Of a stretch of DNA of 64,000 nt, positions 1 to 64,000 are shown in pieces (position 1 is the stretch's first letter; each line of letters starts with the position of its first letter). A program made the position numbers and the translations under genes. The notes under the pieces were generated by a model. The model did not search any database, had not been told where the DNA came from, and saw only the letters and a list, made by a program, of their open reading frames with translations. This DNA comes from a virus. The DNA lies in the IMG/VR virus record IMGVR_UViG_3300024264_000006, positions 62,001-126,000 of that record. The stretch is one strand, 5' to 3'.

Positions 1-654
1 TTGATCGTTCATTAGGGACATATGTATCTGAGGCCCTTCAAAGTACCATTCTTTCCAATCATCAAACACCTTACGTGCACGTAGGCGAGCCTGTTTAGAC
101 CAAACCACTACTCCAGTATTCATTATCTGAATTTTACTTGGTCGGTTTGGATGCATAGCGGGTGTGATGGGTATGCCGTGATGTTGGAACTTTCTGACTT
201 GATCGTTGTAGGTACTCTCTTTGTAGTCCCAACCATTATATCCACCACCACTGGCAGTCCGGATATCACTTTCTAGAATACCTGTCACATCCCCCTCGTG
301 GATATCAAAGATACTCTCATCGGTGTTTACTACAATATCAGTATCCGCAAAGAACACGTTGTCGTATTCATCAAAGATAGGATCGTAGATTAACCGTAGA
401 CATTCAAAGAGACATACTGTGGTGTCCCTCTCATACTCATCTTTGGTATACACCGCTTGGTCTGAATACAAGTAATCAGCACCAATCTTATCGGCATATA
501 TCTCAAACGATTTACGAGAGATGTTAGCACATTCACTATAAATCTTAGAACGTGATTGTCCTAAGATAGGCCCTCTCTGTTCATCCAGATCGGGGTTGAG
601 GATCATGTACTGAAATATCAAGTTTTTCACTGATCCTTCTTTTTCCTTCGACAT
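1..654 (-). CDS. Glycosyltransferase-like protein, 3' part beyond the window
   Basis: The frame opens at the ATG at 652-654 and runs off the left edge with no stop, so 218 residues are visible. Residues 101-108 read FFADTDIV, a DXD-type metal/nucleotide-sugar motif after a hydrophobic strand, and NTGVVVWS follows at 179-186; both are typical of GT-A fold glycosyltransferases. A sugar acceptor cannot be named. It is the last gene of the lysozyme/PhoH run and its start overlaps a small basic reading frame. UDP-sugar enzymes at 37-39 kb could supply donors (inference). Confidence 0.6.
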   Translation of the reverse strand, partial: MSKEKEGSVKNLIFQYMILNPDLDEQRGPILGQSRSKIYSECANISRKSFEIYADKIGADYLYSDQAVYTKDEYERDTTVCLFECLRLIYDPIFDEYDNVFFADTDIVVNTDESIFDIHEGDVTGILESDIRTASGGGYNGWDYKESTYNDQVRKFQHHGIPITPAMHPNRPSKIQIMNTGVVVWSKQARLRARKVFDDWKEWYFEGPQIHMSLMNDQ

Positions 655-745
655 TATGTATTTTCCTTACGTATCCTTCTTTTGAATACTGTTTATGTTT
701 ATTCCGCTTTTTATTGCGGGAATCATATCGGCTGTATTTAGCCAT
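581..745 (-). CDS. Small basic protein, 54 aa, uncertain
   Basis: ATG at 743-745, stop at 581-583. The N-terminal half is rich in Lys/Arg/Asn/Tyr (begins MAKYSRYDSRNKKRNK), a composition I associate with short conserved ORFs of T4-like phages. The last 74 bases overlap the start of the glycosyltransferase gene in another frame, which is unusual; only the first 30 residues look protein-like. No function can be assigned. Confidence 0.4.
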   Translation of the reverse strand: MAKYSRYDSRNKKRNKHKQYSKEGYVRKIHNVEGKRRISEKLDISVHDPQPRSG

Positions 746-767
746 GGCCGGTCAGACCCTCTTGCTG

Positions 768-905
768 CTAAGAAACTGTGTAATTAATAATGGATGTTGT
801 ACTAAACATAACAAACATTGCGGCTGCAATTAAAAAAACTGGGTAGACGCAATTTGCCAATAATGGATTTTTTTCTATCCATTTTTCAAAATCTTTTTCG
901 TTCAC
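768..905 (-). CDS. 45-aa single-span membrane protein coupled to lysozyme
   Basis: GTG start at 903-905 overlaps the lysozyme TGA stop (GTGA junction), a classic translational coupling. Residues 1-13 are charged (MNEKDFEKWIEKN), about 20-40 form one hydrophobic segment (VYPVFLIAAAMFVMF), and a short polar tail follows. Coupling to lysozyme makes a holin, antiholin or other lysis-timing role possible, but no sequence family is recognised. The gene is too short to assign by sequence alone. Confidence 0.6.
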   Translation of the reverse strand: MNEKDFEKWIEKNPLLANCVYPVFLIAAAMFVMFSTTSIINYTVS

Positions 906-1360
906 ACCTGTTCCATTCGGGACATCAATCTTTCTGCCCTGTTTGTGACCTGTCTATACCAACGACTATCACGTCCTTCCACTGCAGCTGTCTTCCAATC
1001 GCCTTCTGTCACGGCTGCATTGAATTTTTTAAAACCACTGAGACGTGTGCGTCCCATGTTGAACATCATATTAACCAAGACTTGCTGGACTTCTGAGGGT
1101 AACTCACCAAACTCCCGTTCTCCGTATAGAGCGAAACATTCTGAGATGGCAATATCAAGGTCTCCATCGAAACAACTCCTAACTCTTTCTTCACTGACTG
1201 CTGTACCAATTGGCCTTCCGTGTTCCTCGTCACTTTCTTTGATAAGGTGACCGACTCCAAAGGTAGCGTACCCAAGATGGTCGTTATAGATGACATATTC
1301 TACTCCTTCGTCGATTTTTAATTGTTCAAATATCGCTTCTTTTGTTTGTTCAGTTATCAT
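902..1360 (-). CDS. e: T4-type lysozyme (glycoside hydrolase, GH24-like)
   Basis: Muramidase that cleaves peptidoglycan at lysis. 152 aa against 164 in T4 E. Residues 16-38 align without gaps to the T4 active site: E18 in IDEG, D27 in YND and T33 in YATFGVGH correspond to T4 E11, D20 and T26. The C-terminal SRWYRQVTNRAERL matches the T4 SRWYNQTPNRAKR segment. There is no signal peptide, so it would need a holin. The start overlaps the end of phoH by 11 bases and a 45-aa membrane protein is coupled downstream. Confidence 0.93.
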   Translation of the reverse strand: MITEQTKEAIFEQLKIDEGVEYVIYNDHLGYATFGVGHLIKESDEEHGRPIGTAVSEERVRSCFDGDLDIAISECFALYGEREFGELPSEVQQVLVNMMFNMGRTRLSGFKKFNAAVTEGDWKTAAVEGRDSRWYRQVTNRAERLMSRMEQV

Positions 1361-2054
1361 TTGTTACTCCTAACATTTCTTTCGTCATGATGTAGTCACG
1401 TACAAAATCAGACCGTACAATGTCTGCCCACGTGAAGTTCACCGTTGTGAAGTTATTTAGGTGATCTATTACGTTAAGAAATTTCGCAAGACCACTTTTA
1501 TCATTGGACTTGACAAAATCACTCTGGTAATAATCACCACAAAAAATAATCCTACAGTTCTGACCCACTCGTGTAATTATCGAATCCAACTCATGGAATG
1601 TCAAGTTTTGCATTTCGTCTACAACTAACACGCAGTCGGTAAACGTAAGTCCACGTAGAAAAGATGTGGATGAGAATTCAATGAGGTTTTGTTTGGTCAA
1701 CTTATCATACGCTAGCGTATCGTCAAACAGTTCAGAACAGATTGCTCGATAGGGGCCTGTATATGCATCTACTTTCTCTTCGATACTGCCAGGCAGAAAC
1801 CCTATTTCACGGGTAGGTACAATAGAACGAACTACCACCACCCTTTCGATGACGGGGTTACCTTTGTCTAACGCTTGTTCTAACGCCAAGTATAAAGCGG
1901 AGAAGGTTTTACCCGTACCCGCACTTCCAGCCATTACAATATGATTCCCTTCATCCCATGACTTATACACCGTCTCTTGTGCGGCGGTGATCGGTTCGAA
2001 TGTTAGGAGATCATCAATGCGTAGTTTTTGAGGCATTGTTGATTGTGGTCTCAT
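1350..2054 (-). CDS. phoH: PhoH-like P-loop ATPase
   Basis: 234 aa. Walker A AGSAGTGKT at 42-50, the family segment REIGFLPG at 82-89 and Walker B VLVVDEMQN at 142-150 identify a PhoH-family ATPase. PhoH genes are very common in marine T4-like phages; the function is unsettled (phosphate regulon or RNA-related ATPase proposals). The ATG overlaps the stop of the upstream gene (ATGA junction), implying coupled translation. An alternative start is M7. Confidence 0.92.
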   Translation of the reverse strand: MRPQSTMPQKLRIDDLLTFEPITAAQETVYKSWDEGNHIVMAGSAGTGKTFSALYLALEQALDKGNPVIERVVVVRSIVPTREIGFLPGSIEEKVDAYTGPYRAICSELFDDTLAYDKLTKQNLIEFSSTSFLRGLTFTDCVLVVDEMQNLTFHELDSIITRVGQNCRIIFCGDYYQSDFVKSNDKSGLAKFLNVIDHLNNFTTVNFTWADIVRSDFVRDYIMTKEMLGVTNDN

Positions 2055-2287
2055 GTGTTTATTGTGTTCCCTCTACCTGAGCCTTTTTTCATGCGGTCAA
2101 GATGGTTTTCCCAGTCTTTACCAGCGACACGCATTGTGGATTTTGTTCCGGATATGGTTGCAGGCGCAGAGAGATGCACCTGTTTTAGATTTGGGTTATC
2201 AGTTTTATACTGATCTAAATCGGAAATCCGGAGAGACACTTCTGTAATCTCTCCGGATTCCTTGTCTTTAAAATTGTAAAATGGCAT
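2051..2287 (-). CDS. Conserved phage protein, FmdB-position-like, no zinc ligands
   Basis: 78 aa starting MPFYNFKDKESGE, a pattern I recognise from small T4-like cyanophage/marine phage proteins that resemble FmdB zinc ribbons at the N-terminus. It contains no cysteine, so it cannot bind zinc that way. The C-terminus ends in a basic KKGSGRG stretch. It precedes and overlaps phoH. Function unknown. Confidence 0.7.
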   Translation of the reverse strand: MPFYNFKDKESGEITEVSLRISDLDQYKTDNPNLKQVHLSAPATISGTKSTMRVAGKDWENHLDRMKKGSGRGNTINT

Positions 2288-2360
2288 TTATATACTTCAC
2301 TCTTAATCGCAAAATCTCACCTACGACAACCGTGTTGGTTGAAGAGATAGGATCACCCCC

Positions 2361-2513
2361 TTAGTTCAAAGTTTGAATAGTCTGGTTAAGAAAGTCTCTC
2401 TTCTCCATGAGTTTATGAGCTTTACTTTCCTTTCCGTTCTTCTTAAGTCTCGTAATGTAATAATTAATTTCACGAGAATCTTTTTTTAACCGTTCTATTT
2501 GGGTTGCTGTCAT
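2361..2513 (-). CDS. Small helical protein, 50 aa
   Basis: ATG at 2511-2513 preceded by a GGAGTGCGG ribosome-binding site; TAA at 2361-2363. The sequence begins MTATQIERLKKDSREINYY and is charged and helix-prone throughout with no cysteine. It fills the gap between the DUF6433-like gene and the 2051-2287 gene on the same strand. Function unknown. Confidence 0.65.
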   Translation of the reverse strand: MTATQIERLKKDSREINYYITRLKKNGKESKAHKLMEKRDFLNQTIQTLN

Positions 2514-2537
2514 CCGCACTCCTTGTTAGTTAATGGA

Positions 2538-2960
2538 TTATTTTTTGATTAAGTTTGGAAATGCCTCCTTTACTAGTTTTTTAGTTAAGCCTTTGATGGG
2601 TGATTTTTTATTCACCATCGCCATTACCAAGAGTGCGTCATCAGCGTGAACACTCTCAAGTAAACCAATGAAAGAATTTTCTCGTTTGTATGGTGGCCAA
2701 TCGTCCGCTGGGCCACCTTTGACAAAGTAGCCGAAATCTCTATGTTTTTTAAGAAGCGTGGAAGGGATTGACTCCGGACGATTCGGGGTGTAGGGTGGTT
2801 TGCCTTCTGGGAGATTGAACTCCAGTGTATCATCAAACATTCCTCTAAGAATATCCCTTAGAGCAGGGATATTATTCTGTTTCAAAATCTCAATACGTTT
2901 TGATCGAGACTTTTCTAATTCGAATTTATCGAAAATTTCATAAACTTGAATGGGTTGCAT
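2538..2960 (-). CDS. Conserved T4-like phage protein (DUF6433-like)
   Basis: 140 aa. The order N-terminal helix, PALRDILRGMFDD, EGKPPYTPNRPES, FVKGGPADD and a C-terminal LTKKLVKEAFP segment matches a conserved hypothetical of marine T4-like phages that I recall as DUF6433. No catalytic motif is evident. It sits with other small conserved genes downstream of a sigma70-like promoter. The family name is from memory. Confidence 0.65.
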   Translation of the reverse strand: MQPIQVYEIFDKFELEKSRSKRIEILKQNNIPALRDILRGMFDDTLEFNLPEGKPPYTPNRPESIPSTLLKKHRDFGYFVKGGPADDWPPYKRENSFIGLLESVHADDALLVMAMVNKKSPIKGLTKKLVKEAFPNLIKK

Positions 2961-2977
2961 TTTCTAACCTCACTATA

Positions 2978-3214
2978 CTATATAGTCTTTTTGACCCTCT
3001 CACTTGAAACTAAGTAAGAGAATTCATCAATATCTGAGACAATTTCGTTATAATAACTGTCACAAACTTCCTTAGCATATGCTGCTTCAAACTCAGGCCT
3101 ACCCTGAGAAATGAAACTCTCATATACCTTTTCCTTACAGATATGTAGGGGTTCGTTAAAGTTCTCTTCAACGGCCGTCTGCACATCCAAAACCAAAGCA
3201 CCCATCTTGCTCAT
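2978..3214 (-). CDS. Hypothetical acidic protein, 78 aa
   Basis: Begins MSKMGALVLDVQTAVEENF. Acidic, largely helical, two cysteines, no recognised motif. The start overlaps the stop of the 3214-3576 gene by one base, so the two are probably co-translated from the promoter at 3606-3634. Confidence 0.65.
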   Translation of the reverse strand: MSKMGALVLDVQTAVEENFNEPLHICKEKVYESFISQGRPEFEAAYAKEVCDSYYNEIVSDIDEFSYLVSSERVKKTI

Positions 3215-3576
3215 TACGCTACCTCGCTATATGCTGGTTCAACACCAGATTCAACAATTTGTTCAACTATATCTGAAGCGTTATAGTCAAACCCACCAAT
3301 GTTCCACTGACACTCTTCAACGGGAATGCACCCATATTTCCAAGCGTAGATAGAGACCTGTTCATAAGACCAGTCATCTGCATCCTCAGCAAAATCATCT
3401 AAAACTTTGACGTTCAGAACCCACTCGCAAGAAACTTTTGCATAAGGATCAGCATCAGAATAAGATGGTGGCCCAAACAGGGCGACTAAATCGTCATACT
3501 TTGCCGTAATGTGGCCCTTCAAAGATGACCCGCTCTTGCTGAACCAGTCATAAACGTCATACTCAATTATTTTCAT
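3214..3576 (-). CDS. Conserved phage hypothetical protein, 120 aa
   Basis: Contains KYDDLVALFGPP and CEWVL, a pattern I have seen in a family of small phage and plasmid proteins of unknown function. Start ATG at 3574-3576 is preceded by a GAGAGGTATTTT ribosome-binding site, the same type used by the other early genes here. It is the first gene after a perfect TTGCCA-N17-TATAAT promoter, so probably early. Confidence 0.7.
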   Translation of the reverse strand: MKIIEYDVYDWFSKSGSSLKGHITAKYDDLVALFGPPSYSDADPYAKVSCEWVLNVKVLDDFAEDADDWSYEQVSIYAWKYGCIPVEECQWNIGGFDYNASDIVEQIVESGVEPAYSEVA

Positions 3577-3605
3577 AAAATACCTCTCTCATAATCAATA
3601 CAAGT

Positions 3606-3634
3606 ATTATACACTATTATACAACACTTGGCAA
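3606..3634 (-). promoter_or_regulatory. Sigma70-like promoter
   Basis: On the minus strand: TTGCCA (3629-3634), 17-base spacer, TATAAT (3606-3611); a second TATAAT lies at 3616-3621. It points at the 3214-3576 gene and starts immediately after the U-tract that ends the structured RNA. Confidence 0.75.
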
Positions 3635-3636
3635 AT

Positions 3637-3716
3637 AAAAAAAAATGGGTAGGGCGACAGGGTTAGCATGTCCCGAGCTTCCGGTTGAGTCCCCATCTTT
3701 CGACAGGGACATACCC
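3637..3716 (-). ncRNA. Candidate structured RNA ending in a U9 tract
   Basis: Minus-strand RNA directly downstream of tRNA-Arg. It can form a 9-bp stem (3702-3710 with 3689-3697) closed by a GAAA tetraloop. It can instead pair AUGUCCC (3706-3712) with GGGACAU (3668-3674), which excludes the first stem. The outer ends GGGUA (3712-3716) and UACCC (3647-3651) also pair, and nine U follow (3637-3645), as in an intrinsic terminator. It is not a tRNA and matches no ribozyme or riboswitch consensus that I know. Confidence 0.5.
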
Positions 3717-3722
3717 AAAAAT

Positions 3723-3799
3723 TGGCCCGCTAGAAGAGATTCGAACTCCTGACCCTTGGTTTCGTAGACCAATGCTCTATCCATCTGAGCTACTAGCGG
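3723..3799 (-). tRNA. tRNA-Arg(ACG)
   Basis: 77 nt with the CCA end encoded. The acceptor stem CCGCTAG/CTAGCGG is perfect, the anticodon arm is TTGGT-CTACGAA-ACCAA giving anticodon ACG (CGU codons, wider after A34 deamination), and the T-arm loop is TTCGAAT. It lies 8 bases after a small gene and 6 bases before the structured RNA, so they may be processed from one transcript. Confidence 0.95.
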
Positions 3800-3807
3800 G
3801 TGCTTCA

Positions 3808-3960
3808 TTAGTTACTGAACTGTTCAGTCCAAGCGATAAAAACTTCCTTCGCTTCTTTCTTGTCCAGATCGAATGATTCCATCAAAACACGTGGAGCTGC
3901 GAACATGTTGATCTGTCCGGACTCACGTAGTTCATTCAAAAATTCAAAGTAGAATTCCAT
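3808..3960 (-). CDS. Small conserved protein, 50 aa
   Basis: ATG at 3958-3960, TAA at 3808-3810. The sequence begins MEFYFEFLNELRESGQINMF and contains FDLDKKEAKEVFIAW; this form is familiar from short proteins of phages and plasmids (helix-turn-helix-like spacing, no proven function). The start overlaps the stop of the preceding gene. Confidence 0.75.
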   Translation of the reverse strand: MEFYFEFLNELRESGQINMFAAPRVLMESFDLDKKEAKEVFIAWTEQFSN

Positions 3961-4190
3961 TACTTGGCTCCCATAACTTTGTTATTCTTGAAGTAGACAC
4001 CAACAGGCGCTGTCAACTTGCCGATAATGGCCCAGTCTTCTGCCTTAAGAGCAGCGACATAGTTACCACCAGCGTCAGCGAACTTCACTCCAAGTTCGTT
4101 ATAGTCGTTGAGGAATTCAACCGCCTCAATTGCAGTCGCAAATTCTTTTGTATCTTTTGCGTTAGATATTTTTGGTTTTGCTATAAACAT
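3960..4190 (-). CDS. Hypothetical protein, 76 aa
   Basis: I place the start at the internal ATG (4188-4190, MFIAKPKISNAKD) because GAGAGAGGTGAAT directly before it is the ribosome-binding site used by neighbouring early genes; an upstream ATG at 4205 would put the site inside the coding sequence. Alternating strands ending in GVYFKNNKVMG; no family recognised. Confidence 0.65.
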   Translation of the reverse strand: MFIAKPKISNAKDTKEFATAIEAVEFLNDYNELGVKFADAGGNYVAALKAEDWAIIGKLTAPVGVYFKNNKVMGAK

Positions 4191-4204
4191 ATTCACCTCT
4201 CTCA

Positions 4205-4558
4205 TTAAACCGCATACACATCGATGTCAACGTAGTGCTTCCTGTGGAAGTAGTCAGTCATCGCATCGTCGTTGTTGAAGTAGTTCTCACCTTTCAAGGC
4301 AGTCATCAACTTCTCAAGCATCTCAACCACAACAGGTTGATCAGCATAGTGTTCTTGGAACCAGTAAGGGTTAATGCTCTTACCCCACTTCGCTTCGAAT
4401 TCATCCTTCATAGTGAACATCCCAGCAACGTCCTTCAACTTAAGAACGATAGTGCTGTGGTTCCTGATACGCAAAGTACCTTTCTGTCCGTATTCTTTCA
4501 GGATTTTCTTGACAACCGGAGCGATTGCCTTTTTCTCTTCTTGATTTATGTAAGCCAT
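4205..4558 (-). CDS. Conserved phage/plasmid protein, LPD29-like, 117 aa
   Basis: Begins MAYINQEEKKAIAPVVKKIL and has LRIRNHSTIVLKLK, resembling a domain of large polyvalent proteins and plasmid-borne small proteins (LPD29-like, from memory). The C-terminus has YFHRKHYVDIDV. No catalytic signature. It is the first gene behind the AT-rich early promoter at 4609-4690. Confidence 0.6.
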   Translation of the reverse strand: MAYINQEEKKAIAPVVKKILKEYGQKGTLRIRNHSTIVLKLKDVAGMFTMKDEFEAKWGKSINPYWFQEHYADQPVVVEMLEKLMTALKGENYFNNDDAMTDYFHRKHYVDIDVYAV

Positions 4559-4608
4559 AATGTATTCTCTCTCAATTTTTGGAAGGGACTATTCCCAACC
4601 AACATGTA

Positions 4609-4690
4609 TATAATACCACAACTGGCGGCAATGGCAACACTTTTTTTGAAAAAAAGCGCACTTTTTTTAGAACTTTTTGTTCTTAAAATC
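4609..4690 (-). promoter_or_regulatory. Early promoter with AT-rich upstream element
   Basis: TTGCCA (4632-4637) and an ATTATA/TATTAT -10 at 4609-4615 with a 16-17-base spacer. Upstream on the minus strand lie TTCTAAAAAAA and CTTTTTTTC blocks that recur at 23.2 and 51.9 kb. It drives the 4205-4558 gene. Confidence 0.65.
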
Positions 4691-4930
4691 ATCCTTCTTA
4701 GGTCTAAATTGTGGTGGTAATTCGTTGATCCACAGAGTGTCAAACTGATCACGGTTAGACCACATACCCCATAACATGAGTCCAACACCCACTAGTAACC
4801 AGATAATCGATCCTACGAGACTAGGCGGGTCGCCAGCGATACAATCTGCAGCTGCGTAACACTCATCCCAAAAGTCTTGATTACCTACCGTTCCCAGTAC
4901 AATAAAGAATCCAACAAAAATTCTGATCAT
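4667..4930 (-). CDS. Small two-span membrane protein, 87 aa
   Basis: Two hydrophobic segments, about residues 3-16 (IFVGFFIVLGTVG) and 40-58 (LVGSIIWLLVGVGLMLWGMW), with a charged C-terminus. Two cysteines lie in the loop between them (ECYAAADC). Similar short membrane proteins occur among phage early genes; function unknown. Its stop lies within the upstream AT-rich element of the next promoter. Confidence 0.65.
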   Translation of the reverse strand: MIRIFVGFFIVLGTVGNQDFWDECYAAADCIAGDPPSLVGSIIWLLVGVGLMLWGMWSNRDQFDTLWINELPPQFRPKKDDFKNKKF

Positions 4931-5127
4931 TTCGGCACCTCGTCTATGTGATAGACCCTGAAGGTATCAAAGTCTTGGTATTGTGGTTGTTGGAGTAGTT
5001 CCTTACCAGCATCTACAAATTCGGAAGTTTTGTACTTCTTCTTGATAATCTTCTCATAGTACGGTGTAATCGATATCAGTGCGATGCACCACTCTTTCTT
5101 CTCTCTAGGCACAGTTCCACTCCACAA
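4927..5127 (-). CDS. Hypothetical protein, 66 aa
   Basis: Basic central part (EKIIKKKYKTSEF) and hydrophilic throughout. The stop overlaps the next start by four bases and its own start lies inside the 5105-5272 frame. Weak ribosome-binding context; no family recognised. Confidence 0.55.
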   Translation of the reverse strand: MWSGTVPREKKEWCIALISITPYYEKIIKKKYKTSEFVDAGKELLQQPQYQDFDTFRVYHIDEVPK

Positions 5128-5272
5128 TTACGTAGTTGTTGATTGCCCAACATTCTGCATACTCAACAGCTTCTTCTTCGCTAGCGAAACATTCCTCGTA
5201 GAAAATTTCTCCTTCGATCTCCAAATAATAGACTAAGTCTTTCACATCTTTACTCCATGACTCCTTTGTCAT
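5105..5272 (-). CDS. Hypothetical acidic protein, 55 aa
   Basis: ATG at 5270-5272, TAG at 5105-5107. Begins MTKESWSKDVKDLVYYLEI, then a Glu-rich helix (CFASEEEAVEYAECW) and a C-terminal strand. It is the first frame after the TTGCCT-N17-TATAAT promoter at 5290-5318 and overlaps the next gene by 23 bases. Confidence 0.6.
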   Translation of the reverse strand: MTKESWSKDVKDLVYYLEIEGEIFYEECFASEEEAVEYAECWAINNYVIVEWNCA

Positions 5273-5289
5273 AACCAATTTCAATAAAC

Positions 5290-5353
5290 ATTATAGTCGA
5301 TTCTTGTTGTAAAGGCAAGCGTTTTTTAAACTTTTTCTTATACTTTTTTGTTA
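5290..5353 (-). promoter_or_regulatory. Early promoter (TTGCCT-N17-TATAAT)
   Basis: Perfect -10 (5290-5295) and TTGCCT -35 (5313-5318). The spacer TTACAACAAGAAT is almost identical to those at 22.9 and 51.9 kb, and an AT-rich tract extends upstream to about 5353. It drives the small genes at 5.27-4.67 kb. Confidence 0.8.
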
Positions 5354-6573
5354 TAAGCAACGTCCAAATACCCACGTAATTGATCCATATTCAGCTTAGT
5401 ATCTTGGTAGAAAGGGGTCAGATCAAGGTCTTCCGGTATGGTATCAGCCAACTCCGGATTCCCCTGTTTTATCACTCTCCCAACAAAATAGTATTTATCT
5501 CCACGTTGTTCTACAAGATCACCCATTTCACGAGTCCAGTCATCACAGGATACCTGAAGTCTCGTGCCGTTGAATCGGACATCATAATAGTCGTCCGGTA
5601 CAGAACCAAGACACCAATCAGAATCCTCATCTTCAGGTAGGTATCTTACCAGAAGAGGTATGGCTGTGTCAATAGACCCGTAGTGTTGAAGGAAGGATAT
5701 ATTGTAATTTAGACACATCGTGTTGTATTCAGGCCCCATAGTGAACCCAGACATATTCATGAGAACATTGTTTTCGAAATAAGGATCGGAAGACAATATC
5801 CAATTGAGAACATCCCTATTCGGAACGATCATGTGAGATATGTGTTTGGAATTCACGAACCGACAAAACTCTTTTGAAGATGTGGTATGCCACTCATTCC
5901 TATCTGCAAGTGTGAAGTTGTAGTGTTTCTTAGATACCATCAGTGACGGTATGAGATCGGTAATCATTGCACTAGCATGGTGCATGTTCTTGGTATGTAA
6001 TACAACAGAGTCCTGTTCAAATTTAAAGATGTCGATATTGCGTTTACTCATATCGTACACTTCTTTGTGTGAGAAAGTAATCTGCCTAGAGAACTTTGTG
6101 GTTCCGGAAGTACTTGATATCAAGAAATCGTCTTCCGGTTGGACTTCCCACGGTTGGATGTCTTTATTTACCATATCAGACACTTGAGGTGGTCTGATAT
6201 TTTCTCCACCATACTGGTTTATCATCTCCGAATGTAACCCATCATAAAGCTTACTACCACTACCATCATCAAGACAAAACCTCGCAGGCCCGAATCTGGC
6301 GAGTTTAGTGAAGGGTAATGACTCCTTTTTTGCGGGTGAGTCTAAAAGTATGACACGTAAACCTAACTCAGCGCAGGCGAACAATGCAGTCACGTGCCAG
6401 TGGTTTACGTTAAGGATAGAGATTGCAACAAGGTCTCCCTTCTTCGCATGTCTCTTTACTAGGTATTGTTTCCACCTATTGATAAGACTTTCAAGGTGAT
6501 CATAATTGAACGTATCATTATATTCAACTTCTCTGTTTATTAAGTTCCTATTAATCTTCATAGAGTTTCCCAT
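5338..6573 (-). CDS. ANL-family adenylate-forming enzyme
   Basis: 411 aa, shorter than acyl-CoA synthetases (about 500-550) and lacking most of the mobile C-terminal domain. ANL core motifs are in order: P-loop STSGTTKFSRQ at 154-164, HYGSIDTA at 297-304 (the YGxTE position), TREMGD at 347-352 and FVGRVIK at 363-369. These predict ATP-dependent adenylation of a carboxylate; the substrate is unknown. Start is the first ATG; M5 is an alternative. A degenerate relative lies at 30.9-32.3 kb. It sits upstream of no obvious carrier protein. Confidence 0.75.
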   Translation of the reverse strand: MGNSMKINRNLINREVEYNDTFNYDHLESLINRWKQYLVKRHAKKGDLVAISILNVNHWHVTALFACAELGLRVILLDSPAKKESLPFTKLARFGPARFCLDDGSGSKLYDGLHSEMINQYGGENIRPPQVSDMVNKDIQPWEVQPEDDFLISSTSGTTKFSRQITFSHKEVYDMSKRNIDIFKFEQDSVVLHTKNMHHASAMITDLIPSLMVSKKHYNFTLADRNEWHTTSSKEFCRFVNSKHISHMIVPNRDVLNWILSSDPYFENNVLMNMSGFTMGPEYNTMCLNYNISFLQHYGSIDTAIPLLVRYLPEDEDSDWCLGSVPDDYYDVRFNGTRLQVSCDDWTREMGDLVEQRGDKYYFVGRVIKQGNPELADTIPEDLDLTPFYQDTKLNMDQLRGYLDVAYNKKV

Positions 6574-6639
6574 ATAATAACACTAGCACCCACACTCAAC
6601 AATCCAAGGTAACTAAAATAGATAAAATAAAAAATTAAC

Positions 6640-7251
6640 TCAACCACAATATATCTCCATTTCTTTACATTTCGAACACTTACCACACGCCTTAGAGTTC
6701 TTCGATGTGCATGTTCTTATATGGGGTCTGACCTCTTTAGGGATCATTAACCATTGTTCTTTCTTACTTAGATGTTCCAATGGAGCAGACATCTCACTCT
6801 CAAACCCAAAGAGTTTACCTTGTTGTTTGCAATAATTTTGTGCAACTTCCCATGTATCTGCATTACCATCCGAACTGTTTTTACCTATGTAGATATCTTT
6901 GCACCAAGGGTTGACAATCTGAGTCATGAAAGCCATACTAGTCCACAAGGGTAGGACAGGGTATCCACCACCAAACTTTCTGTGTTTCCAGAACTCGGCG
7001 GTCTTCTCCACATCGGGGATTGCTGATTTACATTCGATGAAACTTACTTCAACACCAAGTACATCAGACATACGTTCTACTGCATATGTCTCAAACGGAT
7101 TGGCTTGAATGTTGTTGTTATAGATTTCTAAGTGGATTATAAGAGGGTTTCTTTTTTCTAGTACAAGTTGATGTACTAGTGAGGTACTTTCTACACCTCC
7201 AGACCAAGCGACTATACAATCATGATTTGAGGTGTTTAACATGGCTTGCAT
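6640..7251 (-). CDS. queC: QueC-like PP-loop ATPase
   Basis: 203 aa. PP-loop SGGVES at 18-23 (QueC has SGGLDS) and a C-terminal Cys cluster, RTCTS then ACGKCSKC, with the C-x7-C-x2-C-x2-C spacing of the QueC zinc site. QueC makes preQ0 for tRNA or for 7-deazaguanine DNA modification. No queD, queE, folE or dpdA is in this window, so the pathway is not shown; the Asp-to-Glu change in the PP-loop leaves room for another PP-loop activity. Start could be M1 or M4. Confidence 0.65.
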   Translation of the reverse strand: MQAMLNTSNHDCIVAWSGGVESTSLVHQLVLEKRNPLIIHLEIYNNNIQANPFETYAVERMSDVLGVEVSFIECKSAIPDVEKTAEFWKHRKFGGGYPVLPLWTSMAFMTQIVNPWCKDIYIGKNSSDGNADTWEVAQNYCKQQGKLFGFESEMSAPLEHLSKKEQWLMIPKEVRPHIRTCTSKNSKACGKCSKCKEMEIYCG

Positions 7252-7639
7252 GAATCTTACATCCTATAAATTCGTTGTAGTACTTATCACTGAGTAACAC
7301 ATCGTTTTCAAATTGCAGCTTGGCTTCGTAGTATGAACACTCACCCTTTGTTTTGCACAAACGGAGTATCTCACGATGGTACACATCCGTACCATTCTTT
7401 TCAACCAATAATTTTAGTTCCGCATTAGAACCGTAGTAATCCTGCCAATCAGACATTACTATCTTCTTTCTCTTACGAGTTTTACCCTTCAATGGTGGAA
7501 GGGTTCTTTTAGACCAAAAGAATTTCTTACCGATATATTTCTTTCCGGTAGCTCTATTGGTTATACAATATACGAATCCGTAGTTGTCTCCAACATCATC
7601 ATCGGTAAAGTTTTCTGACTGGTTGCGATAGTACCACAT
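7220..7639 (-). CDS. GIY-YIG family protein
   Basis: 139 aa. GFVYCITNRATGKKYIGKK (residues 21-39) is a GIY-YIG core variant, followed by SDWQDYYGSN, LCKTKGECSYYEA and a C-terminal KIHASHVKHLK. This arrangement is a conserved freestanding protein of T4-like phages often annotated as Seg-like. The Arg of the first helix and Glu of the second needed for nuclease activity seem present. Whether it is a homing nuclease or a domesticated enzyme is not decidable here. Confidence 0.75.
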   Translation of the reverse strand: MWYYRNQSENFTDDDVGDNYGFVYCITNRATGKKYIGKKFFWSKRTLPPLKGKTRKRKKIVMSDWQDYYGSNAELKLLVEKNGTDVYHREILRLCKTKGECSYYEAKLQFENDVLLSDKYYNEFIGCKIHASHVKHLKS

Positions 7640-7645
7640 AAGTTA

Positions 7646-7798
7646 CTATATAGTACCATCACTATCCCCCAGATATTCCACCTCAGCCTCTTCTCCACAC
7701 ATGGGACAGAAGAGGGGACTGTCATCGTCGTAGTTACAAACCACTCTGGTAATATTGTCACAAATCGCACATTCCAATTCGAATATATACGACTCCAT
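7646..7798 (-). CDS. Small zinc-ribbon protein, 50 aa
   Basis: ATG at 7796-7798 overlaps the nrdB stop; TAG at 7646-7648. Two Cys pairs, CAIC (10-13) and CPMCG (31-35), form a four-Cys zinc ribbon; the rest is acidic. It ends the RNR operon. Such ribbons often contact nucleic acid or protein partners; no specific role can be given. Confidence 0.75.
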   Translation of the reverse strand: MESYIFELECAICDNITRVVCNYDDDSPLFCPMCGEEAEVEYLGDSDGTI

Positions 7799-8796
7799 CA
7801 AGCGGCACAACCTTGCCCGTCCAATGCACAGGCCTCCGGTTCAGGTTCTTCCCAACCCCAATCACCTTCCATTCCATTAACGGAATACTCAGTGACTCTC
7901 TTCTCAAAGAAGTTATCGTGGGATGCACCGTTCAGTACCCAGTCCAACCACGGTAGTGGATTGTCCTTTTGTCGGAACTTTGTTTTCATACCAAGTTGTA
8001 GTAGTCTACGATCTGCAATGTGTCGGATGTATGCACGTACTTCTTTAATAGTCAAACCTTCTACTTTATTACCTTTGAATGCGAGTTCAATAAACTTGTC
8101 CTCTAGTGCAACCGCAGTCTTGGCCATTTCATAGATTTTAGACTTTAGTTCGTCATTGACGATACGTGGATGTTCCTCTGTAAATGTTCTGAATAGTTTT
8201 GCGTTACCTTGCACATGTAAAGTTTCGTCTCTAATAGACCACTCAACAATTGTACCCATACCTTTCATCTTACCGAAACGTTGGAAGTTCAACAACATCA
8301 CGAATGATGAGAACAGTGACATACCTTCATTGAATACAGACTGGGCCAATGCAAGTGCAAGACCTGTGTGTGTATTAGTATCGCCTTCTTTCATGAAGTC
8401 AACCTTGTCGGCCATCTCCTTAAACTCTAGGAATTTGTGATACTCTTCGTCGGGTAATCCTAACGTGTCATTAAGGAGAGCATACGCCCGTTGGTGTACT
8501 GCTTCTCTACCAGCGAACGAGGACAGCATGTTTCTGACTTCGTTATTCTTGAACTTCGGTATTAGAAGTTCGTGGTAGTTCTCACCGACCTGTACATCTG
8601 ACTGTGTGAACAATCGTAAGATGTGGGTAATAAACTCTTTCTCTTGACTGGATAGTTTGGTCTTCCAGTCCTGTACGTCTTCGGATAGTTCCGCTTCATC
8701 TTCAACCCAGTGAACCTCTTCATGTTTCTTCGATAACTCAACCGCCCACGGGTACTTGAACGGTTTGTATGTTGTGCTAAATTCTAATAACGACAT
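7798..8796 (-). CDS. nrdB: Class Ia ribonucleotide reductase beta subunit
   Basis: 332 aa. Makes the tyrosyl radical for NDP reduction. Metal ligands and radical site are visible: D67, E98, H101, Y105 (REAVHQRAY), E157 and E191/H194 (RDETLH). The C-terminal tail ends ACALDGQGCAA, with two Cys in the region that normally docks into NrdA; I do not know this tail from other phages. Gene order on the strand is nrdA-iscU-nrdB with 1-4 base spacing. Confidence 0.95.
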   Translation of the reverse strand: MSLLEFSTTYKPFKYPWAVELSKKHEEVHWVEDEAELSEDVQDWKTKLSSQEKEFITHILRLFTQSDVQVGENYHELLIPKFKNNEVRNMLSSFAGREAVHQRAYALLNDTLGLPDEEYHKFLEFKEMADKVDFMKEGDTNTHTGLALALAQSVFNEGMSLFSSFVMLLNFQRFGKMKGMGTIVEWSIRDETLHVQGNAKLFRTFTEEHPRIVNDELKSKIYEMAKTAVALEDKFIELAFKGNKVEGLTIKEVRAYIRHIADRRLLQLGMKTKFRQKDNPLPWLDWVLNGASHDNFFEKRVTEYSVNGMEGDWGWEEPEPEACALDGQGCAA

Positions 8797-9173
8797 TAAT
8801 GTTTCCTTTTATAATCTTTTATTGCTTCTTTTATCGCATCTTCGGCAAGTACACTACAGTGGATTTTGACTGGTGGTAGTGCGAGTTCGTGTGCGATATC
8901 TGTGTTTTTAATACTCCCAGCTTCATCAAGAGTGCGACCTTTAACCCATTCGGTAAGCAATGAGGAAGAAGCGATAGCACTTCCGCATCCGTAGGTTTTA
9001 AATTTAGCATCCTCGATAATTCCATTTTCACTTACCTTTATTTGAAGTTGCATGACATCACCACAGGCAGGTGCTCCGACCATACCTGTACCAACATCTT
9101 CATCTTCTTTGTTAAGTTTACCAACATTCCTTGGGTTCTCGTAGTGATCAAGAACCTTTTCTGAATAGGCCAT
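8796..9173 (-). CDS. iscU: Fe-S cluster scaffold IscU
   Basis: 125 aa. All functional elements of the scaffold are present: C37 (GAPACGDV), C63 (YGCGSAI), C106 (KIHCSVLAEDA), D39, and the HscA-binding LPPVK at 99-103. Length and sequence are close to enterobacterial IscU, which implies recent transfer from a gammaproteobacterium. It lies between nrdA and nrdB (4-base gap, 1-base overlap), so it is made with RNR. It may help assemble iron cofactors or redirect host Fe-S biogenesis (inference). Confidence 0.97.
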   Translation of the reverse strand: MAYSEKVLDHYENPRNVGKLNKEDEDVGTGMVGAPACGDVMQLQIKVSENGIIEDAKFKTYGCGSAIASSSLLTEWVKGRTLDEAGSIKNTDIAHELALPPVKIHCSVLAEDAIKEAIKDYKRKH

Positions 9174-9176
9174 TTA

Positions 9177-11156
9177 TTAACCCTCGCAAGCACGGCACTC
9201 CTCTGTTTCTGATTGGATTTCTGTCTTTAACAATTCCATCAGTTCTTCGTAACCACCCACATATTCACCTTCAAGGTAAACCTGTGGGACGGTCTTAACT
9301 CTTCTACCTGTTACTTCAGCGGCAGTCTTACCTACCTCTTCCAGATCAATATAATCAAAGGGGATACCACGTAGGTTTAATTCGTCTTTAGTCATTTCAC
9401 AGAAAGGACAGTTCTTCTTACCGTACACCAAGGTACGTTTATCATCTTCAAGGGCAACTCTTTCTACCTTTTCAGACACATTCTCCGCACGAGAACTTGA
9501 TTCTGTACGTAGGTAGTAGAGTCCTTTGAGACCTGATTCCCATGCCTTCAAGTGCACCTTGTTGACATAAGACTTCTGGACACCAGATGGAAAGAAAAGA
9601 TTTACGGATTGACCTTGACAAATGTTGGGTTGTCTATCGGCCGCATGTTTGATAATCCATGTCTGATCTAATTCTTGTGCAGTCTTATATATGCTTTTCT
9701 CACCCTCAGTGAGTTCTGGTAAATGTTGTACCGAACCTTTATTGGTAATAATAGACTTCCAGATCGAATCGTTGTTTAGACCACGTGGTTCAAGTAATTG
9801 TTCTAGGTACTTGTTCTTAACTAAGAACGAACCCGCACGTGTACGATGTGTGTATGCATTTGCCTTCAACGGTTCAATAGATGGACTTGTCGATAAGATT
9901 ACGCCAGACGAGGCATTAGGAGCAATTGCAAGTAGATGGGCGTTACGTTGTCCACTTCCCACCCCATCAGGGTACTCCCCTCTCTCATCTGCCAGTAAAG
10001 CCGACTGCTTCGATGCCTGATCCTTAATTCTTTCGAACACAACCTTATTGATATCTCTAGCTCTTTCGGACTCCCAAGCAACTCCGTGTTTTTGTAACAA
10101 CGAGTGAAATCCCATCGCTCCAAGACCGATTGACCGTTCTCTTTCGGCGGAGTATTTGGCTCTTGTGATTGTGTCGGGTGCTTCGTCGATGAAGTACTGC
10201 AAGACGTTATCAAGCATAGTAATAAGATCAGCGACAATTGTAGTATCTTTCCATTCATCATAGTATTCCAAGTTCAGTGATGACAAACAACAGACGGCAG
10301 TTCTGTCTTCGTTTGTTGGTAAATGAATCTCATTACAGAGATTCGACCCATTGATTTTTAGACCCAAGTCTTTTAACGGTTGAGGTAAATCACGGTTTGC
10401 TGCATCGATAAAGTTTATGTATGGTTCACCTGTGCGAAACCGGACTTCAAGTATTCTTTCCCATAGTTTTCGTGCATTGATCATTTCCTTAACTTTATCG
10501 TCCTTGGGATCACGTAGTGCAAACTCTTTGTTGTCACGAACAGCTTCCATGAACTCATCGGTGATATTGATTGCGTTGTGTAGGTTCAATGCCTTACGTT
10601 GCACATCACCCGTAGGGATACGCATGTTCAAGAATTCAATAATGTCTGGATGACTCACGTCCATGTAGGCCGCATATGATCCTTTACGAGTCTTACCTTG
10701 ACGGTAAGCAATCATATCTGCGTCTACAGTGTGAAGGAAGGGAATTGGGCCTGGAGCAATGTCAGACACAGTTCGCACGTCTGACCAATGGCCTCCGACA
10801 CCCCCGCCGTAAACACTAAGCCAACGTAACTCAGAACTATGACTAATGAGACCGTCCAGAGTATCTGGGACATACGTAAGGAAACAGGAGATTGGCATCC
10901 CCTTTCCTTTGCCATGTCCATTCGGTGCATTAGATAGAACCGGACTTGCAAACATAAACCACTTATTACTAACATAATCATATAAACGTTCAGAGAGTCC
11001 TTCATCCATTTCTCCCTTATATGTTGACCATGCTTTGGCAGCACGTGCATACCCTTCTTGCGGCGAGTCTTCGTTGTCGTTTAGATAGAAATCCTTCAAC
11101 ATTCCCACAGCATAGTCTGCTAGTAGGTCATCCTTTTTTTTATTAATTTTGATCAT
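9177..11156 (-). CDS. nrdA: Class Ia ribonucleotide reductase alpha subunit with glutaredoxin domain
   Basis: 659 aa from the ATG at 11154-11156, which follows GGGAAAAG; an upstream ATG at 11213 overlaps the previous gene. Active-site Cys lie in PISCFLT (C91), NLCNEI (N272, C274, E276) and AVCCLSS. No N-terminal ATP cone is seen, so dATP feedback may be lacking. Near the C-terminus is a full glutaredoxin domain (CPFC at 583-586, TVPQVYLEG), followed by the usual terminal CRAC pair (653-656). The fused glutaredoxin would re-reduce the enzyme in cis. Confidence 0.96.
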   Translation of the reverse strand: MIKINKKKDDLLADYAVGMLKDFYLNDNEDSPQEGYARAAKAWSTYKGEMDEGLSERLYDYVSNKWFMFASPVLSNAPNGHGKGKGMPISCFLTYVPDTLDGLISHSSELRWLSVYGGGVGGHWSDVRTVSDIAPGPIPFLHTVDADMIAYRQGKTRKGSYAAYMDVSHPDIIEFLNMRIPTGDVQRKALNLHNAINITDEFMEAVRDNKEFALRDPKDDKVKEMINARKLWERILEVRFRTGEPYINFIDAANRDLPQPLKDLGLKINGSNLCNEIHLPTNEDRTAVCCLSSLNLEYYDEWKDTTIVADLITMLDNVLQYFIDEAPDTITRAKYSAERERSIGLGAMGFHSLLQKHGVAWESERARDINKVVFERIKDQASKQSALLADERGEYPDGVGSGQRNAHLLAIAPNASSGVILSTSPSIEPLKANAYTHRTRAGSFLVKNKYLEQLLEPRGLNNDSIWKSIITNKGSVQHLPELTEGEKSIYKTAQELDQTWIIKHAADRQPNICQGQSVNLFFPSGVQKSYVNKVHLKAWESGLKGLYYLRTESSSRAENVSEKVERVALEDDKRTLVYGKKNCPFCEMTKDELNLRGIPFDYIDLEEVGKTAAEVTGRRVKTVPQVYLEGEYVGGYEELMELLKTEIQSETEECRACEG

Positions 11157-11166
11157 TCTTTTCCCA

Positions 11167-11511
11167 TTATAATTTACTGTAATCGTAGAAGGGGTCTGCT
11201 TCTGAAAACTCATATTCTTCTATAAAGACTTGTTTACCTGTCTCTATAAAAGTTTTAGCCATCTTCAACATGTACTCTTCCTGTTGATCCTCAAATATTT
11301 TGTCCTCATATAGTAGATGAGATAACATCGAGGTGTGGTAATTCTCCACGACAAATCTGTCGGGGTAGAGGTATTTATTACTGGTGCCATCTCTACAGAT
11401 GTATACTAGACTATCTTTTTCGTTTTCTTCTTGGAAAACTAAGACTTGATCGGACTCCTCGTTATCGAAGATTACGACATAGTGTCCGGAAGGTAAAGGT
11501 GTAATGTTCAT
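11167..11511 (-). CDS. Hypothetical protein, 114 aa
   Basis: I take the ATG at 11509-11511 (MNITPLPSGHYVV) because GGAG lies five bases upstream; a GTG two codons earlier is possible. Mixed alpha/beta, acidic, ends FYDYSKL. First gene of the RNR transcription unit behind the promoter at 11535-11564. No family recognised. Confidence 0.65.
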   Translation of the reverse strand: MNITPLPSGHYVVIFDNEESDQVLVFQEENEKDSLVYICRDGTSNKYLYPDRFVVENYHTSMLSHLLYEDKIFEDQQEEYMLKMAKTFIETGKQVFIEEYEFSEADPFYDYSKL

Positions 11512-11534
11512 ACTCACTCCAATTTGAATGAGTA

Positions 11535-11564
11535 ATTATATCAGTGGTTGGGGTACTTTGTCAA
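11535..11564 (-). promoter_or_regulatory. Sigma70-like promoter of the RNR operon
   Basis: Consensus TTGACA (11559-11564) and TATAAT (11535-11540) with an 18-base spacer, both hexamers perfect, 24 bases before the first gene. Confidence 0.85.
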
Positions 11565-11570
11565 GGGGTT

Positions 11571-11759
11571 TCATTTACTTTGTTGCTTAGATTTCTCTGA
11601 CCACTTCTCCATAAATCTGGACAAAACCTTAGCCATATCTTTGCGTTTCTTTTTGCGGTCAAACTTCTTACGGACAACAACGGTAGAAGAATCATCACCA
11701 GTTCCGACTACAGAACTAGTTCCAGTCATCTCTTCATAGAACTTATCGAATGATTTCAT
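11571..11759 (-). CDS. Small basic protein with capsid-targeting-like N-terminus
   Basis: 62 aa. Starts MKSFDKFYEEMTG, close in pattern to the T4 capsid-targeting sequence (MKTYQEFIAE). Residues 29-43 are very basic (RKKFDRKKKRKD), as expected of a DNA-neutralising internal head protein. ATG overlaps the stop of the upstream gene (ATGA). It ends the late head-associated block. Confidence 0.65.
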   Translation of the reverse strand: MKSFDKFYEEMTGTSSVVGTGDDSSTVVVRKKFDRKKKRKDMAKVLSRFMEKWSEKSKQQSK

Positions 11760-12352
11760 TTTGTTATCTCTCCGGTTGTGAAATATATGCGTTGTCTTGT
11801 TTTTAAATGTGTTCCTTCGTATATACTCAATCCCAACATCTCTTCAACCGGATTACCGTCTACGATTCTAATTTGATCGTCTTTACTGACAGCCTCAACA
11901 AAAGATGTTGCTGTCATGGAATCGTTCTTCATACGATATACGCCAGGCGATAACTCATTACCCTGTAACATAAACCACTGAGAATCTTCAGCGAGTACGT
12001 CAAGGATATCGATACCAGTCTTTGCGTGGATTTTTTCTATGTCGGTGTCAGATAGTTCACCGTGTTCTTTGATGAGAGCGAGAGCAGCACCATAACGTGC
12101 AACGACTGACTTACCGCCAGGCGCTTTCGCCATGATCTTCTTTAGGTTATATACGAGACGATGAAATGCGGTATAGTGATCTCTAAGGGCTTCACGATTC
12201 TCCATTGTATTATCGTCGAAGTCCTTACGTCTTTTTCCGTTCTCATCTACGATGCCTAGTTTGAATGCTTCAGTGTTTTCGATAGGAGTTACTAGCAACT
12301 TCAGAAATCGAATAGTGTATACTAGGTCTGCTGCAGATTTTAAGATTCCCAT
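11756..12352 (-). CDS. Conserved virion-associated protein, 198 aa
   Basis: Begins MGILKSAADLVYTIRFLKLL with a hydrophobic helix, then EAFKLGIVDENGKR and APGGKSVVARYGAALALIKEHG. I recognise the GGKSxxA-ALxLLKE pattern from a conserved T4-like marine phage protein found among structural genes. Function unknown. It abuts the next gene by one base. Confidence 0.65.
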   Translation of the reverse strand: MGILKSAADLVYTIRFLKLLVTPIENTEAFKLGIVDENGKRRKDFDDNTMENREALRDHYTAFHRLVYNLKKIMAKAPGGKSVVARYGAALALIKEHGELSDTDIEKIHAKTGIDILDVLAEDSQWFMLQGNELSPGVYRMKNDSMTATSFVEAVSKDDQIRIVDGNPVEEMLGLSIYEGTHLKTRQRIYFTTGEITK

Positions 12353-12718
12353 CTATATTCTCCTAATCTCTCTTAATCGCTCTACTGCGAGTTGATCCAT
12401 ATTTACTTCAGGATATCCATGTTCGTCAATGGCTCTTAGAAAAATTAGAAATGGTTTTAATACTGACCAGTGTTCCTTTTCTATTTTAAACTCTAGGATG
12501 TGTAATCCCGCCTCATAACCAAACACATTAAATACAACTATGAGGTGATTCAGAACCAATCTTTCACTCAGATCACCTTGGTCTTTATATCGGTTCAACA
12601 ATCTCTTTATGTACTTGAACCGTTTTAAGTCTTCAAAAAACTGATCACCATCAATCGCCATTGGTGTGTGATAATGCTTTGCTGCATATATCATCAGGTT
12701 CTTACTATTCAAATTCAT
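12353..12718 (-). CDS. Conserved T4-like phage protein (DUF7207-like), 121 aa
   Basis: Starts MNLNSKNLMIYAAKHYHTP and has FEDLKRFKYIKRLLNRYKD and LNHLIVVFNVFG, a well-kept pattern in T4-like phages (DUF7207 by memory). All-helical; no catalytic residues stand out. Located with head-associated genes. Confidence 0.7.
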   Translation of the reverse strand: MNLNSKNLMIYAAKHYHTPMAIDGDQFFEDLKRFKYIKRLLNRYKDQGDLSERLVLNHLIVVFNVFGYEAGLHILEFKIEKEHWSVLKPFLIFLRAIDEHGYPEVNMDQLAVERLREIRRI

Positions 12719-12765
12719 TATATACCTTTCAGGATAAAATTAAGTCTATCCTTTATATAGGGGTG

Positions 12766-13074
12766 TCAAGATAGTTTTTCTATAAGACTCTTTTTACTAT
12801 CCCAAGTACGTACTTCAACACCACTTTGCTCTGCAAGAGCAACCAATTGAGGTTTAGTCATTGATGACAAACCCACGTTTCCGACAGGAGCTTCATGTAA
12901 CATCTGTGGTGCTTGATGAACTACCTGTTCCGTGACTTGACTAACACCAAGATAATCTTCGATCTCACCAGAAGTAATTCTTTGTGATTTCAAAAGTTCT
13001 CCCGTGACCGGATCAATCCAGCCACGAGTAGTAGGTGTAGAACTTGAAGCCCATGAGGGTGGTTTAATTGCCAT
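12766..13074 (-). CDS. Conserved phage protein with C-terminal SAP/LEM-like helix pair
   Basis: 102 aa. N-terminal third is Ser/Thr/Pro-rich with GWIDPVTGELL; the C-terminus MTKPQLVALAEQSGVEV then KKSLIEKLS is a helix-extended-helix of SAP/Rho-N type. A near-identical tail ends the 50193-50456 membrane protein. The tail may bind nucleic acid or act as a docking module. Confidence 0.65.
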   Translation of the reverse strand: MAIKPPSWASSSTPTTRGWIDPVTGELLKSQRITSGEIEDYLGVSQVTEQVVHQAPQMLHEAPVGNVGLSSMTKPQLVALAEQSGVEVRTWDSKKSLIEKLS

Positions 13075-13076
13075 AA

Positions 13077-13781
13077 TTAGTCCTCTACTTTCTGATCTGC
13101 AACTTCTTGTGCGATTTCACCCCAAGTCTTACCAGACAATACATCCATGATCTTCTCACGTGATGTACGAGTGTCTTCCTTTACGGGGTTAACAACATTC
13201 TTGTCACCAGACTTATTATCGCCGGGTCTCTTAGGTGCTTCTTTACCAGAGTTACCTGCTTTAGTTGTTGCGTCAACTGCCTTTTCTTGATGTTTCTCAT
13301 GTTCAGGATCAGACTTCTTGTGTTTCGCAATAAATTCTTTTGACTTAGGAGATTCCTTGTCATCGATTTTTTCACCTTCTTCAGGTTTTGCCTTGGCTGC
13401 TTCACCAAGTGCATCGACCAATTGATCCAAATCTTCTTTAGTAGTCACCTTCTCACCGATCTTAGAAATCTCAGCGGTTTTACCGTCTGTGTTACCGGCT
13501 ACAGGCTTCTTTTTCTTCTTATCTTTTGAAAGATCAGTCTCTCCACCTTCTTGATCCTTATCGTCACTCTTCTTAGCGTCGATAGCATCGTCGGTAGCAG
13601 CACGCTTCTTGTGCAGATACTCATCTGAAGAATCTACGTCTCCATCATTGTCGATGTCCTTGTCCTTACGATCTTTGAACTTCTTATCGTTCTCTTTATC
13701 GTCTACAGGATCAAGTTTCTTTTTCTCAGAGACAACCTCAAGATACGCCTCCGCCATTTTTTTGATATCTTCCGTTCTCAT
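13077..13781 (-). CDS. Highly charged head-interior-type protein with EF-hand-like loop
   Basis: 234 aa, over half Asp, Glu, Lys and Arg, low complexity and probably unfolded except at the C-terminus (SREKIMDVLSGKTWGEIAQEVA). Residues 42-53 read DIDNDGDVDSSD, a dockerin-type calcium loop with Asp at 1, 3, 5, 9 and 12. The composition resembles prohead core or scaffold components. N-terminus MRTEDIKKMAEAYLE is only loosely like the capsid-targeting pattern. Confidence 0.65.
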   Translation of the reverse strand: MRTEDIKKMAEAYLEVVSEKKKLDPVDDKENDKKFKDRKDKDIDNDGDVDSSDEYLHKKRAATDDAIDAKKSDDKDQEGGETDLSKDKKKKKPVAGNTDGKTAEISKIGEKVTTKEDLDQLVDALGEAAKAKPEEGEKIDDKESPKSKEFIAKHKKSDPEHEKHQEKAVDATTKAGNSGKEAPKRPGDNKSGDKNVVNPVKEDTRTSREKIMDVLSGKTWGEIAQEVADQKVED

Positions 13782-13792
13782 TATTGTCTCCG

Positions 13793-14086
13793 TTACATGA
13801 ACCAGAATAGTTTGATTATACCGCCGATCACACCAGTGCCGACGATCAGGGCGATTCTATTAATAATATGTACAGTCCTAGCATTATCATCCACTTTCTT
13901 TTCGATGTCATCGAGCTTCTGGGAGAATCTATTCATTCTCTCAAAATTAGAGTGGTTGTTCTTCTCAATAGCTATAAGCTTCTCCTCCGCCCGAGCGAGA
14001 GCAATCATCGCATCTGCGAGTTTATCAATCTTTTCCTCAATTCTGTCAAGTCGTTTTGCTTGAGTTTGATGAGTTTCTACTGCCAT
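13793..14086 (-). CDS. Coiled-coil protein with C-terminal membrane anchor (XhlA-like layout)
   Basis: 97 aa. Heptad-like helices from about 8 to 70 (RLDRIEEKIDKLADAM; FSQKLDDIEKKVDD), then one membrane segment at 76-95 (ALIVGTGVIGGIIKLFWFM). Layout equals XhlA-type hemolysin/holin-associated proteins, but sequence identity is not claimed. It is preceded by a TATAAATA late promoter. Confidence 0.65.
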   Translation of the reverse strand: MAVETHQTQAKRLDRIEEKIDKLADAMIALARAEEKLIAIEKNNHSNFERMNRFSQKLDDIEKKVDDNARTVHIINRIALIVGTGVIGGIIKLFWFM

Positions 14087-14126
14087 TTGTGTACCTATCC
14101 CATAGAAATATAGTAATAACTTATTC

Positions 14127-14134
14127 TATTTATA
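14127..14134 (-). promoter_or_regulatory. T4-type late promoter (TATAAATA)
   Basis: Exact T4 late consensus on the minus strand, 41 bases before the ATG of the 13793-14086 gene, in an AT-rich gap. The gp55 sigma gene at 57.9 kb could recognise it. Confidence 0.7.
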
Positions 14135-14139
14135 TTATT

Positions 14140-14490
14140 TTAATTATCAACCTTAGCGCTTCCACGCCATTGATAACAACTCCAATACCTCGCTTTCCAC
14201 TTAGGGCCAGGATTTGCACAATTGTGCCTTGCTCTAAATGACGCTCTCTTCTTAGGGTTGTCTCTATTGATTCCCATATTGGGATCACCAAATCGAACAA
14301 CCACAACCTTACCACTTTCATTCTTTACATACACCTTGAACTTCTTATTAGGGTTCTCAGATGTACGAATAGGGTCATTTAGTTTGACCTTCTTGCCTTG
14401 GTATTCTGACTCAGTTATTTCCAAGTCTTCGAAAAGATCATTGCATTCGCAATGTTCATCTATGCTTAAGTACTCTGTAAATTTTTTCAT
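14140..14490 (-). CDS. Conserved virion protein with capsid-targeting-like N-terminus
   Basis: 116 aa. Starts MKKFTEYLSIDE, fitting the capsid-targeting pattern with a possible (I)xE cleavage after IDE. The body carries a motif set widespread in marine T4-like phages: KKFKVYVKN, VVRFGDPNMGI, FRARHNCANPGPKWKARYWSC. The two Cys around the Arg/Trp-rich end may bind metal. Function unknown; late context. Confidence 0.7.
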   Translation of the reverse strand: MKKFTEYLSIDEHCECNDLFEDLEITESEYQGKKVKLNDPIRTSENPNKKFKVYVKNESGKVVVVRFGDPNMGINRDNPKKRASFRARHNCANPGPKWKARYWSCYQWRGSAKVDN

Positions 14491-14771
14491 GTGATGTATG
14501 TATTGAGTTCGTAACGTTTGTTGTCCAAATTAGTTACCTGTACTGCAAGCATCTTACGCTTCTCATCCTTTAATTTGAGAGTGAAACTGTTGGTCTTACC
14601 ATTGGAAGGTTTCCTAGGCCCCATTGCCACCTTTCTATCAATGTCATCGGTATCCACTTCAAAACCCCTTTTCTTCGCAAATGCGTATGCAGCTGCCATC
14701 GCAGCAGAATAGGTTTTGTGGTAGATTGGATAAGAATCCTTCTTTTCTCTTAATTGGTCAAATGTAATCAT
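14487..14771 (-). CDS. Conserved phage protein, 94 aa, capsid-targeting-like start
   Basis: Starts MITFDQLREKK (possible LRE cleavage). The body has AAAYAFAKKRGFEVD, VAMGPRKPSNGKTNSF and LAVQVTNLDNKRYELN, a compact domain repeated in many marine phages where the central element reads GRGRPSRGKT. Basic loop plus beta strands; role unknown. Overlaps its downstream neighbour by four bases. Confidence 0.7.
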   Translation of the reverse strand: MITFDQLREKKDSYPIYHKTYSAAMAAAYAFAKKRGFEVDTDDIDRKVAMGPRKPSNGKTNSFTLKLKDEKRKMLAVQVTNLDNKRYELNTYIT

Positions 14772-14773
14772 GG

Positions 14774-15505
14774 TTACCTCTTCTTCATCATTTTGTAGGC
14801 GATAGAGGCAAGAGCGGGGACAGTCATTCCGTCCATTCGCTTCTTGTTCTGATCATTGACTTTATCGTAGATTTGAGTAATTGCGGATGCTGTAAACATA
14901 TCTACCATAACACCATTGACCTTCTTGGCCTGTTGATTCTTTACTATATCACGTAGTTGATCCATATGTCCAGCCTTTTTTTCAGTAATTCCATCACAGT
15001 TCTCTGCTTGTTCTTCAATTTCAGTAGATTCAAACATTTTAGCAAGTTGCTTCGCATTAACTGTTTTGAATGAACCGAACTCATCAGTAACCCTAAATGA
15101 TAACTTACTACCATCAACTTTCATATCGACGGTGTGTACTTTACCCTTCTTATCTCTAAGACCTTTTTTAATCTTAGGGGGTCTTGCAGCCTCACTGACT
15201 TCTGCTTGTTCTTGCATCAAGCGTCCATTCTTGAACATTCCATGTTTCTTAAGAATTGTCAAAACACCATCACGGGGATCGGTGTCCATATTAGAAACAT
15301 GTTTCTTCAATCCCATGAATGCCTTGTTCTGAACCATAGTAGATGAGTTTTTACCAATCTCTCTTACGTATGCGGCCGCCTTTTCGAAATCTCTCTTGTC
15401 GATACCACCAGACTTCTTTGCGTAGTCAGATAGTGCCTTGGATGTCTTGAAGAAATCAATTGATTCATTGACTTTTATTTTTTTACGCAGTTCTTTTAAA
15501 TACAT
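14774..15505 (-). CDS. Head-associated multidomain protein, 243 aa
   Basis: Starts MYLKELRKKIKVNES. Contains two modules I recognise from large virion proteins of cyanophages: DFFKTSKALSDYAKKSGGID...DTDPRDGVL (about 17-84) and, at the C-terminus, VMVDMFTASAITQIYDKVND...MTVPALASIAYKMM. Between them is a small beta domain (KGKVHTVDMKVDG). No enzymatic motif. It abuts the next gene (one-base overlap). Confidence 0.65.
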   Translation of the reverse strand: MYLKELRKKIKVNESIDFFKTSKALSDYAKKSGGIDKRDFEKAAAYVREIGKNSSTMVQNKAFMGLKKHVSNMDTDPRDGVLTILKKHGMFKNGRLMQEQAEVSEAARPPKIKKGLRDKKGKVHTVDMKVDGSKLSFRVTDEFGSFKTVNAKQLAKMFESTEIEEQAENCDGITEKKAGHMDQLRDIVKNQQAKKVNGVMVDMFTASAITQIYDKVNDQNKKRMDGMTVPALASIAYKMMKKR

Positions 15506-15753
15506 TATGCTAAATCCTTATCGTGGTTGAGACCACCTTTTTTCTTTTTTACTATGAAGGCGTTGACACGTGCATATCCCCATTGTTGAGGGGTAGTGCC
15601 TGGCCTATGACCAGTCTTCCAAGCTGCAACACCACGATTATAAACCTTTCTTAAAGTAGCTACGGAGATACCAGATTTCTTTGCTTTCGCAGCAAGTCCG
15701 TCTGGGCCTTCTCCCAAGTCACCTAAACTGTCCCAAAGAGAGTATCGTTTCAT
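15505..15753 (-). CDS. DUF5824-like protein, 82 aa
   Basis: The stretch SGISVATLRKVYNRGVAAW followed by HRPGTTPQQWGYARVNAFI is the DUF5824 signature common in marine phage virion proteins. It usually occurs fused to larger proteins; here it stands alone and its start is overlapped by the upstream NMNAT-like gene. Function unknown. Confidence 0.7.
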   Translation of the reverse strand: MKRYSLWDSLGDLGEGPDGLAAKAKKSGISVATLRKVYNRGVAAWKTGHRPGTTPQQWGYARVNAFIVKKKKGGLNHDKDLA

Positions 15754-17243
15754 TCCGTCTCCCGATTTTTAACTTTAGCACGAGCGAGTCTTGCTCGATC
15801 TAGAACTCTATCGTGTCTTTTTTTGTCTTGTTCTTTTTCTCTGTTGATATCATTACGAGCGGATTTTACTGGATCGGTCTCTTCATATGCCTCACCACGT
15901 ACCGCACCACCCAATGCTTTGATATCCAACTTCAAACCGTGTTTACGGATAAGTTGTTGTGCGTAGTACTCAGGGCCATGTCTACCCTTGTCCGCTTTCA
16001 TTTGTTTGCGGATATGTTTCGCAACTTGTTGGTACTGTTTTTTCTTAACTGTTTTTGATGCCCAACGGGATATCATCTGAGGTGTGGTCTCTGCCTTGAG
16101 ACACATCTCAAAAGTAATTTCAAGTTCTTCAGGTACGCAATCAGGAACCATCTTGTTCCCTTTCTTCTTCATACCGACTTCTTTGTACCCATCCCAACAG
16201 TCTTCGTCATACATATCTTTGAATGCTTTGGTGTACTTGGACGGTTTGGTCTTTGCGGTCTTGTCGCCAGGCGCAGGCTTATATGCAGATGCGTCATCAT
16301 CATCCTTCTTGCCATGCTTCTTAAAATGTGCGTCTCGTTTTGACTTGGTAGACTTCTTTAGTCCGGCGTGATATTTTGCGGGTTGTGTACCTTCTCTATC
16401 TTTGATATCGGGGTCTTGTCGTTCAATGAGTTCGACTGACTCCAACCATTTGCGTAGTCGAGTGCCGTTCTTGCGTTCAACGATAACGTAATTTGATCCG
16501 AGTACACTGACCGTAGCCACTTCTTCGCTTTCTTTAATAACAACAGAATCTCCAATTTCATAGAGTTTACCCTGTACATATTTTTCTCTTGTTTCTGAAA
16601 CAGGCGTTAGTTCAATATGATTCTTGAATGAGTGCTCTTCCTTGAGCCCCATCCCTTTACGGACATCATTGAACAACTTCCTTGCATCTCTGTCCGACAT
16701 AGACTTAGGCACACCCTGTGCAAAAGTCACGAAGTCATTGTTCTGTGCGTTTGCACGTTGCTTAGATGCGGACATACCTTCCACACCTTCAGCATCCGGA
16801 TCACGTTTACCAGCGGATACTACACGAATAGTTTCGAAGTTATAAAACCCGTGACGAGCTTTCTTACCATTGTACTTAGACAACAGGACATCAAACTCAC
16901 GTACACGGTCATCCCCGACAACCATTGTTACTTTTTTATACCCTTGGTCATACAACCGTGAGGCGACATCAAATACATTCTTGACGTTCTTGTCGATCAT
17001 CACACTACGTGCATGTTTTGGAAACATCTTACGCACATGTTTAACCTTGTCTGAATATGACAAAGGGTCTTTCTTGGGGTTTGATACTTGGGACAAATAG
17101 ACTTTGTAGTCTGCGCCACCAGATTTGGAGGCAAGTGTGTCCATTACTTTACCGTGGCCGATAGTAGGTGGGTTCATTCTACCAAAGGTAAAATAAACTT
17201 CCCTTTCTTCTTCGACTAGGTACTGTGAAAAATTCTTAATCAT
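15750..17243 (-). CDS. NMNAT-like nucleotidyltransferase fused to phage virion domains
   Basis: 497 aa from ATG 17241-17243; a GTG six codons upstream is possible. Layout: capsid-targeting-like MIKNFSQYLVE (1-11); Rossmann-like nucleotidyltransferase (about 16-190) with GRMNPPTIGH (TxGH 27-30), VVGDDRV and SASKQR (158-163, ISSTxxR position); then a beta insert and two marine-phage virion modules, YHAGLKKSTKSKRDAHFKK...KPAPGD and CWDGYKEVGMKKKGNK...CVPEE; then a basic tail. The enzyme part would adenylate or cytidylate a phosphorylated substrate, NMN being the best guess. Being fused to virion modules suggests packaging. Confidence 0.7.
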   Translation of the reverse strand: MIKNFSQYLVEEEREVYFTFGRMNPPTIGHGKVMDTLASKSGGADYKVYLSQVSNPKKDPLSYSDKVKHVRKMFPKHARSVMIDKNVKNVFDVASRLYDQGYKKVTMVVGDDRVREFDVLLSKYNGKKARHGFYNFETIRVVSAGKRDPDAEGVEGMSASKQRANAQNNDFVTFAQGVPKSMSDRDARKLFNDVRKGMGLKEEHSFKNHIELTPVSETREKYVQGKLYEIGDSVVIKESEEVATVSVLGSNYVIVERKNGTRLRKWLESVELIERQDPDIKDREGTQPAKYHAGLKKSTKSKRDAHFKKHGKKDDDDASAYKPAPGDKTAKTKPSKYTKAFKDMYDEDCWDGYKEVGMKKKGNKMVPDCVPEELEITFEMCLKAETTPQMISRWASKTVKKKQYQQVAKHIRKQMKADKGRHGPEYYAQQLIRKHGLKLDIKALGGAVRGEAYEETDPVKSARNDINREKEQDKKRHDRVLDRARLARAKVKNRETE

Positions 17244-17664
17244 CTTTGTTCTGTCCGCCACGCTTTCGGTCTTTTTCCATTTTGCGTACTTTAGGTAACA
17301 GTTTACGAGCTACCTTATCAATTTTAGGACGCATCTTATCTAGGCGTTTCTCTATCTCTTGTCTACGAGCAAATGAGAGTTTACCTTTATCCGCACCCTT
17401 AGTCAACTTTTTGAAGAACATAGTACGTGCTTGTTTCTGTGCACGTTTCTTAAGTTTGTCCATATCGGCAAATTTACGTGCAGCTCTTTTACGCCCCATG
17501 GCGATCTTAGCTTTATTCTTCTTGAGTGATCGTGCGAGTTTTCGACGGGCAGCAAAATCTAATGCTTCTTCGGCGTTTTTCTTTGATTTGTATGCAACCT
17601 GATCGTCACCCGATTGAGTGCGATCTGTGGTTGTGAAGTCTTTAAATCCTAATGGCTTTGCCAT
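17236..17664 (-). CDS. Very basic helical head-associated protein, 142 aa
   Basis: Strongly Lys/Arg-rich (ALDFAARRKLARSLKKNKAK; RLDKMRPKIDKVARKLLPKV), alanine-rich helices, no Cys. The pattern is a conserved one among marine T4-like phages near the head genes. Net charge fits a DNA-binding internal protein. Starts MAKPLGFKDF; the stop overlaps the next ATG by eight bases. Confidence 0.65.
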   Translation of the reverse strand: MAKPLGFKDFTTTDRTQSGDDQVAYKSKKNAEEALDFAARRKLARSLKKNKAKIAMGRKRAARKFADMDKLKKRAQKQARTMFFKKLTKGADKGKLSFARRQEIEKRLDKMRPKIDKVARKLLPKVRKMEKDRKRGGQNKDD

Positions 17665-17667
17665 TTC

Positions 17668-18885
17668 TTACCTCTTTGGTTTATCCCATCCTTTCAAAAT
17701 ATCAGGCGAAAAGTTGTTATATGAAAATTCCATACGGTCAACGAGTTTCACTGCGTCACCACCAAGTTTGTCGATTGCTACGTAGCCTTCTTCGCCAGTT
17801 ACCTTGTAACCTTTGTTTGTTTTAACGAACGTATCAATCTTCTTTAAACTATCAAGTTTATTTATAAGTTTCATCTTCGCTAAAACGATCTGTTTTTGCA
17901 ATTCAAACATTTTAACAAGAGATTTTTTATTTGTTAGTGAGAAAAATTTCATGTAGGCGTCGAGTTTATCCTGTTGAGTTTTCTTGCCTCGTGCAGTACT
18001 TCTCTTATCCATCTCTGCCTTGAACTTTTTATTGATCCAATTAATAAGTCCGTTTACGTGCGTAGAAGTGTTACCAATCACCTGGCCAACCCGCACAAAA
18101 GTGTTATTGTATTGTTCTATCAACTTGGCAAGGTCATCGTTACCTTCAAGTTCTCGCAGAGTAGTACCGGATATCTGATTGAACAATTTACCAGCCTTAC
18201 TCAAGTAACCCGTTACTTCCGCAGTTTCTTTCTTATCCATCGTTGCATTTGTCACATCACGTAACATGGCGTCCTGAGACCACACACCAACTGAGTTGCG
18301 GAACTTAGATACATCAACACCATAGGATGCTTTCATAGACTCAAAGTCCGATCCGGTGTAGGTAGTATGCCATACGATACCGATCTTAGATTTTAGAATG
18401 TCCCCAGCCATTGATACGGGAACAGCATATACGATAGTATTAGGATGGAACGTAACATATTTTTCTCCATCGATGGTCTCTTTCTTTAAATCGCCGGGCC
18501 CGTAGAGGAAGTCACCCTGAACAACACCCTTGATGCCTAGAGCAGGAAGTTCTGCAAGTGCAACCTTCATTTTGTCTGCAAGGTCACCACTCATGTCCAC
18601 ATCAATCTCAGCATCGGTCTTATAGATTTTTGGATTCTTTGCAAAGATACCCTTTTTCGCAACAAAAAACTTTCCGTCATTGGGGTCTTGACCACAGAAA
18701 ATTGCAGGCGCACCGTCCCACTTAATGGAGACTCGACCTGTATCCTTTCCGCCTAACATATCACGCAACTCACGTAGAGCGTTTATTGCTTGACGTGTAC
18801 CATCAACACCACCATAGAGAACCTTGTCCTCAATGTGGGTCATGTGGGTGTTTTTATTCTCTGTTATAAACTCTGCGAATTTCAT
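17668..18885 (-). CDS. Putative nucleotidyltransferase with KWDG motif (DUF6267-like), capsid-targeting-like start
   Basis: 405 aa. MKFAEFITE at 1-9 is nearly the T4 capsid-targeting peptide MKTYQEFIAE, with ITE in the place of the cleaved site. SIKWDGAP (53-60) matches motif I of DNA/RNA ligases and capping enzymes (KxDG, Lys55 as nucleotidyl acceptor); VAKKG and VVQGDFLYG follow at ligase-like spacing. I recall similar proteins as DUF6267 of unknown function. Ligase, RNA-end modifier or relic are all open. Overlaps the upstream gene by four bases. Confidence 0.65.
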   Translation of the reverse strand: MKFAEFITENKNTHMTHIEDKVLYGGVDGTRQAINALRELRDMLGGKDTGRVSIKWDGAPAIFCGQDPNDGKFFVAKKGIFAKNPKIYKTDAEIDVDMSGDLADKMKVALAELPALGIKGVVQGDFLYGPGDLKKETIDGEKYVTFHPNTIVYAVPVSMAGDILKSKIGIVWHTTYTGSDFESMKASYGVDVSKFRNSVGVWSQDAMLRDVTNATMDKKETAEVTGYLSKAGKLFNQISGTTLRELEGNDDLAKLIEQYNNTFVRVGQVIGNTSTHVNGLINWINKKFKAEMDKRSTARGKKTQQDKLDAYMKFFSLTNKKSLVKMFELQKQIVLAKMKLINKLDSLKKIDTFVKTNKGYKVTGEEGYVAIDKLGGDAVKLVDRMEFSYNNFSPDILKGWDKPKR

Positions 18886-19331
18886 TTTCTCACCATGTTG
18901 AACATAGTTCCACTGCTACTTGTGTCGGTTGAAATCTTATATGCTCTGCCTAAATTCTTTGTTAAAAGTCTCTTGTACAATCTCTCTCTTCCCTGTAATA
19001 ATTTCTTATTACCTTTTTCTTTACCTGCCGCTGCATTCATATACTTGGGTTTTTCTATCTTAACAAATTGATTGACCACCTTAAAAACGGTTGCCATGAT
19101 ACGCAATGCATCACCCTCACCCGTCATTGATTGTTGACCATTACGTTCAAAACTAATCTCCCAATCTATGTGGTCATAGTCATCGATGTGTTCATCACCT
19201 TCGATGTTTATATTTAATTGACCACCATCATCAAGTTTAACTGTAGAACGATACCCCTGTTTCCCGTCCTTCTTTAGAGTGGCTGGATAAGGGTTGTCTA
19301 GTGATTCGGTTAGTTCTTTAAACCTAATCAT
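18882..19331 (-). CDS. Conserved phage protein, 149 aa, capsid-targeting-like start
   Basis: Starts MIRFKELTES, matching the shared N-terminal pattern with LTE as possible cleavage site. Middle part (LDDGGQLNINIEGD; WEISFERNGQQSMTGEGDALRIMATVF) is an alpha/beta domain seen in several marine phages. The C-terminal third is basic (KEKGNKKLLQGRERLYKRLL), including a run typical of DNA contact. Function unknown. Confidence 0.65.
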   Translation of the reverse strand: MIRFKELTESLDNPYPATLKKDGKQGYRSTVKLDDGGQLNINIEGDEHIDDYDHIDWEISFERNGQQSMTGEGDALRIMATVFKVVNQFVKIEKPKYMNAAAGKEKGNKKLLQGRERLYKRLLTKNLGRAYKISTDTSSSGTMFNMVRK

Positions 19332-20428
19332 CAGTTTGCCTTCGTATTCGGTTTGTAATCACACATAATATGTGATGGGTAGAGACCACCCTGTTTGTTA
19401 CGAATATTAAATTTGAATATGTAGAGTGGGGTGACAACTTCTATGTCAATTCTTTTTGCTTCACCTTTCTTAGGATAGAGAATCTTGATCGACTTGATTG
19501 TAGAAGCCTTTCTCATACGTGCTCTAGTCATCTCATAGAACTCTACCTTCTTACCTTTACGGTGTACCATCCAGTATCCCATACCGATACCCGTAATCAG
19601 AAGTCTTTGTAGTGCACGTCTGTTTGCTTGTGTTGGAATGACAACATCTTTTTTACCACGAGTAGCCGCCTTTTTAGGATCGTACTTGGTAAACGTTTCG
19701 ATGAATCTATCATGATCGATGCCGAACATGTTTAATAGTTTCTTAGCATCAGTGTGTGTGATCTTGCCACTATTAAACTGATCGTCGGTAAAGATGGTGC
19801 GGACACCCGCATTGAAAAATGTTACTGTACCACCAAATTTGGCAGACAGATAGTATGTACCCTTGTCGGTAGTAACTGTTACGTCTGTTACTTTGTGACC
19901 AATGTTCAGTTCACGTGAACCGATAACTGCACTAACATCTCCGAACACTAAGGGTCTTTTGGTGTTCGCTGTACCGTCTAGTTTAACTTCGATAAAAGAT
20001 GCATCCTTCAGAAACGCATCGTGCATTTTCTTTATCATATTAGGGAACTTGAAATCCCCATCTAGACCGGCTTCTTTATACTTGATTAGGTCAGTCACAA
20101 TCTGACCTTCGAATGCAAACCCTTGTGAGTTTATTCCACCGCCTCCACGAGAACCATTTCCCGCACTAAGTTTGAAACCATATTCGGAACCAAGGGCCGG
20201 TAGATTTAAATCAACTGCAACGGATCGTGCAATTTTAAGACCTTTCTCTTTAGGATTTTTAGATAATGCAATGGGATCAGCCATACCAGTTTGCTGAGTG
20301 ATATAGGCGTAGAGTGTCTTGAGGTTTTCCCTCTTCTCATCGGATAGATGATCTAGGTCATCTACCTCTGCTTGAGATTTTGGAATTATGTCATATGCTT
20401 CTGACACATACGATCCGAACTTCAACAT
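19331..20428 (-). CDS. Head-block protein with possible PD-(D/E)xK fold, capsid-targeting-like start
   Basis: 365 aa, first gene after the late promoter at 20466. MLKFGSYVSEA fits the shared N-terminus. Residues 99-112 are Gly-rich then FEGQIVTDL (E107); LVFGDVSAVIG (D164) and YYLSAKFGG (K197) follow, an E...D...SxK order resembling restriction-like nucleases. A basic C-terminal half contains TQANRRALQRLL. The nuclease idea is inference; no database family recalled. Confidence 0.6.
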   Translation of the reverse strand: MLKFGSYVSEAYDIIPKSQAEVDDLDHLSDEKRENLKTLYAYITQQTGMADPIALSKNPKEKGLKIARSVAVDLNLPALGSEYGFKLSAGNGSRGGGGINSQGFAFEGQIVTDLIKYKEAGLDGDFKFPNMIKKMHDAFLKDASFIEVKLDGTANTKRPLVFGDVSAVIGSRELNIGHKVTDVTVTTDKGTYYLSAKFGGTVTFFNAGVRTIFTDDQFNSGKITHTDAKKLLNMFGIDHDRFIETFTKYDPKKAATRGKKDVVIPTQANRRALQRLLITGIGMGYWMVHRKGKKVEFYEMTRARMRKASTIKSIKILYPKKGEAKRIDIEVVTPLYIFKFNIRNKQGGLYPSHIMCDYKPNTKAN

Positions 20429-20465
20429 GGCGTTATTCCCATAAGTCTTGGTGATTATACCATAC

Positions 20466-20473
20466 TATTTATA
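20466..20473 (-). promoter_or_regulatory. T4-type late promoter (TATAAATA)
   Basis: Exact late consensus overlapping the end of the nuclease gene and 38 bases before the first head-block gene. A TATAAT sequence lies just downstream. This suggests the whole 11.6-20.4 kb block is expressed late. Confidence 0.7.
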
Positions 20474-21152
20474 AGAATTGCACGCTTGTATTTTCCTCAT
20501 TGTATTGTGCAATTGTCTCTTTTAATGGTCTTACCCAATTGTCACGGTGTTCGATAAAGACCTGAGGCTCGTGGTTGTCTACCGCAATGATAGTTACCAA
20601 CTGAGTGATAGGAATACCTGTACGTTCTTCCCACATAATTGAGTATGCAGATTCTTGCATGAAGTACTGTTTGATCATAGAAGGAAACTTCTTCTTACGA
20701 GAAGTTTTGAAATCTATGATGCTGAGGGCGCCATCAAACTCAGCAACGCAATCCACCCGACCAGCCACACCAAGGTGATTGGAATAGAGTGGAGCCTCTT
20801 GTGCAAATACTGTCCCAATACGATTGTCGAGGATATCACGAACATCATTAAGAGACTGAATAATATCAGGTGTGTATCCATCTTTATAATCCTCTTTGTT
20901 ATCAATGTACTTTTCGATAATCTCATGAACCTTCGTACCACGAGTTGAAGCAACACGAGATATTCGGTTTGCTTCTTCATCACCAACACGTCTACGCCAA
21001 GCGGCAATACCGTCTCGACTTAGGATTGACAGACATGTAGTGATTGAAGGTAGATCAACGCCTTCTGGGGTATGGTACTTACGACCTTCCTCAGTAGTCA
21101 CTGCTTCCATCTCTGTTAGTTCCACCTGTTTGTGGTCAAATATCTTTCTCAT
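20469..21152 (-). CDS. RecB/Cas4-like PD-(D/E)XK exonuclease
   Basis: 227 aa. RGTKVHEIIE (71-80), QEAPLYS (E119), GRVDCVAEFDG (D134), IIDFKTS (D147, K149) and QYFMQESAY (162-170) form the complete Cas4/RecB/MGME1 nuclease signature. Such single-domain exonucleases are common in T4-like marine phages and probably act in DNA processing or host DNA degradation. No Fe-S Cys cluster is present, unlike Cas4. The stop lies in the late promoter of the next gene. Confidence 0.88.
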   Translation of the reverse strand: MRKIFDHKQVELTEMEAVTTEEGRKYHTPEGVDLPSITTCLSILSRDGIAAWRRRVGDEEANRISRVASTRGTKVHEIIEKYIDNKEDYKDGYTPDIIQSLNDVRDILDNRIGTVFAQEAPLYSNHLGVAGRVDCVAEFDGALSIIDFKTSRKKKFPSMIKQYFMQESAYSIMWEERTGIPITQLVTIIAVDNHEPQVFIEHRDNWVRPLKETIAQYNEENTSVQFL

Positions 21153-21418
21153 AAAAATTCCCGTATGAATGCGCTTCCCAATAACAAAGTCATTGACGCA
21201 TTTAAAACAATCAATGCACGATCATTCCATATGATCGATACCCATAACCATAGTATTGTACCAATAGTACCTATGGACAAATCAAAAGCACGCCACTCTG
21301 GGCCTGCATTACGAAATACAACAGACGTTAGAATTGCAACAGTAGCCGCCCACTTCAAATACCAATCGAAGTTATCTGGATACCAATTCCTATCGGGTGT
21401 ATGTTTCGTAAGTTTCAT
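21149..21418 (-). CDS. Membrane protein, 89 aa
   Basis: Three likely hydrophobic segments (WAATVAILTSVVF; IGTIGTILWLWVSIIW; ALIVLNASMTLLLGSAF) with polar ends. Overlaps neighbours by four bases on both sides, so it is translated within the nuclease unit. No family named. Confidence 0.65.
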   Translation of the reverse strand: MKLTKHTPDRNWYPDNFDWYLKWAATVAILTSVVFRNAGPEWRAFDLSIGTIGTILWLWVSIIWNDRALIVLNASMTLLLGSAFIREFL

Positions 21419-21702
21419 AAATCTAATTCTAGTTGATAACTGTTATCAATCATCTCATTCAGTTTGCGGTCAGCGTACTCAGCCGCATCTTCCAATGCTT
21501 GAACAAAACGTTGTGCGTCTACCGCTGTCCGTGATGTAATTATACCACCAAGTAGGGTATGTGCGTAAAGCTCTTTATCAATTAAAGTTTCATATGACTC
21601 TTCGATTTCGACAACAGCATCACCTGCTGTTCCAAAGAACACCGTAGTCTGAACTCCATTAGCAGTCAACCATGAACCAGCGTCTATTGTTATATCAGCC
21701 AT
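21415..21702 (-). CDS. Hypothetical acidic protein, 95 aa
   Basis: MADITIDAGSWLTANG, beta-rich first half and an acidic helix at the end (FVQALEDAAEYADRKLNEM). No motif recognised. Overlaps the metalloprotease gene by eight bases. Confidence 0.6.
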   Translation of the reverse strand: MADITIDAGSWLTANGVQTTVFFGTAGDAVVEIEESYETLIDKELYAHTLLGGIITSRTAVDAQRFVQALEDAAEYADRKLNEMIDNSYQLELDL

Positions 21703-22330
21703 TTCTTAAATTCTCCATTCTTGCCTTGGAGGCTTTCCACTGTTCAAACCCCATAGGTTTACGAGCTTCTCCGAAAGCGAGTTTACGTTGTTTGAATTCC
21801 GCCTTCAACACCTTCTTACAATCGGAACCTAAAAATGTACCAACCATTTGAAGTAGAGTTTTACGGAACGACCTTCCGTGGTGCATATACCCAAGACAAT
21901 GAGTTAACTCATGAATCAAAGTGTATGCATCAAATCCACAGTAACTATCTAGGGTGACGGTATATCCGTTAGTGTGACCAGCAGTACCACGTCCGGATGA
22001 ACGTGCCTTTTGAATCACCTTCGGAGTCGAAGCAAAGATGCGAGTCACATCCCCGTCGATAGATTGAGACCAGAGTTTCTGCCAAGTCTTAGACTTGTAA
22101 ATCTTCTTGGCGAACTTCTCCGCCTCTTTGATATCCTTGAATTGAGGAATCGGTTTGAAGGCAGTACCCGACTGCCTTTGCATGGCCCATTCCGCTTCGT
22201 AACACTTTGAACGTTCAGAGTCCTTAGTCCCGAAAGAACCTTTGTTCTGAGAAACCTTCTGTTTCTTCAGGTAAGCTTTGTAACCGGACACAAACTCATC
22301 ATTGAACTTTTCGACTTGAGCACTAGGCAT
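21695..22330 (-). CDS. Zinc metalloprotease (HExxH, TIGR04338/SprT-like)
   Basis: 211 aa. HELTH at 140-144 followed by GYMHHGRSF gives the HExxH plus downstream His-Gly of minimal metallopeptidases; the architecture resembles the phage metallohydrolase family TIGR04338. The first 90 residues are basic and helical. No signal peptide, so the substrate should be cytoplasmic. Next to a nuclease and small early genes, it may act in host takeover (inference). Confidence 0.75.
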   Translation of the reverse strand: MPSAQVEKFNDEFVSGYKAYLKKQKVSQNKGSFGTKDSERSKCYEAEWAMQRQSGTAFKPIPQFKDIKEAEKFAKKIYKSKTWQKLWSQSIDGDVTRIFASTPKVIQKARSSGRGTAGHTNGYTVTLDSYCGFDAYTLIHELTHCLGYMHHGRSFRKTLLQMVGTFLGSDCKKVLKAEFKQRKLAFGEARKPMGFEQWKASKARMENLRNG

Positions 22331-22571
22331 TCTTCAGAATCTCCTCAATGTATTCGTATCTGACCCTCTCTCTATCGATAGAGTCTCCACCACCCCAAGT
22401 GTAGTTGTTGACTTCGACCTTCTTGAGGTATTCAAAGATTGCCTTCTCGACAATGGCGACAGTCAAACCTTCGGTAGGATAGATGCCGTCATAGGCGTAG
22501 AAAGACAAAATATAATTCCTAAACTCGACAAATGTAGGATTGTTTCTCAATGCGATGCAATTAGTAATCAT
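22323..22571 (-). CDS. Conserved phage protein, 82 aa
   Basis: Start set at ATG 22569-22571 (MITNCIALRNNPTFVEF) because GGAGTGGTT precedes it; the longer frame from 22607 overlaps the upstream gene. The ending DSIDRERVRYEYIEEILK is typical of a small-protein family common in marine phages. Function unknown. Confidence 0.7.
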   Translation of the reverse strand: MITNCIALRNNPTFVEFRNYILSFYAYDGIYPTEGLTVAIVEKAIFEYLKKVEVNNYTWGGGDSIDRERVRYEYIEEILKNA

Positions 22572-22579
22572 AACCACTC

Positions 22580-22879
22580 CTATCTCAAGTACAGTGGGCC
22601 AGTCCACTCAACAACATAATCTTCGAACAAGTTCCCTCTAGGGGCGTTAAGAGCGGGAGCATTCCAGCTTGCAGCCTTAAGAATGTCACCTTTCTTGAAC
22701 TTAGGATTCGCAAGGTTGATAAAACCCCATGCGCTACCACCACTCAAGATTTTGATGTACTTCTTACCGATCTTGTAGTCAAGACCTTCAGCGTACCTTT
22801 CTTCCATTTCGGGTCTAAACCCCATTCTTTTGTAATCGGCGATGCACGCTTCAAACAACTTTTTGATTTCGTTTTCCAT
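22580..22879 (-). CDS. Conserved phage protein, 99 aa
   Basis: Contains GKKYIKILSGGSAWGFI, KKGDILKAASWNAP and APRGNLFED, a pattern found in many phages of aquatic bacteria; no known activity. Start ATG 22877-22879 follows the GAGAGAGGTAAATT leader that is identical to the one at 51841. It is the first gene of the promoter at 22910-22965. Confidence 0.7.
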   Translation of the reverse strand: MENEIKKLFEACIADYKRMGFRPEMEERYAEGLDYKIGKKYIKILSGGSAWGFINLANPKFKKGDILKAASWNAPALNAPRGNLFEDYVVEWTGPLYLR

Positions 22880-22909
22880 AATTTACCTCTCTCATCAATT
22901 TACTGTACC

Positions 22910-22965
22910 AGTATAACCTATTCTTGTTATAATGGCAAGCGTTTTTTCAAACTTTTTTAACAAAA
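22910..22965 (-). promoter_or_regulatory. Early promoter (TTGCCA-N17-TATACT) with AT-rich upstream
   Basis: -35 at 22933-22938, -10 at 22910-22915. Spacer TTATAACAAGAAT matches the 5.3 and 51.9 kb promoters, and the leader to the ATG is almost the same as at 51841-51870. Confidence 0.8.
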
Positions 22966-23133
22966 ACAATACTGAGGAACCTTAAATTCTTCCTCAAACA
23001 TACCAATTTCATCGAAACCGTACAGGACATAACCGTCCATAGGGTCACCACCTTTCTCGTAAACCACTAAGTCCGCACCAGCTCGGGGACGTTCAGGGAT
23101 CACACCATTTATGTCAAAGTCAACGTGTTTCAT
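22957..23133 (-). CDS. Hypothetical acidic protein, 58 aa
   Basis: ATG 23131-23133 with an AGAAAGGAATTGAT ribosome-binding site; TAA 22957-22959. Contains PRAGADLVVYEKGGDPMDGY, and ends YCFC. First gene after the TTGTAA-N16-TATAAT promoter. Not recognised. Confidence 0.65.
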   Translation of the reverse strand: MKHVDFDINGVIPERPRAGADLVVYEKGGDPMDGYVLYGFDEIGMFEEEFKVPQYCFC

Positions 23134-23164
23134 ATCAATTCCTTTCTCTCATTTCTCAGACTAT

Positions 23165-23250
23165 ATTATAACACAGCCACAGCCCGTTACAAGCGGTTTT
23201 TGAAAAAAAGATGAGTTTTTTTAGAATATTTTGTTATAAGGATATAACTG
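23165..23250 (-). promoter_or_regulatory. Early promoter with repeated upstream element
   Basis: TATAAT at 23165-23170, TTGTAA at 23187-23192 (spacer 16). Upstream, TCTAAAAAAACT, CTTTTTTTC and an 18-base CTTATAACAAAA-type block match the promoter at 51.9 kb. Confidence 0.7.
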
Positions 23251-23261
23251 GAACGTCTAAA

Positions 23262-23281
23262 CTTCGCCCCGTGAGGCGAAG
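23262..23281 (-). terminator. Stem-loop after the DUF932 gene
   Basis: CTTCGCC / GGCGAAG, a 7-bp GC-rich stem with a six-base loop, followed on the minus strand by TTTAG. It lies 16 bases past the DUF932 stop. The U-run is short, so termination may be partial. Confidence 0.55.
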
Positions 23282-23297
23282 CAAGACTGTTTGTTCC

Positions 23298-24254
23298 TTA
23301 CGCTGCAGTCGCAAATTCTACTGCCTTGTTGACAGCTTTTTCTTTACGAGTTTGGTTAGAACCGAACCAAGCAGAAGCTAAACGGGTATCCGCAGAACGT
23401 CCCATCTTGTGATCGGTCAAGTAGGTAACACTGTTAAGTGCTTGCCACCATGTACCTTCACCGAACTGAGCGCCGGGTTGTGTCTCAAGGAATGAGTACG
23501 CAGCCTGACCGTTAGTGGTGAGGTCTTTGAAGTCCTGAACGGTTACTTCTTTTTTACCTTGGTAGGTACGTGGGAAGACTTCGTTGTAGTAGTTGATCAA
23601 AGATTCAACGGTGAACTTCTTAGTTGAGAGGAATTCAGCCATCTCTTTGTACTTCGCAAACTTCTCGTGTGCGATGCCAAGGGCTTCTTTTACCTTCTCA
23701 GGGTTGAACTCTGAACGGTGGTTCAACTTGCAAGAGTTTGCAACTTGTTGTCCCAACGATAGTGTCAGAGTATTGTTACACACAACACGAATCGGAGTGA
23801 ATCGAACATCGATTGACTTACCATACATGTGTGGGTTTGAGAACAACAAGTATGAATCAACTTGGTCACCACCAAGGATGTCAAAAGACTCCTTGATCTT
23901 CGCAAGTGCCCAGACCATCTGTCCACCTTTTAAAGAACCAGCGGTGTGCATTTCCATGTCACCAGCAGCGCAATACTCTGAGAAGAACTCAAACGCATCT
24001 GCGTTCTGAACAGGGTTCCAGTTTGCACCAACTTGAGTCAGAACCTTGTTATCCGAGGATCGGACAAGGGCTTCTACACCTGTTGGAATTTCTTGATCAC
24101 CTACTCGTGCGTAGGTAGGGATTTTCTCGACAGACCAGTCGAGTCCCGCTTTCTCCATCATTTGTTGTGGATGCAGATCATTTGAGACAGCAACACCCAG
24201 ACCATGCCAAGGGACAGCTCCGGCGTATGCCATTGTTTCTACTTCATGACTCAT
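23298..24254 (-). CDS. DUF932 family protein (TIGR03299, phage/plasmid-like)
   Basis: 318 aa. MSHEVETMAYAGAVPWHGLG with PWHGLG, then VGANWNPVQNADAFEF, FTPIRVVCNNTLTLSL and TWWQALNSVTYLTDH are the hallmark segments of the DUF932/TIGR03299 family found in phages and plasmids. Biochemical role unknown. Monocistronic: own promoter with a hairpin leader upstream and a terminator hairpin downstream. Confidence 0.9.
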   Translation of the reverse strand: MSHEVETMAYAGAVPWHGLGVAVSNDLHPQQMMEKAGLDWSVEKIPTYARVGDQEIPTGVEALVRSSDNKVLTQVGANWNPVQNADAFEFFSEYCAAGDMEMHTAGSLKGGQMVWALAKIKESFDILGGDQVDSYLLFSNPHMYGKSIDVRFTPIRVVCNNTLTLSLGQQVANSCKLNHRSEFNPEKVKEALGIAHEKFAKYKEMAEFLSTKKFTVESLINYYNEVFPRTYQGKKEVTVQDFKDLTTNGQAAYSFLETQPGAQFGEGTWWQALNSVTYLTDHKMGRSADTRLASAWFGSNQTRKEKAVNKAVEFATAA

Positions 24255-24281
24255 AATATATTTCTCCGTAAGTTAAGGCGT

Positions 24282-24341
24282 TTGGGGAACCTCTCCCCAG
24301 ACAACATACGTATTATCTCATAATAAGAACAAGTTTGTCAA
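24282..24341 (-). promoter_or_regulatory. Promoter and leader hairpin of the DUF932 gene
   Basis: TTGACA (24336-24341), 18-base spacer, GATAAT (24312-24317). About 15 bases into the leader, GGGGA-GAGGT-TCCCC can fold into a small hairpin, then a CGGAG site precedes the ATG. Confidence 0.7.
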
Positions 24342-24359
24342 GCGTTTTCTTCAATTAAT

Positions 24360-24545
24360 TTAAAGTTTTTTTCTACGGACTAGTTCTTTCTTGATCTTTT
24401 GTCGTAGTTTAGGGGTGGTACTGGACTTATCCATGGCTTCAACCAACTCCGGAGTAGGAGTAGATTTCATGTACTTGTGCACTATAGAGACCTTTCCGGT
24501 CTCCCTATTGCGTATTACATGTGATTGTCCGAATTTTACTGGCAT
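24360..24545 (-). CDS. Small basic conserved phage protein, 61 aa
   Basis: Start at ATG 24543-24545 (MPVKFGQSHVIRNRETGK), four bases after the upstream stop; a longer frame from 24578 is less likely. The MPVKF...YMKSTPTPELVEAM...PKLRQKIKKEL pattern is conserved in T4-like marine phages. Strongly basic; function unknown. Confidence 0.72.
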   Translation of the reverse strand: MPVKFGQSHVIRNRETGKVSIVHKYMKSTPTPELVEAMDKSSTTPKLRQKIKKELVRRKKL

Positions 24546-24549
24546 CTTA

Positions 24550-24807
24550 TTATACGAATTTTGCGAGGGTTTCAACAACCTTTACTAGTTTTTGTTTCAT
24601 CTGAGTAATCTCTGCTTCTTCCCAGATCAGTTCTGTGGTGCGAATATCACCAAGTAGTTCGATGTATTCTTCTTCTGTCAGTTCACCTTCACGTCTAGCA
24701 TGGACTATATCGATGATGACCTCTCCCAGTCTACTGGCTTCCCAGTCTTCATCTTCGTTATCGATAATCTGTTGAAGAATCCTTTCTTCTTCTGTATATC
24801 TAGTCAT
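24550..24807 (-). CDS. Hypothetical acidic protein, 85 aa
   Basis: Glu-rich and helical (MTRYTEEERILQQIIDNEDE; GELTEEEYIELLGDI). The acidic protein is followed by a basic one (24360-24545), which could form a pair. No family recalled. Confidence 0.65.
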   Translation of the reverse strand: MTRYTEEERILQQIIDNEDEDWEASRLGEVIIDIVHARREGELTEEEYIELLGDIRTTELIWEEAEITQMKQKLVKVVETLAKFV

Positions 24808-25205
24808 TAGTCATATCTCCCCATAACCGTTAACGCAATTGCTTCTGATTGTTGCAACAATACACCTTGTTTTAAGGCACAGTATCTTTGCGATACAGTT
24901 TCCTTTTCATACATGGGGTCTAGGGTTAAAGACATCTTATCCAATAGGTATTCAATGTCACTAGTACCCTTAGTTTCCACATAAGTACTTAACCAACCAT
25001 GCTTCTTATAGATGTCATCTATCATGTGTGTGATTAACACCGGATCAAGTTCACAATCTAACCAGATGATTGCCCATCTTAAATCGGTTACACCAGCTGC
25101 CTCATTGTCATCCCATTTGGATGGCAACAAACTACAACCAGTAATCATTATTCCCAACAGGGAAGCTGTAATTATACTATAAAATTTTCTCACTGTCAAC
25201 CTCAA
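24807..25205 (-). CDS. Lipoprotein, candidate outer-membrane spanin subunit
   Basis: 132 aa with a type II signal peptide: basic start, hydrophobic IITASLLGIM, lipobox MITGC with Cys24. The mature part is soluble, with two further Cys. Its start overlaps the upstream coiled-coil membrane protein by four bases (ATGA), the arrangement of i-spanin/o-spanin pairs. It is longer and less Pro-rich than typical o-spanins, so the role is inference. Confidence 0.7.
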   Translation of the reverse strand: MRLTVRKFYSIITASLLGIMITGCSLLPSKWDDNEAAGVTDLRWAIIWLDCELDPVLITHMIDDIYKKHGWLSTYVETKGTSDIEYLLDKMSLTLDPMYEKETVSQRYCALKQGVLLQQSEAIALTVMGRYD

Positions 25206-25681
25206 TCTGATAATGGATTATCTAAAGCTTTCTGCAATTTCTCGTCTAGTTTTTCTTCTAGTTCTTCTATCTCTTTTCGCAGTTTAGCATATGCTTGATC
25301 ATAATCATCGGATAACTTATCTCGACGATTCTCAAATCTTTCTTCTGCATTATCTATACTATTCCTAACGTCCACTTCTACGGCCCGTATTTTATCGTCT
25401 ATACGATCCACGTTCTTTTCAAGAGAAAGTAAATCATCACGAAGACCCGACTTGATATCACGAGTATAGTCAATAGCTTCATCTAGTTTAGTTTCGATAA
25501 TTGCATTACGGGACTCAATCTGATCCACATCAATGTTTTGAACAACCTCTCTCATGTCCATGTAGTCCTTATAGAACTCAAAACCAGCCCAAGATGCTCC
25601 GCCCAATGTAGACAGTGCGGTAAGTAAGATTGCCATCTTACCCCCAGTAAATTTCATTCCCGCAAATTCTACCTCTGCCAT
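25202..25681 (-). CDS. N-terminal-anchored coiled-coil protein, candidate inner-membrane spanin
   Basis: 159 aa. One membrane segment at about 16-33 (AILLTALSTLGGASWAGF), then about 120 residues of charged coiled coil (IKSGLRDDLLSLEKNVDRI; LRKEIEELEEKLDEKL). N-in topology would put the coil in the periplasm. A similar protein (MAExEFxGxKxxGGK start) is found in marine T4-like phages and sometimes annotated as virion structural, which is the alternative. Confidence 0.7.
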   Translation of the reverse strand: MAEVEFAGMKFTGGKMAILLTALSTLGGASWAGFEFYKDYMDMREVVQNIDVDQIESRNAIIETKLDEAIDYTRDIKSGLRDDLLSLEKNVDRIDDKIRAVEVDVRNSIDNAEERFENRRDKLSDDYDQAYAKLRKEIEELEEKLDEKLQKALDNPLSD

Positions 25682-25683
25682 TC

Positions 25684-26154
25684 TTACTCCTCAAATTTTA
25701 GTTTACGTAGGTTGACGATCTCTTGTTGCAACCTCATAACTTCTAATCTTTTTTTCTCTAATTCTAATTTGTATAGTGCGTTGCAGTTTAACCTTTCTTT
25801 AGGTGCACCGATTGGCACTGTGATCCTTGCGTATACACCAACGTTACGCATAAAGTCATCATTGTAAGGTAATAGTACTCTATTTGGATCGACAAAACTG
25901 CCGTTCCCCGTCCTGTATTGATCCCACGGATCGTTTTGATCCATGATACCGACAACACCAAACTCTAAGTTCGTGGATGAACCGATAGCTGCTGAACACT
26001 CAACGTCACCCGCTCTCACTCTATCAGACTGAAAACTCTGTGGCGACTGTGGTATTGCCAAGTTCAAAGAACCAGACTGTGCGTTCACCGAGCTCGACCA
26101 GAAACTTATTACCAAAACAAATAATAATATTAATCTCATTTTATTTTCGAACAT
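25684..26154 (-). CDS. Secreted phage protein with C-terminal coiled coil
   Basis: 156 aa. Signal peptide ending SSVNA before QSGSLNLAIPQSPQSFQSD. The mature part has FGVVGIMDQ, DVECSAAIGSS and a VGVYARITVPIG strand, ending in a helix KLELEKKRLEVMRLQQEI. I have seen this layout in marine phages as a conserved exported protein. M6 (MRLILLFVL) is an alternative start. No catalytic site. Confidence 0.65.
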   Translation of the reverse strand: MFENKMRLILLFVLVISFWSSSVNAQSGSLNLAIPQSPQSFQSDRVRAGDVECSAAIGSSTNLEFGVVGIMDQNDPWDQYRTGNGSFVDPNRVLLPYNDDFMRNVGVYARITVPIGAPKERLNCNALYKLELEKKRLEVMRLQQEIVNLRKLKFEE

Positions 26155-26510
26155 ATCCTTGAAGCGATTAAGGCCTTTGTGCCAGAATCTTTCACTAATT
26201 TAGATTTTGAACAGATATATGTTACTTTTTCACTGTCCGACTTTCGGACGTAAATGTTAACTGACGCCCTACTCAAATACTTTACTCTTATAATTCTCTG
26301 TGCAACCGCAAAGGGGACTGGATTCCAATCACTGTCCCATACGTTTATCTGGTAGTATTCAACATCTGGTCTACCATTCCACAGTTCCATCTCAGTAACC
26401 AAAACCGATTCGACATATGATTGAGTTAGTTCTGGATAAGTGGGTGTCCACTCGTGGGCCTTCAGACCCACTGAGCAGAACACCAAACTTAGTATCATAA
26501 CAAAGCGCAT
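26136..26510 (-). CDS. Secreted beta-rich phage protein (chaperone-like fold possible)
   Basis: 124 aa with a signal peptide cleaved near LKAHEW. Strands such as VTEMELWNGRPDVEYYQINVW and VNIYVRKSDSE plus two Cys (ICSKSK; ICSKIK) suggest an Ig-like exported domain; fimbrial-chaperone-like is only a fold guess. Overlaps the next gene by 19 bases. Confidence 0.65.
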   Translation of the reverse strand: MRFVMILSLVFCSVGLKAHEWTPTYPELTQSYVESVLVTEMELWNGRPDVEYYQINVWDSDWNPVPFAVAQRIIRVKYLSRASVNIYVRKSDSEKVTYICSKSKLVKDSGTKALIASRICSKIK

Positions 26511-26514
26511 ACTA

Positions 26515-27012
26515 TTATATAGCGATACACTCAGCTGTTACCACTGAACGATATTGTCCAGCAGGAAAAGCCTTGTCGTAACCATAATTAGCAGTCGATG
26601 CGACCTTAAACCATGTGCTTCCAGCAATAGTCAAGTCGATCTCTGTTATGTTATTGTACTCAATTTTGTTGTTGTCATAAGCAGACATAGCAGCATCAGA
26701 TACTTCTGATACAGTTACATCACCAACCCAAACCACCACATCATTAAGAGTAGGACTCTCTGTGAATTCATTCGGTCTTGAGATGACAGCCTTGTAGTAA
26801 TCCGCTTGGATTACGTCATACCTAACGACAGGCGGTACACCACCGTTCGACAGATTAGTTGTCAACGTATTTGGCGTTGGGTTACCATAGACACCTTGAG
26901 TGTCTGTTGTTACTACACACTTAGAATCTACAGAGCCCATAATTGGGACTTCGGCAGCTACTGCGTTAGACAACGTAAAAATGCCTAGTAAGGCAAATAT
27001 ATTTTTAAACAT
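26515..27012 (-). CDS. Secreted protein resembling spore-coat-U/fimbrial subunits
   Basis: 165 aa, signal peptide ending AVAAEV. Mature part VDSKCVVTTDTQGVYGNP and AGQYRSVVTAECIAI frame a one-disulfide beta sandwich reminiscent of SCPU or fimbrial subunits. Predicted to be exported. Relatives occur in T4-like marine phages; I cannot say if it is virion-borne or acts on the envelope. Confidence 0.65.
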   Translation of the reverse strand: MFKNIFALLGIFTLSNAVAAEVPIMGSVDSKCVVTTDTQGVYGNPTPNTLTTNLSNGGVPPVVRYDVIQADYYKAVISRPNEFTESPTLNDVVVWVGDVTVSEVSDAAMSAYDNNKIEYNNITEIDLTIAGSTWFKVASTANYGYDKAFPAGQYRSVVTAECIAI

Positions 27013-27039
27013 TATAGTGCTCCTATGTAAAATGTTTTT

Positions 27040-27906
27040 TTATTTTTTATACTGTAAATTTACTAACTCTTTATGTAATAACTGTTGAGCGAGATTTTGT
27101 CTCCGTAACAATCGATTGTCTGGAAGACTTGCATCTTTCAAAACAACAGTTTCTTCATATTTCGAGTCCGGAAGAACTTCAAAGTAACTAACCGGAATAT
27201 AATTCTGAGCCATCAATGACGTATGTTTACGTAATGATTCAGAGGCCAACAACGAGTTGTTAACCGTACCCAAAATCGCCTCCAGTCTCATATCTTCTAT
27301 CTCTTCTTCCGACATCATTTTTTGACGATCTTTATCTTCTTCATCCTCATCACGTGGTTCCCAATCCTTTTCTAGTTCTCTCTGAACCCACTGATCGTTA
27401 AGTGGATCATAAAACCCTATCTCCGGAATTACCGGAACAGGTGGGATATAGTCGGGACAAGATGGGTCTGTAGTAACACCAAAACACGTATCGTAAGAAT
27501 AATTGTACAATACGGTGGCGCCCTCTACCGAACCTTTCCCTTCTACTTCAATCGACCCATCTCCCCAAAACTCTAATGGTATTGTATTGACGGGTACGAG
27601 TTTATTGATTGAGTTGCCAGGCAACCCACTCCAGTCATCTGCGTTCCTAAAGATATAACCACCATTGATGGCATCTTCGTTTTGAACATAAACAACCATA
27701 TCATCTTCTGCATTCTTTACCGTAGTATAACGGTATACGATTCCATTGACAGTCAATCCCGCATTCTGAGGCAGGATATTAGTCATAACCCAATTGAGGC
27801 CAAATGCGGCCGCATTGGGTGAAGTTTCGTTTACTTGTTCAGAGTAAGAGTAGGACGAGCAAACTAGCAATGCCAGCGCCGCCCAATAGTGTCTTGTTTT
27901 GGTCAC
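27040..27906 (-). CDS. Large secreted phage protein, 288 aa
   Basis: Starts with GTG at 27904-27906; the AAGGAG ribosome-binding site seven bases upstream supports this codon even though it overlaps the previous gene by 68 bases. Signal peptide about 1-22 (YWAALALLVCSSYSYS). The mature part has a beta-rich first half, a Pro-rich linker (CPDYIPPVPVIPE), an acidic stretch (DEDEEDKDRQK) and a helical C-terminus. No family recalled. Confidence 0.65.
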   Translation of the reverse strand: MTKTRHYWAALALLVCSSYSYSEQVNETSPNAAAFGLNWVMTNILPQNAGLTVNGIVYRYTTVKNAEDDMVVYVQNEDAINGGYIFRNADDWSGLPGNSINKLVPVNTIPLEFWGDGSIEVEGKGSVEGATVLYNYSYDTCFGVTTDPSCPDYIPPVPVIPEIGFYDPLNDQWVQRELEKDWEPRDEDEEDKDRQKMMSEEEIEDMRLEAILGTVNNSLLASESLRKHTSLMAQNYIPVSYFEVLPDSKYEETVVLKDASLPDNRLLRRQNLAQQLLHKELVNLQYKK

Positions 27907-28444
27907 TCATCGGCTCCTTTTTCTTATCTTCATCTTCAACGGGTAAATCATCAGTATTTACTGACCATGCAGCTTTAGCTTCCTCACCTATTAGTCCATC
28001 AAACGGACAAGGTGTACCAGCATTCATCATAGCGTCAAAAACCCGTGGGTCTTGACACATAAGAGATACTGCTGCAACTTTCATACCCATATCGAATAAT
28101 GTCTTAGAATTTTTTAATCTTTCACAGTTATCGTCTGTTACTTGTGTGCCTGTTGAGATACCTAGTATCTGAGTTTGGATTGCACCCGCAACACCAAACG
28201 TACATAGGTCTGAGTTGGAGGTATTGATCGTAGGAGAGATCGCTGAGGCCGGAGGCGACTTCAACGTAGTAGTAGTATTACCATTAGTGGTAACGGTAGA
28301 CTCAGTTATGATAGGTTCGATTGCAGGCGTTACGGGTTCATCCGTACCCCCGCCACCATCTTGAGCGTTAGCGTCTTCTGCCAGTAATCCGAAAGAGAAC
28401 ACACAAAGTGCAATCAAGGACAATTTTCTTATTGCGTTATACAT
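27839..28444 (-). CDS. Secreted protein with C-terminal membrane anchor, 201 aa
   Basis: Signal peptide about 1-28 (ending EDANA), a Gly/Thr-rich linker, then a Cys-containing core (SDLCTFGVAGAIQTQIL; NCERLKNSKTLFDMGMKVAAV; LMCQDPRVFDAMMN) and a C-terminal hydrophobic segment GAGIASLLVLLLL. The core is a conserved marine phage pattern of unknown role. First gene of the exported block, behind a late promoter. Confidence 0.68.
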   Translation of the reverse strand: MYNAIRKLSLIALCVFSFGLLAEDANAQDGGGGTDEPVTPAIEPIITESTVTTNGNTTTTLKSPPASAISPTINTSNSDLCTFGVAGAIQTQILGISTGTQVTDDNCERLKNSKTLFDMGMKVAAVSLMCQDPRVFDAMMNAGTPCPFDGLIGEEAKAAWSVNTDDLPVEDEDKKKEPMSDQNKTLLGGAGIASLLVLLLL

Positions 28445-28477
28445 ATTATACCCATTGAAAATAATTCATATCAAGGG

Positions 28478-28485
28478 TATTTATA
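28478..28485 (-). promoter_or_regulatory. T4-type late promoter (TATAAATA)
   Basis: Exact late consensus on the minus strand, 34 bases before the first secreted-protein gene. Implies late expression of the exported block and spanin candidates. Confidence 0.7.
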
Positions 28486-28526
28486 CTTGAAGTTATCTCA
28501 AAGCGTCAATTAATTGACAGCTAAAA

Positions 28527-28820
28527 TCAGATTCTTTCGGGAACTGAACAGTCCAAATCATCTAGTTCTTTAGTCATACGGTGATACTCTCCACAGACAC
28601 CTTCGAACTCTTCCCACATTTCTTGGAATCTTAGATTAGTCAATTCTTTTGTTCCAAGCAAAAGGTTTCCTATCTTATCCGCATGTTCAGCTGCGATAGG
28701 AAGATTATCAAGGTATCGTAAGATGCTATCGATATCATCGACTACACTCCAAGTCCTCATAATTTTGTCTTCCAGTGCAATGATATTGCCGGTAATGGGA
28801 TCAATAAATGGTTTGTTCAT
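28527..28820 (-). CDS. Conserved phage protein, 97 aa
   Basis: Starts MNKPFIDPITGNIIALEDKI and continues with an all-helical acidic body (WSVVDDIDSILRYLD; FQEMWEEFEGVCGEYH). Pattern known from T4-like marine phages; function unknown. Single gene between the late promoter and the SGNH pair. Confidence 0.65.
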   Translation of the reverse strand: MNKPFIDPITGNIIALEDKIMRTWSVVDDIDSILRYLDNLPIAAEHADKIGNLLLGTKELTNLRFQEMWEEFEGVCGEYHRMTKELDDLDCSVPERI

Positions 28821-28861
28821 GACAATTCCTTAGTTGGTGATGCGGTAATGTTTTACCGCTT

Positions 28862-29614
28862 TTAGTAGTATTTCTGAAAAAGGTGGTGAAGTAGTTCCGC
28901 ATAGTATCTGTGCGATTCTGTGCCGGGATGTCCATTCTCTGCAATGTCTTGAAACTTTTCTCTTGAAAGTGAGTATAGATCATCTCCGACACCCAAACCC
29001 AATCTGGAAGATTTCCTTAATCTACTGAACATATTAGATATCTTGGTAGTGTAATCTTGCCATTCGGGACGATTGGACTTGTATATCATTTTAATATTTT
29101 CAAGGTTTCTTTCATGGAAGCCACCCTGAACCAACTTAATACCTTTAGCGTCACATAGGTCTTGGAGGGCCAACATAAACGCCAATCCGTGAATAACATC
29201 GGTCTTGTATGTCTGACATAGATTATACCATTGATGCATGGCGCCCCATCGTTTAGACGCTAACCAGTGAATCCTATCAGCAGAGAACTGAGTCATACAG
29301 TCACTTCTCTGTACCTTCGATTCATATTCGGTATGATCAAGTTCGTGTGACCCTTCTGCCAATTCATTTCTTTGCCATGCTGACCAAAGGACAACAACGT
29401 GAGTAATATCATCATTAGCAGCAAGAGCCTCAATTGTGTCACGGAATATCTTCTCGTTTCCGTTACCACAGGCTGCAATGTTCAGAGGTTTAACGCCCAA
29501 CTTTTTCGCAAGGTGATATGTGAAGGTTAATTTCTGGTGTGTAGGCGGATCGTTGTAACAGCCGGGAAGTTCATCTCCCCACACAAAACTACATCCACAT
29601 GTTAATAATTTCAT
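28862..29614 (-). CDS. SGNH/GDSL-like hydrolase (paralogue 1)
   Basis: 250 aa. CGCSFVWGDELPG (6-18) is the block-I strand with Ser, ACGNGNEKI gives the Asn block, and GHPGTESHRYYAELL near the end supplies the catalytic His (HPGTxxH). Predicted esterase or acyl-hydrolase; the first Asp of GDS is Cys here. Cytoplasmic (no signal). The start overlaps the stop of the second paralogue, and an ANL-like gene is three genes upstream. Confidence 0.65.
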   Translation of the reverse strand: MKLLTCGCSFVWGDELPGCYNDPPTHQKLTFTYHLAKKLGVKPLNIAACGNGNEKIFRDTIEALAANDDITHVVVLWSAWQRNELAEGSHELDHTEYESKVQRSDCMTQFSADRIHWLASKRWGAMHQWYNLCQTYKTDVIHGLAFMLALQDLCDAKGIKLVQGGFHERNLENIKMIYKSNRPEWQDYTTKISNMFSRLRKSSRLGLGVGDDLYSLSREKFQDIAENGHPGTESHRYYAELLHHLFQKYY

Positions 29615-30444
29615 GGTGCTCCTGGCGTCATGTTGTTAAATGTCTCATAAAGCATCTGTGCATAATACGTATGTGTATTTCCACAAGGATGCCCCAGAGG
29701 ATATAAGAAGCAATCCGGTTTTGATTCAGCAATACTTGACATGTCTCTGCCGTCACCAAAACCAAGTTTACATTCTGGTCTAAGATACTTTATATAGTGC
29801 TTTATTTCTTTTACTGCAAAGGGTAGAACATCTTCTTCTTTGAGAACACATTTGACATTATTCCACAGATCATAATGTATGACTCCTTGAATCAACTTAA
29901 TACCTTTAGCATCACACATGTCTTGCATTATGGTCATGTAGTTTAGATGATGGAGAACTGGAGTTGCCATGGTGTAGGCATGTTTGAACCAATTTATACA
30001 GGCCTGTTCATGTTCTTTTTTCTTTTCGTCTGCCCAGTGATCGTTCCAACCTCTTAATCCAAAACGTAAACTTCCCTGATAATGATCTGGGATTAATTGA
30101 TTCATATTGCATTCTTGGAAAATCCAAACCTGTTCGTCAGTAGGTCTGTGATCCATACTAACAATTTCGGTTCTACCCCAACTAGACCACATGATAACCA
30201 TATAGTCAACTTGTTTAGAGGTTTTCTGTAAGAAGGTGGTGCCTCTTCTTAGAATTTTTTGATTGGACGCACCGTTAGCCCCTAAGTTTACATAGTCACG
30301 GTCTAAGTGTTCTGCTAGTTTATGAGAGAATGTGAGATGATGATGGATAGGCGGCATGGGCCTACCCTTCTCATTGAGTCTTCTAGAGCCAGGCAGTTCA
30401 TCGCCTTGGGTGAAACTATCACCATTAGTCAGTAGTATTCCCAT
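29611..30444 (-). CDS. SGNH/GDSL-like hydrolase (paralogue 2)
   Basis: 277 aa. NGDSFTQGDELPG (7-19) holds a true GDS motif; GANGASNQKI supplies the Asn block; LGHPCGNTHTYYAQML is the His block. Shares MQDMCDAKGIKLIQG with LQDLCDAKGIKLVQG in the neighbour, so the two are tandem duplicates. Substrate unknown. Overlaps the DUF3310-like gene by 20 bases. Confidence 0.7.
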   Translation of the reverse strand: MGILLTNGDSFTQGDELPGSRRLNEKGRPMPPIHHHLTFSHKLAEHLDRDYVNLGANGASNQKILRRGTTFLQKTSKQVDYMVIMWSSWGRTEIVSMDHRPTDEQVWIFQECNMNQLIPDHYQGSLRFGLRGWNDHWADEKKKEHEQACINWFKHAYTMATPVLHHLNYMTIMQDMCDAKGIKLIQGVIHYDLWNNVKCVLKEEDVLPFAVKEIKHYIKYLRPECKLGFGDGRDMSSIAESKPDCFLYPLGHPCGNTHTYYAQMLYETFNNMTPGAP

Positions 30445-30889
30445 GTGTCCTATCGTGCTCGAATAACATCAAAAACCCGTAATGAATAATCTTCATTATA
30501 TCTTTTCGATGATCTTCTGCTGTTCCCTTTTTTCCGTAACGTCCATTGTATTTATCAACATTGCCAGAAAAGAAACCCATACCATGACCACGATCAATGA
30601 TCACTTCAGACGATTGTAGTCCGCCTTGACCATAGTGTGCACCATAGGTAGAATCGATGTAGTTCTGAAACTCTTCAATAAGTTCACCTTCACGAAATTT
30701 ATATTCAATTTCTTCCATATCATAATCCAAGTTGTAGTCACTATCAGTGACCGTAAATATTTCTTCACCGGATGCTCGTTGGGATTCCATTGTTTGTTTT
30801 CGTTTGATTTCGCCTAGGTGCATCCGATTCATTTCATTCCACTGTTGTGGTGTGATATCATCGATGCTGCCGTTATTTGTTTTCGCCAC
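30425..30889 (-). CDS. DUF3310-like protein
   Basis: 154 aa. The C-terminal half, FFSGNVDKYNGRYGKKGTA followed by EDHRKDIMKIIHYGFL, fits DUF3310 (found in T7 gp1.7 nucleotide kinase and other phage proteins). The N-terminal half is charged and unassigned. Its start overlaps the second ANL-like gene. Nucleotide-related activity is an inference. Confidence 0.6.
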   Translation of the reverse strand: MAKTNNGSIDDITPQQWNEMNRMHLGEIKRKQTMESQRASGEEIFTVTDSDYNLDYDMEEIEYKFREGELIEEFQNYIDSTYGAHYGQGGLQSSEVIIDRGHGMGFFSGNVDKYNGRYGKKGTAEDHRKDIMKIIHYGFLMLFEHDRTHGNTTD

Positions 30890-32327
30890 TGTTCAAGTAC
30901 CTCACTCTGTTGACTTCATATTCATCAAATCCATATTCAAACTGGTTCTTTAAAGCATGCCAGTCCCTATACCTGCTATTTTCCAAACAGAAGGCCATCT
31001 TATCAGAAACACCTATGTCTGTCAAGCCTAAGGTGTCTAGAAGTTTACTTTGTTGTGGTGTGGGTTCTTCAAACACTGCAAGATAGTTTAGAGCGTTCTT
31101 ACGCAACAACCAGAAATTATTGTGGCCCAATATTTGTTCTACACGTTCTTGGAATGGATGTACCTCAACAAAACCCTTGAAGACGTACTCCGCATTATCC
31201 AACTTCTCCAACTTAAACGATAGGGGATAATACTTGGTATCATTATGAGAACGAACAAAGCACACATTCTTCTGTGGACTGTGTACTACCTCATAGTAGT
31301 TGTCCGCTATGAACCCTACACTGTCTTCAACATATGATCCTCTTATTGGTTTTACAAAAAGAGTCATACATTTGGATCGGGTCTCACCATACATAATTGC
31401 ACAATTCAATTGTCTCTCATCACACAGGTCATGAAGTTCTGGTGTGATCACTCCCATAGGGGAAACGAACTCAATTCTCTTTGCTTGTTCAGGCGTAATA
31501 TTTCTAGTACAAACTTCCAAGGTTTCTAAATTCTTAAAGAAGATAACCTTTCTATCATCCATCTCAAAGACGTTCTGTAAGGCCTTACCTAGACCACCCA
31601 TTTGCCACATCTCTATCCTATCCCACCAGTTCACAAAGTAGTGTTTTGTTGAACCCATGAAAGAGGCACACGTATATGTGATGAAAGACATGCCATGCAA
31701 CACATTAAAAGAATGGATACCAATAGTGTCCTTCATGTTAAACAATTTATAGTGACGATGAGCTAGACCCCAACACTCCTTGTGAGTATAATATTGGTAC
31801 TCAAATCCGTCTTCGAACTGACCATCCGAATAGGTGACCCAAAAAGGATCGTCAGGTAAAACATCTGGATGATGAAACTCAATCGGTTTATTATAGTTTT
31901 CAATGTCTACAGTATCGACGTTTATCATTTCAACCTCGACAGTATCCTCGTAGTACTCTTCCTGAACTCCATCCAACATCTTAAGTGTCAAGGAATCCCA
32001 AAATCCAAATGATGCGGGCAAGTCTGTCGCAACCATAGGAACCTTTGCTTTCGGGTTCCAAGCCAAATTAGCAGAAAACACTTGTGCACCTAGTTCTGCA
32101 CACGCCATAACAAGAGCGGTAGTCTTCACATTATTCTTCGAAACACCAAGACCGACCAATTGACCCTTGCGTAGTCCATACTCATTTGACAGGTATGCTT
32201 TCCATTTGTCAATAGTATTCCAGAAACGTTCCTTGTCATAAGGTGTTGAATCACCCAACATCTGATTCATGACGTTTCTGAGTTGAAGCTGTTCTCTGTT
32301 TTGAATTATGTATCGATCAATAATCAT
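30873..32327 (-). CDS. Divergent ANL-like (adenylate-forming) protein
   Basis: 484 aa from ATG 32325-32327, preceded by GAGGAAATTGAAA; five residues more if the upstream ATG is used. RKGQLVGLGVSKNN and MACAELGAQVFSANLAW align with KKGDLVAISILNVN and ACAELGLRVILL of the 5.3-6.6 kb enzyme, and IMYGETRSK occupies the YGxTE position. The P-loop position reads VTYSDGQFEDG, lacking the Ser/Thr/Gly-rich sequence. It is probably a catalytically altered or inactive paralogue. Confidence 0.55.
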   Translation of the reverse strand: MIIDRYIIQNREQLQLRNVMNQMLGDSTPYDKERFWNTIDKWKAYLSNEYGLRKGQLVGLGVSKNNVKTTALVMACAELGAQVFSANLAWNPKAKVPMVATDLPASFGFWDSLTLKMLDGVQEEYYEDTVEVEMINVDTVDIENYNKPIEFHHPDVLPDDPFWVTYSDGQFEDGFEYQYYTHKECWGLAHRHYKLFNMKDTIGIHSFNVLHGMSFITYTCASFMGSTKHYFVNWWDRIEMWQMGGLGKALQNVFEMDDRKVIFFKNLETLEVCTRNITPEQAKRIEFVSPMGVITPELHDLCDERQLNCAIMYGETRSKCMTLFVKPIRGSYVEDSVGFIADNYYEVVHSPQKNVCFVRSHNDTKYYPLSFKLEKLDNAEYVFKGFVEVHPFQERVEQILGHNNFWLLRKNALNYLAVFEEPTPQQSKLLDTLGLTDIGVSDKMAFCLENSRYRDWHALKNQFEYGFDEYEVNRVRYLNSGENK

Positions 32328-32988
32328 TTTCAATTTCCTCAATTAACATATCACGTAACTGTATTGCATTTTCATCACGGGAATCATTTTTACCATATCC
32401 GCAGAATTTATATGCGAGAGTAATACGTTCTCCACCAGCGTAGGCGGCATGCCAAAATATATTTTCAGGTTCTTCTTTTGGCCCAAAGTAATAGTGTCTG
32501 CACTGCCAACCTTTGACATCTGGAATAGTGACTACTTCGTCTTTCTCATTATCATAATAAGTAAAGTAACCATCACCATCTGACCAAGTAAAGAGAACTT
32601 GATAGGCAGAGGCATCCCAGTTAGTGTGCCATCCAACAAAACCGCCTGGCGGATAATACGACAAAAGGGCACTAGTGTGTGCCCCTATCTCAGCAGCGAA
32701 TTCAAACTTGACCATGTTCATATATGAAGACCAAACATTCGGGTCTTCACGCACCATCTTTCCAATCGGTTGTGCGAAATGCCTGTCCGGTGGGCCTACC
32801 AGTCCACCCTTGAGAGATACGTCTCTAAGGTATTCTTCACTGGTGTAATACTCACCCTTCTCCATGTCCTCAGTAGAACTGTAAGCGTAGTACTTGGGGT
32901 TTCTGTAACCCTCTGTAGAGAACATCTCATCTTTGAACTTATCAAGAGTAACAAGAAACGTCTTGTTGCGAATCGTGACTTCGGACAT
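32317..32988 (-). CDS. 2OG-Fe(II)-oxygenase-like protein with H-x3-D spacing (paralogue A)
   Basis: 223 aa. YYPPGGFVGWHTNWDASAY gives H121 and D125; IFWHAAYAGGERITLAYKF gives H180 and R188. This is a double-stranded beta-helix iron site, but with His-x3-Asp instead of the usual His-x-Asp. The 61802-62449 gene has the same spacing and surroundings. Hydroxylation of protein, sugar or nucleotide could be the role. Overlaps the neighbour on each side. Confidence 0.6.
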   Translation of the reverse strand: MSEVTIRNKTFLVTLDKFKDEMFSTEGYRNPKYYAYSSTEDMEKGEYYTSEEYLRDVSLKGGLVGPPDRHFAQPIGKMVREDPNVWSSYMNMVKFEFAAEIGAHTSALLSYYPPGGFVGWHTNWDASAYQVLFTWSDGDGYFTYYDNEKDEVVTIPDVKGWQCRHYYFGPKEEPENIFWHAAYAGGERITLAYKFCGYGKNDSRDENAIQLRDMLIEEIENDY

Positions 32989-33257
32989 TAGATAATAAGA
33001 CCGGATACCGCTTGACGATATGAAGAAGCAAAGTCATCACTAGTTGCTACCACATACACATAATTTTTAAACTGAGCGCTGGTAGGATTTTCACGGCCGG
33101 TCATACAGACACCACGTGCAAATCCAATCTCGTTTTCGGCCGTTGCAACCAACATACGAGGATCGTTGATCAAAAGAACACCGTCTTTCTCACCATTATA
33201 TTTACCAACATATTCACCACTCTGTGCTACCACAGATACAATATCATTTTTCTTCAT
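32988..33257 (-). CDS. Conserved T4-like phage protein, 89 aa
   Basis: MKKNDIVSVVAQSGEYVGKYNG starts a small beta barrel (possible Sm-like topology) with DPRMLVATAENEIGFARGVCMTG, conserved in marine T4-like phages. Function unknown. Stop and next start share one base. Confidence 0.7.
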   Translation of the reverse strand: MKKNDIVSVVAQSGEYVGKYNGEKDGVLLINDPRMLVATAENEIGFARGVCMTGRENPTSAQFKNYVYVVATSDDFASSYRQAVSGLII

Positions 33258-33417
33258 TTCTTATTCCCTTTTTAAAAGACCACTGATCAGTGATATCATT
33301 TTTCTCCCAGATAATAGTATCACCGACCTTAAGGTCAAGTGCATCCATCATCTCATCAGAGAATTCTAAACACTGATAGCCGTCACTATCTTCAATTACG
33401 TTACACGTATAAATCAT
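33244..33417 (-). CDS. AbrB-like/antitoxin-like small protein, 57 aa
   Basis: ATG 33415-33417 overlaps the thyX stop (ATGA); TGA 33244-33246. MIYTCNVIEDSDGYQCLEF then MDALDLKVGDTIIWE is the strand-helix-strand of AbrB/MazE-type swapped-hairpin proteins, usually DNA binding. Recurring in phages next to small early genes. Confidence 0.65.
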   Translation of the reverse strand: MIYTCNVIEDSDGYQCLEFSDEMMDALDLKVGDTIIWEKNDITDQWSFKKGIRNEEK

Positions 33418-34166
33418 CCTGTAAACTTACCCGTTTCAATATCAACACCCGCATCATCTACAAGTCTTTGTTTAGGTTCAGGATCAAATGCCTTCATTAC
33501 ATTCGGGAAGTGCACACCCAATAAATCCCAACAATCTTTAGCAATCAACATATGTTCTTTCTGTGTACCATTAGCCATTCGCAATTGACAGTAGTGAATC
33601 CATGATCGAAGTGTACCAGACACATAAAGAGTTGTCTCTGTGTTACCTTCAGGTAGGACTGCACGTGCTTGTTCTTTTGCGATACCATTATCTAGTGCCC
33701 ACTTATAGACTTGTTTTGACTTATTGATAACTTCAGACTGTTTCATATTCCAGTTTTCGTACAGGCGTTCTTCTTGAGTTTTATTACCACCCTTACCAAA
33801 GTCTTCGATATCTAGGTCAACAGAATTCTGTCGGTTCTTGGGGTCTTGCAGTCTTGCAGCCCTCTGAGTAAAGTCTTCACTGACCGCATACCTCTGAGAG
33901 AATTCTTGAAATGAAAACGAGCGGTGTCGAATAATTTGTCGAGAAATATCACGAGTCGTTGTAATTTCTATAGTTGCACTAACCATTTCAAAGGGTGACC
34001 AGTGTTGTTCACGGATCAAGTATTTCAACAGTTTTGGGGCCGTTTCTTTGTTCGCCTGATTGCCTGGGTTACTAACTCTAGCTGCATACGCAACAAGTTC
34101 TTCAGCAGTATGACAATCAGTGATTGCACTGGGTTGACTTAGAGAAATTAATTTAATCTTGCTCAT
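33414..34166 (-). CDS. thyX: Flavin-dependent thymidylate synthase
   Basis: 250 aa. RHRSFSFQEFSQRY (80-93) is the ThyX signature (RHRxxSxNEYSxRY with N-to-Q), and GTLRSWIHYCQLRM near the end matches the C-terminal FAD/dUMP region. Converts dUMP to dTMP using FAD and methylene-THF. Completes dNTP supply together with RNR, dCMP deaminase and the MazG-like protein. Confidence 0.95.
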   Translation of the reverse strand: MSKIKLISLSQPSAITDCHTAEELVAYAARVSNPGNQANKETAPKLLKYLIREQHWSPFEMVSATIEITTTRDISRQIIRHRSFSFQEFSQRYAVSEDFTQRAARLQDPKNRQNSVDLDIEDFGKGGNKTQEERLYENWNMKQSEVINKSKQVYKWALDNGIAKEQARAVLPEGNTETTLYVSGTLRSWIHYCQLRMANGTQKEHMLIAKDCWDLLGVHFPNVMKAFDPEPKQRLVDDAGVDIETGKFTG

Positions 34167-34347
34167 TTTTTATTTCATTTTCCTTTTCTTCGTCGAACCA
34201 GCCCTTCTCCATGAAATATTCAAGGGCTTCTTCGACTCCTTCTATTTTGCCTTCTTCTTTTCCAAGATATCTTGCTATATACCATACAGGTACTATAACT
34301 AACAAAGAATAGAATAAGTGTTCCCACATTCCAATTGGTTCAGACAT
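34153..34347 (-). CDS. Small membrane protein, 64 aa
   Basis: One hydrophobic segment at about 11-25 (LFYSLLVIVPVWYIA), then an acidic helical tail. Stop overlaps the thyX start by 14 bases, start abuts the helicase stop. No family recognised. Confidence 0.6.
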   Translation of the reverse strand: MSEPIGMWEHLFYSLLVIVPVWYIARYLGKEEGKIEGVEEALEYFMEKGWFDEEKENEIKNEQD

Positions 34348-35774
34348 TAGATTTTAAATCCTCTGAATTTATTTTCCATGTTCAATCTCTCACCAGAGGC
34401 AGAGTTATCAAACGCTGGGCCATTGTCCTCTTCTTCCTGTTCAGAAGATTGATCACAATCGTATAACCGCATCTTACTACGATCCACACCAAGTACGAAA
34501 CGTGCATTGTATGTAGGATCATTATATCGGTTCTTAAGTTGTTTAACCAACATCTTACCTTGTGCTTGTAATTCTTGATTTGATATCAAGGCAAACATAA
34601 AGTCAGCAGTTGCGGGAAGTCCGAATGATTCGGAAGTATCTTCCAGACCGACATCATCATTAGAGTAACCAGAACGTGTTGTCTGCGTGGCAGATACGAT
34701 TGGTAGATCGAACTCCACAGCAAGTCCACGTAACTCTTCTGCAATACTCTTGATGTAAGTGTACGAGTTAATTGCACCACCCATAGACTTCATACGTGAA
34801 GAGGCACAGATGTTTAGATAGTCAATGTAGATGATATCAGGAACAAAGTTCTTTTTCAGTTTCAGTTCATTGAGAAGGGCACGGAAATGACTGGCGTTCG
34901 CTTGTCCTGTAGGATACTCCTTGACAATTAACTTGCCTTGAGTTTTACGGGATATCTCACCCACCCTATCACGGAACATATCCAGAGAGAGGTTCTCAAG
35001 TTGATCTATTGGAACATTCAATAGATTAGCATCGATACGTTCAGCAATGCGTTCCTCAGCCATTTCCATAGTGACATATAATACATTCTTACCTTGGGAA
35101 AGGTTAGCTCCAGCACAGTGGCACATAAAAAGGGATTTACCTACACCCGTACCCGCAAGGGCAATGTTCAGGGTCTTGTTAGGCATTCCACCCTTAGTGA
35201 TGGAGTTGAAGTATTCTAGATCAAACGGTAGTCGTTCTTCCTTCTCATGATAGAAGTTGTAACGAGAGTCTACGTTCTCTAGATAGTCATGACCAATGTT
35301 GGTATCAAAGGTAACCGCCAATGCCTTGGTCAGAACATCGGGGATAGAACCCTTGGAGAGGGTCTTGTGTTTACCTTCAATAATGTTGATTGATTCCATG
35401 ACAGCATTGAATACGGCCCGATCTTGGCACCATGATTCAGTACGGTCAACTAACCAATCTAAATTAGTGTTTTCTTCTTTCTGAAATAAGTTAGGTAGTA
35501 TCTCCATTGCATGACGGTACTGTTCATCCGACATACGATCACCTTCATCAATCTCAATCTTGAAGGCTTCCATCGTAGGAAGTTTGTTGTACTTGGCAAT
35601 GAACTTGGTAAACTCTTTGAATAGAGATCGATACACACCATCAAAATAATCTGGTTGTACGAATGCAGCTACTTTACGAGCATACTGATCATTTGTTACT
35701 AGGTTTTTGAGTACGGTTTGTTCTAAATTAATTTCCACTAGTTCTCTCTTTTGCGACAAGCCAACCTTCAGCAT
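34347..35774 (-). CDS. 41: Replicative DNA helicase (T4 gp41-like)
   Basis: 475 aa. DnaB-type helicase: N-terminal domain, then Walker A ALAGTGVGKS with NKTLNI before it, DIIYIDYLNIC as Walker B, and SATQTTRSGYSND as the H3/sensor segment. Unwinds DNA 5'-3' on the lagging strand, working with primase. The first ORF start overlaps the 35728-36069 gene by 47 bases; a later ATG is not obvious. Confidence 0.95.
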   Translation of the reverse strand: MLKVGLSQKRELVEINLEQTVLKNLVTNDQYARKVAAFVQPDYFDGVYRSLFKEFTKFIAKYNKLPTMEAFKIEIDEGDRMSDEQYRHAMEILPNLFQKEENTNLDWLVDRTESWCQDRAVFNAVMESINIIEGKHKTLSKGSIPDVLTKALAVTFDTNIGHDYLENVDSRYNFYHEKEERLPFDLEYFNSITKGGMPNKTLNIALAGTGVGKSLFMCHCAGANLSQGKNVLYVTMEMAEERIAERIDANLLNVPIDQLENLSLDMFRDRVGEISRKTQGKLIVKEYPTGQANASHFRALLNELKLKKNFVPDIIYIDYLNICASSRMKSMGGAINSYTYIKSIAEELRGLAVEFDLPIVSATQTTRSGYSNDDVGLEDTSESFGLPATADFMFALISNQELQAQGKMLVKQLKNRYNDPTYNARFVLGVDRSKMRLYDCDQSSEQEEEDNGPAFDNSASGERLNMENKFRGFKI

Positions 35775-36069
35775 GAGCAGTCTCTAAAATATCTTCTAGA
35801 ATATCTGCAGCATGTTCCTGAAGGTCAGTGTCTTCAGTTGTTATGTCAGGGTCAGGGGTATATACTATCACAAAATTGAACGTAAGGCAATCCCTTTTTC
35901 CATCAAACGCAACATTACCATAACGAATAACAGTTTCCACAAAATCTCCACGTAGGATGCGAACATCCCACGCTTGATCATTTGGAGAGTCTTCTACGGG
36001 GATAAGATCATAATCCAACCCCACACAAACTTTGTCTACATTAAGCTTCGGCATACTCAGCAATCTCAT
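35728..36069 (-). CDS. Conserved T4-like phage protein, 113 aa
   Basis: VCVGLDYDLIPVEDSPNDQAW and DVRILRGDFVETVIRYGN are strongly kept in T4-like phages near uvsX and gene 41. Function unknown. Start could be M6 (ATG 36052-36054). It overlaps both uvsX (29 bases) and the helicase gene. Confidence 0.75.
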   Translation of the reverse strand: MRLLSMPKLNVDKVCVGLDYDLIPVEDSPNDQAWDVRILRGDFVETVIRYGNVAFDGKRDCLTFNFVIVYTPDPDITTEDTDLQEHAADILEDILETAHAEGWLVAKERTSGN

Positions 36070-37096
36070 CCATGTCTACTTGAGTAGGAAGACCAATCTG
36101 GTATTGCTTTTTCAGGAACTCAGCGAAGTCGGTGAATTCAAAGATTGGTGTCCAGAATTCTTCTTTGAGAGTTTCTGCTAACCGTACTTTCGGTTCAGAG
36201 ACCTCTCCGCTTTCCCTATCAACACGAGCATACCAACCATTGGAAGGTTTAATACAATAACCACCAGCAAGAGCAGCGTCCAACAAACCACTAAAACGCT
36301 CCACGCCACCATCCCAAGAAACAGAGATAGGGATTTTACTTTTCTCTTTAACATATCGAGACTTTTCAACATTAATGATGAAATCATATCCAGTAACCTC
36401 CGTACCAGTTTTATTCTGTCTGCGTCCAAGAATCCAGATGTTGTCTGCACTGTAGTAAATACCAGTACCACCACCTACGACATCTTTCGGAAACAAACCA
36501 ATTTCTTTATATGTATGGTTTACGGCCAACAAAGGAATATTTTTCATTGCAAGGTATGGAGTTGTCATACGGAACAGACCTTTCAGTGCCTTCGCACGTG
36601 ACATGTCTGCAACAGACTTCTCGTTGATTGCATCTTCAAGTTCTTTCTTAGATGCGAGGTTACCAATAGAATCAATAACCACAATAACATTGTCAGTTCT
36701 TTCCATAGATTCAAGTTGACTGATTAGGTCAAACTTAAGTTCTTCTACGTTTGTGATAGGAGTATGTAGAACCCGACTAGTGTCAATTCCAAACTGTGTG
36801 AAATAAGACTGGGGTGAACCAAACTCACTATCGTAAAATAGCATGACCGCATCTTTTTTCTCCCGTAGATAAGCACCCGCCATCAATAGGGCGAATGACG
36901 TTTTAAAGTGTTTACTAGGGCCTGCTAGTACAGTCAGGCCAGGCGTAACACCACCATCGATTGATCCCGACAATGCCACATTAACCATTGGCACATCGGT
37001 GGTCACCATATCTTTTTCAGTAAAGAATTTACTCTCCGACAGTACTTCCGTTGCCTTGATCTTTGAGTTCTTCCTCAGTTTGTCCATCACGCTCAT
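36041..37096 (-). CDS. uvsX: UvsX recombinase (RecA-like)
   Basis: 351 aa with start at ATG 37094-37096 (MSVMDKLRKNSKIKATEVL), following GGAG; the longer frame from 37138 lies inside the upstream gene. Walker A GPSKHFKTS and Walker B VIVVIDSIGN are intact. Strand exchange and recombination-dependent replication, with UvsY, UvsW and gp46/47 elsewhere in the window. The start overlaps the coding sequence of the UDP-glucose dehydrogenase by 68 bases. Confidence 0.95.
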   Translation of the reverse strand: MSVMDKLRKNSKIKATEVLSESKFFTEKDMVTTDVPMVNVALSGSIDGGVTPGLTVLAGPSKHFKTSFALLMAGAYLREKKDAVMLFYDSEFGSPQSYFTQFGIDTSRVLHTPITNVEELKFDLISQLESMERTDNVIVVIDSIGNLASKKELEDAINEKSVADMSRAKALKGLFRMTTPYLAMKNIPLLAVNHTYKEIGLFPKDVVGGGTGIYYSADNIWILGRRQNKTGTEVTGYDFIINVEKSRYVKEKSKIPISVSWDGGVERFSGLLDAALAGGYCIKPSNGWYARVDRESGEVSEPKVRLAETLKEEFWTPIFEFTDFAEFLKKQYQIGLPTQVDMDEIAEYAEA

Positions 37097-38069
37097 TATC
37101 ATCTCCAAATGTAATATTATTAACTTTCTCTCTTTCATCCAACTCGTAGTGTCTACGATATCCAGAATTGATATCTAGAACTTTCTCTAACAAGTCAAAC
37201 GAAATAGTCTCACCAGCTTCATTCTTAAACTCAGAGAATTTAAGAAAAGCCATTGTGTCTTTAGGTAGACACGCACCACCAAACCCACGCTTCCTGTCAT
37301 AGCCAGGCACACGAGTGTGTCCAATACCTACACGAGGGTCATTACCCATTACACGTGTAATAATATTGTAACTACAACCAAACGCATTCACCAGATCAAA
37401 GAACTGGTTGAAAAACGTTACCTTGGTCGAAAGGTATGAATTGATTCCGTACTTCACAAAGGATGCCTCTGCGGCTGACATACGGTAATATTGATCCGAC
37501 TTACACAAACTGAAGATATCATAAATCTCTGTCAGTTCACCAGTGGCGTTTGGTGCACCACCCAATACATGGAACTCCGCATTCACGAATTGTTCCTCTG
37601 CGTTCTTCTCTGTGAGGAACTCAGGATTGTATACGAGTCTTTCCACACCATCTTCAAACATAGAGTTGTATAGTCTATCGATGATGTCTGGTGTGATTGT
37701 TGATTTAATAACAACCAACGCTTCGGTGTGTTCTATTAGTTTGAGTACCGCATCTTCTACAATAGACGCATCAACAAATCCAGATTCAGGATTCATTGGT
37801 GTTGGTGCACATACAAAAACACACATAGGACTGAACTCAACCATTGAGTCAATGTCCGTATCATACTTCGGGTCAACAATATGTAAGTCAACTAAAGGAT
37901 GACAGAATGCATACTCTACTGCACGACCAACAAAACCATGCCCTACAATACCCAAACGAAATGGGTTTGTTGGACTGATCGGTTTCTGTTTGTCCGCTGT
38001 TGTCAAACCATCGGTGTCGGTTAACCCCTTCGGTTTATATTGATCAAAATCATCTGCCATTTGTAACAT
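37029..38069 (-). CDS. UDP-glucose 6-dehydrogenase family enzyme
   Basis: 346 aa. Rossmann LGIVGHGFVGRAVEYAF, IKSTITP, YNPEFLTEKNA and the catalytic Cys in GFGGACLPKDT identify the UDP-glucose/GDP-mannose dehydrogenase family. Oxidises UDP-glucose to UDP-glucuronate. Coupled to the epimerase downstream in the same pathway (20-base overlap). The acidic C-terminal tail extends into uvsX. Confidence 0.85.
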   Translation of the reverse strand: MLQMADDFDQYKPKGLTDTDGLTTADKQKPISPTNPFRLGIVGHGFVGRAVEYAFCHPLVDLHIVDPKYDTDIDSMVEFSPMCVFVCAPTPMNPESGFVDASIVEDAVLKLIEHTEALVVIKSTITPDIIDRLYNSMFEDGVERLVYNPEFLTEKNAEEQFVNAEFHVLGGAPNATGELTEIYDIFSLCKSDQYYRMSAAEASFVKYGINSYLSTKVTFFNQFFDLVNAFGCSYNIITRVMGNDPRVGIGHTRVPGYDRKRGFGGACLPKDTMAFLKFSEFKNEAGETISFDLLEKVLDINSGYRRHYELDEREKVNNITFGDDNERDGQTEEELKDQGNGSTVGE

Positions 38070-39090
38070 CTCCTATTTTCGGTATCCATTCGGCATACCA
38101 TTGATAAAAATTAGTAACACCGTGTTCTATTGACACCTTCGGTTTGTACCCGAATGCCTGAAGCTTTTCGGTGTTACTCCAAGTCTCTGTTGTATCAGCT
38201 GGGTGTTTAGGCACCATATTCATTATAGCTTTCTTGCCACAATTCTGTTCTATTGAATTAATAAAGTCCAATAGATTTACCTGTTCACCCCGTCCGATAT
38301 TGAATATTTCATTTGATTCAATTTTACCAGAGTCAAAGTTCTCCAACACAATCTCAATACCATCTAGGATATCTTCGATGTATGTGAAGTCTCGCTTCAT
38401 ATCCCCATAATTATACACGTCAATTGGTTCTCCGGCAAGTATTTTTTTCGTAAATTGAAAAAGAGCCATGTCCGGTCTGCCCCAAGGGCCGTATACAGTG
38501 AAGAATCTTAACCCAACATTTTCAATTCCGGATATCTTGAATTGACATTCATTTACATACTTGGTATAAGCATAAGCGTTGAGTTGGTGTGCCTGTACAT
38601 TATCTTCTTTCCATCCGTCTTCAGTGATAGGTGTACCACCATACACAGAACTAGTAGAGGCGTAAATTACTTTGGGTCTATCTTCGGGTTTCAACTGATT
38701 AATAAAATCGATCATACACTGAGTACCGTTGATATTGTTAGAGTGGTACTCACCCTCTTTACCAAAAGAATCCCTTACACCCGCATGAGCGGCTAGGTGA
38801 ATTATATAATCAAACCCATACTTGGTATCATCCGCTCTTCTATCGGGGTCTGCGATTGCTTGGTCTGAGTTAGTGAACACGTGATCCCACAGAGAATTAC
38901 TTCTGATATCAATCTCTGTCCAAGTTGGTAGTTTGAAATAATCTCTTCGTCTGACTTTAAGTCTATTTTTGTAAAGATGGTTGTTGAAGTTGTCAATCAT
39001 AATAACATCATGATTTGCCATAAGGCGATTGTGAAGTTGTGATCCAATAAACCCCGCTCCACCAGTTACTAATATTCTTTTTCTATCCAT
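38050..39090 (-). CDS. NAD-dependent UDP-sugar epimerase (UDP-glucuronate 4-epimerase type)
   Basis: 346 aa. N-terminal GGAGFIGSQL, Ser/Tyr/Lys catalysis in STSSVYGG and YAYTKYVNE (YxxxK), and FFTVYGPWGRPDMA, the CapI/UDP-GlcA 4-epimerase signature. With the dehydrogenase it gives UDP-galacturonate from UDP-glucose, a donor for the glycosyltransferases seen at both ends and at 43 kb. Confidence 0.9.
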   Translation of the reverse strand: MDRKRILVTGGAGFIGSQLHNRLMANHDVIMIDNFNNHLYKNRLKVRRRDYFKLPTWTEIDIRSNSLWDHVFTNSDQAIADPDRRADDTKYGFDYIIHLAAHAGVRDSFGKEGEYHSNNINGTQCMIDFINQLKPEDRPKVIYASTSSVYGGTPITEDGWKEDNVQAHQLNAYAYTKYVNECQFKISGIENVGLRFFTVYGPWGRPDMALFQFTKKILAGEPIDVYNYGDMKRDFTYIEDILDGIEIVLENFDSGKIESNEIFNIGRGEQVNLLDFINSIEQNCGKKAIMNMVPKHPADTTETWSNTEKLQAFGYKPKVSIEHGVTNFYQWYAEWIPKIGDVTNGR

Positions 39091-40031
39091 TATCCATTCC
39101 TATAAATGTATTCTAACGCTCTATCAGCCTCAACTGTAAGAGGTCTGTTCTCATACCAATTACCCGTGGAACTATCAAACTGTTTACACATGTTAGCAAT
39201 CTGTGTTGCTGTGATCGGGTATCCACTTTCCACTGCTCTGCCTGCTATAGCGACCATGATCTGATACATCTTGTGATACCAACCCGTACCAGTTATTTGT
39301 ATATATTCTGCCGCCAAAGATTTAGGCCAGAAGGGACAGTCGGAGTATCCAACCCAATTATAATTGATGTTTGTGAGTTGACTCTTTCGGTGTTCAATGA
39401 CTGCCTTTTGTAATTCTGGTGGTAATCTATCTAGGAAAGAATTACCTGTCTTCTCCACGTAGGGATTTTTTGCCATTAGTTCCGATACGTTAAGAGCATT
39501 ACCGCCATCATGGTTAAAGATAAAGTTGTTGGAATTAGGATATAAAGCTGGTACATAATACATTCTCGCAAGGTCTTTAGTCTGCGGGTCTCCAATCTCT
39601 CCAAGTTCTGTATTAAGGGAGTGCCAGAATGCTTTGATATTATCTCGTGCGATAGGTTCATCAGTTCTGAATACAATACGGAACTTAGCCATATCGTCCC
39701 TAGAACTAGCAGTACTATACACAACAAAATCCAACCCATGAAACTGATCAATTAGGGTCTCCTTTAAAAGTGATATGTCGTTAGGATATGCATGGTCATC
39801 CACATCAACAGCACACCAAGAACCCCAATGCAAAGTAGATCGATTACTACGAGTCGAACCGTCTTCGAAAACAGCAGGAGTAATAAGAGGACTAGAATTA
39901 TTTCCACCTTTCTCACCTTTTTGTTTAGACAAACCATATAACAAACTTACAAACTTGTCCCATGTATCTAGAGAGACACGCTTGTGAGTTTTGTTATCAA
40001 ACTGGTTTTTAAATATAGTTAATTCATACAT
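39090..40031 (-). CDS. AEP-type primase/polymerase-like replication protein
   Basis: 313 aa from ATG 40029-40031 (MYELTIFKNQFD); a longer frame begins at 40052. AVDVDDHAYPN supplies metal-binding Asp residues, and VVYSTASSRDDMAKFRIVF is the His/Arg-strand motif of plasmid and phage AEP primases (TxSS...FRxVF). The C-terminal domain resembles PriCT helical regions. It lies next to polymerase and helicase, where T4 uses a Toprim primase (gp61), not seen here. Assignment is motif-based. Confidence 0.65.
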   Translation of the reverse strand: MYELTIFKNQFDNKTHKRVSLDTWDKFVSLLYGLSKQKGEKGGNNSSPLITPAVFEDGSTRSNRSTLHWGSWCAVDVDDHAYPNDISLLKETLIDQFHGLDFVVYSTASSRDDMAKFRIVFRTDEPIARDNIKAFWHSLNTELGEIGDPQTKDLARMYYVPALYPNSNNFIFNHDGGNALNVSELMAKNPYVEKTGNSFLDRLPPELQKAVIEHRKSQLTNINYNWVGYSDCPFWPKSLAAEYIQITGTGWYHKMYQIMVAIAGRAVESGYPITATQIANMCKQFDSSTGNWYENRPLTVEADRALEYIYRNG

Positions 40032-40068
40032 GGGGTGTATCATATCATACATCTAGTGTGCCTGTCAA
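40029..40068 (-). promoter_or_regulatory. Promoter that would give a leaderless primase mRNA
   Basis: TTGACA (40063-40068), 18-base spacer, TATGAT (40039-40044), then seven bases to ATG 40031. Normal start-site spacing places transcription start at or next to the ATG, with no ribosome-binding site. The promoter overlaps the end of the upstream gene. Confidence 0.55.
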
Positions 40069-40440
40069 GTACTTATGCATACGCATTACAATGTCGGGGT
40101 CTTCCTTAAGATTACTTACTCCGGTGTTACACAAATGACACAACCAGCCTCTAAATTCTCCGGACTCATGATCATGATCCAAACACCAAGAAGTTCTGAC
40201 ATAACCACGTTCAACCTGAGACTGTATAGTGTCACCACATACCGGACAACTATAATCGTCGGGTGGAGAACTGTGTTGTCGTTTTAAAAACGAGAGTTGC
40301 TTGGTATGTCTTGACTTGCAAGACTTACACTTACTCCGGACATAGGTAGTGTCCATTGCAAACTCAGTGAGTGCCTTTACTTCTCTACACTCACTACACG
40401 TTCTTGTCTCCACCCATTCATCACCCCAAAGTGTGTTCAT
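40045..40440 (-). CDS. 49: Endonuclease VII-like HNH resolvase (T4 gp49-like)
   Basis: 131 aa. An N-terminal Cys4 zinc finger (CSEC...CKSC) is followed by CPVCGD and the Endonuclease VII core [19 protein letters not shown] and NLKED. Cleaves Holliday junctions and branched DNA before packaging in T4. It could also be an HNH homing nuclease, but the LDHDH-GWLC core favours gp49. Overlaps the polymerase gene by four bases. Confidence 0.82.
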
Positions 40441-42920
40441 GCAAAGAAGTCATCCAAGTTGGCCTTGGGTTCTGCACTCCAACCTACCGCATCAAGGATA
40501 GGCGTTAACGGGTCAAGGAAAGTCTTATCAAACATCTTGTCGTAGTCTACGTATTCACCCAGACCCAGTTCCTTCGGTAGATTCAGGGGAAACGCAATGA
40601 CGTTTTCTGATAGACGGTTGGGCATCTTCAGGTAGACAAACTTGATCTTCTCACCATTCTGCACCAATACGTAACGTCTTTCCAGTGCATTCTTCTTGAT
40701 CGCATTGTTGTAAACAATCGCACCACGAACATGAATCGGTGTACCCTTCTTATAGACGGTGTATCGATCAACCCACTTGATTACGTCCGACACGCCACGT
40801 GGAAATGAGATATCCTCGACGGGTAGTCTGCGGAAGTCAGTACGGAACTCACGAATAAACTGTTGAGTATCATCCTCGCTTTTCTCCACGATCACACGGA
40901 AGATTTCTTGGAACTTGTCACGAACGATCTGTGGTGTGGATGACTTGATCGCTTCGATACCCATCATCTTGAGTTTGGGTTTTGCGTACTGGACACCCTC
41001 ATTATTGTGGACATTCAAGATGTATCGTTTCTTCGCCATCCAGATACCACGGTCTGCGATTACCTCACGTCCCATCTCCATACGATTGGTGTAAGCACAA
41101 GTCATGTCCGCAAGTTGTTGGTACGCCTTGTCAAGTACAGGTTCGAAATGTTCAGAACAAATCTTGTCCAGAAACTTTACAGGATTCTTGGGAGAAAAAT
41201 GATCAACGAGATTCCCCATCCTAATATAAACAGAATCGGTGTCAATTGCCACAACATAGTCTTCGTCTGTGTTGAGAAGTTTTTGCATCTCATTGTTAAC
41301 GGCCCTCTCCGCCCACTTGATTGCGAGTTGTCCCGCAAGAGTAATAGACTCTGCAACACGTTGGTCAAAGTATCGAAACCATCGATTACCCAACGCACCG
41401 TAGAGTGAGTTCATTAGAATCTTGATCGCCATCTGTTGGTTATTCAGGGCGGTGATCTTGTTGTCCAGTTCCTTGGTGTCACCGGATTGTTGTTCTTGTT
41501 GCAAGCGCAACATCTCTTTCTTGATGATTTTACGTTCATCATAGTACTGTCGAATCACACTAGGAATCACACCCTCTTTCTCGTGCGAGAATTTGATTCC
41601 GGTAGGTGCGACAGAGAAACCACTGTTCTCTACATTCACACTACCATCCAAGTACCCGTCAACACTTATATCGTTGTAGAACCCATCTAGGACGGTCTCA
41701 GGGGACATATTGTACTGTACAATGATGTTTGGGTACAGACTGTTCAAGTCGAATGATGTAACCCAATCATGGGAACCTACTTGAGGTTCCTTGACGTAAC
41801 CGCCAGGATATGAGGTCTTAGGTTTCTCTACCCTCGGTGGTGGACATATCTTACGTTCATTCAGGATACGATAGATGATTGTGTCCCAGATGTTTGTGGT
41901 TCCAAGTGTGTCGTTGTAGTTCACACCACCACGATAGGCCATGGTCAACACGAGAGATATCAGGTCGAGTTTCTCATCCAGTTTCTCTACGAGTTGTACG
42001 TCCTTGATATTGTAGTCGATGAACTTTTGGAAGTCAGACTTGTACAGGGTGTACAGTGAACCATGTTCCTCGTAGGAAAGTTTACCTTCACCCAATACCA
42101 CGTGACCAATATGATCCAGTCGGTAGGACTCTTGTTGACCCAAGGTGTTGTACGTAAACTTCCGGAAGATTTCTAGGTAGTCGAGTTGTTCGATGCCTTC
42201 CAGTTTGTATTCTTGTTGTTTCTTGCCGTTAATGGTGGCGTTACCTTCACGTATCAGACCCCACGGTGATAGTTTCTTGGCCATGTCTGCACCGATAGTC
42301 TTACTGATACGGTTGACCAAGTACGGGATATCGAAGAACCTCGTGTTCCATCCGGTCACAATGTCAGGTTGATTGCGAGACCAGTGATCAACAAACTTCA
42401 TCAACAGTGATGCTTCGGATTCACACTTCTCGTAGATGGTGTCTTCACGTGGTTCATAGTCGTACAGACCCCAGACCCGATACGGGCCGTTGGGTGACTT
42501 GAGACTGATAGAGATTACTGGATGGTCTGCCTTGTCAGGTACAGGGAACCCCTCATCGGATGCCACCTCAATGTCAATGGTGCAGACATCCACCCACTCA
42601 CGTTTGAATTGAATAGGAGTTGGGAACATCTCCGCAATGAACTGAGACACAAAGTTGTTCATGCCGTAGATTTTGAAGTTGGGGATATCGTCGTATCGCT
42701 TCTGGAACTCAGTCGCCTCTTTCATGGAGTCAAACTTCATAGGTTCTACGGACACACCATCGATGCCCTTCCACTCCGAAATGTTTTTGTCGGACTGGAC
42801 AAACAACGTAGGTTTGTAGGGAATTTTGGTTTGGATTTTCTTGCCGTTCTCGGCATATCCACGGAAGAGGATATTGTTACCGTAACGAACAACAGAAGTG
42901 TAAAACATTGGTTGATTCAT
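40437..42920 (-). CDS. 43: Family B DNA polymerase (T4 gp43-like)
   Basis: 827 aa. Exonuclease motif [10 protein letters not shown] (116-124), motif [13 protein letters not shown], palm motif [12 protein letters not shown], motif [17 protein letters not shown] and motif [10 protein letters not shown] are all intact, so both 3'-5' proofreading and synthesis should work. C-terminal tail [20 protein letters not shown]-like end matches the clamp-binding peptide (DDFF). Own TTGACA-N17-TATAAT promoter. No intein is present. Confidence 0.97.
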
Positions 42921-42946
42921 ATATGCGCCTTTTTCAGTATCCGTGT

Positions 42947-42975
42947 ATTATACATGGATCAGAACGGGTTGTCAA
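42947..42975 (-). promoter_or_regulatory. Sigma70-like promoter of the polymerase gene
   Basis: TTGACA (42970-42975), 17-base spacer, TATAAT (42947-42952), both perfect. Overlaps the stop region of the upstream GT25-like gene. Confidence 0.85.
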
Positions 42976-43775
42976 GTTAAAATTTTGAAGTTGCGAGATC
43001 GTGTCCAAGGTTCCTTAATGTATTTTTCTGGGTATCCATGATGGTCTTGAGTGACCGCCAACTCTTTAGATACTACTTGAGTAGTTGGGTTCTTGACGGA
43101 GTCATCCGGATTTGGGTCGGGATAATTGTAGGCCGTGAAGATATCTCTCCCAAAATAAAGAGTACTACAATTGGCATAAGGATGAATGCAGATATTTTCT
43201 TTTCCAAAGTAATCACGTTTGCTCAGGTAGTGTGTTATGTAATTTTTAAAAAGTCTTTCCATGATACCGTATGGGCCACCGTTGATCCAGAATGCTTGTT
43301 CTGATAACAACTGATACATCCACTTAGCACAATGTGGAGATAACTGATAACATCCCATAAACAAACCTATGTTTGCGTAGTCAATGTTCTTATCAACAAT
43401 ATACTTTAGTAGCTTACGAAATTCATTTGAATGATGTGAACCTTCCCAAAGATACGAGTCATGTTCCATAACCAAGAATCTTTCTTCCGACTCTCCCTGT
43501 TGTCTCATCAACTCCCAGTGAGAACACATACCAGCTTTCTCTGTTGGGGAATGATCGTCGGGTTGACTACCTGCCAAATCGACTTTTGCCAAAGAAGGTA
43601 ACCAATTATACCTCGCACTTATTTGTGTGAATTCAGGATGGTCGGGTGTTATCGCATCGAAGGTTTCAAACTCAATAGTCTCATCATCTATTAATCGTTG
43701 AAAAGACAGTCTAGAAATTTCTGCATACGACTCTGAACGATCATCATCTTTTATAACAATTTGTTTTACTTTCAT
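42972..43775 (-). CDS. Glycosyltransferase family 25-like protein
   Basis: 267 aa from ATG 43773-43775; a GTG three codons earlier is possible. KAGMCSHWELMRQQ followed by LVMEHDSYLWEG matches the GT25/LPS-transferase pattern in which a conserved SH-x-W segment precedes the EDD-like metal site (here EHD). INGGPYGIMERLF follows at typical spacing. Likely modifies a surface or nucleic-acid sugar; acceptor unknown. Preceded by a strong hairpin. Confidence 0.65.
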   Translation of the reverse strand: MKVKQIVIKDDDRSESYAEISRLSFQRLIDDETIEFETFDAITPDHPEFTQISARYNWLPSLAKVDLAGSQPDDHSPTEKAGMCSHWELMRQQGESEERFLVMEHDSYLWEGSHHSNEFRKLLKYIVDKNIDYANIGLFMGCYQLSPHCAKWMYQLLSEQAFWINGGPYGIMERLFKNYITHYLSKRDYFGKENICIHPYANCSTLYFGRDIFTAYNYPDPNPDDSVKNPTTQVVSKELAVTQDHHGYPEKYIKEPWTRSRNFKILT

Positions 43776-43790
43776 ATCACACACTAATAT

Positions 43791-43810
43791 GGGGGTGGCG
43801 AACCACCCCC
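43791..43810 (-). terminator. GC-rich UUCG-loop hairpin
   Basis: Perfect 8-bp stem GGGGGTGG/CCACCCCC with a UUCG tetraloop in minus-strand RNA, between a 30-aa gene and the GT25-like gene. There is no U-tract, so attenuation or mRNA stabilisation is as likely as termination, as with T4 C(UUCG)G hairpins. Confidence 0.65.
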
Positions 43811-43820
43811 AATAGGTAGT

Positions 43821-43913
43821 TTAGAGTAATGGTAAGAATGCGAACCACACACATGTTGCAAACATGCCCGTGACTACAAACTCACCAACCCGTTCAAATA
43901 GGTCAGTTTTCAT
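43821..43913 (-). CDS. 30-aa hydrophobic peptide
   Basis: ATG 43911-43913 with an excellent GAGGAGAAGATC ribosome-binding site; TAA 43821-43823. Nine polar residues then one hydrophobic segment (FVVTGMFATCVWFAFLPLL) to the end. Lies between hsp20 and the hairpin. Possibly a small membrane effector. Confidence 0.6.
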   Translation of the reverse strand: MKTDLFERVGEFVVTGMFATCVWFAFLPLL

Positions 43914-43932
43914 GATCTTCTCCTCGTTAGAT

Positions 43933-44361
43933 TTATAAAATATCGATCTTACGAGGTCTCTTCTCTTCCGGAAGTTCAAACTTCAACTGAACGGACAGAA
44001 TTCCATCCTTGAGAGAAGCACCGTCAACATAGACGTACTCTGACAGTCGGAACACCCTCTTGAACTTCTTCTGCGAGATACCTTTATGAATGTACGTAAC
44101 ATCATCTCCATCTTCCCCAGACTTTGATTTTTCACCTTTTACAGTGAGAGTACGTTCATCCTGTTCGATCTCCAGATCGTCCAGAGTAAATCCAGCTACT
44201 GCGATTTCGATTTGATAATCGTCCTCAGTAACCTTCACAACATTGTGTGGAGGATATGTATCAGTGGCGTGTTTGGCAACCCAATCAAGTTCTTGAAACA
44301 GGTGGTCAAAACCCACAAACGAAGAGCGTGGAAATAGTGTATTAGCTTTAAGATTAGTCAT
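43933..44361 (-). CDS. Small heat shock protein (Hsp20/alpha-crystallin)
   Basis: 142 aa. An N-terminal LFPRSSFVGFDHLF resembles IbpA, and the alpha-crystallin core runs from NVVKVTEDDYQIEIAVAGF to SLKDGILSVQLKFELP. A holdase chaperone; T4-like marine phages often carry one, perhaps for capsid folding or stress. Divergent from the plus-strand gene at 44478; the intervening 116 bases hold AT-rich promoter-like sequence with an ATACTA-AA-TAGTAT inverted repeat. Confidence 0.92.
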   Translation of the reverse strand: MTNLKANTLFPRSSFVGFDHLFQELDWVAKHATDTYPPHNVVKVTEDDYQIEIAVAGFTLDDLEIEQDERTLTVKGEKSKSGEDGDDVTYIHKGISQKKFKRVFRLSEYVYVDGASLKDGILSVQLKFELPEEKRPRKIDIL

Positions 44362-44477
44362 TTGTTTTCTCCTTTTTTAAAGCAAGATTAAATATGAACC
44401 GGAACCATTCCGCATTCACGTTACTATATATACTAAATAGTATTGCAAACTATAACACATTTAAGGATTATTTGGCA

Positions 44478-44816
44478 ATGACTGATTATAAATTTGATCA
44501 AGACACAGCACCTAGTAACGGTGATGTATTGACGTGGAATGCAACTGCAAATCGCATTAAGTGGACTTCTCTTCCTTCCGACTCGACACTGGCATCTACC
44601 ATTATAAAAATTCCAAATGGTGCGGGGGAGGGTGGAACTCCGGTAATATATAGTACCCCAGCTGGTTCTTATATTGGTGGCCACGGCACCTTGTCTGGTG
44701 GTGGATTATCTACTGTTACTATGGCTGAAGGTGTGATTTATGGCCCTACCAGCGGCGCTGATATTTCAATAAGCGGAACAGAAGGCGAATACTTTATTCT
44801 GTCTAAACCCGTCTAG
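44478..44816 (+). CDS. Plus-strand structural-like protein, 112 aa
   Basis: Start at ATG 44478 (MTDYKFDQDTAPSNGDVLTW) preceded by AAGGATTATTTGGCA; a longer frame from 44394 is unlikely. PSNGDVLTWN and Gly-rich segments (GHGTLSGGGLS) resemble N-termini of tail-fibre or adhesin proteins. It is the only complete plus-strand gene in the window; its TAG stop overlaps the stop of the convergent gene in a palindromic TCTAGA. Confidence 0.7.
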   Translation: MTDYKFDQDTAPSNGDVLTWNATANRIKWTSLPSDSTLASTIIKIPNGAGEGGTPVIYSTPAGSYIGGHGTLSGGGLSTVTMAEGVIYGPTSGADISISGTEGEYFILSKPV

Positions 44817-45373
44817 AAATAGACTGAAGGGTCTGGGTCTCCCTCAACACCGAAACTAAATGTCGCACGTGATATACGTGGGAATATTTGGTGGTGTGTG
44901 CCACGTGGTAGGTAAACATAATCGCCGGGATGGAAGTCGAATTCTTCGTTGTTATTCACTCCCTCAACACGTATACCGATAGTAGAGATTACCTGTACCA
45001 AGAAAACATCCATACTGTCTTTATGCCATGGGTAACTATCAGATTCTTGGCCAAACCCAGTAAATGCAATGTTGGTTATGCTTCTTTTGTTACCATGCAG
45101 TGAAAAGAAGTCTTCAATCTGTTCTTGAATTTCTTTCGCAAAATCAGGTGCGGAAGGTCTGCCATGAAAGACATTGAGTCCGATCCTAAACTTACTTGAG
45201 TTAGAGTCAACCTTTTCTAGTGGATGAGTATCCAACATATCCATATGTCGGTTCCAGTCGTAATTCTCAACAACGTCCTTTGGTAAACTACCAAAGAAAG
45301 GCGTCTTGGAGGCTACATTGTCTTCTTGTCCTTCAAATAGTTTTGGTATCATGAAAATCTCTTTTGTAGCCAT
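44813..45373 (-). CDS. JmjC/cupin-type Fe(II)/2OG oxygenase-like protein
   Basis: 186 aa. WHKDSMDVFLVQV gives H117-x-D119; FDFHPGDYVYLPRGTHHQI gives H160/H161 with the PGD-YLP turn of JmjC and cupin hydroxylases; RATFSFG closes the barrel. May hydroxylate a protein or sugar; the substrate is unknown. Overlaps the upstream gene by 25 bases and is convergent with the plus-strand gene. Confidence 0.7.
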   Translation of the reverse strand: MATKEIFMIPKLFEGQEDNVASKTPFFGSLPKDVVENYDWNRHMDMLDTHPLEKVDSNSSKFRIGLNVFHGRPSAPDFAKEIQEQIEDFFSLHGNKRSITNIAFTGFGQESDSYPWHKDSMDVFLVQVISTIGIRVEGVNNNEEFDFHPGDYVYLPRGTHHQIFPRISRATFSFGVEGDPDPSVYF

Positions 45374-45636
45374 TTAAACAGAGCGTATATACTCAATCCA
45401 TAAAAGGCCAACACACTCATAGGTAAAGCGATATAGGCAAGTTCCCACGGACTTAGGAACAATACCTGCCATGTAAAATCTGCGATTGCCTGTCCGTCAC
45501 CGGATAACTCAGGCACAACATCTACGTTTTCGGAAAATTCTTGTTGAAGGTCTAATTCATATTCACGTATGAATAGACTCCACTCCTGTTCGGAAAAGCA
45601 TATATGGTTTTCTTTACACCACTCCTTTTCCACCAC
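45349..45636 (-). CDS. Hypothetical membrane protein, 95 aa
   Basis: Soluble acidic N-terminal half (two Cys) and a hydrophobic C-terminus (WQVLFLSPWELAYIALPMSVLAFYG), then a basic end FKWLQKRFS. One or two spans. Downstream of regA; no family recalled. Confidence 0.6.
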   Translation of the reverse strand: MVEKEWCKENHICFSEQEWSLFIREYELDLQQEFSENVDVVPELSGDGQAIADFTWQVLFLSPWELAYIALPMSVLAFYGLSIYALFKWLQKRFS

Positions 45637-45638
45637 GG

Positions 45639-46049
45639 TTACTTGTTTCCGATATTATATTTTGGACAAAGTTCCCATTGATCCTTATCCTTAAATCCAA
45701 TAATTTTAATTTGACGCATAGGCGCACAGTCTTCTGCAACTTCCTTGTTATGGATTTCTACCAGACCCCAGTCTGCTAATAGAGTTGCGATAGTGTTGCG
45801 TCTTTGTACATCCGATAATTCTAAGTTAGACTTCTTACCGTCCAACATGAATAGTTCTTTGAAGTGTACAATGAAGTATCTTCCTTGTTTATGCAAGATA
45901 TGACAAGATTGAAATAACTTGTTCTCTTTACGAGAAGCTACTCCGATTCTTGTTAGGGTTTCTCTCACTTTCAAAAAATCATCTGGTTCTGCCAGAATGA
46001 CTTCCAACATCTTTGCCGGATTCCATTCAACAATATTATTTTCTTCCAC
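45639..46049 (-). CDS. regA: RegA translational repressor
   Basis: 136 aa. EPDDFLKVRETLTRIG, LFQSCHILHKQGRYFIVHFKE, RNTIATLLADWGLVEI and ELCPKYNIG follow T4 RegA (122 aa) along the whole length. Represses translation by binding near start codons of early mRNAs. Position between gene 62 and gene 43 matches T4 order. Overlaps gene 62 by 14 bases. Confidence 0.93.
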   Translation of the reverse strand: MEENNIVEWNPAKMLEVILAEPDDFLKVRETLTRIGVASRKENKLFQSCHILHKQGRYFIVHFKELFMLDGKKSNLELSDVQRRNTIATLLADWGLVEIHNKEVAEDCAPMRQIKIIGFKDKDQWELCPKYNIGNK

Positions 46050-46428
46050 CTTTATTCACCTTATTTTTTATAAATTCAATTTGTTCGGAAGATAGTAGAG
46101 ATACCACTTGGCGGGCTTTTTCATTGCTATAGCCATAATACTCTTTTATCACTTCCACGTTCTTTTCAACATCAGGTTTTACCCATTTGGAGAAACGTTT
46201 CCGTTTCCTAATGATATTTATAAAAAAATCATATTGTAGACGGTTGTCTATATAGTGGTGAATATTCATGGCATTCGCCAATGAAACTGTGTCTTGGAAG
46301 TAAGATAGGGTACGATTTACCACAAAGGGTACGTACTGTTTTTCTTCGTCTGTTCCTTCCATGAGGTTTTTCTTGTTAGTGTTGATACTATTCAAGAAAT
46401 CAAATGGACTAATTTTCTGTCCAGCCAT
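46036..46428 (-). CDS. 62: Clamp loader small subunit (T4 gp62-like)
   Basis: 130 aa from ATG 46426-46428 (MAGQKISPFDFLNSIN); two ATGs upstream are possible. YVPFVVNRTLSYFQDTV, YDFFINIIRKRKRFSKWVKP and YYGYSNEKARQVVSLLSSEQ are the family segments. Works with gp44 to load gp45. A TATAAT promoter lies in the end of the upstream gene. Confidence 0.9.
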   Translation of the reverse strand: MAGQKISPFDFLNSINTNKKNLMEGTDEEKQYVPFVVNRTLSYFQDTVSLANAMNIHHYIDNRLQYDFFINIIRKRKRFSKWVKPDVEKNVEVIKEYYGYSNEKARQVVSLLSSEQIEFIKNKVNKGGRK

Positions 46429-47167
46429 AATCATAATCCTCTTCATAAATACGCATTATACGCTTTTTTTGTCCGCCTGTCAATTGTTCGACACTTGGAT
46501 AGTTTGTGTAACTACTTTTGTTACGTACCTTGGTCAGAGACTCAGTACCAGTGTATTCGTTGTGGTACTTCAGGAAGACCAATATATCCCCAAACCTATT
46601 CATTGGGTATATCTGGTGATACTGTCCTCTATTGCCTAGGTAGTGAGTTTGAGTAAAGAAGTGTGAGTTCTGTATCTCCCCATTCCACACACCATTTATA
46701 ACATCGTCAATGTTTTTTGGGAGTCTCTGTACGTCCGACAACTTGTGTAATTCATACAGTTCATTTTCGTTTAAATCATCCTTTCCGGTAATATCTCTTT
46801 GTCGGTTATATTCGTCCTTTAGATACTCACAGGCGGATAAGAACCTCTTTATCGGATCACGTGAAACAGTGACCCTGTAACTATTCCTTCGAAAAGGCAA
46901 GTCCGGTTGGTAACCATACTTTTCAATTTCTTCCATACGGTGAACTTTAGTGGCGTATTGACGGTCACGCAATGTCTGACCAAGATTTGCACCGTCCACA
47001 AGAACCTTAAACATCTTCAGACTAGAGATACCGTTCTTAGGACACAGACGCACATCAATGTTGTTCTTAAAATAAAGAACGTTCTCTGTAGGCCACATAA
47101 TACCACGCAGTCTTTTTCTAAGAATCTTGCGTAGTTCCTCTTGATAAATTTTATCTATCTGGGACAT
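46409..47167 (-). CDS. Sulfotransferase-like protein
   Basis: 252 aa. RLCPKNGISSLKMF (40-53) matches the 5'-PAPS-binding PK-x-G-x-S-S loop and YRVTVSRDPIKRFLSACEYL matches the 3'-phosphate segment (RDP-x-x-R-x-x-S). Predicted to transfer sulfate from PAPS, perhaps to surface glycan. Together with GT and UDP-sugar enzymes it suggests glycan decoration. Its stop overlaps gene 62. Confidence 0.7.
   Translation of the reverse strand: MSQIDKIYQEELRKILRKRLRGIMWPTENVLYFKNNIDVRLCPKNGISSLKMFKVLVDGANLGQTLRDRQYATKVHRMEEIEKYGYQPDLPFRRNSYRVTVSRDPIKRFLSACEYLKDEYNRQRDITGKDDLNENELYELHKLSDVQRLPKNIDDVINGVWNGEIQNSHFFTQTHYLGNRGQYHQIYPMNRFGDILVFLKYHNEYTGTESLTKVRNKSSYTNYPSVEQLTGGQKKRIMRIYEEDYDYGWTEN
46455..46483 (-). 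promoter_or_regulatory. Sigma70-like promoter of gene 62/regA
   Basis: TTGACA (46478-46483), 17-base spacer, TATAAT (46455-46460), both perfect, inside the 3' end of the sulfotransferase-like gene. Confidence 0.8.
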
Positions 47168-47624
47168 GGATAACTTCTATGCCACATTTCTCAAGAAAAG
47201 AAATACCAGCATCACCTTTGTGATATGTGTTGTTATAGAAAACCCTTGATATGCCAGATTGATGTATGAGTTTAGCGCAATCCATACATGGTGCCATAGT
47301 CACGTATAGACTAGAACCTTCGGACGATTCTCCAGACCTAGCAACCTTAGCGATTGCATTTGTCTCTGCATGTAAAACTTCAGGTTTAGTTTTGAGTTTC
47401 ACATAGATCGGATCAACAGTTTTTTCGTGTTGGGCCCAGATAGGCCAGTCTTCATCTTCACAGTTATTATCCCAACCAGAGGGCATACCATTGTATCCAA
47501 TGGAGATGATCCGGTTATCCTTTACAATAACACATCCAACTTTTGCTCTGCGACCATGTGAAAGATTGGCATACACATGAGCTGCATCCATGTGAGCATA
47601 GTCCCACTTAGTCAATGATTCCAT
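47151..47624 (-). CDS. dCMP deaminase
   Basis: 157 aa. HAETNAIAKVARSG (zinc His and catalytic Glu) and TMAPCMDCAKLI (zinc Cys pair), plus SHGRRAKVGCVIVKDNRIISIGYNG, identify the deoxycytidylate deaminase family. Converts dCMP to dUMP for ThyX. Overlaps the sulfotransferase-like gene by 17 bases. Confidence 0.93.
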   Translation of the reverse strand: MESLTKWDYAHMDAAHVYANLSHGRRAKVGCVIVKDNRIISIGYNGMPSGWDNNCEDEDWPIWAQHEKTVDPIYVKLKTKPEVLHAETNAIAKVARSGESSEGSSLYVTMAPCMDCAKLIHQSGISRVFYNNTYHKGDAGISFLEKCGIEVIHVPDR

Positions 47625-47829
47625 CTTTCTTCACCCCAAAACGAATGACGTTGTACCAAAGCCTTTCGTGATAATAATATAATACAAACTTAATTACCAT
47701 ATCCGCAATGAATACAGCTCCGATTGCTTTTGCAGGCATTCCAAATGCCCATGCGATTAATGCTGTTGTTGTTGAAGCAATAATTCTCCAAGTAACAGCC
47801 TTCATCAAATGTCTTTTCTTACTAATCAA
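47608..47829 (-). CDS. DUF2061 membrane protein
   Basis: 73 aa. KAVTWRIIASTTTALIAW and AIGAVFIADMVIKFVLYYYHERLWYNV are the DUF2061 signature, two membrane helices. Common in proteobacteria and marine phages; function unknown. Overlaps neighbours by 8 and 17 bases. Confidence 0.88.
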   Translation of the reverse strand: MISKKRHLMKAVTWRIIASTTTALIAWAFGMPAKAIGAVFIADMVIKFVLYYYHERLWYNVIRFGVKKDGIID

Positions 47830-48241
47830 TATCTAACGCTTCCTTAATTTTTGGCGGGAAGTATGCATCGGGTTTCATGACCTTTCCGGTATCAGGATTT
47901 TTCATCAACTGTCCATCCTGTACTTTACTCATGTTGGATTCCCATACGGCATCCCACACTTTATAGAAGTCAATACCTAGTGTACTACTTAGTCCCATGA
48001 TAACCCACACCATATCAGCAATACCGTCAGCAACTCCTACAACATCTTTATCTGCGAACGCTTCCTTGGTTTCTAGGAACTCTTCTTCAACCAAGTCCAT
48101 ATACAATTTTGATTGATCTTCATCAAACATGATTGTAGGATCGTCCGGTATAACATACCTCAATGGTTGATCCGCAGCCACCATAAAGATGTCAACATCT
48201 TCTTGAGGTGAGAACCCTTTACTTTGTTGTTTATCTGTCAT
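47822..48241 (-). CDS. MazG-like nucleotide pyrophosphohydrolase
   Basis: 139 aa from ATG 48239-48241 (MTDKQQSKGFSPQEDV) because AAGGAT precedes it. EEEFLETKEAFADKD then GVADGIADMVWVIMGL is the EExxE...DGxxD metal-binding four-helix pattern. Likely hydrolyses (d)NTPs or related nucleotides, as in marine phage MazG proteins. Confidence 0.82.
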   Translation of the reverse strand: MTDKQQSKGFSPQEDVDIFMVAADQPLRYVIPDDPTIMFDEDQSKLYMDLVEEEFLETKEAFADKDVVGVADGIADMVWVIMGLSSTLGIDFYKVWDAVWESNMSKVQDGQLMKNPDTGKVMKPDAYFPPKIKEALDID

Positions 48242-48258
48242 AACATATCCTTGTCTAG

Positions 48259-48426
48259 TTACCAGTTCCTCAAAACATTTGCCATAATCATCATAGCACA
48301 CAGTAGGTTGATACCGACAATAAATGTGCGGATAGTGGCCACGATGTTATCGTTTGCGGGATCGTATCCGTCTTGTTCTGAATATGATCCCAGTGCATGT
48401 TTCCATATAGTCCAAAGTTTATTCAT
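48259..48426 (-). CDS. Conserved small membrane protein, 55 aa
   Basis: ATG 48424-48426, TAA 48259-48261. MNKLWTIWKHALGSYSEQDGY, then one membrane segment (IRTFIVGINLLCAMMIMANVL). This WxIWKxALGS start is conserved in T4-like cyanophages and relatives. Function unknown. The start overlaps nothing and directly abuts the upstream stop. Confidence 0.78.
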   Translation of the reverse strand: MNKLWTIWKHALGSYSEQDGYDPANDNIVATIRTFIVGINLLCAMMIMANVLRNW

Positions 48427-48603
48427 TTAGTGTTCTCTTGATGCCTCCGTTTTCCCGACCTTTCTGAATCTCTTATTATACTTTCTTTTGATACTCTTGG
48501 CAACCCCACTTCGTGCTAGGTAACAATACATTTGTCTACCATAACCAAATGCATCGTATTCATCACCATCGTTCGTTGGTATTTTTGGGTTCTTCTTAGC
48601 CAT
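48427..48603 (-). CDS. Conserved small basic phage protein, 58 aa
   Basis: Start at ATG 48601-48603 (MAKKNPKIPTNDGDEYDAF) after GGAGATTGTTT. The PKIPTxDGDExDAF...RRxVAKxIKRxYNKRxR pattern recurs in T4-like marine phages. Function unknown. Confidence 0.75.
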   Translation of the reverse strand: MAKKNPKIPTNDGDEYDAFGYGRQMYCYLARSGVAKSIKRKYNKRFRKVGKTEASREH

Positions 48604-48622
48604 AAACAATCTCCGAAAGTAT

Positions 48623-49012
48623 TTACAACAACCTCAGTCTTAACTCTTCTTTCATACAAGCACGTCTGATAGGACATACACCACCCATCTCAATAACTGA
48701 TTGAAGGTGTTCCGTTTCCATCTCTGCAATAGTCTTGTACTGCAATGGTTGTTTACCATCTTTGCCGTATGTTCCCCACGTGAGTACCTCACTTTGTACC
48801 TTATGGGGTTCATTGTCATACAGACACATATCAATTTGGTCTGCATGAAAAGACCGTCTTACATAATCAAGACCACCATCGACCATATAGGTCTTACCAG
48901 ACAGAGCGTCTACATGGGTCACATAGTCGTGTCGAGTTTTAGATTCTATTATAGTACCGTCAGGCGTTTGTAACGCATTACGAATAAGTCTTGGGAATTC
49001 CCTTGGAACCAT
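48623..49012 (-). CDS. Conserved T4-like phage protein, 129 aa
   Basis: HDYVTHVDALSGKTYMVDGGLDYVRRS and VLTWGTYGKDGKQPL are strongly kept between gene 44 and mazG-like genes in marine T4-like phages. Fold and activity unknown. Start overlaps the gene 44 stop by one base. Confidence 0.78.
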   Translation of the reverse strand: MVPREFPRLIRNALQTPDGTIIESKTRHDYVTHVDALSGKTYMVDGGLDYVRRSFHADQIDMCLYDNEPHKVQSEVLTWGTYGKDGKQPLQYKTIAEMETEHLQSVIEMGGVCPIRRACMKEELRLRLL

Positions 49013-49950
49013 TATTTAATCTCCACGTTTGCCATGACCTCAGTCATGCAAGCTACTAGGTTAAGTTCATGGTCAGCAACAAACGCATTCTTGTATTGAT
49101 AATCAGCGAGGATCAACACGAGTTGTGGAATTGATTGTGGTTGTACATGGTCTTGCATTACGTCATAGATGCCACGGAATACCGTTGCTGGTTCTACGTC
49201 CATGTTGTTGACCACCCAACTACGCATCTTCTTGAAGTCCTTGTCTTTGAGAGACTTGAAAAGAACATTGTAGTTATCATTTGCGTCATTCAAGATAACG
49301 CCGGTTTCTAATTGACCACCAATGGAGTGACGTTGTAACTCATTGAGTACACGCCTCCAGTCAGGTGAGTAACGCATGATTAGCTGTGCGAGTGTATCCT
49401 TGTTATAATTCACCCCCTCGGCAACAAGGATACTACTCGCACGCTCCATGAATTGTGCACACAAACCTGCCTGCACTTTCTTGTTAAAGTTAAACTCATA
49501 ATTAGAACAACGAGAATGTAGTGGTTCAATCACACGATTCTTGAAGTTACAAGTTAAAATGAATCGACAGTTCTGAGAGAACTCTTCGATAAACCCACGC
49601 AAGGCGGGTTGAGTTGATTGGGGATTAAGGTAGTCCGCTTCGTCTAGAATGACTACTTTGTAGCCCCCTGAGAGAGAGATAGACGAAGCGAACTGTTTGA
49701 TCTTGCCACGTAACGTGTCGATGTTACCCTCTTCAGACCCATTAATGACAATGTAGTCAAGTCCAAGGGTGTCACAGATCGCACGAGCGACTGTTGTTTT
49801 ACCAGTACCAGCAGTACCAGAAAAAAGCATGTTAGGAATCTCACCGCCATTTACAATCTTTCGAAAGGTGTCTTTCAGTGTATCGGGGAGAATTGTATCC
49901 TCGACAGTGCGAGGGCGATACTTCTCGACCCATAAAAATTCATCACGCAT
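49012..49950 (-). CDS. 44: Clamp loader large subunit (T4 gp44-like AAA+)
   Basis: 312 aa. WVEKYRPRTVEDTIL, Walker A FSGTAGTGKTTVARA, Walker B VVILDEADYLN, and sensor 1 FILTCNFKNRV with an SRC-like LHSRCSNYEF arginine finger. ATP-driven loading of gp45 together with gp62. Intact. Confidence 0.96.
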   Translation of the reverse strand: MRDEFLWVEKYRPRTVEDTILPDTLKDTFRKIVNGGEIPNMLFSGTAGTGKTTVARAICDTLGLDYIVINGSEEGNIDTLRGKIKQFASSISLSGGYKVVILDEADYLNPQSTQPALRGFIEEFSQNCRFILTCNFKNRVIEPLHSRCSNYEFNFNKKVQAGLCAQFMERASSILVAEGVNYNKDTLAQLIMRYSPDWRRVLNELQRHSIGGQLETGVILNDANDNYNVLFKSLKDKDFKKMRSWVVNNMDVEPATVFRGIYDVMQDHVQPQSIPQLVLILADYQYKNAFVADHELNLVACMTEVMANVEIK

Positions 49951-49963
49951 AATATAAACTCCA

Positions 49964-50191
49964 TCATTTAATTTTTGATTTTTCAGTTAGGTATCTTACC
50001 ACATATATACGGGTGAAGGCAATACAAAAGAATCCGATAGTAGAAATTGTTGCAAACTTTACTGGATCGGTGATACCCCATTCATGTATAAAAAGCCAAG
50101 CAAAGAAGATACTCACGGGGTAGTTTATTACTGTCCCCATGAATACATGTATCGACGTTTCCTTGGCAATTGCCTTATCCCAGAACTCCAC
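49964..50191 (-). CDS. Small membrane protein (DUF7220-like), 75 aa
   Basis: Two spans, about 15-36 (VFMGTVINYPVSIFFAWLF) and 47-66 (ATISTIGFFCIAFTRIYVV), with a basic end. ETSIHVFMGTVINYP-x-S resembles DUF7220-type phage proteins. Between gene 44 and the SAP-tailed membrane protein. Confidence 0.65.
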   Translation of the reverse strand: MEFWDKAIAKETSIHVFMGTVINYPVSIFFAWLFIHEWGITDPVKFATISTIGFFCIAFTRIYVVRYLTEKSKIK

Positions 50192-50192
50192 T

Positions 50193-50456
50193 CTATAGAA
50201 GTTTTGAGATGATCTCTGCCTTTTTCATACGAGCAGATACTAGAACGTCTTTGGATTCTGCGAGGGCAATCAATTCCTTCTTGGTCATTCCGTTAAGGTC
50301 ATGAGCTTCCTCAATCTCGTCACGAACTTTATCCATTTCGGTTTTGATAACACCAGCGTCATCCATAACGGTAATGCTAGGTGTCTTATTCATAAGATAC
50401 ACAGCACCAACCAAAGCGACTAGTAAACCTAGTCCGATCAATAGTTCTAATTCCAT
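50193..50456 (-). CDS. Membrane protein with C-terminal SAP-like tail
   Basis: 87 aa from ATG 50454-50456 (MELELLIGLGLL) after GGAGGAAATT. One membrane segment (LLIGLGLLVALVGAVYLM), an acidic linker, then MTKKELIALAESKDVLV and KKAEIISKLL. The tail matches that of 12766-13074, linking a membrane protein and a late protein by the same module. Confidence 0.68.
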   Translation of the reverse strand: MELELLIGLGLLVALVGAVYLMNKTPSITVMDDAGVIKTEMDKVRDEIEEAHDLNGMTKKELIALAESKDVLVSARMKKAEIISKLL

Positions 50457-50471
50457 AATTTCCTCCAACGG

Positions 50472-51077
50472 TTATTTAGAATTACGATCAACATAAAAAA
50501 TATGTCGATCAATTTTGGTAACCATCTCAAAAGATGGCGCCCAATACGGTGTTACATAATCCGCATGATAGTACAAACTACCCTCAGTTATGTCCACAGT
50601 ATCTAGGTACAGAATATCTGTAACTAAATCTAGTATAGAATGGTAAGTACGAACATCAACGGGAATGTCACTCTTCCCATCACACCACCAACTAAAGTGG
50701 CATTGGTTCAATACAGGTACTACATTACCCTTCCAGTTAATTCTCGTTTTTCCGTGTTGTATCACTTCACATATAGTGTTGGGATACTGAGTACTCTTAA
50801 CACGATTCATTACTACTTGAGCTACTGCAACTTGACCAGCTACACTTTCACTACGAGCTTCGTAGTATGAGTTTAGTGCAAGACATTCAATATCTCTTTC
50901 TGAGTATAAGAGTTTTTCTTGTAACGGTTCTGGTGGGCCTACTAATTCAATTTCAATCGGGACTACAACAGGATCAGGTTCTACAGTTTCTTGTTTTGGA
51001 TACAAGAAGAGTCCCATGAGAAGACCAAAGGATAAGACGATCCCTACCCATAATTGCCAACATACTTGAACCCTCAT
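50472..51077 (-). CDS. Cell wall hydrolase, SleB-like (Hydrolase_2)
   Basis: 201 aa. N-terminal membrane anchor/signal (LWVGIVLSFGLLMGLFLY), then ALNSYYEARSESVAGQVAVAQVVMNRV, CQFSW-like CHFSWWCDG and SLYYHADYVTPYWAP, the full SleB hydrolase_2 pattern with catalytic Glu in YEAR. A second peptidoglycan-degrading enzyme besides the lysozyme. May act in lysis or superinfection control. Confidence 0.85.
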   Translation of the reverse strand: MRVQVCWQLWVGIVLSFGLLMGLFLYPKQETVEPDPVVVPIEIELVGPPEPLQEKLLYSERDIECLALNSYYEARSESVAGQVAVAQVVMNRVKSTQYPNTICEVIQHGKTRINWKGNVVPVLNQCHFSWWCDGKSDIPVDVRTYHSILDLVTDILYLDTVDITEGSLYYHADYVTPYWAPSFEMVTKIDRHIFYVDRNSK

Positions 51078-51547
51078 GATGCCTCATCAAACTTATAGTA
51101 TGAAACGATCTCGTCCATCTGTTCGAATGTAATGAGACGTTGATTAGAACAACCATCTTCGGTCTGAGACCAAGAACGCTCACCATAAGGCGTAGCTTCC
51201 ATGTCGTACTTACGTGCAACAGACTTACACAGAAGTTCGTCACGGTCAGACAACTTAATGCAGTAGATGGGAGATTCCCAGTGCTCTACATGATCCGACT
51301 CTTTGAAGTCGATCTCGTCTATGAGATCACCCAAACCAAGAATGAACTCTTCTGAGTAGTCAGACTTGTGCTCAATGCACTTCTGTACCGACTCATAGAA
51401 AGCCACGTCTTGCGCTTCCTGAAGATTCACCTCAACGATGTAGGTGCTACCACCCTTACACTTCCAGTACTGCGGGCATTCACCCTTACCGTCCCAATCA
51501 TGGGCACCATAGTTCTCTCTGAACTGAGTTTGAATAACTAATTTCAT
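51074..51547 (-). CDS. Conserved phage/plasmid protein, 157 aa
   Basis: Start at ATG 51545-51547 (MKLVIQTQFRENYGAHDW). FRENYGAHDWDGKGECPQYW then CKGGSTYIVEV is conserved in phages and plasmids of gammaproteobacteria. The Cys/Trp-rich N-terminal region could bind metal. The stop overlaps the SleB start by four bases. Confidence 0.7.
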   Translation of the reverse strand: MKLVIQTQFRENYGAHDWDGKGECPQYWKCKGGSTYIVEVNLQEAQDVAFYESVQKCIEHKSDYSEEFILGLGDLIDEIDFKESDHVEHWESPIYCIKLSDRDELLCKSVARKYDMEATPYGERSWSQTEDGCSNQRLITFEQMDEIVSYYKFDEAS

Positions 51548-51840
51548 TAACACTTTCCTCCATAACCTAAAGCTCTCATTGCACCCACCGGATGCTCTGC
51601 AGCTGCCAACTCAAGATACTGTTCAACAGTTACATTCTTCACCAAGAAGTTAACCCACGCCTTCCAAGGCTTATAGTTCCCATACTTGAATCTCGCAATG
51701 AATTCAGGTCTGGGTTTACCAATCCAAGATGGGTGACAGTCAGGTCTGACCTCTTCCATGTTCTTAGAACCAGTATGTTTACCTCTATACATGAGATACA
51801 TACCGTCCCAAGTGAATTGTTCTTTATCAAATTTCGTCAT
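51547..51840 (-). CDS. Hypothetical early protein, 97 aa
   Basis: MTKFDKEQFTWDGMYLMYRG with PRPEFIARFKYGNYKPWKA; aromatic and basic. First gene behind the strong early promoter at 51871-51899 with a leader shared with 22880. Conserved-looking, function unknown. Confidence 0.65.
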   Translation of the reverse strand: MTKFDKEQFTWDGMYLMYRGKHTGSKNMEEVRPDCHPSWIGKPRPEFIARFKYGNYKPWKAWVNFLVKNVTVEQYLELAAAEHPVGAMRALGYGGKC

Positions 51841-51870
51841 AATTTACCTCTCTCATCAATTTATGTACCC

Positions 51871-51954
51871 ATTATAGGACATTCTTGTTCTAAAGGCAAG
51901 CGTTTTTCGAAAAAAAGTTAAAGTTTTTTTAGATCATTTTGTTATAAGGATATG
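51871..51954 (-). promoter_or_regulatory. Early promoter (TTGCCT-N17-TATAAT) with repeated upstream element
   Basis: -10 at 51871-51876, -35 at 51894-51899, spacer TTAGAACAAGAAT. Upstream block of about 55 bases shares TCTAAAAAAACT, TTTTTTTCGAAAA and CTTATAACAAAAT with 23.2 kb. Confidence 0.8.
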
Positions 51955-52137
51955 CTATTCTGATATATCTTCGATCTTGACTACTGTGGATTTTAGAATA
52001 TCTTCCCATGTTCCATCGGAACACTTCATTATCCATCTGTCGTTGTCCGGACTTCTGTTCATGTTAGTGGGTAGAATTCCTTCTCTCACCAATATGACCT
52101 CAGGCTTCTTCCAGTGTTTGTACGTTATCTTTTTCAT
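51955..52137 (-). CDS. Hypothetical protein, 60 aa
   Basis: MKKITYKHWKKPEVILVREG, then SDGTWEDILKSTVVKIED; small beta-rich, basic then acidic. Follows the 2OG-oxygenase gene by seven bases. No family recognised. Confidence 0.6.
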   Translation of the reverse strand: MKKITYKHWKKPEVILVREGILPTNMNRSPDNDRWIMKCSDGTWEDILKSTVVKIEDISE

Positions 52138-52144
52138 TCACGTC

Positions 52145-52696
52145 CTATGTGTAATGAAGACAAGTCATCATGATGTATTTATCATGATTCGTCGGTTCCA
52201 ATCCAGCATGTGGAAACATCCAGTTTGGTGGAAAGATAACTACTCTACCTCGTTTAGCCTCGACCTTCATACCAATAGTAGGGAATACTGTCGCACCATC
52301 ATTATCGTTTAAATACACAATAGCGACAGCGTATCTTCTAGCGGTTGCATGGTCAACGACATCTACATGAGTCTTGAACTGTTCACCACTATTCTTTTTA
52401 TACTTCTTGATCCTTAAAGCTTCGACGCTTGGTTTATCCAAGTGTACATAATCAGAACATTCTAACTCTTCGAAGTAGTCTTGATACCTTGGAATTAAAG
52501 TCCGATAAATGGGATCAGCAACATCCTTTATAGTAGGTGTAGTGTTGATCTCCAGTTGATTAAAAATATAACCATCGGTCTTGTGCGTTTGCACGTGGTT
52601 AAGGTTTTCTTTGTAAGCAAGGATAAGGTCTTCACAAACTTCCTTTGGAAAGACCTCATCGTAAACTTTTATGTAGTCGGTAAGACTATGCGCCAT
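52145..52696 (-). CDS. Prolyl-4-hydroxylase-type 2OG-Fe(II) oxygenase
   Basis: 183 aa. FKTHVDVVDHATARRYAVAI gives H110-x-D112; FPPNWMFPHAGLEP gives H163; K173 in HDKYIMMT is the 2OG-binding residue. YLNDNDGATVFP is the usual strand after the HxD. Canonical P4H-family fold; phage targets unknown. Overlaps the cupin gene by 11 bases, with the same orientation. Confidence 0.85.
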   Translation of the reverse strand: MAHSLTDYIKVYDEVFPKEVCEDLILAYKENLNHVQTHKTDGYIFNQLEINTTPTIKDVADPIYRTLIPRYQDYFEELECSDYVHLDKPSVEALRIKKYKKNSGEQFKTHVDVVDHATARRYAVAIVYLNDNDGATVFPTIGMKVEAKRGRVVIFPPNWMFPHAGLEPTNHDKYIMMTCLHYT

Positions 52697-53114
52697 CGTG
52701 ATTTAAATCTATGAGTGGATTGCCAATATGGCCATCTGTTGGATGTTTTTCCAGTGCACGTCCTTGTGTTCTTCGGACAATATCATCTCCGTCAAACTCA
52801 GACCAATACAACTCAAATGCAACACCATCGGTAACACCGACGAATTGATGCCACTTGCCAGGTTCTACTTTATAGTACTCACCGGCCTTGAGAACGGTTT
52901 GGTCACAAATGACAGGTCTACTGTCGTTTGGTTCTTCATTATCTGGCCATGTTCTAATTAACATTCTACCAGACTCAACAAAGAAACCATTCCACTTAGT
53001 TTTGTGGTAATGTTCTGAACAACAGTGATTCGCCTTGAATTCAATTCTATGAAATTCAAACGAAGACGTATGTTCAATAAGTTCTGTATGTCCCCATACT
53101 TTCCCTGATTTCAT
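52686..53114 (-). CDS. Cupin-domain protein
   Basis: 142 aa. EHYHKTKWNGFFVESG and AGEYYKVEPGKWHQFVG are cupin motifs 1 and 2 (HxH...E and PGxxH). Resembles mannose-6-phosphate isomerase-type cupins. Metal-binding; could be an isomerase or dioxygenase partner of the neighbouring oxygenase. tRNAs follow directly upstream. Confidence 0.75.
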   Translation of the reverse strand: MKSGKVWGHTELIEHTSSFEFHRIEFKANHCCSEHYHKTKWNGFFVESGRMLIRTWPDNEEPNDSRPVICDQTVLKAGEYYKVEPGKWHQFVGVTDGVAFELYWSEFDGDDIVRRTQGRALEKHPTDGHIGNPLIDLNHDGA

Positions 53115-53133
53115 ATCATGTCCCTTTTAAAAT

Positions 53134-53207
53134 TGGAGCGGAGTGGTGGAATCGAACCACCCTCTGAAGGTTGGAAACCTTCGGTAATACCACTATACGA
53201 ACTCCGC
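53134..53207 (-). tRNA. tRNA-Gly(UCC)
   Basis: 74 nt with encoded CCA. Acceptor GCGGAGT/ACTCCGC, anticodon arm GAAGG-TTTCCAA-CCTTC, anticodon UCC (GGA/GGG). T-loop TTCGATT. Confidence 0.95.
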
Positions 53208-53217
53208 ATTAAAATGT

Positions 53218-53294
53218 TGGCACGCCTGACAGGAATCGAACCTGTAACCTACAGCTTAGAAGGCTGTTGCTCTATCCTATTGAGCTACAGGCGC
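53218..53294 (-). tRNA. tRNA-Arg(UCU)
   Basis: 77 nt with encoded CCA. Acceptor GCGCCTG/CAGGCGT (first pair G-U), anticodon loop CTTCTAA giving UCU (AGA/AGG). T-arm CAGG-TTCGATT-CCTG. Ten bases from tRNA-Gly, likely one transcript. Confidence 0.95.
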
Positions 53295-53301
53295 ACTGAT
53301 A

Positions 53302-53535
53302 TTACTCAGTGTCGCCAGCCTCTTCAGATTGAAAACCTTCAGCAAGTTGAACAAACTGCATTGCTTGATCACGCAATTGTCCAATAGTAGAAAGTTCCTC
53401 GCCTTTGAAACCACCACGTTGTACTACAGTATCAATAACTGCAATAGTAGATCGTGATACACGGTTTCCGAGTTCATATGCCTGAGAGTGGTCTTGTGCT
53501 GTCTCAGTCGTTACAGCTTCGTTTGCTTTTGCCAT
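53302..53535 (-). CDS. Conserved small T4-like phage protein, 77 aa
   Basis: RSTIAVIDTVVQRGGFKGEELSTIGQLRDQAMQFVQLAE is kept in T4-like phages downstream of gene 45. All-helical, ends acidic. Ten bases upstream of the tRNA pair. Function unknown. Confidence 0.72.
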   Translation of the reverse strand: MAKANEAVTTETAQDHSQAYELGNRVSRSTIAVIDTVVQRGGFKGEELSTIGQLRDQAMQFVQLAEGFQSEEAGDTE

Positions 53536-53537
53536 CG

Positions 53538-54224
53538 TTATACTCCAAATGTTGATGATTTTTCAAGTGCAATAAAATACTCAATGTCAGATTGTACAGA
53601 CTTGAACTGAGAGATCAACTTCTTAGAGATGTTGACTTCAAAGTCCTCGTTGACAATCTTGAGATTGTTCACATTCAATACGAAGTTGAAATCAACTTCA
53701 TTGTCATACGAACCATCTACGTCAATAGTAAACGCATTTGACGTTGCATCCTTAGTATCTAGTACAGAGATTTGAATCGATCCATTATTTGGACGGATAC
53801 TAATCTCGTTATGTCCTAGTGCCTGAGCTGCACGTTTAATGCGTCCCAACGTACCATTATCTAGTACGAATTTAACTTCGAATTCCGGTAAGTTTATATC
53901 CTTAGACGGAGAAGTTAACATGTCCGGATCAGAGTAAAAATACTTGACCTTAGAACGTCCAGTAGCATCACCCACAACAACATAATCTTTCTCAAATGAA
54001 AGAACAGGTTTATCAACCAGACCTAAAACATTTAAGAATTCATTGAGATCGTAGATGCCGAACCCTGCTGGAAATTGTTCTGACACAGTAGTACGTGAAA
54101 ACACGTTACGTGCGACAGATACGGTTCGAACATTGCTGCCTTCTTCGAAGACGATGTTCGGGTTAATGTTTGCATAGTTCTTAAGAACTGCGAGAGTACG
54201 ATCAGATAATTCCATAATATTCAC
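53538..54224 (-). CDS. 45: Sliding clamp (T4 gp45-like)
   Basis: 228 aa. LSDRTLAVLKNYANINPNIVF at the start and the DNA-clamp strand-helix pattern throughout; TVSEQFPAGFGIYDLNEFL is typical of gp45. Processivity factor and, in T4, mobile activator of late transcription with gp55. Own promoter upstream. Confidence 0.93.
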   Translation of the reverse strand: MNIMELSDRTLAVLKNYANINPNIVFEEGSNVRTVSVARNVFSRTTVSEQFPAGFGIYDLNEFLNVLGLVDKPVLSFEKDYVVVGDATGRSKVKYFYSDPDMLTSPSKDINLPEFEVKFVLDNGTLGRIKRAAQALGHNEISIRPNNGSIQISVLDTKDATSNAFTIDVDGSYDNEVDFNFVLNVNNLKIVNEDFEVNISKKLISQFKSVQSDIEYFIALEKSSTFGV

Positions 54225-54251
54225 CTTTTTGTTTATTTACAAATTACGCAT

Positions 54252-54280
54252 ATGATAACACAATAGACCCTTTGTGTCAA
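54252..54280 (-). promoter_or_regulatory. Sigma70-like promoter of gene 45
   Basis: TTGACA (54275-54280), 17-base spacer, TATCAT (54252-54257); overlaps the gene 46 stop codon. Confidence 0.75.
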
Positions 54281-56001
54281 GCCGCTTCTTTTATTTTACT
54301 AAAGTTTTTTTCTTTGACGAACTCAATTCGACGTTGGAAAGCCGCATCTTCTAGTTCCGCCTTATGAGAAATCACAAACACATTAGTCTCTTCACCAAGT
54401 GTGTGTATGATCTTCATCAGGTTGTCCACCCCATCATCATCCAGAGATGAATCAAATGTCTCATCAAGGATTAGTAGGTTGGTTGCAACACTGTTCTTCA
54501 TCTTTGCAATCTGTCTCCATGTAAACAGTAGGGACAAATCAATACGTTGTTTCTCACCCTCAGAGAATGAGTCATACGAAAAGTTGTCACGGAACCTTGA
54601 TCGGATAGTCTCATTGAAACTCTCATCCAAATCAAAGTGTACAAAGAAATCTAGAATCTGTAAGTACTGATTAGTCAGTTGGTTGATGACCGGAAGGTAC
54701 TGTTTAATAATCTTGGTCTTGATACCAGTGTCACGAAGTAACTCCGAACTCACCTGTTGGTAAGAATAGTTTTCGTGTAGTTTATATTTCTGATCCTGTT
54801 TGGTATCTAATTCTTTATTCAGTCTCATTAGATCGTCGTTGGCTTCTGCGAGATCACCAGTGTTCTCTGCCATACTCTCTATCTCATTGCGGATACGATC
54901 TATGTTACGATTGATTCGTGTGATCGTTTGGTTGTTGTTGTTTACCACGTTTTGTAATTCGTTGACATCAGTCAACTCCGTGTTTAACTCTTTAAGTTGT
55001 GCCTCAAACTCTTCCATCTTACTATGAGATTCGTTCATGACATCATTAAGTTCTTTTGCACGTGTCTGTGCATCGGTCTTCTTGGTATCACGTAAGTCCT
55101 CATCGATGTCTTGATCGCACGTAGGACATATAGCATTGTCCTCAAAGAACTTGGCCTGTTTGACCACAGACTTAATCTCACTCTTAAACGAAGACTGATA
55201 GTTGAGTAACTTCTCACGTGACGTGGCGACTTTTTCTAGTTTCTTCGACAGGTCTTGTTGACGTGTCGTTGCGGTAGACATATTCTCAGTGTTGAAGTCT
55301 TGGAGTTCCGCAATCTCCGTGAGTAATACGGTGATCTCAGATTCTTTCTCCTTACGGTGTGCAGTGTTTAAGGCTGATAAGTCCCGCAAGTATTTCTTCT
55401 GTGAATTGATCTTAGTCTTGACAACTTCTATCTTATGTGAGTTGTCCTTGATGTCCTCTTTAAGTATAGACATTTTTTCTTTTAATAAGGCATTCATCTT
55501 ACTGAACATGTTGATGTCAAGTAAGTCTTCGATAACCTCACGCCTTGCACCACTACCCAATTGCATAAACGGTACAAAAGAACTTGATCCAAGAACAACA
55601 ATTTGATGAAACGACTTGTGAGTCAACTTCAGAATGTTGCGTTCTAGAATCTGTTGATATTCTTTTGCATGAGAGTTCTGATTAATCATGTTGTCATTGG
55701 CCCATATCTCAAACACGTTAGGTTTGATACCACGGACAATTTTATAATTAACCCCATTAACAGAAAAAAGAACCTCGACCAGTGTGCCTTTCTGATTGAC
55801 AGAATTGACTAACTGAGACTTGGATATCTTACGATGGGACTTACCAAAGAGTCCAAACGACAAAGCGTCCAACATCGTAGACTTGCCTGCACCATTGTCT
55901 CCCACCACCAACGTGGTAGGTTTTTGGGTCAGGTCAATCTCTGTAAAGTTGTTACCAGTGGATAGAAAGTTCTTCCACCTAATCTTCTCAAATTTGATCA
56001 T
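54277..56001 (-). CDS. 46: Recombination endonuclease subunit gp46 (SbcC/Rad50-like)
   Basis: 574 aa. Walker A VVGDNGAGKSTML near 33-45, long coiled coil broken by the zinc hook CPTC, signature YDSFSEGEKQRIDLSL, Walker B LLILDETFDSSLDDDG and switch His ISHKAE. ATPase partner of gp47 in end processing for recombination-dependent replication. Confidence 0.95.
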   Translation of the reverse strand: MIKFEKIRWKNFLSTGNNFTEIDLTQKPTTLVVGDNGAGKSTMLDALSFGLFGKSHRKISKSQLVNSVNQKGTLVEVLFSVNGVNYKIVRGIKPNVFEIWANDNMINQNSHAKEYQQILERNILKLTHKSFHQIVVLGSSSFVPFMQLGSGARREVIEDLLDINMFSKMNALLKEKMSILKEDIKDNSHKIEVVKTKINSQKKYLRDLSALNTAHRKEKESEITVLLTEIAELQDFNTENMSTATTRQQDLSKKLEKVATSREKLLNYQSSFKSEIKSVVKQAKFFEDNAICPTCDQDIDEDLRDTKKTDAQTRAKELNDVMNESHSKMEEFEAQLKELNTELTDVNELQNVVNNNNQTITRINRNIDRIRNEIESMAENTGDLAEANDDLMRLNKELDTKQDQKYKLHENYSYQQVSSELLRDTGIKTKIIKQYLPVINQLTNQYLQILDFFVHFDLDESFNETIRSRFRDNFSYDSFSEGEKQRIDLSLLFTWRQIAKMKNSVATNLLILDETFDSSLDDDGVDNLMKIIHTLGEETNVFVISHKAELEDAAFQRRIEFVKEKNFSKIKEAA

Positions 56002-56008
56002 AGCGAGT

Positions 56009-56038
56009 ATGTTACCATATTTTATTCATCGTTGTCAA
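56009..56038 (-). promoter_or_regulatory. Sigma70-like promoter of gene 46
   Basis: TTGACA (56033-56038), 18-base spacer, TAACAT (56009-56014). Overlaps the end of the 56022-56276 gene. Confidence 0.6.
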
Positions 56039-56276
56039 GCTCAAAGTCTTCTTCCATTTTACCACACCAATTACATGGGAAATCTTTTTCTACACCCATC
56101 AAGGCATCTTCTACCTTACAGTAGTGTTCCCAAAATCCCTTGGGGGCATTGAATCCATCATTAAAACCTAGTCCCACATCCTTCTCCTTTCGAAAAATTT
56201 TGTCGTAGTTATCACGATACTTTTCACTTGTTTTAGAAACAATAGCATCACCAGTAATGTCGTTTTTTGCAGCCAT
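56022..56276 (-). CDS. Hypothetical protein with Cys pair, 84 aa
   Basis: Acidic, contains GLGFNDGFNAPKGFWEHY and a C-terminal FPCNWCGKMEED with a CxxC. Between genes 47 and 46 in the place where T4-like phages often hold a small gene (46.x). Function unknown. Confidence 0.68.
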   Translation of the reverse strand: MAAKNDITGDAIVSKTSEKYRDNYDKIFRKEKDVGLGFNDGFNAPKGFWEHYCKVEDALMGVEKDFPCNWCGKMEEDFELDNDE

Positions 56277-57340
56277 TACATTACCTCCAGTTGTTGCGCC
56301 TCAACCATGAGGGTAGAGATTTCTTGTTTGATTCGAGCTTTGTCTAGGTCAGTTTGTACTGCATCAATATAGTCCATGACTAGAGTCTCTGTGTCTTCTA
56401 CAGAAACGGCTTGGTCATCTACACTAGAACCTAAGAAGTCTTTGAAGTCTTCTACAATCTTCAGTTCATGTATGTTACAGTTCTGTACACGATCAACGAA
56501 ACGTTCAAACTCATATGCATCACCCTTGTTAACAACAACGATCTTAACGAACTTGTTGTCTAGGTATCGCATGTCCTTGAACTTGAAGTTACCCATCTGT
56601 TCATGATCATAATAAATCTTCTCGTAGATTTTGATAGGATTTTGTACAGGTGTCAGTTCTCTTGTTTCAGTATCAAGAATATGGAAGTACTTATTATCAC
56701 CACAGTCGTTCCAAAAGAACTCCATCTGTGCACCAAGGTAATGTATGTTATCCTTACTAGACCTTGTGTGGAAGTGTCCGGTCAGAACCATATCAAAGTT
56801 CTCAAAGTGTTTTGGTGACATACCATCATGACAGAACAAACCACGATCCATCTCAAATCCAGCCAACTCTAAGTGTGCGCCAACCACGGACGCCTTGCAT
56901 GACTTAAGGAATTCTAAAGTGTCACTTTCGTTTTCCTGATTTATCCAAGGAACCAAGGCAACATCTAGTTCACCATACTTGACAACCTTTGGTTCCATAA
57001 CAAGATTCACTTCGTTCATGTAGTGACCCTGTAGTTCCTTCAGTGCGTTAAGTTCGTTAGTGTTCTTGAAATAAGTGTCATGGTTGCCAGGAATAATGTC
57101 CATAGTGATACCATATTGACGCAACCTCTCTAAAAAGATTTTACGGTTGTGACTCAAGGCCTTGAAGTTGATTGTCTTACGGTTGTCGTAGTAATCACCA
57201 AGGTGTAGTATGTGTTTGATGTCATTCTCTAACAAATATGGAAAGAACACGTCCCGATAGAAACGTTCCTGATAGTCCATAAAAATGTCAGACGAATTAC
57301 GACACCCACAGTGAGTGTCATTAAGTATTGCTATCTTCAT
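56276..57340 (-). CDS. 47: Recombination endonuclease subunit gp47 (SbcD/Mre11-like)
   Basis: 354 aa. Metallophosphatase motifs LNDTHCGCR, LGDYYDNR, IPGNHDT, VVGAHLEL and LTGHFHTRS in order. Nuclease subunit of the gp46/gp47 complex. Abuts the upstream gene with one-base overlap. Confidence 0.95.
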   Translation of the reverse strand: MKIAILNDTHCGCRNSSDIFMDYQERFYRDVFFPYLLENDIKHILHLGDYYDNRKTINFKALSHNRKIFLERLRQYGITMDIIPGNHDTYFKNTNELNALKELQGHYMNEVNLVMEPKVVKYGELDVALVPWINQENESDTLEFLKSCKASVVGAHLELAGFEMDRGLFCHDGMSPKHFENFDMVLTGHFHTRSSKDNIHYLGAQMEFFWNDCGDNKYFHILDTETRELTPVQNPIKIYEKIYYDHEQMGNFKFKDMRYLDNKFVKIVVVNKGDAYEFERFVDRVQNCNIHELKIVEDFKDFLGSSVDDQAVSVEDTETLVMDYIDAVQTDLDKARIKQEISTLMVEAQQLEVM

Positions 57341-57370
57341 AAATTAAACCGAATTTATATAAATGCACCC

Positions 57371-57399
57371 ATGATACCAGATGCGGAAGGAGTTGTCAA
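57371..57399 (-). promoter_or_regulatory. Sigma70-like promoter of gene 47
   Basis: TTGACA (57394-57399), 17-base spacer, TATCAT (57371-57376); overlaps the stop of the oxygenase-like gene. Confidence 0.75.
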
Positions 57400-57953
57400 G
57401 CCCTTTCTAAATTACCTGAAACAGTGACACGAAGTTCATCACTAGTGTAAAATGGATAGACACAATGTTTTAGTTTAGATGGAAACATAAACATCTTATT
57501 GTTATACAACTTGTCTACCGGAATAAATTTCTCACACAGATCACCATACATGTTGGCAAACTGAAAAGAAAAGTGTCCAGAACAAGATGCACTAGTGTCC
57601 GGATACATGTTAAGTTCGTCCTCAATATCATACGGGACATCCACAAACATTACAAATGATAGATCGCCTCCGTGTCGGTGTGGCGGATTGAACTCATGTT
57701 TAGCCATAAGGTTAACCCACAAGTCCACCATGTTCCACTTACCTTTTTGCCACCCGTGGGCGGTCTGTTCCACGTAGTTCCTAACATTACTACGGCAACT
57801 TTCTAGTAGATACTCTCGTTTTATATTACCCGCAAGTGCACTGTTATAAGGTTTTAAATCTTCGTAGTGTGCGGATTCCAATTTGACTGCATTCATTACA
57901 TCCTTGGGAACAACAGTCTCTACATATTCACTATCAACTAGGGTCTTTATCAT
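57396..57953 (-). CDS. 2OG-Fe(II) oxygenase-like protein (Oxy_5 type)
   Basis: 185 aa. FNPPHRHGGDLSFVMFVDVP (H92, H94, D97) and FPSKLKHCVYPF (H163), then ELRVTVSGNL (R175), fit the 2OG-FeII_Oxy_5 pattern common in marine phages, which pairs a first His/Asp cluster with a FPSxLxHxVxP strand. Target unknown. Start overlaps gp55 by 20 bases. Confidence 0.75.
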   Translation of the reverse strand: MIKTLVDSEYVETVVPKDVMNAVKLESAHYEDLKPYNSALAGNIKREYLLESCRSNVRNYVEQTAHGWQKGKWNMVDLWVNLMAKHEFNPPHRHGGDLSFVMFVDVPYDIEDELNMYPDTSASCSGHFSFQFANMYGDLCEKFIPVDKLYNNKMFMFPSKLKHCVYPFYTSDELRVTVSGNLERA

Positions 57954-58560
57954 CTACTAAAAAATCCGTTAGGTCTGAGTCTACTTTGACAGTTCTGCGT
58001 TTGCGCTTCTTCTGTTCATTTACATATTCTTTGAATTCCGCATCAGCACCTTTCACTTGATCAATGCGATAACGTAAAGTTTCTACGAATGGAATAATAT
58101 TAGAGTAATCTCTTTCCTGATTGCTAGCATGACCATCAAGGAATGACTCTACACCAGCTTCAGTGATATACTTCATCTTGATGTCTTGTTGTTTCTTTTC
58201 CTTCTGTATCCTACGCAAGAATGCATACCATGATATCTGTGTAAAGTAAGCAAACGCATTGGGTAGTCCGGTACGTGTTGCAGTCTTGATATCATAGTTC
58301 TCAATTGCCTTGAGACAGTTCTCTACCGCATCCATCACCATCTCTTCACGATAAGTGTACCGGACGAAGTTTGCTTTATGGGATAACCCCTGACAAATCT
58401 TCAGAAAACATTCTGCGATATAGTTTGGCACAACAGGTTTGGGGTCTCCTTTCTTTTCACACCATTCTACTCGTTGACAGTATTCAACAACAGCTTCAGA
58501 AAATTGTCTGTTGTTAACGTAATGTGGTTTATCTTTTGGTTTGATTTTTTGCTTAGTCAC
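57934..58560 (-). CDS. 55: Late-transcription sigma factor (T4 gp55-like)
   Basis: 208 aa; starts with GTG at 58558-58560. YHVNN-like MTKQKIKPKDKPHYVNNRQF start, CLKAIENYDIKTATRTGLPNA and FAYFTQISWYAFLRRIQKEKK are the gp55 region-2-type segments. It lets host RNA polymerase read TATAAATA promoters, several of which are listed here. Confidence 0.93.
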   Translation of the reverse strand: MTKQKIKPKDKPHYVNNRQFSEAVVEYCQRVEWCEKKGDPKPVVPNYIAECFLKICQGLSHKANFVRYTYREEMVMDAVENCLKAIENYDIKTATRTGLPNAFAYFTQISWYAFLRRIQKEKKQQDIKMKYITEAGVESFLDGHASNQERDYSNIIPFVETLRYRIDQVKGADAEFKEYVNEQKKRKRRTVKVDSDLTDFLVDDKDPS

Positions 58561-58582
58561 AAAGTACTCCTAAATTTCACGT

Positions 58583-58612
58583 ATTATACCTTATTGGGGG
58601 TAGGTATGGCAA
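58583..58612 (-). promoter_or_regulatory. Sigma70-like promoter of gene 55
   Basis: TTGCCA (58607-58612), 18-base spacer, TATAAT (58583-58588). Confidence 0.75.
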
Positions 58613-59015
58613 GTGAAGAAACCCTTCGGCGTAGGTCAGATGTTGAAAACCTATGGTCTCTTCGGTTAAAATAAATTTCAATACCACGAGCAGCACACGT
58701 TGCACGGCCTGTGAATTTCTTATCCTTATATTCCGCACCTATAATTCTTACATCAAAGTCAAACATTTTAAGGATATCTTCCAAGTCCTGTTCTGTTTGA
58801 TAGGGAATAATTTCGTCAACATATTTAATCGCCTGTAGTTGCGTCCATCTTTCAACTAACGTTTGTACGGGTGGATTCTTTTCAGGTCTATCTGAGGAAG
58901 GGTCAACTTGTAGGGCACAAACCAAATAATCACATTGACCTTTGGCTTCTCTCAACATAGAGACATGACCAGCATGAAGTAAATCAAACGTGCTCGCAGT
59001 AAATCCTGTAATCAT
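58584..59015 (-). CDS. Cytidylyltransferase-like protein (TagD type)
   Basis: 143 aa. GFTASTFDLLHAGHVSMLREA with HAGH, LVCALQVDPSSDRPEKN and FSTSDLRRRV (ISSTxxR position) define a glycerol-3-phosphate cytidylyltransferase-type enzyme. Likely makes a CDP-alditol; acceptor or use in glycan building is unknown. A second nucleotidyltransferase of this superfamily lies at 15.75 kb. Confidence 0.85.
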   Translation of the reverse strand: MITGFTASTFDLLHAGHVSMLREAKGQCDYLVCALQVDPSSDRPEKNPPVQTLVERWTQLQAIKYVDEIIPYQTEQDLEDILKMFDFDVRIIGAEYKDKKFTGRATCAARGIEIYFNRRDHRFSTSDLRRRVSSLAIPTPNKV

Positions 59016-59022
59016 AATATCC

Positions 59023-59442
59023 TCAACAAAAAAATGTAACTACCAATCTATCTATAGGGAAGCCTTCGGGTCTGTGTAAGTCGTTCCCATTGTACTGAAT
59101 CAGTTTCCCAGTCTTGTACTCATGGACAACACCATCTACCTCAGTACCACATCCCCTTGCACCACGTAGATATATAACTCCAGCGTGATCGTATTTATCT
59201 CTATGTACTATAGGTTCCCAATCTGGGTCACCATCGTGTTTATGAAAGTAGAGAGAGTTAGGTCTCTTTCCAATGGCGTCATGTATATCTTCGGTCAATT
59301 CACTCATTTCGGCCACATTGAGTGTCCGGAGTCCCTTGAACCTTCCCGCCTGAGGAACTTCTTCACAAGTGTAGTATGGTAAACTATCTGCAAACTCAAG
59401 AACTTCATCTAGGTCTTTTATAAAATTTTCAACAATTATCAT
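59023..59442 (-). CDS. Small 2OG-Fe(II) oxygenase-like protein
   Basis: 139 aa, a compact single domain. PIVHRDKYDHAGVIYLRG gives H80-x-D82, GNDLHRPEG gives H123, and DRLVVTFF gives R132: a canonical HxD...H...R site. GCGTEV between the strands is typical of phage 2OG proteins. Substrate unknown; eight bases before the cytidylyltransferase. Confidence 0.78.
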   Translation of the reverse strand: MIIVENFIKDLDEVLEFADSLPYYTCEEVPQAGRFKGLRTLNVAEMSELTEDIHDAIGKRPNSLYFHKHDGDPDWEPIVHRDKYDHAGVIYLRGARGCGTEVDGVVHEYKTGKLIQYNGNDLHRPEGFPIDRLVVTFFC

Positions 59443-59510
59443 TTAGTGCTTGCCAGATTTTAAAATCCATGATATAATAAGAGCTCCTCTGCGGGAAAGT
59501 GAATATATAC

Positions 59511-59873
59511 CTAATGAATTTGAGGATTCTTCGGAAAATTAACTACATTAGAACCTGAGTCACGCATCTCCATCTCATGTTCATGTGACAGTCTTGAAGT
59601 CTCGGCATACATTTCTTCTAGAGCCTTCTCCCATTCAAGTTGTAAATCTTCTGGAGGGTTCGCATACGAAACAATATGTTCCGCACGAATAACACTTACG
59701 GATTCTGGACGGTCTTGATAGACCATAAAATTCTTAAACGTGTAGTATTTGTATCCGTCTTGTTCCTTAGAAATTAGACGTAACGCATTGCGTACAGGAA
59801 TTTCGAATTCATTGTCCTCTAAAACTTCACATACTACTTCATCGCCAGTTGTCAACTTAAGTTGTTTAATCAT
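59511..59873 (-). CDS. LSm/Hfq-like conserved phage protein, 120 aa
   Basis: MIKQLKLTTGDEVVCEVLEDN, PVRNALRLI and SVSVIRAEHIVSYANP form the Sm-like beta barrel kept in T4-like phages downstream of uvsW; a helical tail ends it. Role unknown; RNA binding possible. Overlaps uvsW by four bases. Confidence 0.7.
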   Translation of the reverse strand: MIKQLKLTTGDEVVCEVLEDNEFEIPVRNALRLISKEQDGYKYYTFKNFMVYQDRPESVSVIRAEHIVSYANPPEDLQLEWEKALEEMYAETSRLSHEHEMEMRDSGSNVVNFPKNPQIH

Positions 59874-61369
59874 GACTTATCCTTTAGATTAATTGGGAAA
59901 ATTTTATATTTAAAACCTTCTCTACTATATATCTTTATTCTTTCAGCAGAATGTTTCAGGGTGAAATTCCGATAACCTCTACAATGTAGATCATCTGATA
60001 TATCATAAAGGTTAGTAGCAACCCCATTGTCACTTTTTCGTAACCCTCTACCGATAGACTGAAGTACCTTAACTTGTGATTTACTTGGAGAAGCAAAGAC
60101 AATATTATGGAGATTCCTAATATTAATCCCAGTAGAAAAAGTTCCAAGGCTTGCAACGATGATAGCATTTTTTTGACCCTCTACGATACCACGTATCTGT
60201 TCTCTATCTGAAGCATCAACTTCACCGGACACATAAAATACTTTTCGATTTTCCTCAGATTCTCTTTTTATTAGATCATATAAAACTTTACCGTGTTTTT
60301 CTACAAACTGAAACAGCACCAGAGTGTTGCCTTCTTGATCCAAAGTAAGTCTCTTTATGAATTGATTTCTTCTCTCATTAGTTACTATATATTCAATTTC
60401 TTCTTGATAGGTTTTGCCTTTCATTTTGACGCATTCGTCATTGTGATATCTTAGTAACAATACTTTGATATCTAAGTCTGCGAGTTGATTGTCCTCTTGT
60501 AGTTTTACTGTGGTAGTGACCTTGAACACGGGCCCGAAAAGACCTTCAAGTACAAGTTTGTTCGTTTCAGTACCATCAAGTGTACCTGTAGTACCGATAC
60601 GATATCTAGCATTGACACACTTATCCATGAGAGTGCCTAAAGATTTGGCTTTAAATAGATGTACCTCATCCCCAAAAACACAATGGAAATCTTCAAACCA
60701 TTCTCTACCAAATTTGTAGATAGATTGCCACGTAGATATAATTATCCTCTTGTCGGTAGTCTTGTCCTTACCTGAGTAGATCATGTGGCACTGATTCTCT
60801 ACGTCATATCCGTAGTCTCTGAAGTCTTTATACATCTGTTCTACTAAAGAGGTTGTTGGTACTACAACAAGAATCTTTCCATTCTCGTTCTTCTCAATCC
60901 ATCTCATTACATTATAAATGATAAATGATTTACCGGAACCCGTAGGTGATAGAAGAATTGCACGTTTGTTCTCAATGCTGTGAGATACGGCCTCGTACTG
61001 ATAGTCGTAAGGTTCGAAAGGCGCTTTGAGGTTTCCAAGGAACTTCACCAAGTCTGGGTGGGATATCTTGTTCTTTGCGTTTGGTGTTCCCCACTCATAG
61101 GAGTCTATGATTTGTAGGGGATAGAATCGGTCTCCGCAAAATTTACGTAGTTGGGTATACAGACCGACATGAATCTGTTTGGTGACTTGATTATAGAGTT
61201 TGATCTTACCATCCCACTGGCGTCTCTTAAAGGCAGGCATAAACTTATGGCCCGGCACAAAGAAAGAGAAGTACTCACGTAACTCTTGTTCCTGTGAAGG
61301 GTTAGATTCTACTGCCATGTAAGAGTTGCTAAGCATCTTAACTCTTATAGTGTTATCCGCCGGATTCAA
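59870..61369 (-). CDS. uvsW: UvsW helicase (T4-like)
   Basis: 499 aa. Motif I LLSPTGSGKSFI, motif II FGDEVHLFKAK (DEVH), motif VI QSIGRGLRKSDNG. The N-terminal double-barrel LREYFSFFVPGHKFMPAFK is typical of UvsW. SF2 helicase that dismantles R-loops and remodels forks. Next to uvsY as in T4. Confidence 0.95.
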   Translation of the reverse strand: MNPADNTIRVKMLSNSYMAVESNPSQEQELREYFSFFVPGHKFMPAFKRRQWDGKIKLYNQVTKQIHVGLYTQLRKFCGDRFYPLQIIDSYEWGTPNAKNKISHPDLVKFLGNLKAPFEPYDYQYEAVSHSIENKRAILLSPTGSGKSFIIYNVMRWIEKNENGKILVVVPTTSLVEQMYKDFRDYGYDVENQCHMIYSGKDKTTDKRIIISTWQSIYKFGREWFEDFHCVFGDEVHLFKAKSLGTLMDKCVNARYRIGTTGTLDGTETNKLVLEGLFGPVFKVTTTVKLQEDNQLADLDIKVLLLRYHNDECVKMKGKTYQEEIEYIVTNERRNQFIKRLTLDQEGNTLVLFQFVEKHGKVLYDLIKRESEENRKVFYVSGEVDASDREQIRGIVEGQKNAIIVASLGTFSTGINIRNLHNIVFASPSKSQVKVLQSIGRGLRKSDNGVATNLYDISDDLHCRGYRNFTLKHSAERIKIYSREGFKYKIFPINLKDKS

Positions 61370-61799
61370 GTCTTCTCCAATCTATAATGTTCTTGATGGT
61401 AGAGTGTCTCCATCTCAAAGTCTGAATGATTTCTTCTAGAGTACTTATAGTAACTTTAAGGTACTCTACTTTCTCTTCTGACTTCTGGATGTCTGTGTCC
61501 GCATCAGCCATTTTCTCTTTCATGGCTTTAGTCGGTAGGTTACCCTCAAAGGGATCATACTGCCAGTTTTTAGTGTTGATATCCTCTTGGGACATCTTAC
61601 CTTCGTAATACATAAACTTATCTTTGAACAGATTCCGTTGGGAATGTTCAGCACGTTTTAGTTGTAACTTGGTAAGAGATAGGTACTGCAAATATTTTGC
61701 ATGTAACTTCGATGTCGCTATAGAGGTATCATCTAGTTTATATCTGTCAATTTCCGCATCGGTTTTCCATTCATTCAAAATAGACTCAAGGTCTAACAT
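61353..61799 (-). CDS. uvsY: UvsY recombination mediator
   Basis: 148 aa. LQYLSLTKLQLKRAEHSQRN, KFMYYEGKMSQEDI, WQYDPFEGN and LEEIIQTLRWRHSTIKNIIDW match UvsY along its length. Loads UvsX on gp32-coated ssDNA. Overlaps uvsW by 17 bases. Confidence 0.93.
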   Translation of the reverse strand: MLDLESILNEWKTDAEIDRYKLDDTSIATSKLHAKYLQYLSLTKLQLKRAEHSQRNLFKDKFMYYEGKMSQEDINTKNWQYDPFEGNLPTKAMKEKMADADTDIQKSEEKVEYLKVTISTLEEIIQTLRWRHSTIKNIIDWRRLESGG

Positions 61800-61801
61800 A
61801 A

Positions 61802-62449
61802 TTATTCTCCATTAATAAAATCTATACAATCCTTCCAGTAATCATAATGAGTTCTGTTAAAGACGTAACTCAAGGTCATTCTCCAACACTCAGTTTTTGC
61901 ACAATGATATACTAATTTATCATCATCATAATTACCAAAATATCCGGCCTTTAAAGACCATCCTTTTTTATCTTTCAGTATGTCATTACGTTTTGCTTCT
62001 CTGTCATACTGTATGAACTGACCATCTCCTGTCTCCGACCAAGTAAAGACTAGGTTGTAGGAACAAACGTCTGCATTGTTATGCCATCCAATCCATCCCT
62101 TGGGTGGATACAATGAACTCAATGCACTAAATCTTGATCCAAGCAGAGTATTGATCTCGGCGTCCAGTGTTCTCCATGCATTTTTATATCGGTCTGCATA
62201 CTCACCTTCGACAACAAGTTTATCGGGTTTCATAAAATGAAGAAACCCTCTATCAGCAGCACCGGAATGGTCTCTACCCTGATTGATAATCTTATCCCTA
62301 AAAACATCAGACAGATAGTAATCACGATCCATCTCTTGGCCACGTCCTTCAACTAGGTGTTTAGTCGGGAGTTCATCTATAAAAGTATACCTGAATTTTT
62401 CCAAGATGGCAAGAACTTCTTCGTTCTTAATATCGTAAAAAGTCAACAT
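61802..62449 (-). CDS. 2OG-Fe(II)-oxygenase-like protein with H-x3-D spacing (paralogue B)
   Basis: 215 aa. SLYPPKGWIGWHNNADVCSY (H123, D127), LVYHCAKTECWRMTLSYVF (H182, R190) parallel paralogue A at 32.3 kb, including FTWSxxGDGxFxxYD and GWxxxxxYFG. Same His-x3-Asp spacing. Between uvsY and a tail gene. Substrate unknown. Confidence 0.6.
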   Translation of the reverse strand: MLTFYDIKNEEVLAILEKFRYTFIDELPTKHLVEGRGQEMDRDYYLSDVFRDKIINQGRDHSGAADRGFLHFMKPDKLVVEGEYADRYKNAWRTLDAEINTLLGSRFSALSSLYPPKGWIGWHNNADVCSYNLVFTWSETGDGQFIQYDREAKRNDILKDKKGWSLKAGYFGNYDDDKLVYHCAKTECWRMTLSYVFNRTHYDYWKDCIDFINGE

Positions 62450-62450
62450 A

Positions 62451-62951
62451 TTAAACTATCTCAAATGTGTCAAACCTAAAACTTGAAGTGTATGTTATAT
62501 AGGTCTGGTTTTGACTGGCGTTCATCTCAAAAGAACCTACGTTTGTCGGGATACAGTTTTTATACTTGATCCTTTTATTGGCGTTGTTGTGACTAGTTAG
62601 GATAGTGACCGTGATGTCTGCGAAGGTTGCTATTAGACCGTTTTGCAATGCGTGTGCAGTTGATACGTTTCCGTCATTGACCATTCTTTCCAACCAGTTT
62701 TGCATCTCTAAGTAAGACACCATATCCTCATCAAGGATAAAGTCCACTTGCAGTTCACCATAGGTGATCTTGTCACCCGCAAAAGGCAGGGACGTTATTC
62801 TACGGCCAGGCAGTTCAATAGGGTTGACGGAAGCGCCAGGATGTGTTATACTCTGTGCAAAATATTGTAGATTAGGGTAGTTGGTTCTTTCAATAGAAAC
62901 CGAAAACCCACTAGGTTGTAAGTAGTTTTTGTTAGTCGTAACAGTCGCCAT
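62451..62951 (-). CDS. Tail tube-like / gp19-gp54-type structural protein
   Basis: 166 aa. LQPSGFSVSIERTNYPNLQYF, IELPGRRITSLPFAGDKITYGEL and VDFILDEDMVSYLEMQNWLERM are the strands of myovirus tail-tube-like proteins (gp19/gp54 superfamily, phage T4-like). Which one cannot be decided without comparison. Preceded by a TATAAATA late promoter. Confidence 0.7.
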   Translation of the reverse strand: MATVTTNKNYLQPSGFSVSIERTNYPNLQYFAQSITHPGASVNPIELPGRRITSLPFAGDKITYGELQVDFILDEDMVSYLEMQNWLERMVNDGNVSTAHALQNGLIATFADITVTILTSHNNANKRIKYKNCIPTNVGSFEMNASQNQTYITYTSSFRFDTFEIV

Positions 62952-62975
62952 AATTATCTCCTGTGGTCACTCTTC

Positions 62976-62983
62976 TATTTATA
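62976..62983 (-). promoter_or_regulatory. T4-type late promoter (TATAAATA)
   Basis: Exact late consensus, 24 bases before the tail-like gene. It sits back to back with the plus-strand sigma70-like promoter at 62987-63016. Confidence 0.75.
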
Positions 62984-62986
62984 CGC

Positions 62987-63016
62987 TTGACAACCCCTAT
63001 GTAAATGTTATATAAT
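62987..63016 (+). promoter_or_regulatory. Sigma70-like promoter of the plus-strand gene
   Basis: TTGACA (62987-62992), 18-base spacer, TATAAT (63011-63016), both perfect; 21 bases before the ATG. Confidence 0.82.
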
Positions 63017-63037
63017 ACGTAGTAATGAGAGGAACTT

Positions 63038-64000
63038 ATGATTTTATCTAGACAAGATGCATGTTACGCCGCTGGTGTATTCACAGACTTCTTTGCGAAC
63101 TTTGATCGCATTGATGACTACATGCGTAAAATAAAGTTAGAACGTATGGAGACTTTTCCATATGCATTGCCTGGCATGGGGCCTGAGACTGATCTCTTTG
63201 ACAAGTTTGACATGCACCCGAATGATATGGAGTTTGTTGTATCCCCGTGTAAACAGGATCAGTTCATGTCATATATGGAGATTACTACGTCTGCACCTGT
63301 AGAGTCTTCAATCCCCGGCAAACAAATGTTGTGGTTAGTTAAAGAAAAGAACACGGGCATGGTTATGGGTATGATTCGATTTGGATCACCAACCATTAAC
63401 TCACGTCCACGTAATGAATGGTTGGGTAAACCACTAGACACCATGAGTCCTGAAGTAATGTCAAGGTTCAACAAGTCAGTGATTATGGGTTTCAACATTG
63501 TACCCACTCAACCATTTGGGTTCAACTATCTTGGCGGTAAGTTACTTGCAGCCATCTGTTGTTCCCACACAGTGCGTGAAGCACTGAACAAGAAGTACGA
63601 TGCGAACATCTGTATGTTCGAAACTACTTCTCTGTATGGGTCATCCAAGTCATCGTCTATGTACGATGGCATGAAACCCATTTTGAGGTTTAACGGTCTG
63701 ACAGACTCAAACTTCGCACCGCTTATTAATGATGATAACTTCCGTAAACTTAATGATTGGTTTAGGGAAAGGAACGGCGGAGAATTCTTAGTACCAGCTG
63801 ACGCATCTTCACGCAAGTTGAAGACTCAGACTAAGATGGCATCTATCATCAAATCCTCTCTCAAACAACATGATGAGGGTGCATATGCGAAGTTCTGTCA
63901 GACCTTTTTAGATGCAAAGGGACTTACTGAAAAGAAACGTTCCTTCTATTCAACATACGGGTATGAGAATGTACCCGACTTTCTTAACCTCAAGACTGAT
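63038..64000 (+). CDS. DUF4338 (DruA-like) phage protein, 3' part beyond the window
   Basis: 321 codons visible from ATG 63038 (site GAGAGGAACTT before it); no stop in the window. VMGMIRFGSP, PRNEWLG, SRFNKSVIMGFNIVPTQP, FNYLGGKLLAAICC, EALNKKYDANICMFETTSLYG and KSSSMYDGMKP follow the order of DUF4338 (DruA of the Druantia defence system, LLETF then YxxxNW in DruA). No helicase or other Druantia partner is visible. The likeness is to a family pattern, not a computed match. Confidence 0.5.
   Translation, partial: MILSRQDACYAAGVFTDFFANFDRIDDYMRKIKLERMETFPYALPGMGPETDLFDKFDMHPNDMEFVVSPCKQDQFMSYMEITTSAPVESSIPGKQMLWLVKEKNTGMVMGMIRFGSPTINSRPRNEWLGKPLDTMSPEVMSRFNKSVIMGFNIVPTQPFGFNYLGGKLLAAICCSHTVREALNKKYDANICMFETTSLYGSSKSSSMYDGMKPILRFNGLTDSNFAPLINDDNFRKLNDWFRERNGGEFLVPADASSRKLKTQTKMASIIKSSLKQHDEGAYAKFCQTFLDAKGLTEKKRSFYSTYGYENVPDFLNLKTD

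Follow-up and report, generated by a model that had tools for sequence, protein, structure and literature searches.

What is an NMNAT-like nucleotidyltransferase doing behind a leader of the kind that loads proteins into the head of phage T4? The question is raised by a gene in a window of 64,000 nucleotides, the whole stretch of DNA analysed here, which is part of a virus record of 147,636 bases. The reading that best explains the locus, with a probability of roughly three in four, is that the product is an internal head protein, ejected from the capsid, that is also an enzyme. The features of the gene and its neighbourhood are collected in Table 1.

Table 1. Features of the nucleotidyltransferase locus (window positions, except for the prohead protease)
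Feature	Position	Strand	Description or basis
Nucleotidyltransferase gene	15750..17243	minus	497 aa: leader + NMNAT-like nucleotidyltransferase domain + C-terminal modules
T4-type capsid-targeting leader MIKNFSQYLVE	17211..17243	minus	T4 IPII/IPIII register; predicted prohead-protease cut after E11
Nucleotidyltransferase domain, residues 13-205	16629..17207	minus	Alignment, AF2 model, fold search
Motif GRMNPPTIGH (ATP-binding TxGH), residues 21-30	17154..17183	minus	Sequence, alignment
Motif MSASKQR (ISSTxIR-type), residues 157-163	16755..16775	minus	Sequence, alignment
Small beta domain, residues 226-274	16422..16568	minus	Alignment, AF2 model
N-terminal half of DUF5824, residues 288-347	16203..16382	minus	Sub-threshold profile match
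Module, about residues 340-448	15900..16223	minus	Common to virion protein S-SZBM1 gp137 (S-SZBM1_139)
82-aa ORF, C-terminal half of DUF5824	15505..15753	minus	Overlaps the nucleotidyltransferase stop by 4 bases
142-aa basic protein	17236..17664	minus	Overlaps the nucleotidyltransferase start; leader-like start in relatives (C48C1 MLSFKQFVSE)
DUF6267 protein	17668..18885	minus	Leader MKFAEFITE; motifs KWDG / QGDF / EGYV / KLVDR, ligase-like by eye only
149-aa protein	18882..19331	minus	Weak leader-like start MIRFKELTE
365-aa protein (PHROG 8438)	19331..20428	minus	Leader MLKFGSYVSE(A); without known domain
PD-(D/E)XK exonuclease (Cas4-like)	20469..21152	minus	Upstream gene
gp21 homologue (prohead protease)	contig 130521-131210

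The open reading frame is genuine. Two in-frame starts are available, an ATG at 17243 (ORF 15750-17243) and a GTG at 17261 (ORF 15750-17261), and the former is taken as the start because the relatives initiate, with ATG or GTG, at exactly the codon of 17243 (M/V-IKNFSQYL) and because the stop of the gene upstream overlaps it. The closest annotated relative is that of phage C48C1, with 69% identity across 90% of the protein, followed by those of the Methylophilales phages Melnitz, Pelagibacter phage HTVC008M and then many cyanomyoviruses. In the GenBank entry of the C48C1 relative (L001:15010-16416) the annotated start, 15076, corresponds to residue 23 of the aligned protein and drops the leader and the first part of the GRxNPP motif; the likely start is 15010. 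A search with the N-terminal domain returns 552 phage records, mainly from Synechococcus and Prochlorococcus phages, together with jumbo phages of Escherichia, Klebsiella, Pseudomonas, Erwinia, Salmonella and Cronobacter. The scan of species genomes, by comparison, gives matches in just 18 contigs, all from marine metagenome-assembled genomes, and on the available evidence the family is therefore widespread and phage-specific. A cellular origin was set aside, as these 18 contigs are likely phage contigs binned with their hosts. The enzyme finds no match in the defence library searched.

The preliminary description presented the protein as a TxGH nucleotidyltransferase with intact GRMNPPTIGH and SASKQR motifs, and both motifs are indeed found. 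In an alignment of 75 relatives that extends down to about 44% identity, residues G21, R22, N24, P25, P26, T27, G29, H30, S158, K161 and R163 are invariant, as are G110 and D112 of a GxDR motif. The catalytic domain is modelled by AF2 with a pLDDT of about 90-95, and among solved structures the model best matches those of NadD, of archaeal NadM and of one PPAT (NadD 8aih, E 8.8e-5; MthNMNAT 1m8j, TMt 0.65; PPAT 3otw, 0.60). Both the fold and the motif order, GRxNPPxxGH ... GxDR ... SxSxxR, are common to NadD, NadM and NadR. At the level of profiles, the domain matches PHROG 395 and 3041 (cytidyltransferase) with E-values of 1.3e-67 and 6.9e-68, and Pfam CTP_transf_like at only 0.003, under the Pfam cut-off; a sequence search against solved structures gives nothing useful. 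The curated NCBIfam NadD, NadM and NadR models do not match the window protein, and the 75 family members match below cut-off only, 22 of them to NadD, 16 to NadR, 7 to NadM and 7 to CoaD. Taken together, the invariant motifs, the NadD and NadM folds and the sub-cut-off matches make nucleotidyl transfer the very probable chemistry. A TagD-type cytidylyltransferase, which had been raised by annotation, was rejected: the glycerol-3-phosphate cytidylyltransferase model is absent among the matches listed for the 75 members, where NadD and NadR are present, and by its profile matches and modelled fold the domain is NMNAT-like and not TagD-like.

With the signature residues of both catalytic motifs invariant over such a range of identity, and with stand-alone versions of the domain in jumbo phages, there is very little to recommend the idea of a structural core protein that carries a dead nucleotidyltransferase domain, even though a C-terminal module is held in common with a virion protein.

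How such an enzyme might reach the host is suggested by the other end of the protein. T4 IPII, IPIII and Alt are packaged and ejected internal proteins, although we know of no packaged nucleotidyltransferase of this fold in T4. IPII and IPIII begin MKTYQEFIAEA and the window protein begins MIKNFSQYLVEEE; when they are aligned at the glutamate (position 0), each has an aromatic residue at -6 and at -3 and an aliphatic one at -2, in the N-terminal register [FY]xx[FY][LIV]xE, and the predicted cut after the glutamate (marked by a slash) falls in the same place, IKNFSQYLVE/E against MKTYQEFIAE/A. Outside the leader there is no sequence relation to the T4 proteins.

This strict pattern is found in 70 of the 75 diverse relatives, with F at -6 in 70/70, Y or F at -3, mostly L at -2, and E at 0; the remaining five still start F-K-x-[FY]. 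In the virus's own genome the T4-derived pattern matches 5 of 197 gene-like ORFs against 0.47 expected (1000 shuffles, maximum 4), in a test that is only partly blind since the motif was refined with the sequences in view, and three of the five are near neighbours: the nucleotidyltransferase, the DUF6267 protein and the 365-aa protein. Only the strict register was used because a looser pattern proved no better than chance, with 20 matches against 18.3 expected. The sole match at an annotated start in 129 kb of S-SCSM1 is the NMNAT, and five of the six in C48C1 belong to this same gene cluster or its vicinity. Cyanophage relatives (S-SM2, S-SCSM1, ACG-2014d, S-RIM2) keep the leader even where the enzyme follows only after tens of residues of weakly conserved linker. 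The jumbo-phage relatives are bare domains of 177-190 aa that have neither leader nor C-terminal modules, and the relative in HTVC008M has no clear leader. The capsid-targeting-like start that had been pointed out earlier is thus borne out, and judged by its N-terminal sequence the protein has what is expected of a T4-type internal head protein. Outside the window, at record positions 45245-46144, there is also a 291-aa ORF with a T4-like leader, MQSFNSFLHEE.

The record contains a homologue of the prohead protease gp21 (Table 1). The virus's major capsid protein reads GFMTEAAPA where that of S-SCSM1 has SFLAEAPT and that of S-CREM2 GLLTEAPT, from which cleavage motifs FMTE/A in this phage and FLAE/A and LLTE/A in S-SCSM1 and S-CREM2 can be proposed. 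These aligned motifs suggest a local prohead protease with the T4 specificity, which cleaves behind [hydrophobic]-x-E, and the predicted site in the nucleotidyltransferase, LVE/E, would fit it.

Relatives of the enzyme have been detected in virions. Three unique peptides of S-CREM2 ORF154, whose coordinates are those of the database match to the nucleotidyltransferase, were found by virion mass spectrometry (PMC10665884), two peptides of S-SZBM1_140, which corresponds by length and mass to gp136, in the virion proteome of S-SZBM1 (PMC9146016), and ORF91 of S-SCSM1 is a listed virion protein together with its neighbours 89, 90, 92, 93, 95 and 97 (PMC9602691); S-CBWM1 is cited as a further phage with such a virion protein. 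RaK2 ORF448 does not appear in the main text of its publication, where the virion list is a supplement. The virion-detected proteins of S-SCSM1, S-CREM2 and S-SZBM1 all start with the leader, reading MKSFLQFLKEAA, MKNFSSFLTEAD and MRFRQFIIEAV respectively, and belong to the same family in the same register. They differ from the window protein in that a variable linker, which it lacks, sets their leader apart from the enzyme, and it in turn adds DUF5824 and further C-terminal modules and has a leader-bearing DUF6267 neighbour. The presence of an NMNAT-like protein in cyanophage virions was reported in these earlier studies (PMC9602691, PMC10665884, PMC9146016), whose authors also proposed that it is carried in and acts on NAD; what is added here is the leader as a family-wide packaging signal, as far as the open-access literature goes, its absence in jumbo relatives, and evidence against NAD salvage.

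The authors of the proteomes warn of possible carry-over into virion preparations, and the leaderless jumbo-phage relatives indicate that the enzyme can exist without a packaging signal. It could accordingly be a cytoplasmic enzyme of infection that contaminates virions, its leader being a chance or unrelated N-terminal helix. This is improbable, since the leader is conserved over very divergent relatives and is common to unrelated neighbours, and since the virions of S-SZBM1 and S-SCSM1 report the leader-bearing enzyme and not the leaderless DUF6267 protein. The DUF6267 protein of S-SZBM1 is gp135, or S-SZBM1_141 by our own numbering, a number absent from the main text of the proteome paper (PMC9146016), and that of S-SCSM1, gene 257, lacks the virion-protein label. 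For the window protein itself, packaging is predicted from its sequence and from the published mass spectrometry of its relatives, in which some carry-over may be included.

Under the preferred reading of an ejected head enzyme, residues 1-11 would serve as a capsid-targeting sequence of the T4 type and take the protein into the prohead core. A gp21-type protease would then cut after E11, to leave an intact nucleotidyltransferase domain from residue 12-13, and the enzyme would be packaged with the DNA and enter the host at injection. There, with an NTP as donor, it would place a nucleotide (AMP is the most likely one) on a small molecule that bears a phosphate. As the leader is the same head-loading address label that T4 proteins carry, injection of the enzyme along with the DNA is very probable, and the place given to it in the preliminary description, in an injected set like that of T4 Alt and the internal proteins, is likely in view of the conserved leader and the virion-detected, leader-bearing relatives.

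The identity of the phosphorylated acceptor is where the earlier proposal, that the enzyme forms NAD and so counters NAD depletion, comes into question. Such an injected NMN adenylyltransferase, rebuilding NAD against NAD-depleting defences, would be consistent with the NMNAT-like fold and profile matches and with the likely packaging. Phages are also known to rebuild NAD against defences through NARP pathways (PMC12774641; PMC9503650). A P-loop kinase of the Zeta toxin/AAA_33 type is fused to or lies beside the nucleotidyltransferase in a few relatives (L238:5406-7595, L235:5522-7447, L003:9345-10007), and in L238, L235 and HTVC008M the arrangement resembles that of NadR. In the virus's own genome, however, there is no match to the NAPRTase/NadV family (PF04095) or to NAD synthetase, and 11 of 13 phages that bear the nucleotidyltransferase lack NadV. 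The two exceptions, the jumbo phages RaK2 and pEa_SNUABM_50, have a separate NadM-Nudix gene beside NadV. This phage NatV is likewise a HIGH-type nucleotidyltransferase, but it is of another family and adjoins NadV, and the genomes that have it also carry, as a separate gene, a relative of the enzyme considered here. A published survey finds that NadM-bearing phages all have NadV too (PMC9503650). The rarity of NadV, the separate NadM-Nudix gene and that survey together imply that the NMNAT typical of NAD salvage in phages is a different enzyme from the present one. In RaK2 the genes in question, ORF498 and ORF500 (L274:1144-2208, 3330-4802), are annotated as hypothetical; they match the NadM-Nudix and NAPRTase (NadV) families and are upstream of a Sir2-like gene.

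The chemistry of the defences is a further difficulty. What remains of NAD after the action of NAD-depleting defences is mostly nicotinamide and ADP-ribose; an NMNAT without NadV is unable to use these, and to our knowledge NMN is not a product of the common NAD-depleting effectors. The structural comparison with NMNATs also gives a divided answer: the NadD/NadM fold is there in the AF2 model, but alignment with two phage NadM-Nudix proteins shows the NMN-binding NxxW segment of NadM to be missing, and within residues 14-205 no tryptophan is conserved among the relatives. Several Phe and Tyr residues are conserved and could stand in for the aromatic residue of the NadM pocket. NAD reconstitution, once the leading idea, was dropped after the NadV and NAD synthetase searches, and as a full account of the locus it is now improbable. 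For the acceptor as such, a phosphate ester other than NMN or nicotinate mononucleotide is slightly more likely than not. Those two form the single best guess, a tentative one that is less likely than the other phosphates summed, in an assignment that draws on weak profile matches; an inactive enzyme is unlikely.

The C-terminal part of the protein had been described as domains otherwise seen in marine phage virion proteins, which is supported for one module. Residues of about 340-440 match S-SZBM1 gp137 (E 1e-6), a protein present in the published virion proteome as S-SZBM1_139 (PMC9146016); another stretch is half of DUF5824. That domain is split over two overlapping ORFs here, and in HTVC008M, Melnitz and other relatives it lies inside one gene, that of the enzyme. 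Many relatives of the small ORF with the second half have a leader, MxxFKxYLxE.

The gene sits in a tight cluster on one strand, with several start/stop overlaps, in the order exonuclease, 365-aa protein, 149-aa protein, DUF6267 protein, small basic protein, nucleotidyltransferase and DUF5824 half. Several relatives of the 365-aa protein apparently start at MAYDIIP, leaderless. The DUF6267 protein is a second leader-tagged neighbour, new here: its leader is present in 63 of 70 relatives, in a slightly looser register and with residues otherwise unrelated to those of the nucleotidyltransferase leader, and cyanophages such as S-SZBM1 and ACG-2014d have leaderless versions. When contigs were fetched through DUF6267 alone, the nucleotidyltransferase was on the same strand in 72 of 79, most often less than about 600 bases downstream. 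In the DUF6267 protein KWDGAPA, QGDFLF, EGYVAI and KLVDR follow one another as the motifs of covalent nucleotidyltransferases and ligases do, and to judge from these residues it may represent an unrecognised enzyme family. Its assignment as a ligase was not retained.

This pairing allows for an injected set for the repair of nucleic acid ends, in which the ligase-like DUF6267 protein, the exonuclease and, in some relatives, the kinases would be served by a nucleotidyltransferase that makes or recycles a dinucleotide cofactor, for example NAD from the NMN freed by an NAD-dependent ligase. The close linkage just downstream of DUF6267, the leader on both proteins in this lineage and the retention of KWDG, QGD, EG-V and K-V-R across 70 DUF6267 members speak for it. 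No ligase emerges, however, from the profile search, from comparison with T4 RNA ligase 2 or from the fold search with the DUF6267 model, the C-terminal part of which is of low confidence; Pfam RNA_ligase has no match in the virus's own genome; and the cyanophage DUF6267 proteins are leaderless and unlisted in the virions of S-SZBM1 or S-SCSM1. An end-repair set is unlikely, if less so than NAD rebuilding. A bolder and similarly improbable extension of the ejected-enzyme reading is that this phage-specific family, which its T4-type leader would bring into the heads of hundreds of marine phages, produces a novel small molecule of dinucleotide type in the host during the first minute of infection, together with DUF6267 as a second injected, covalent nucleotidyltransferase.

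The nucleotidyltransferase is present in hundreds of T4-like phages from the sea, mostly cyanophages. Delivery together with the DNA, if it occurs, would let the enzyme act ahead of all phage gene expression, an unusual timing for an enzyme of metabolism. The leader turns an unexplained detection in proteomics into a testable mechanism and, being readable from sequence, may allow the injected proteins of marine phages to be predicted by a simple rule, one that can be checked against existing virion proteomes.
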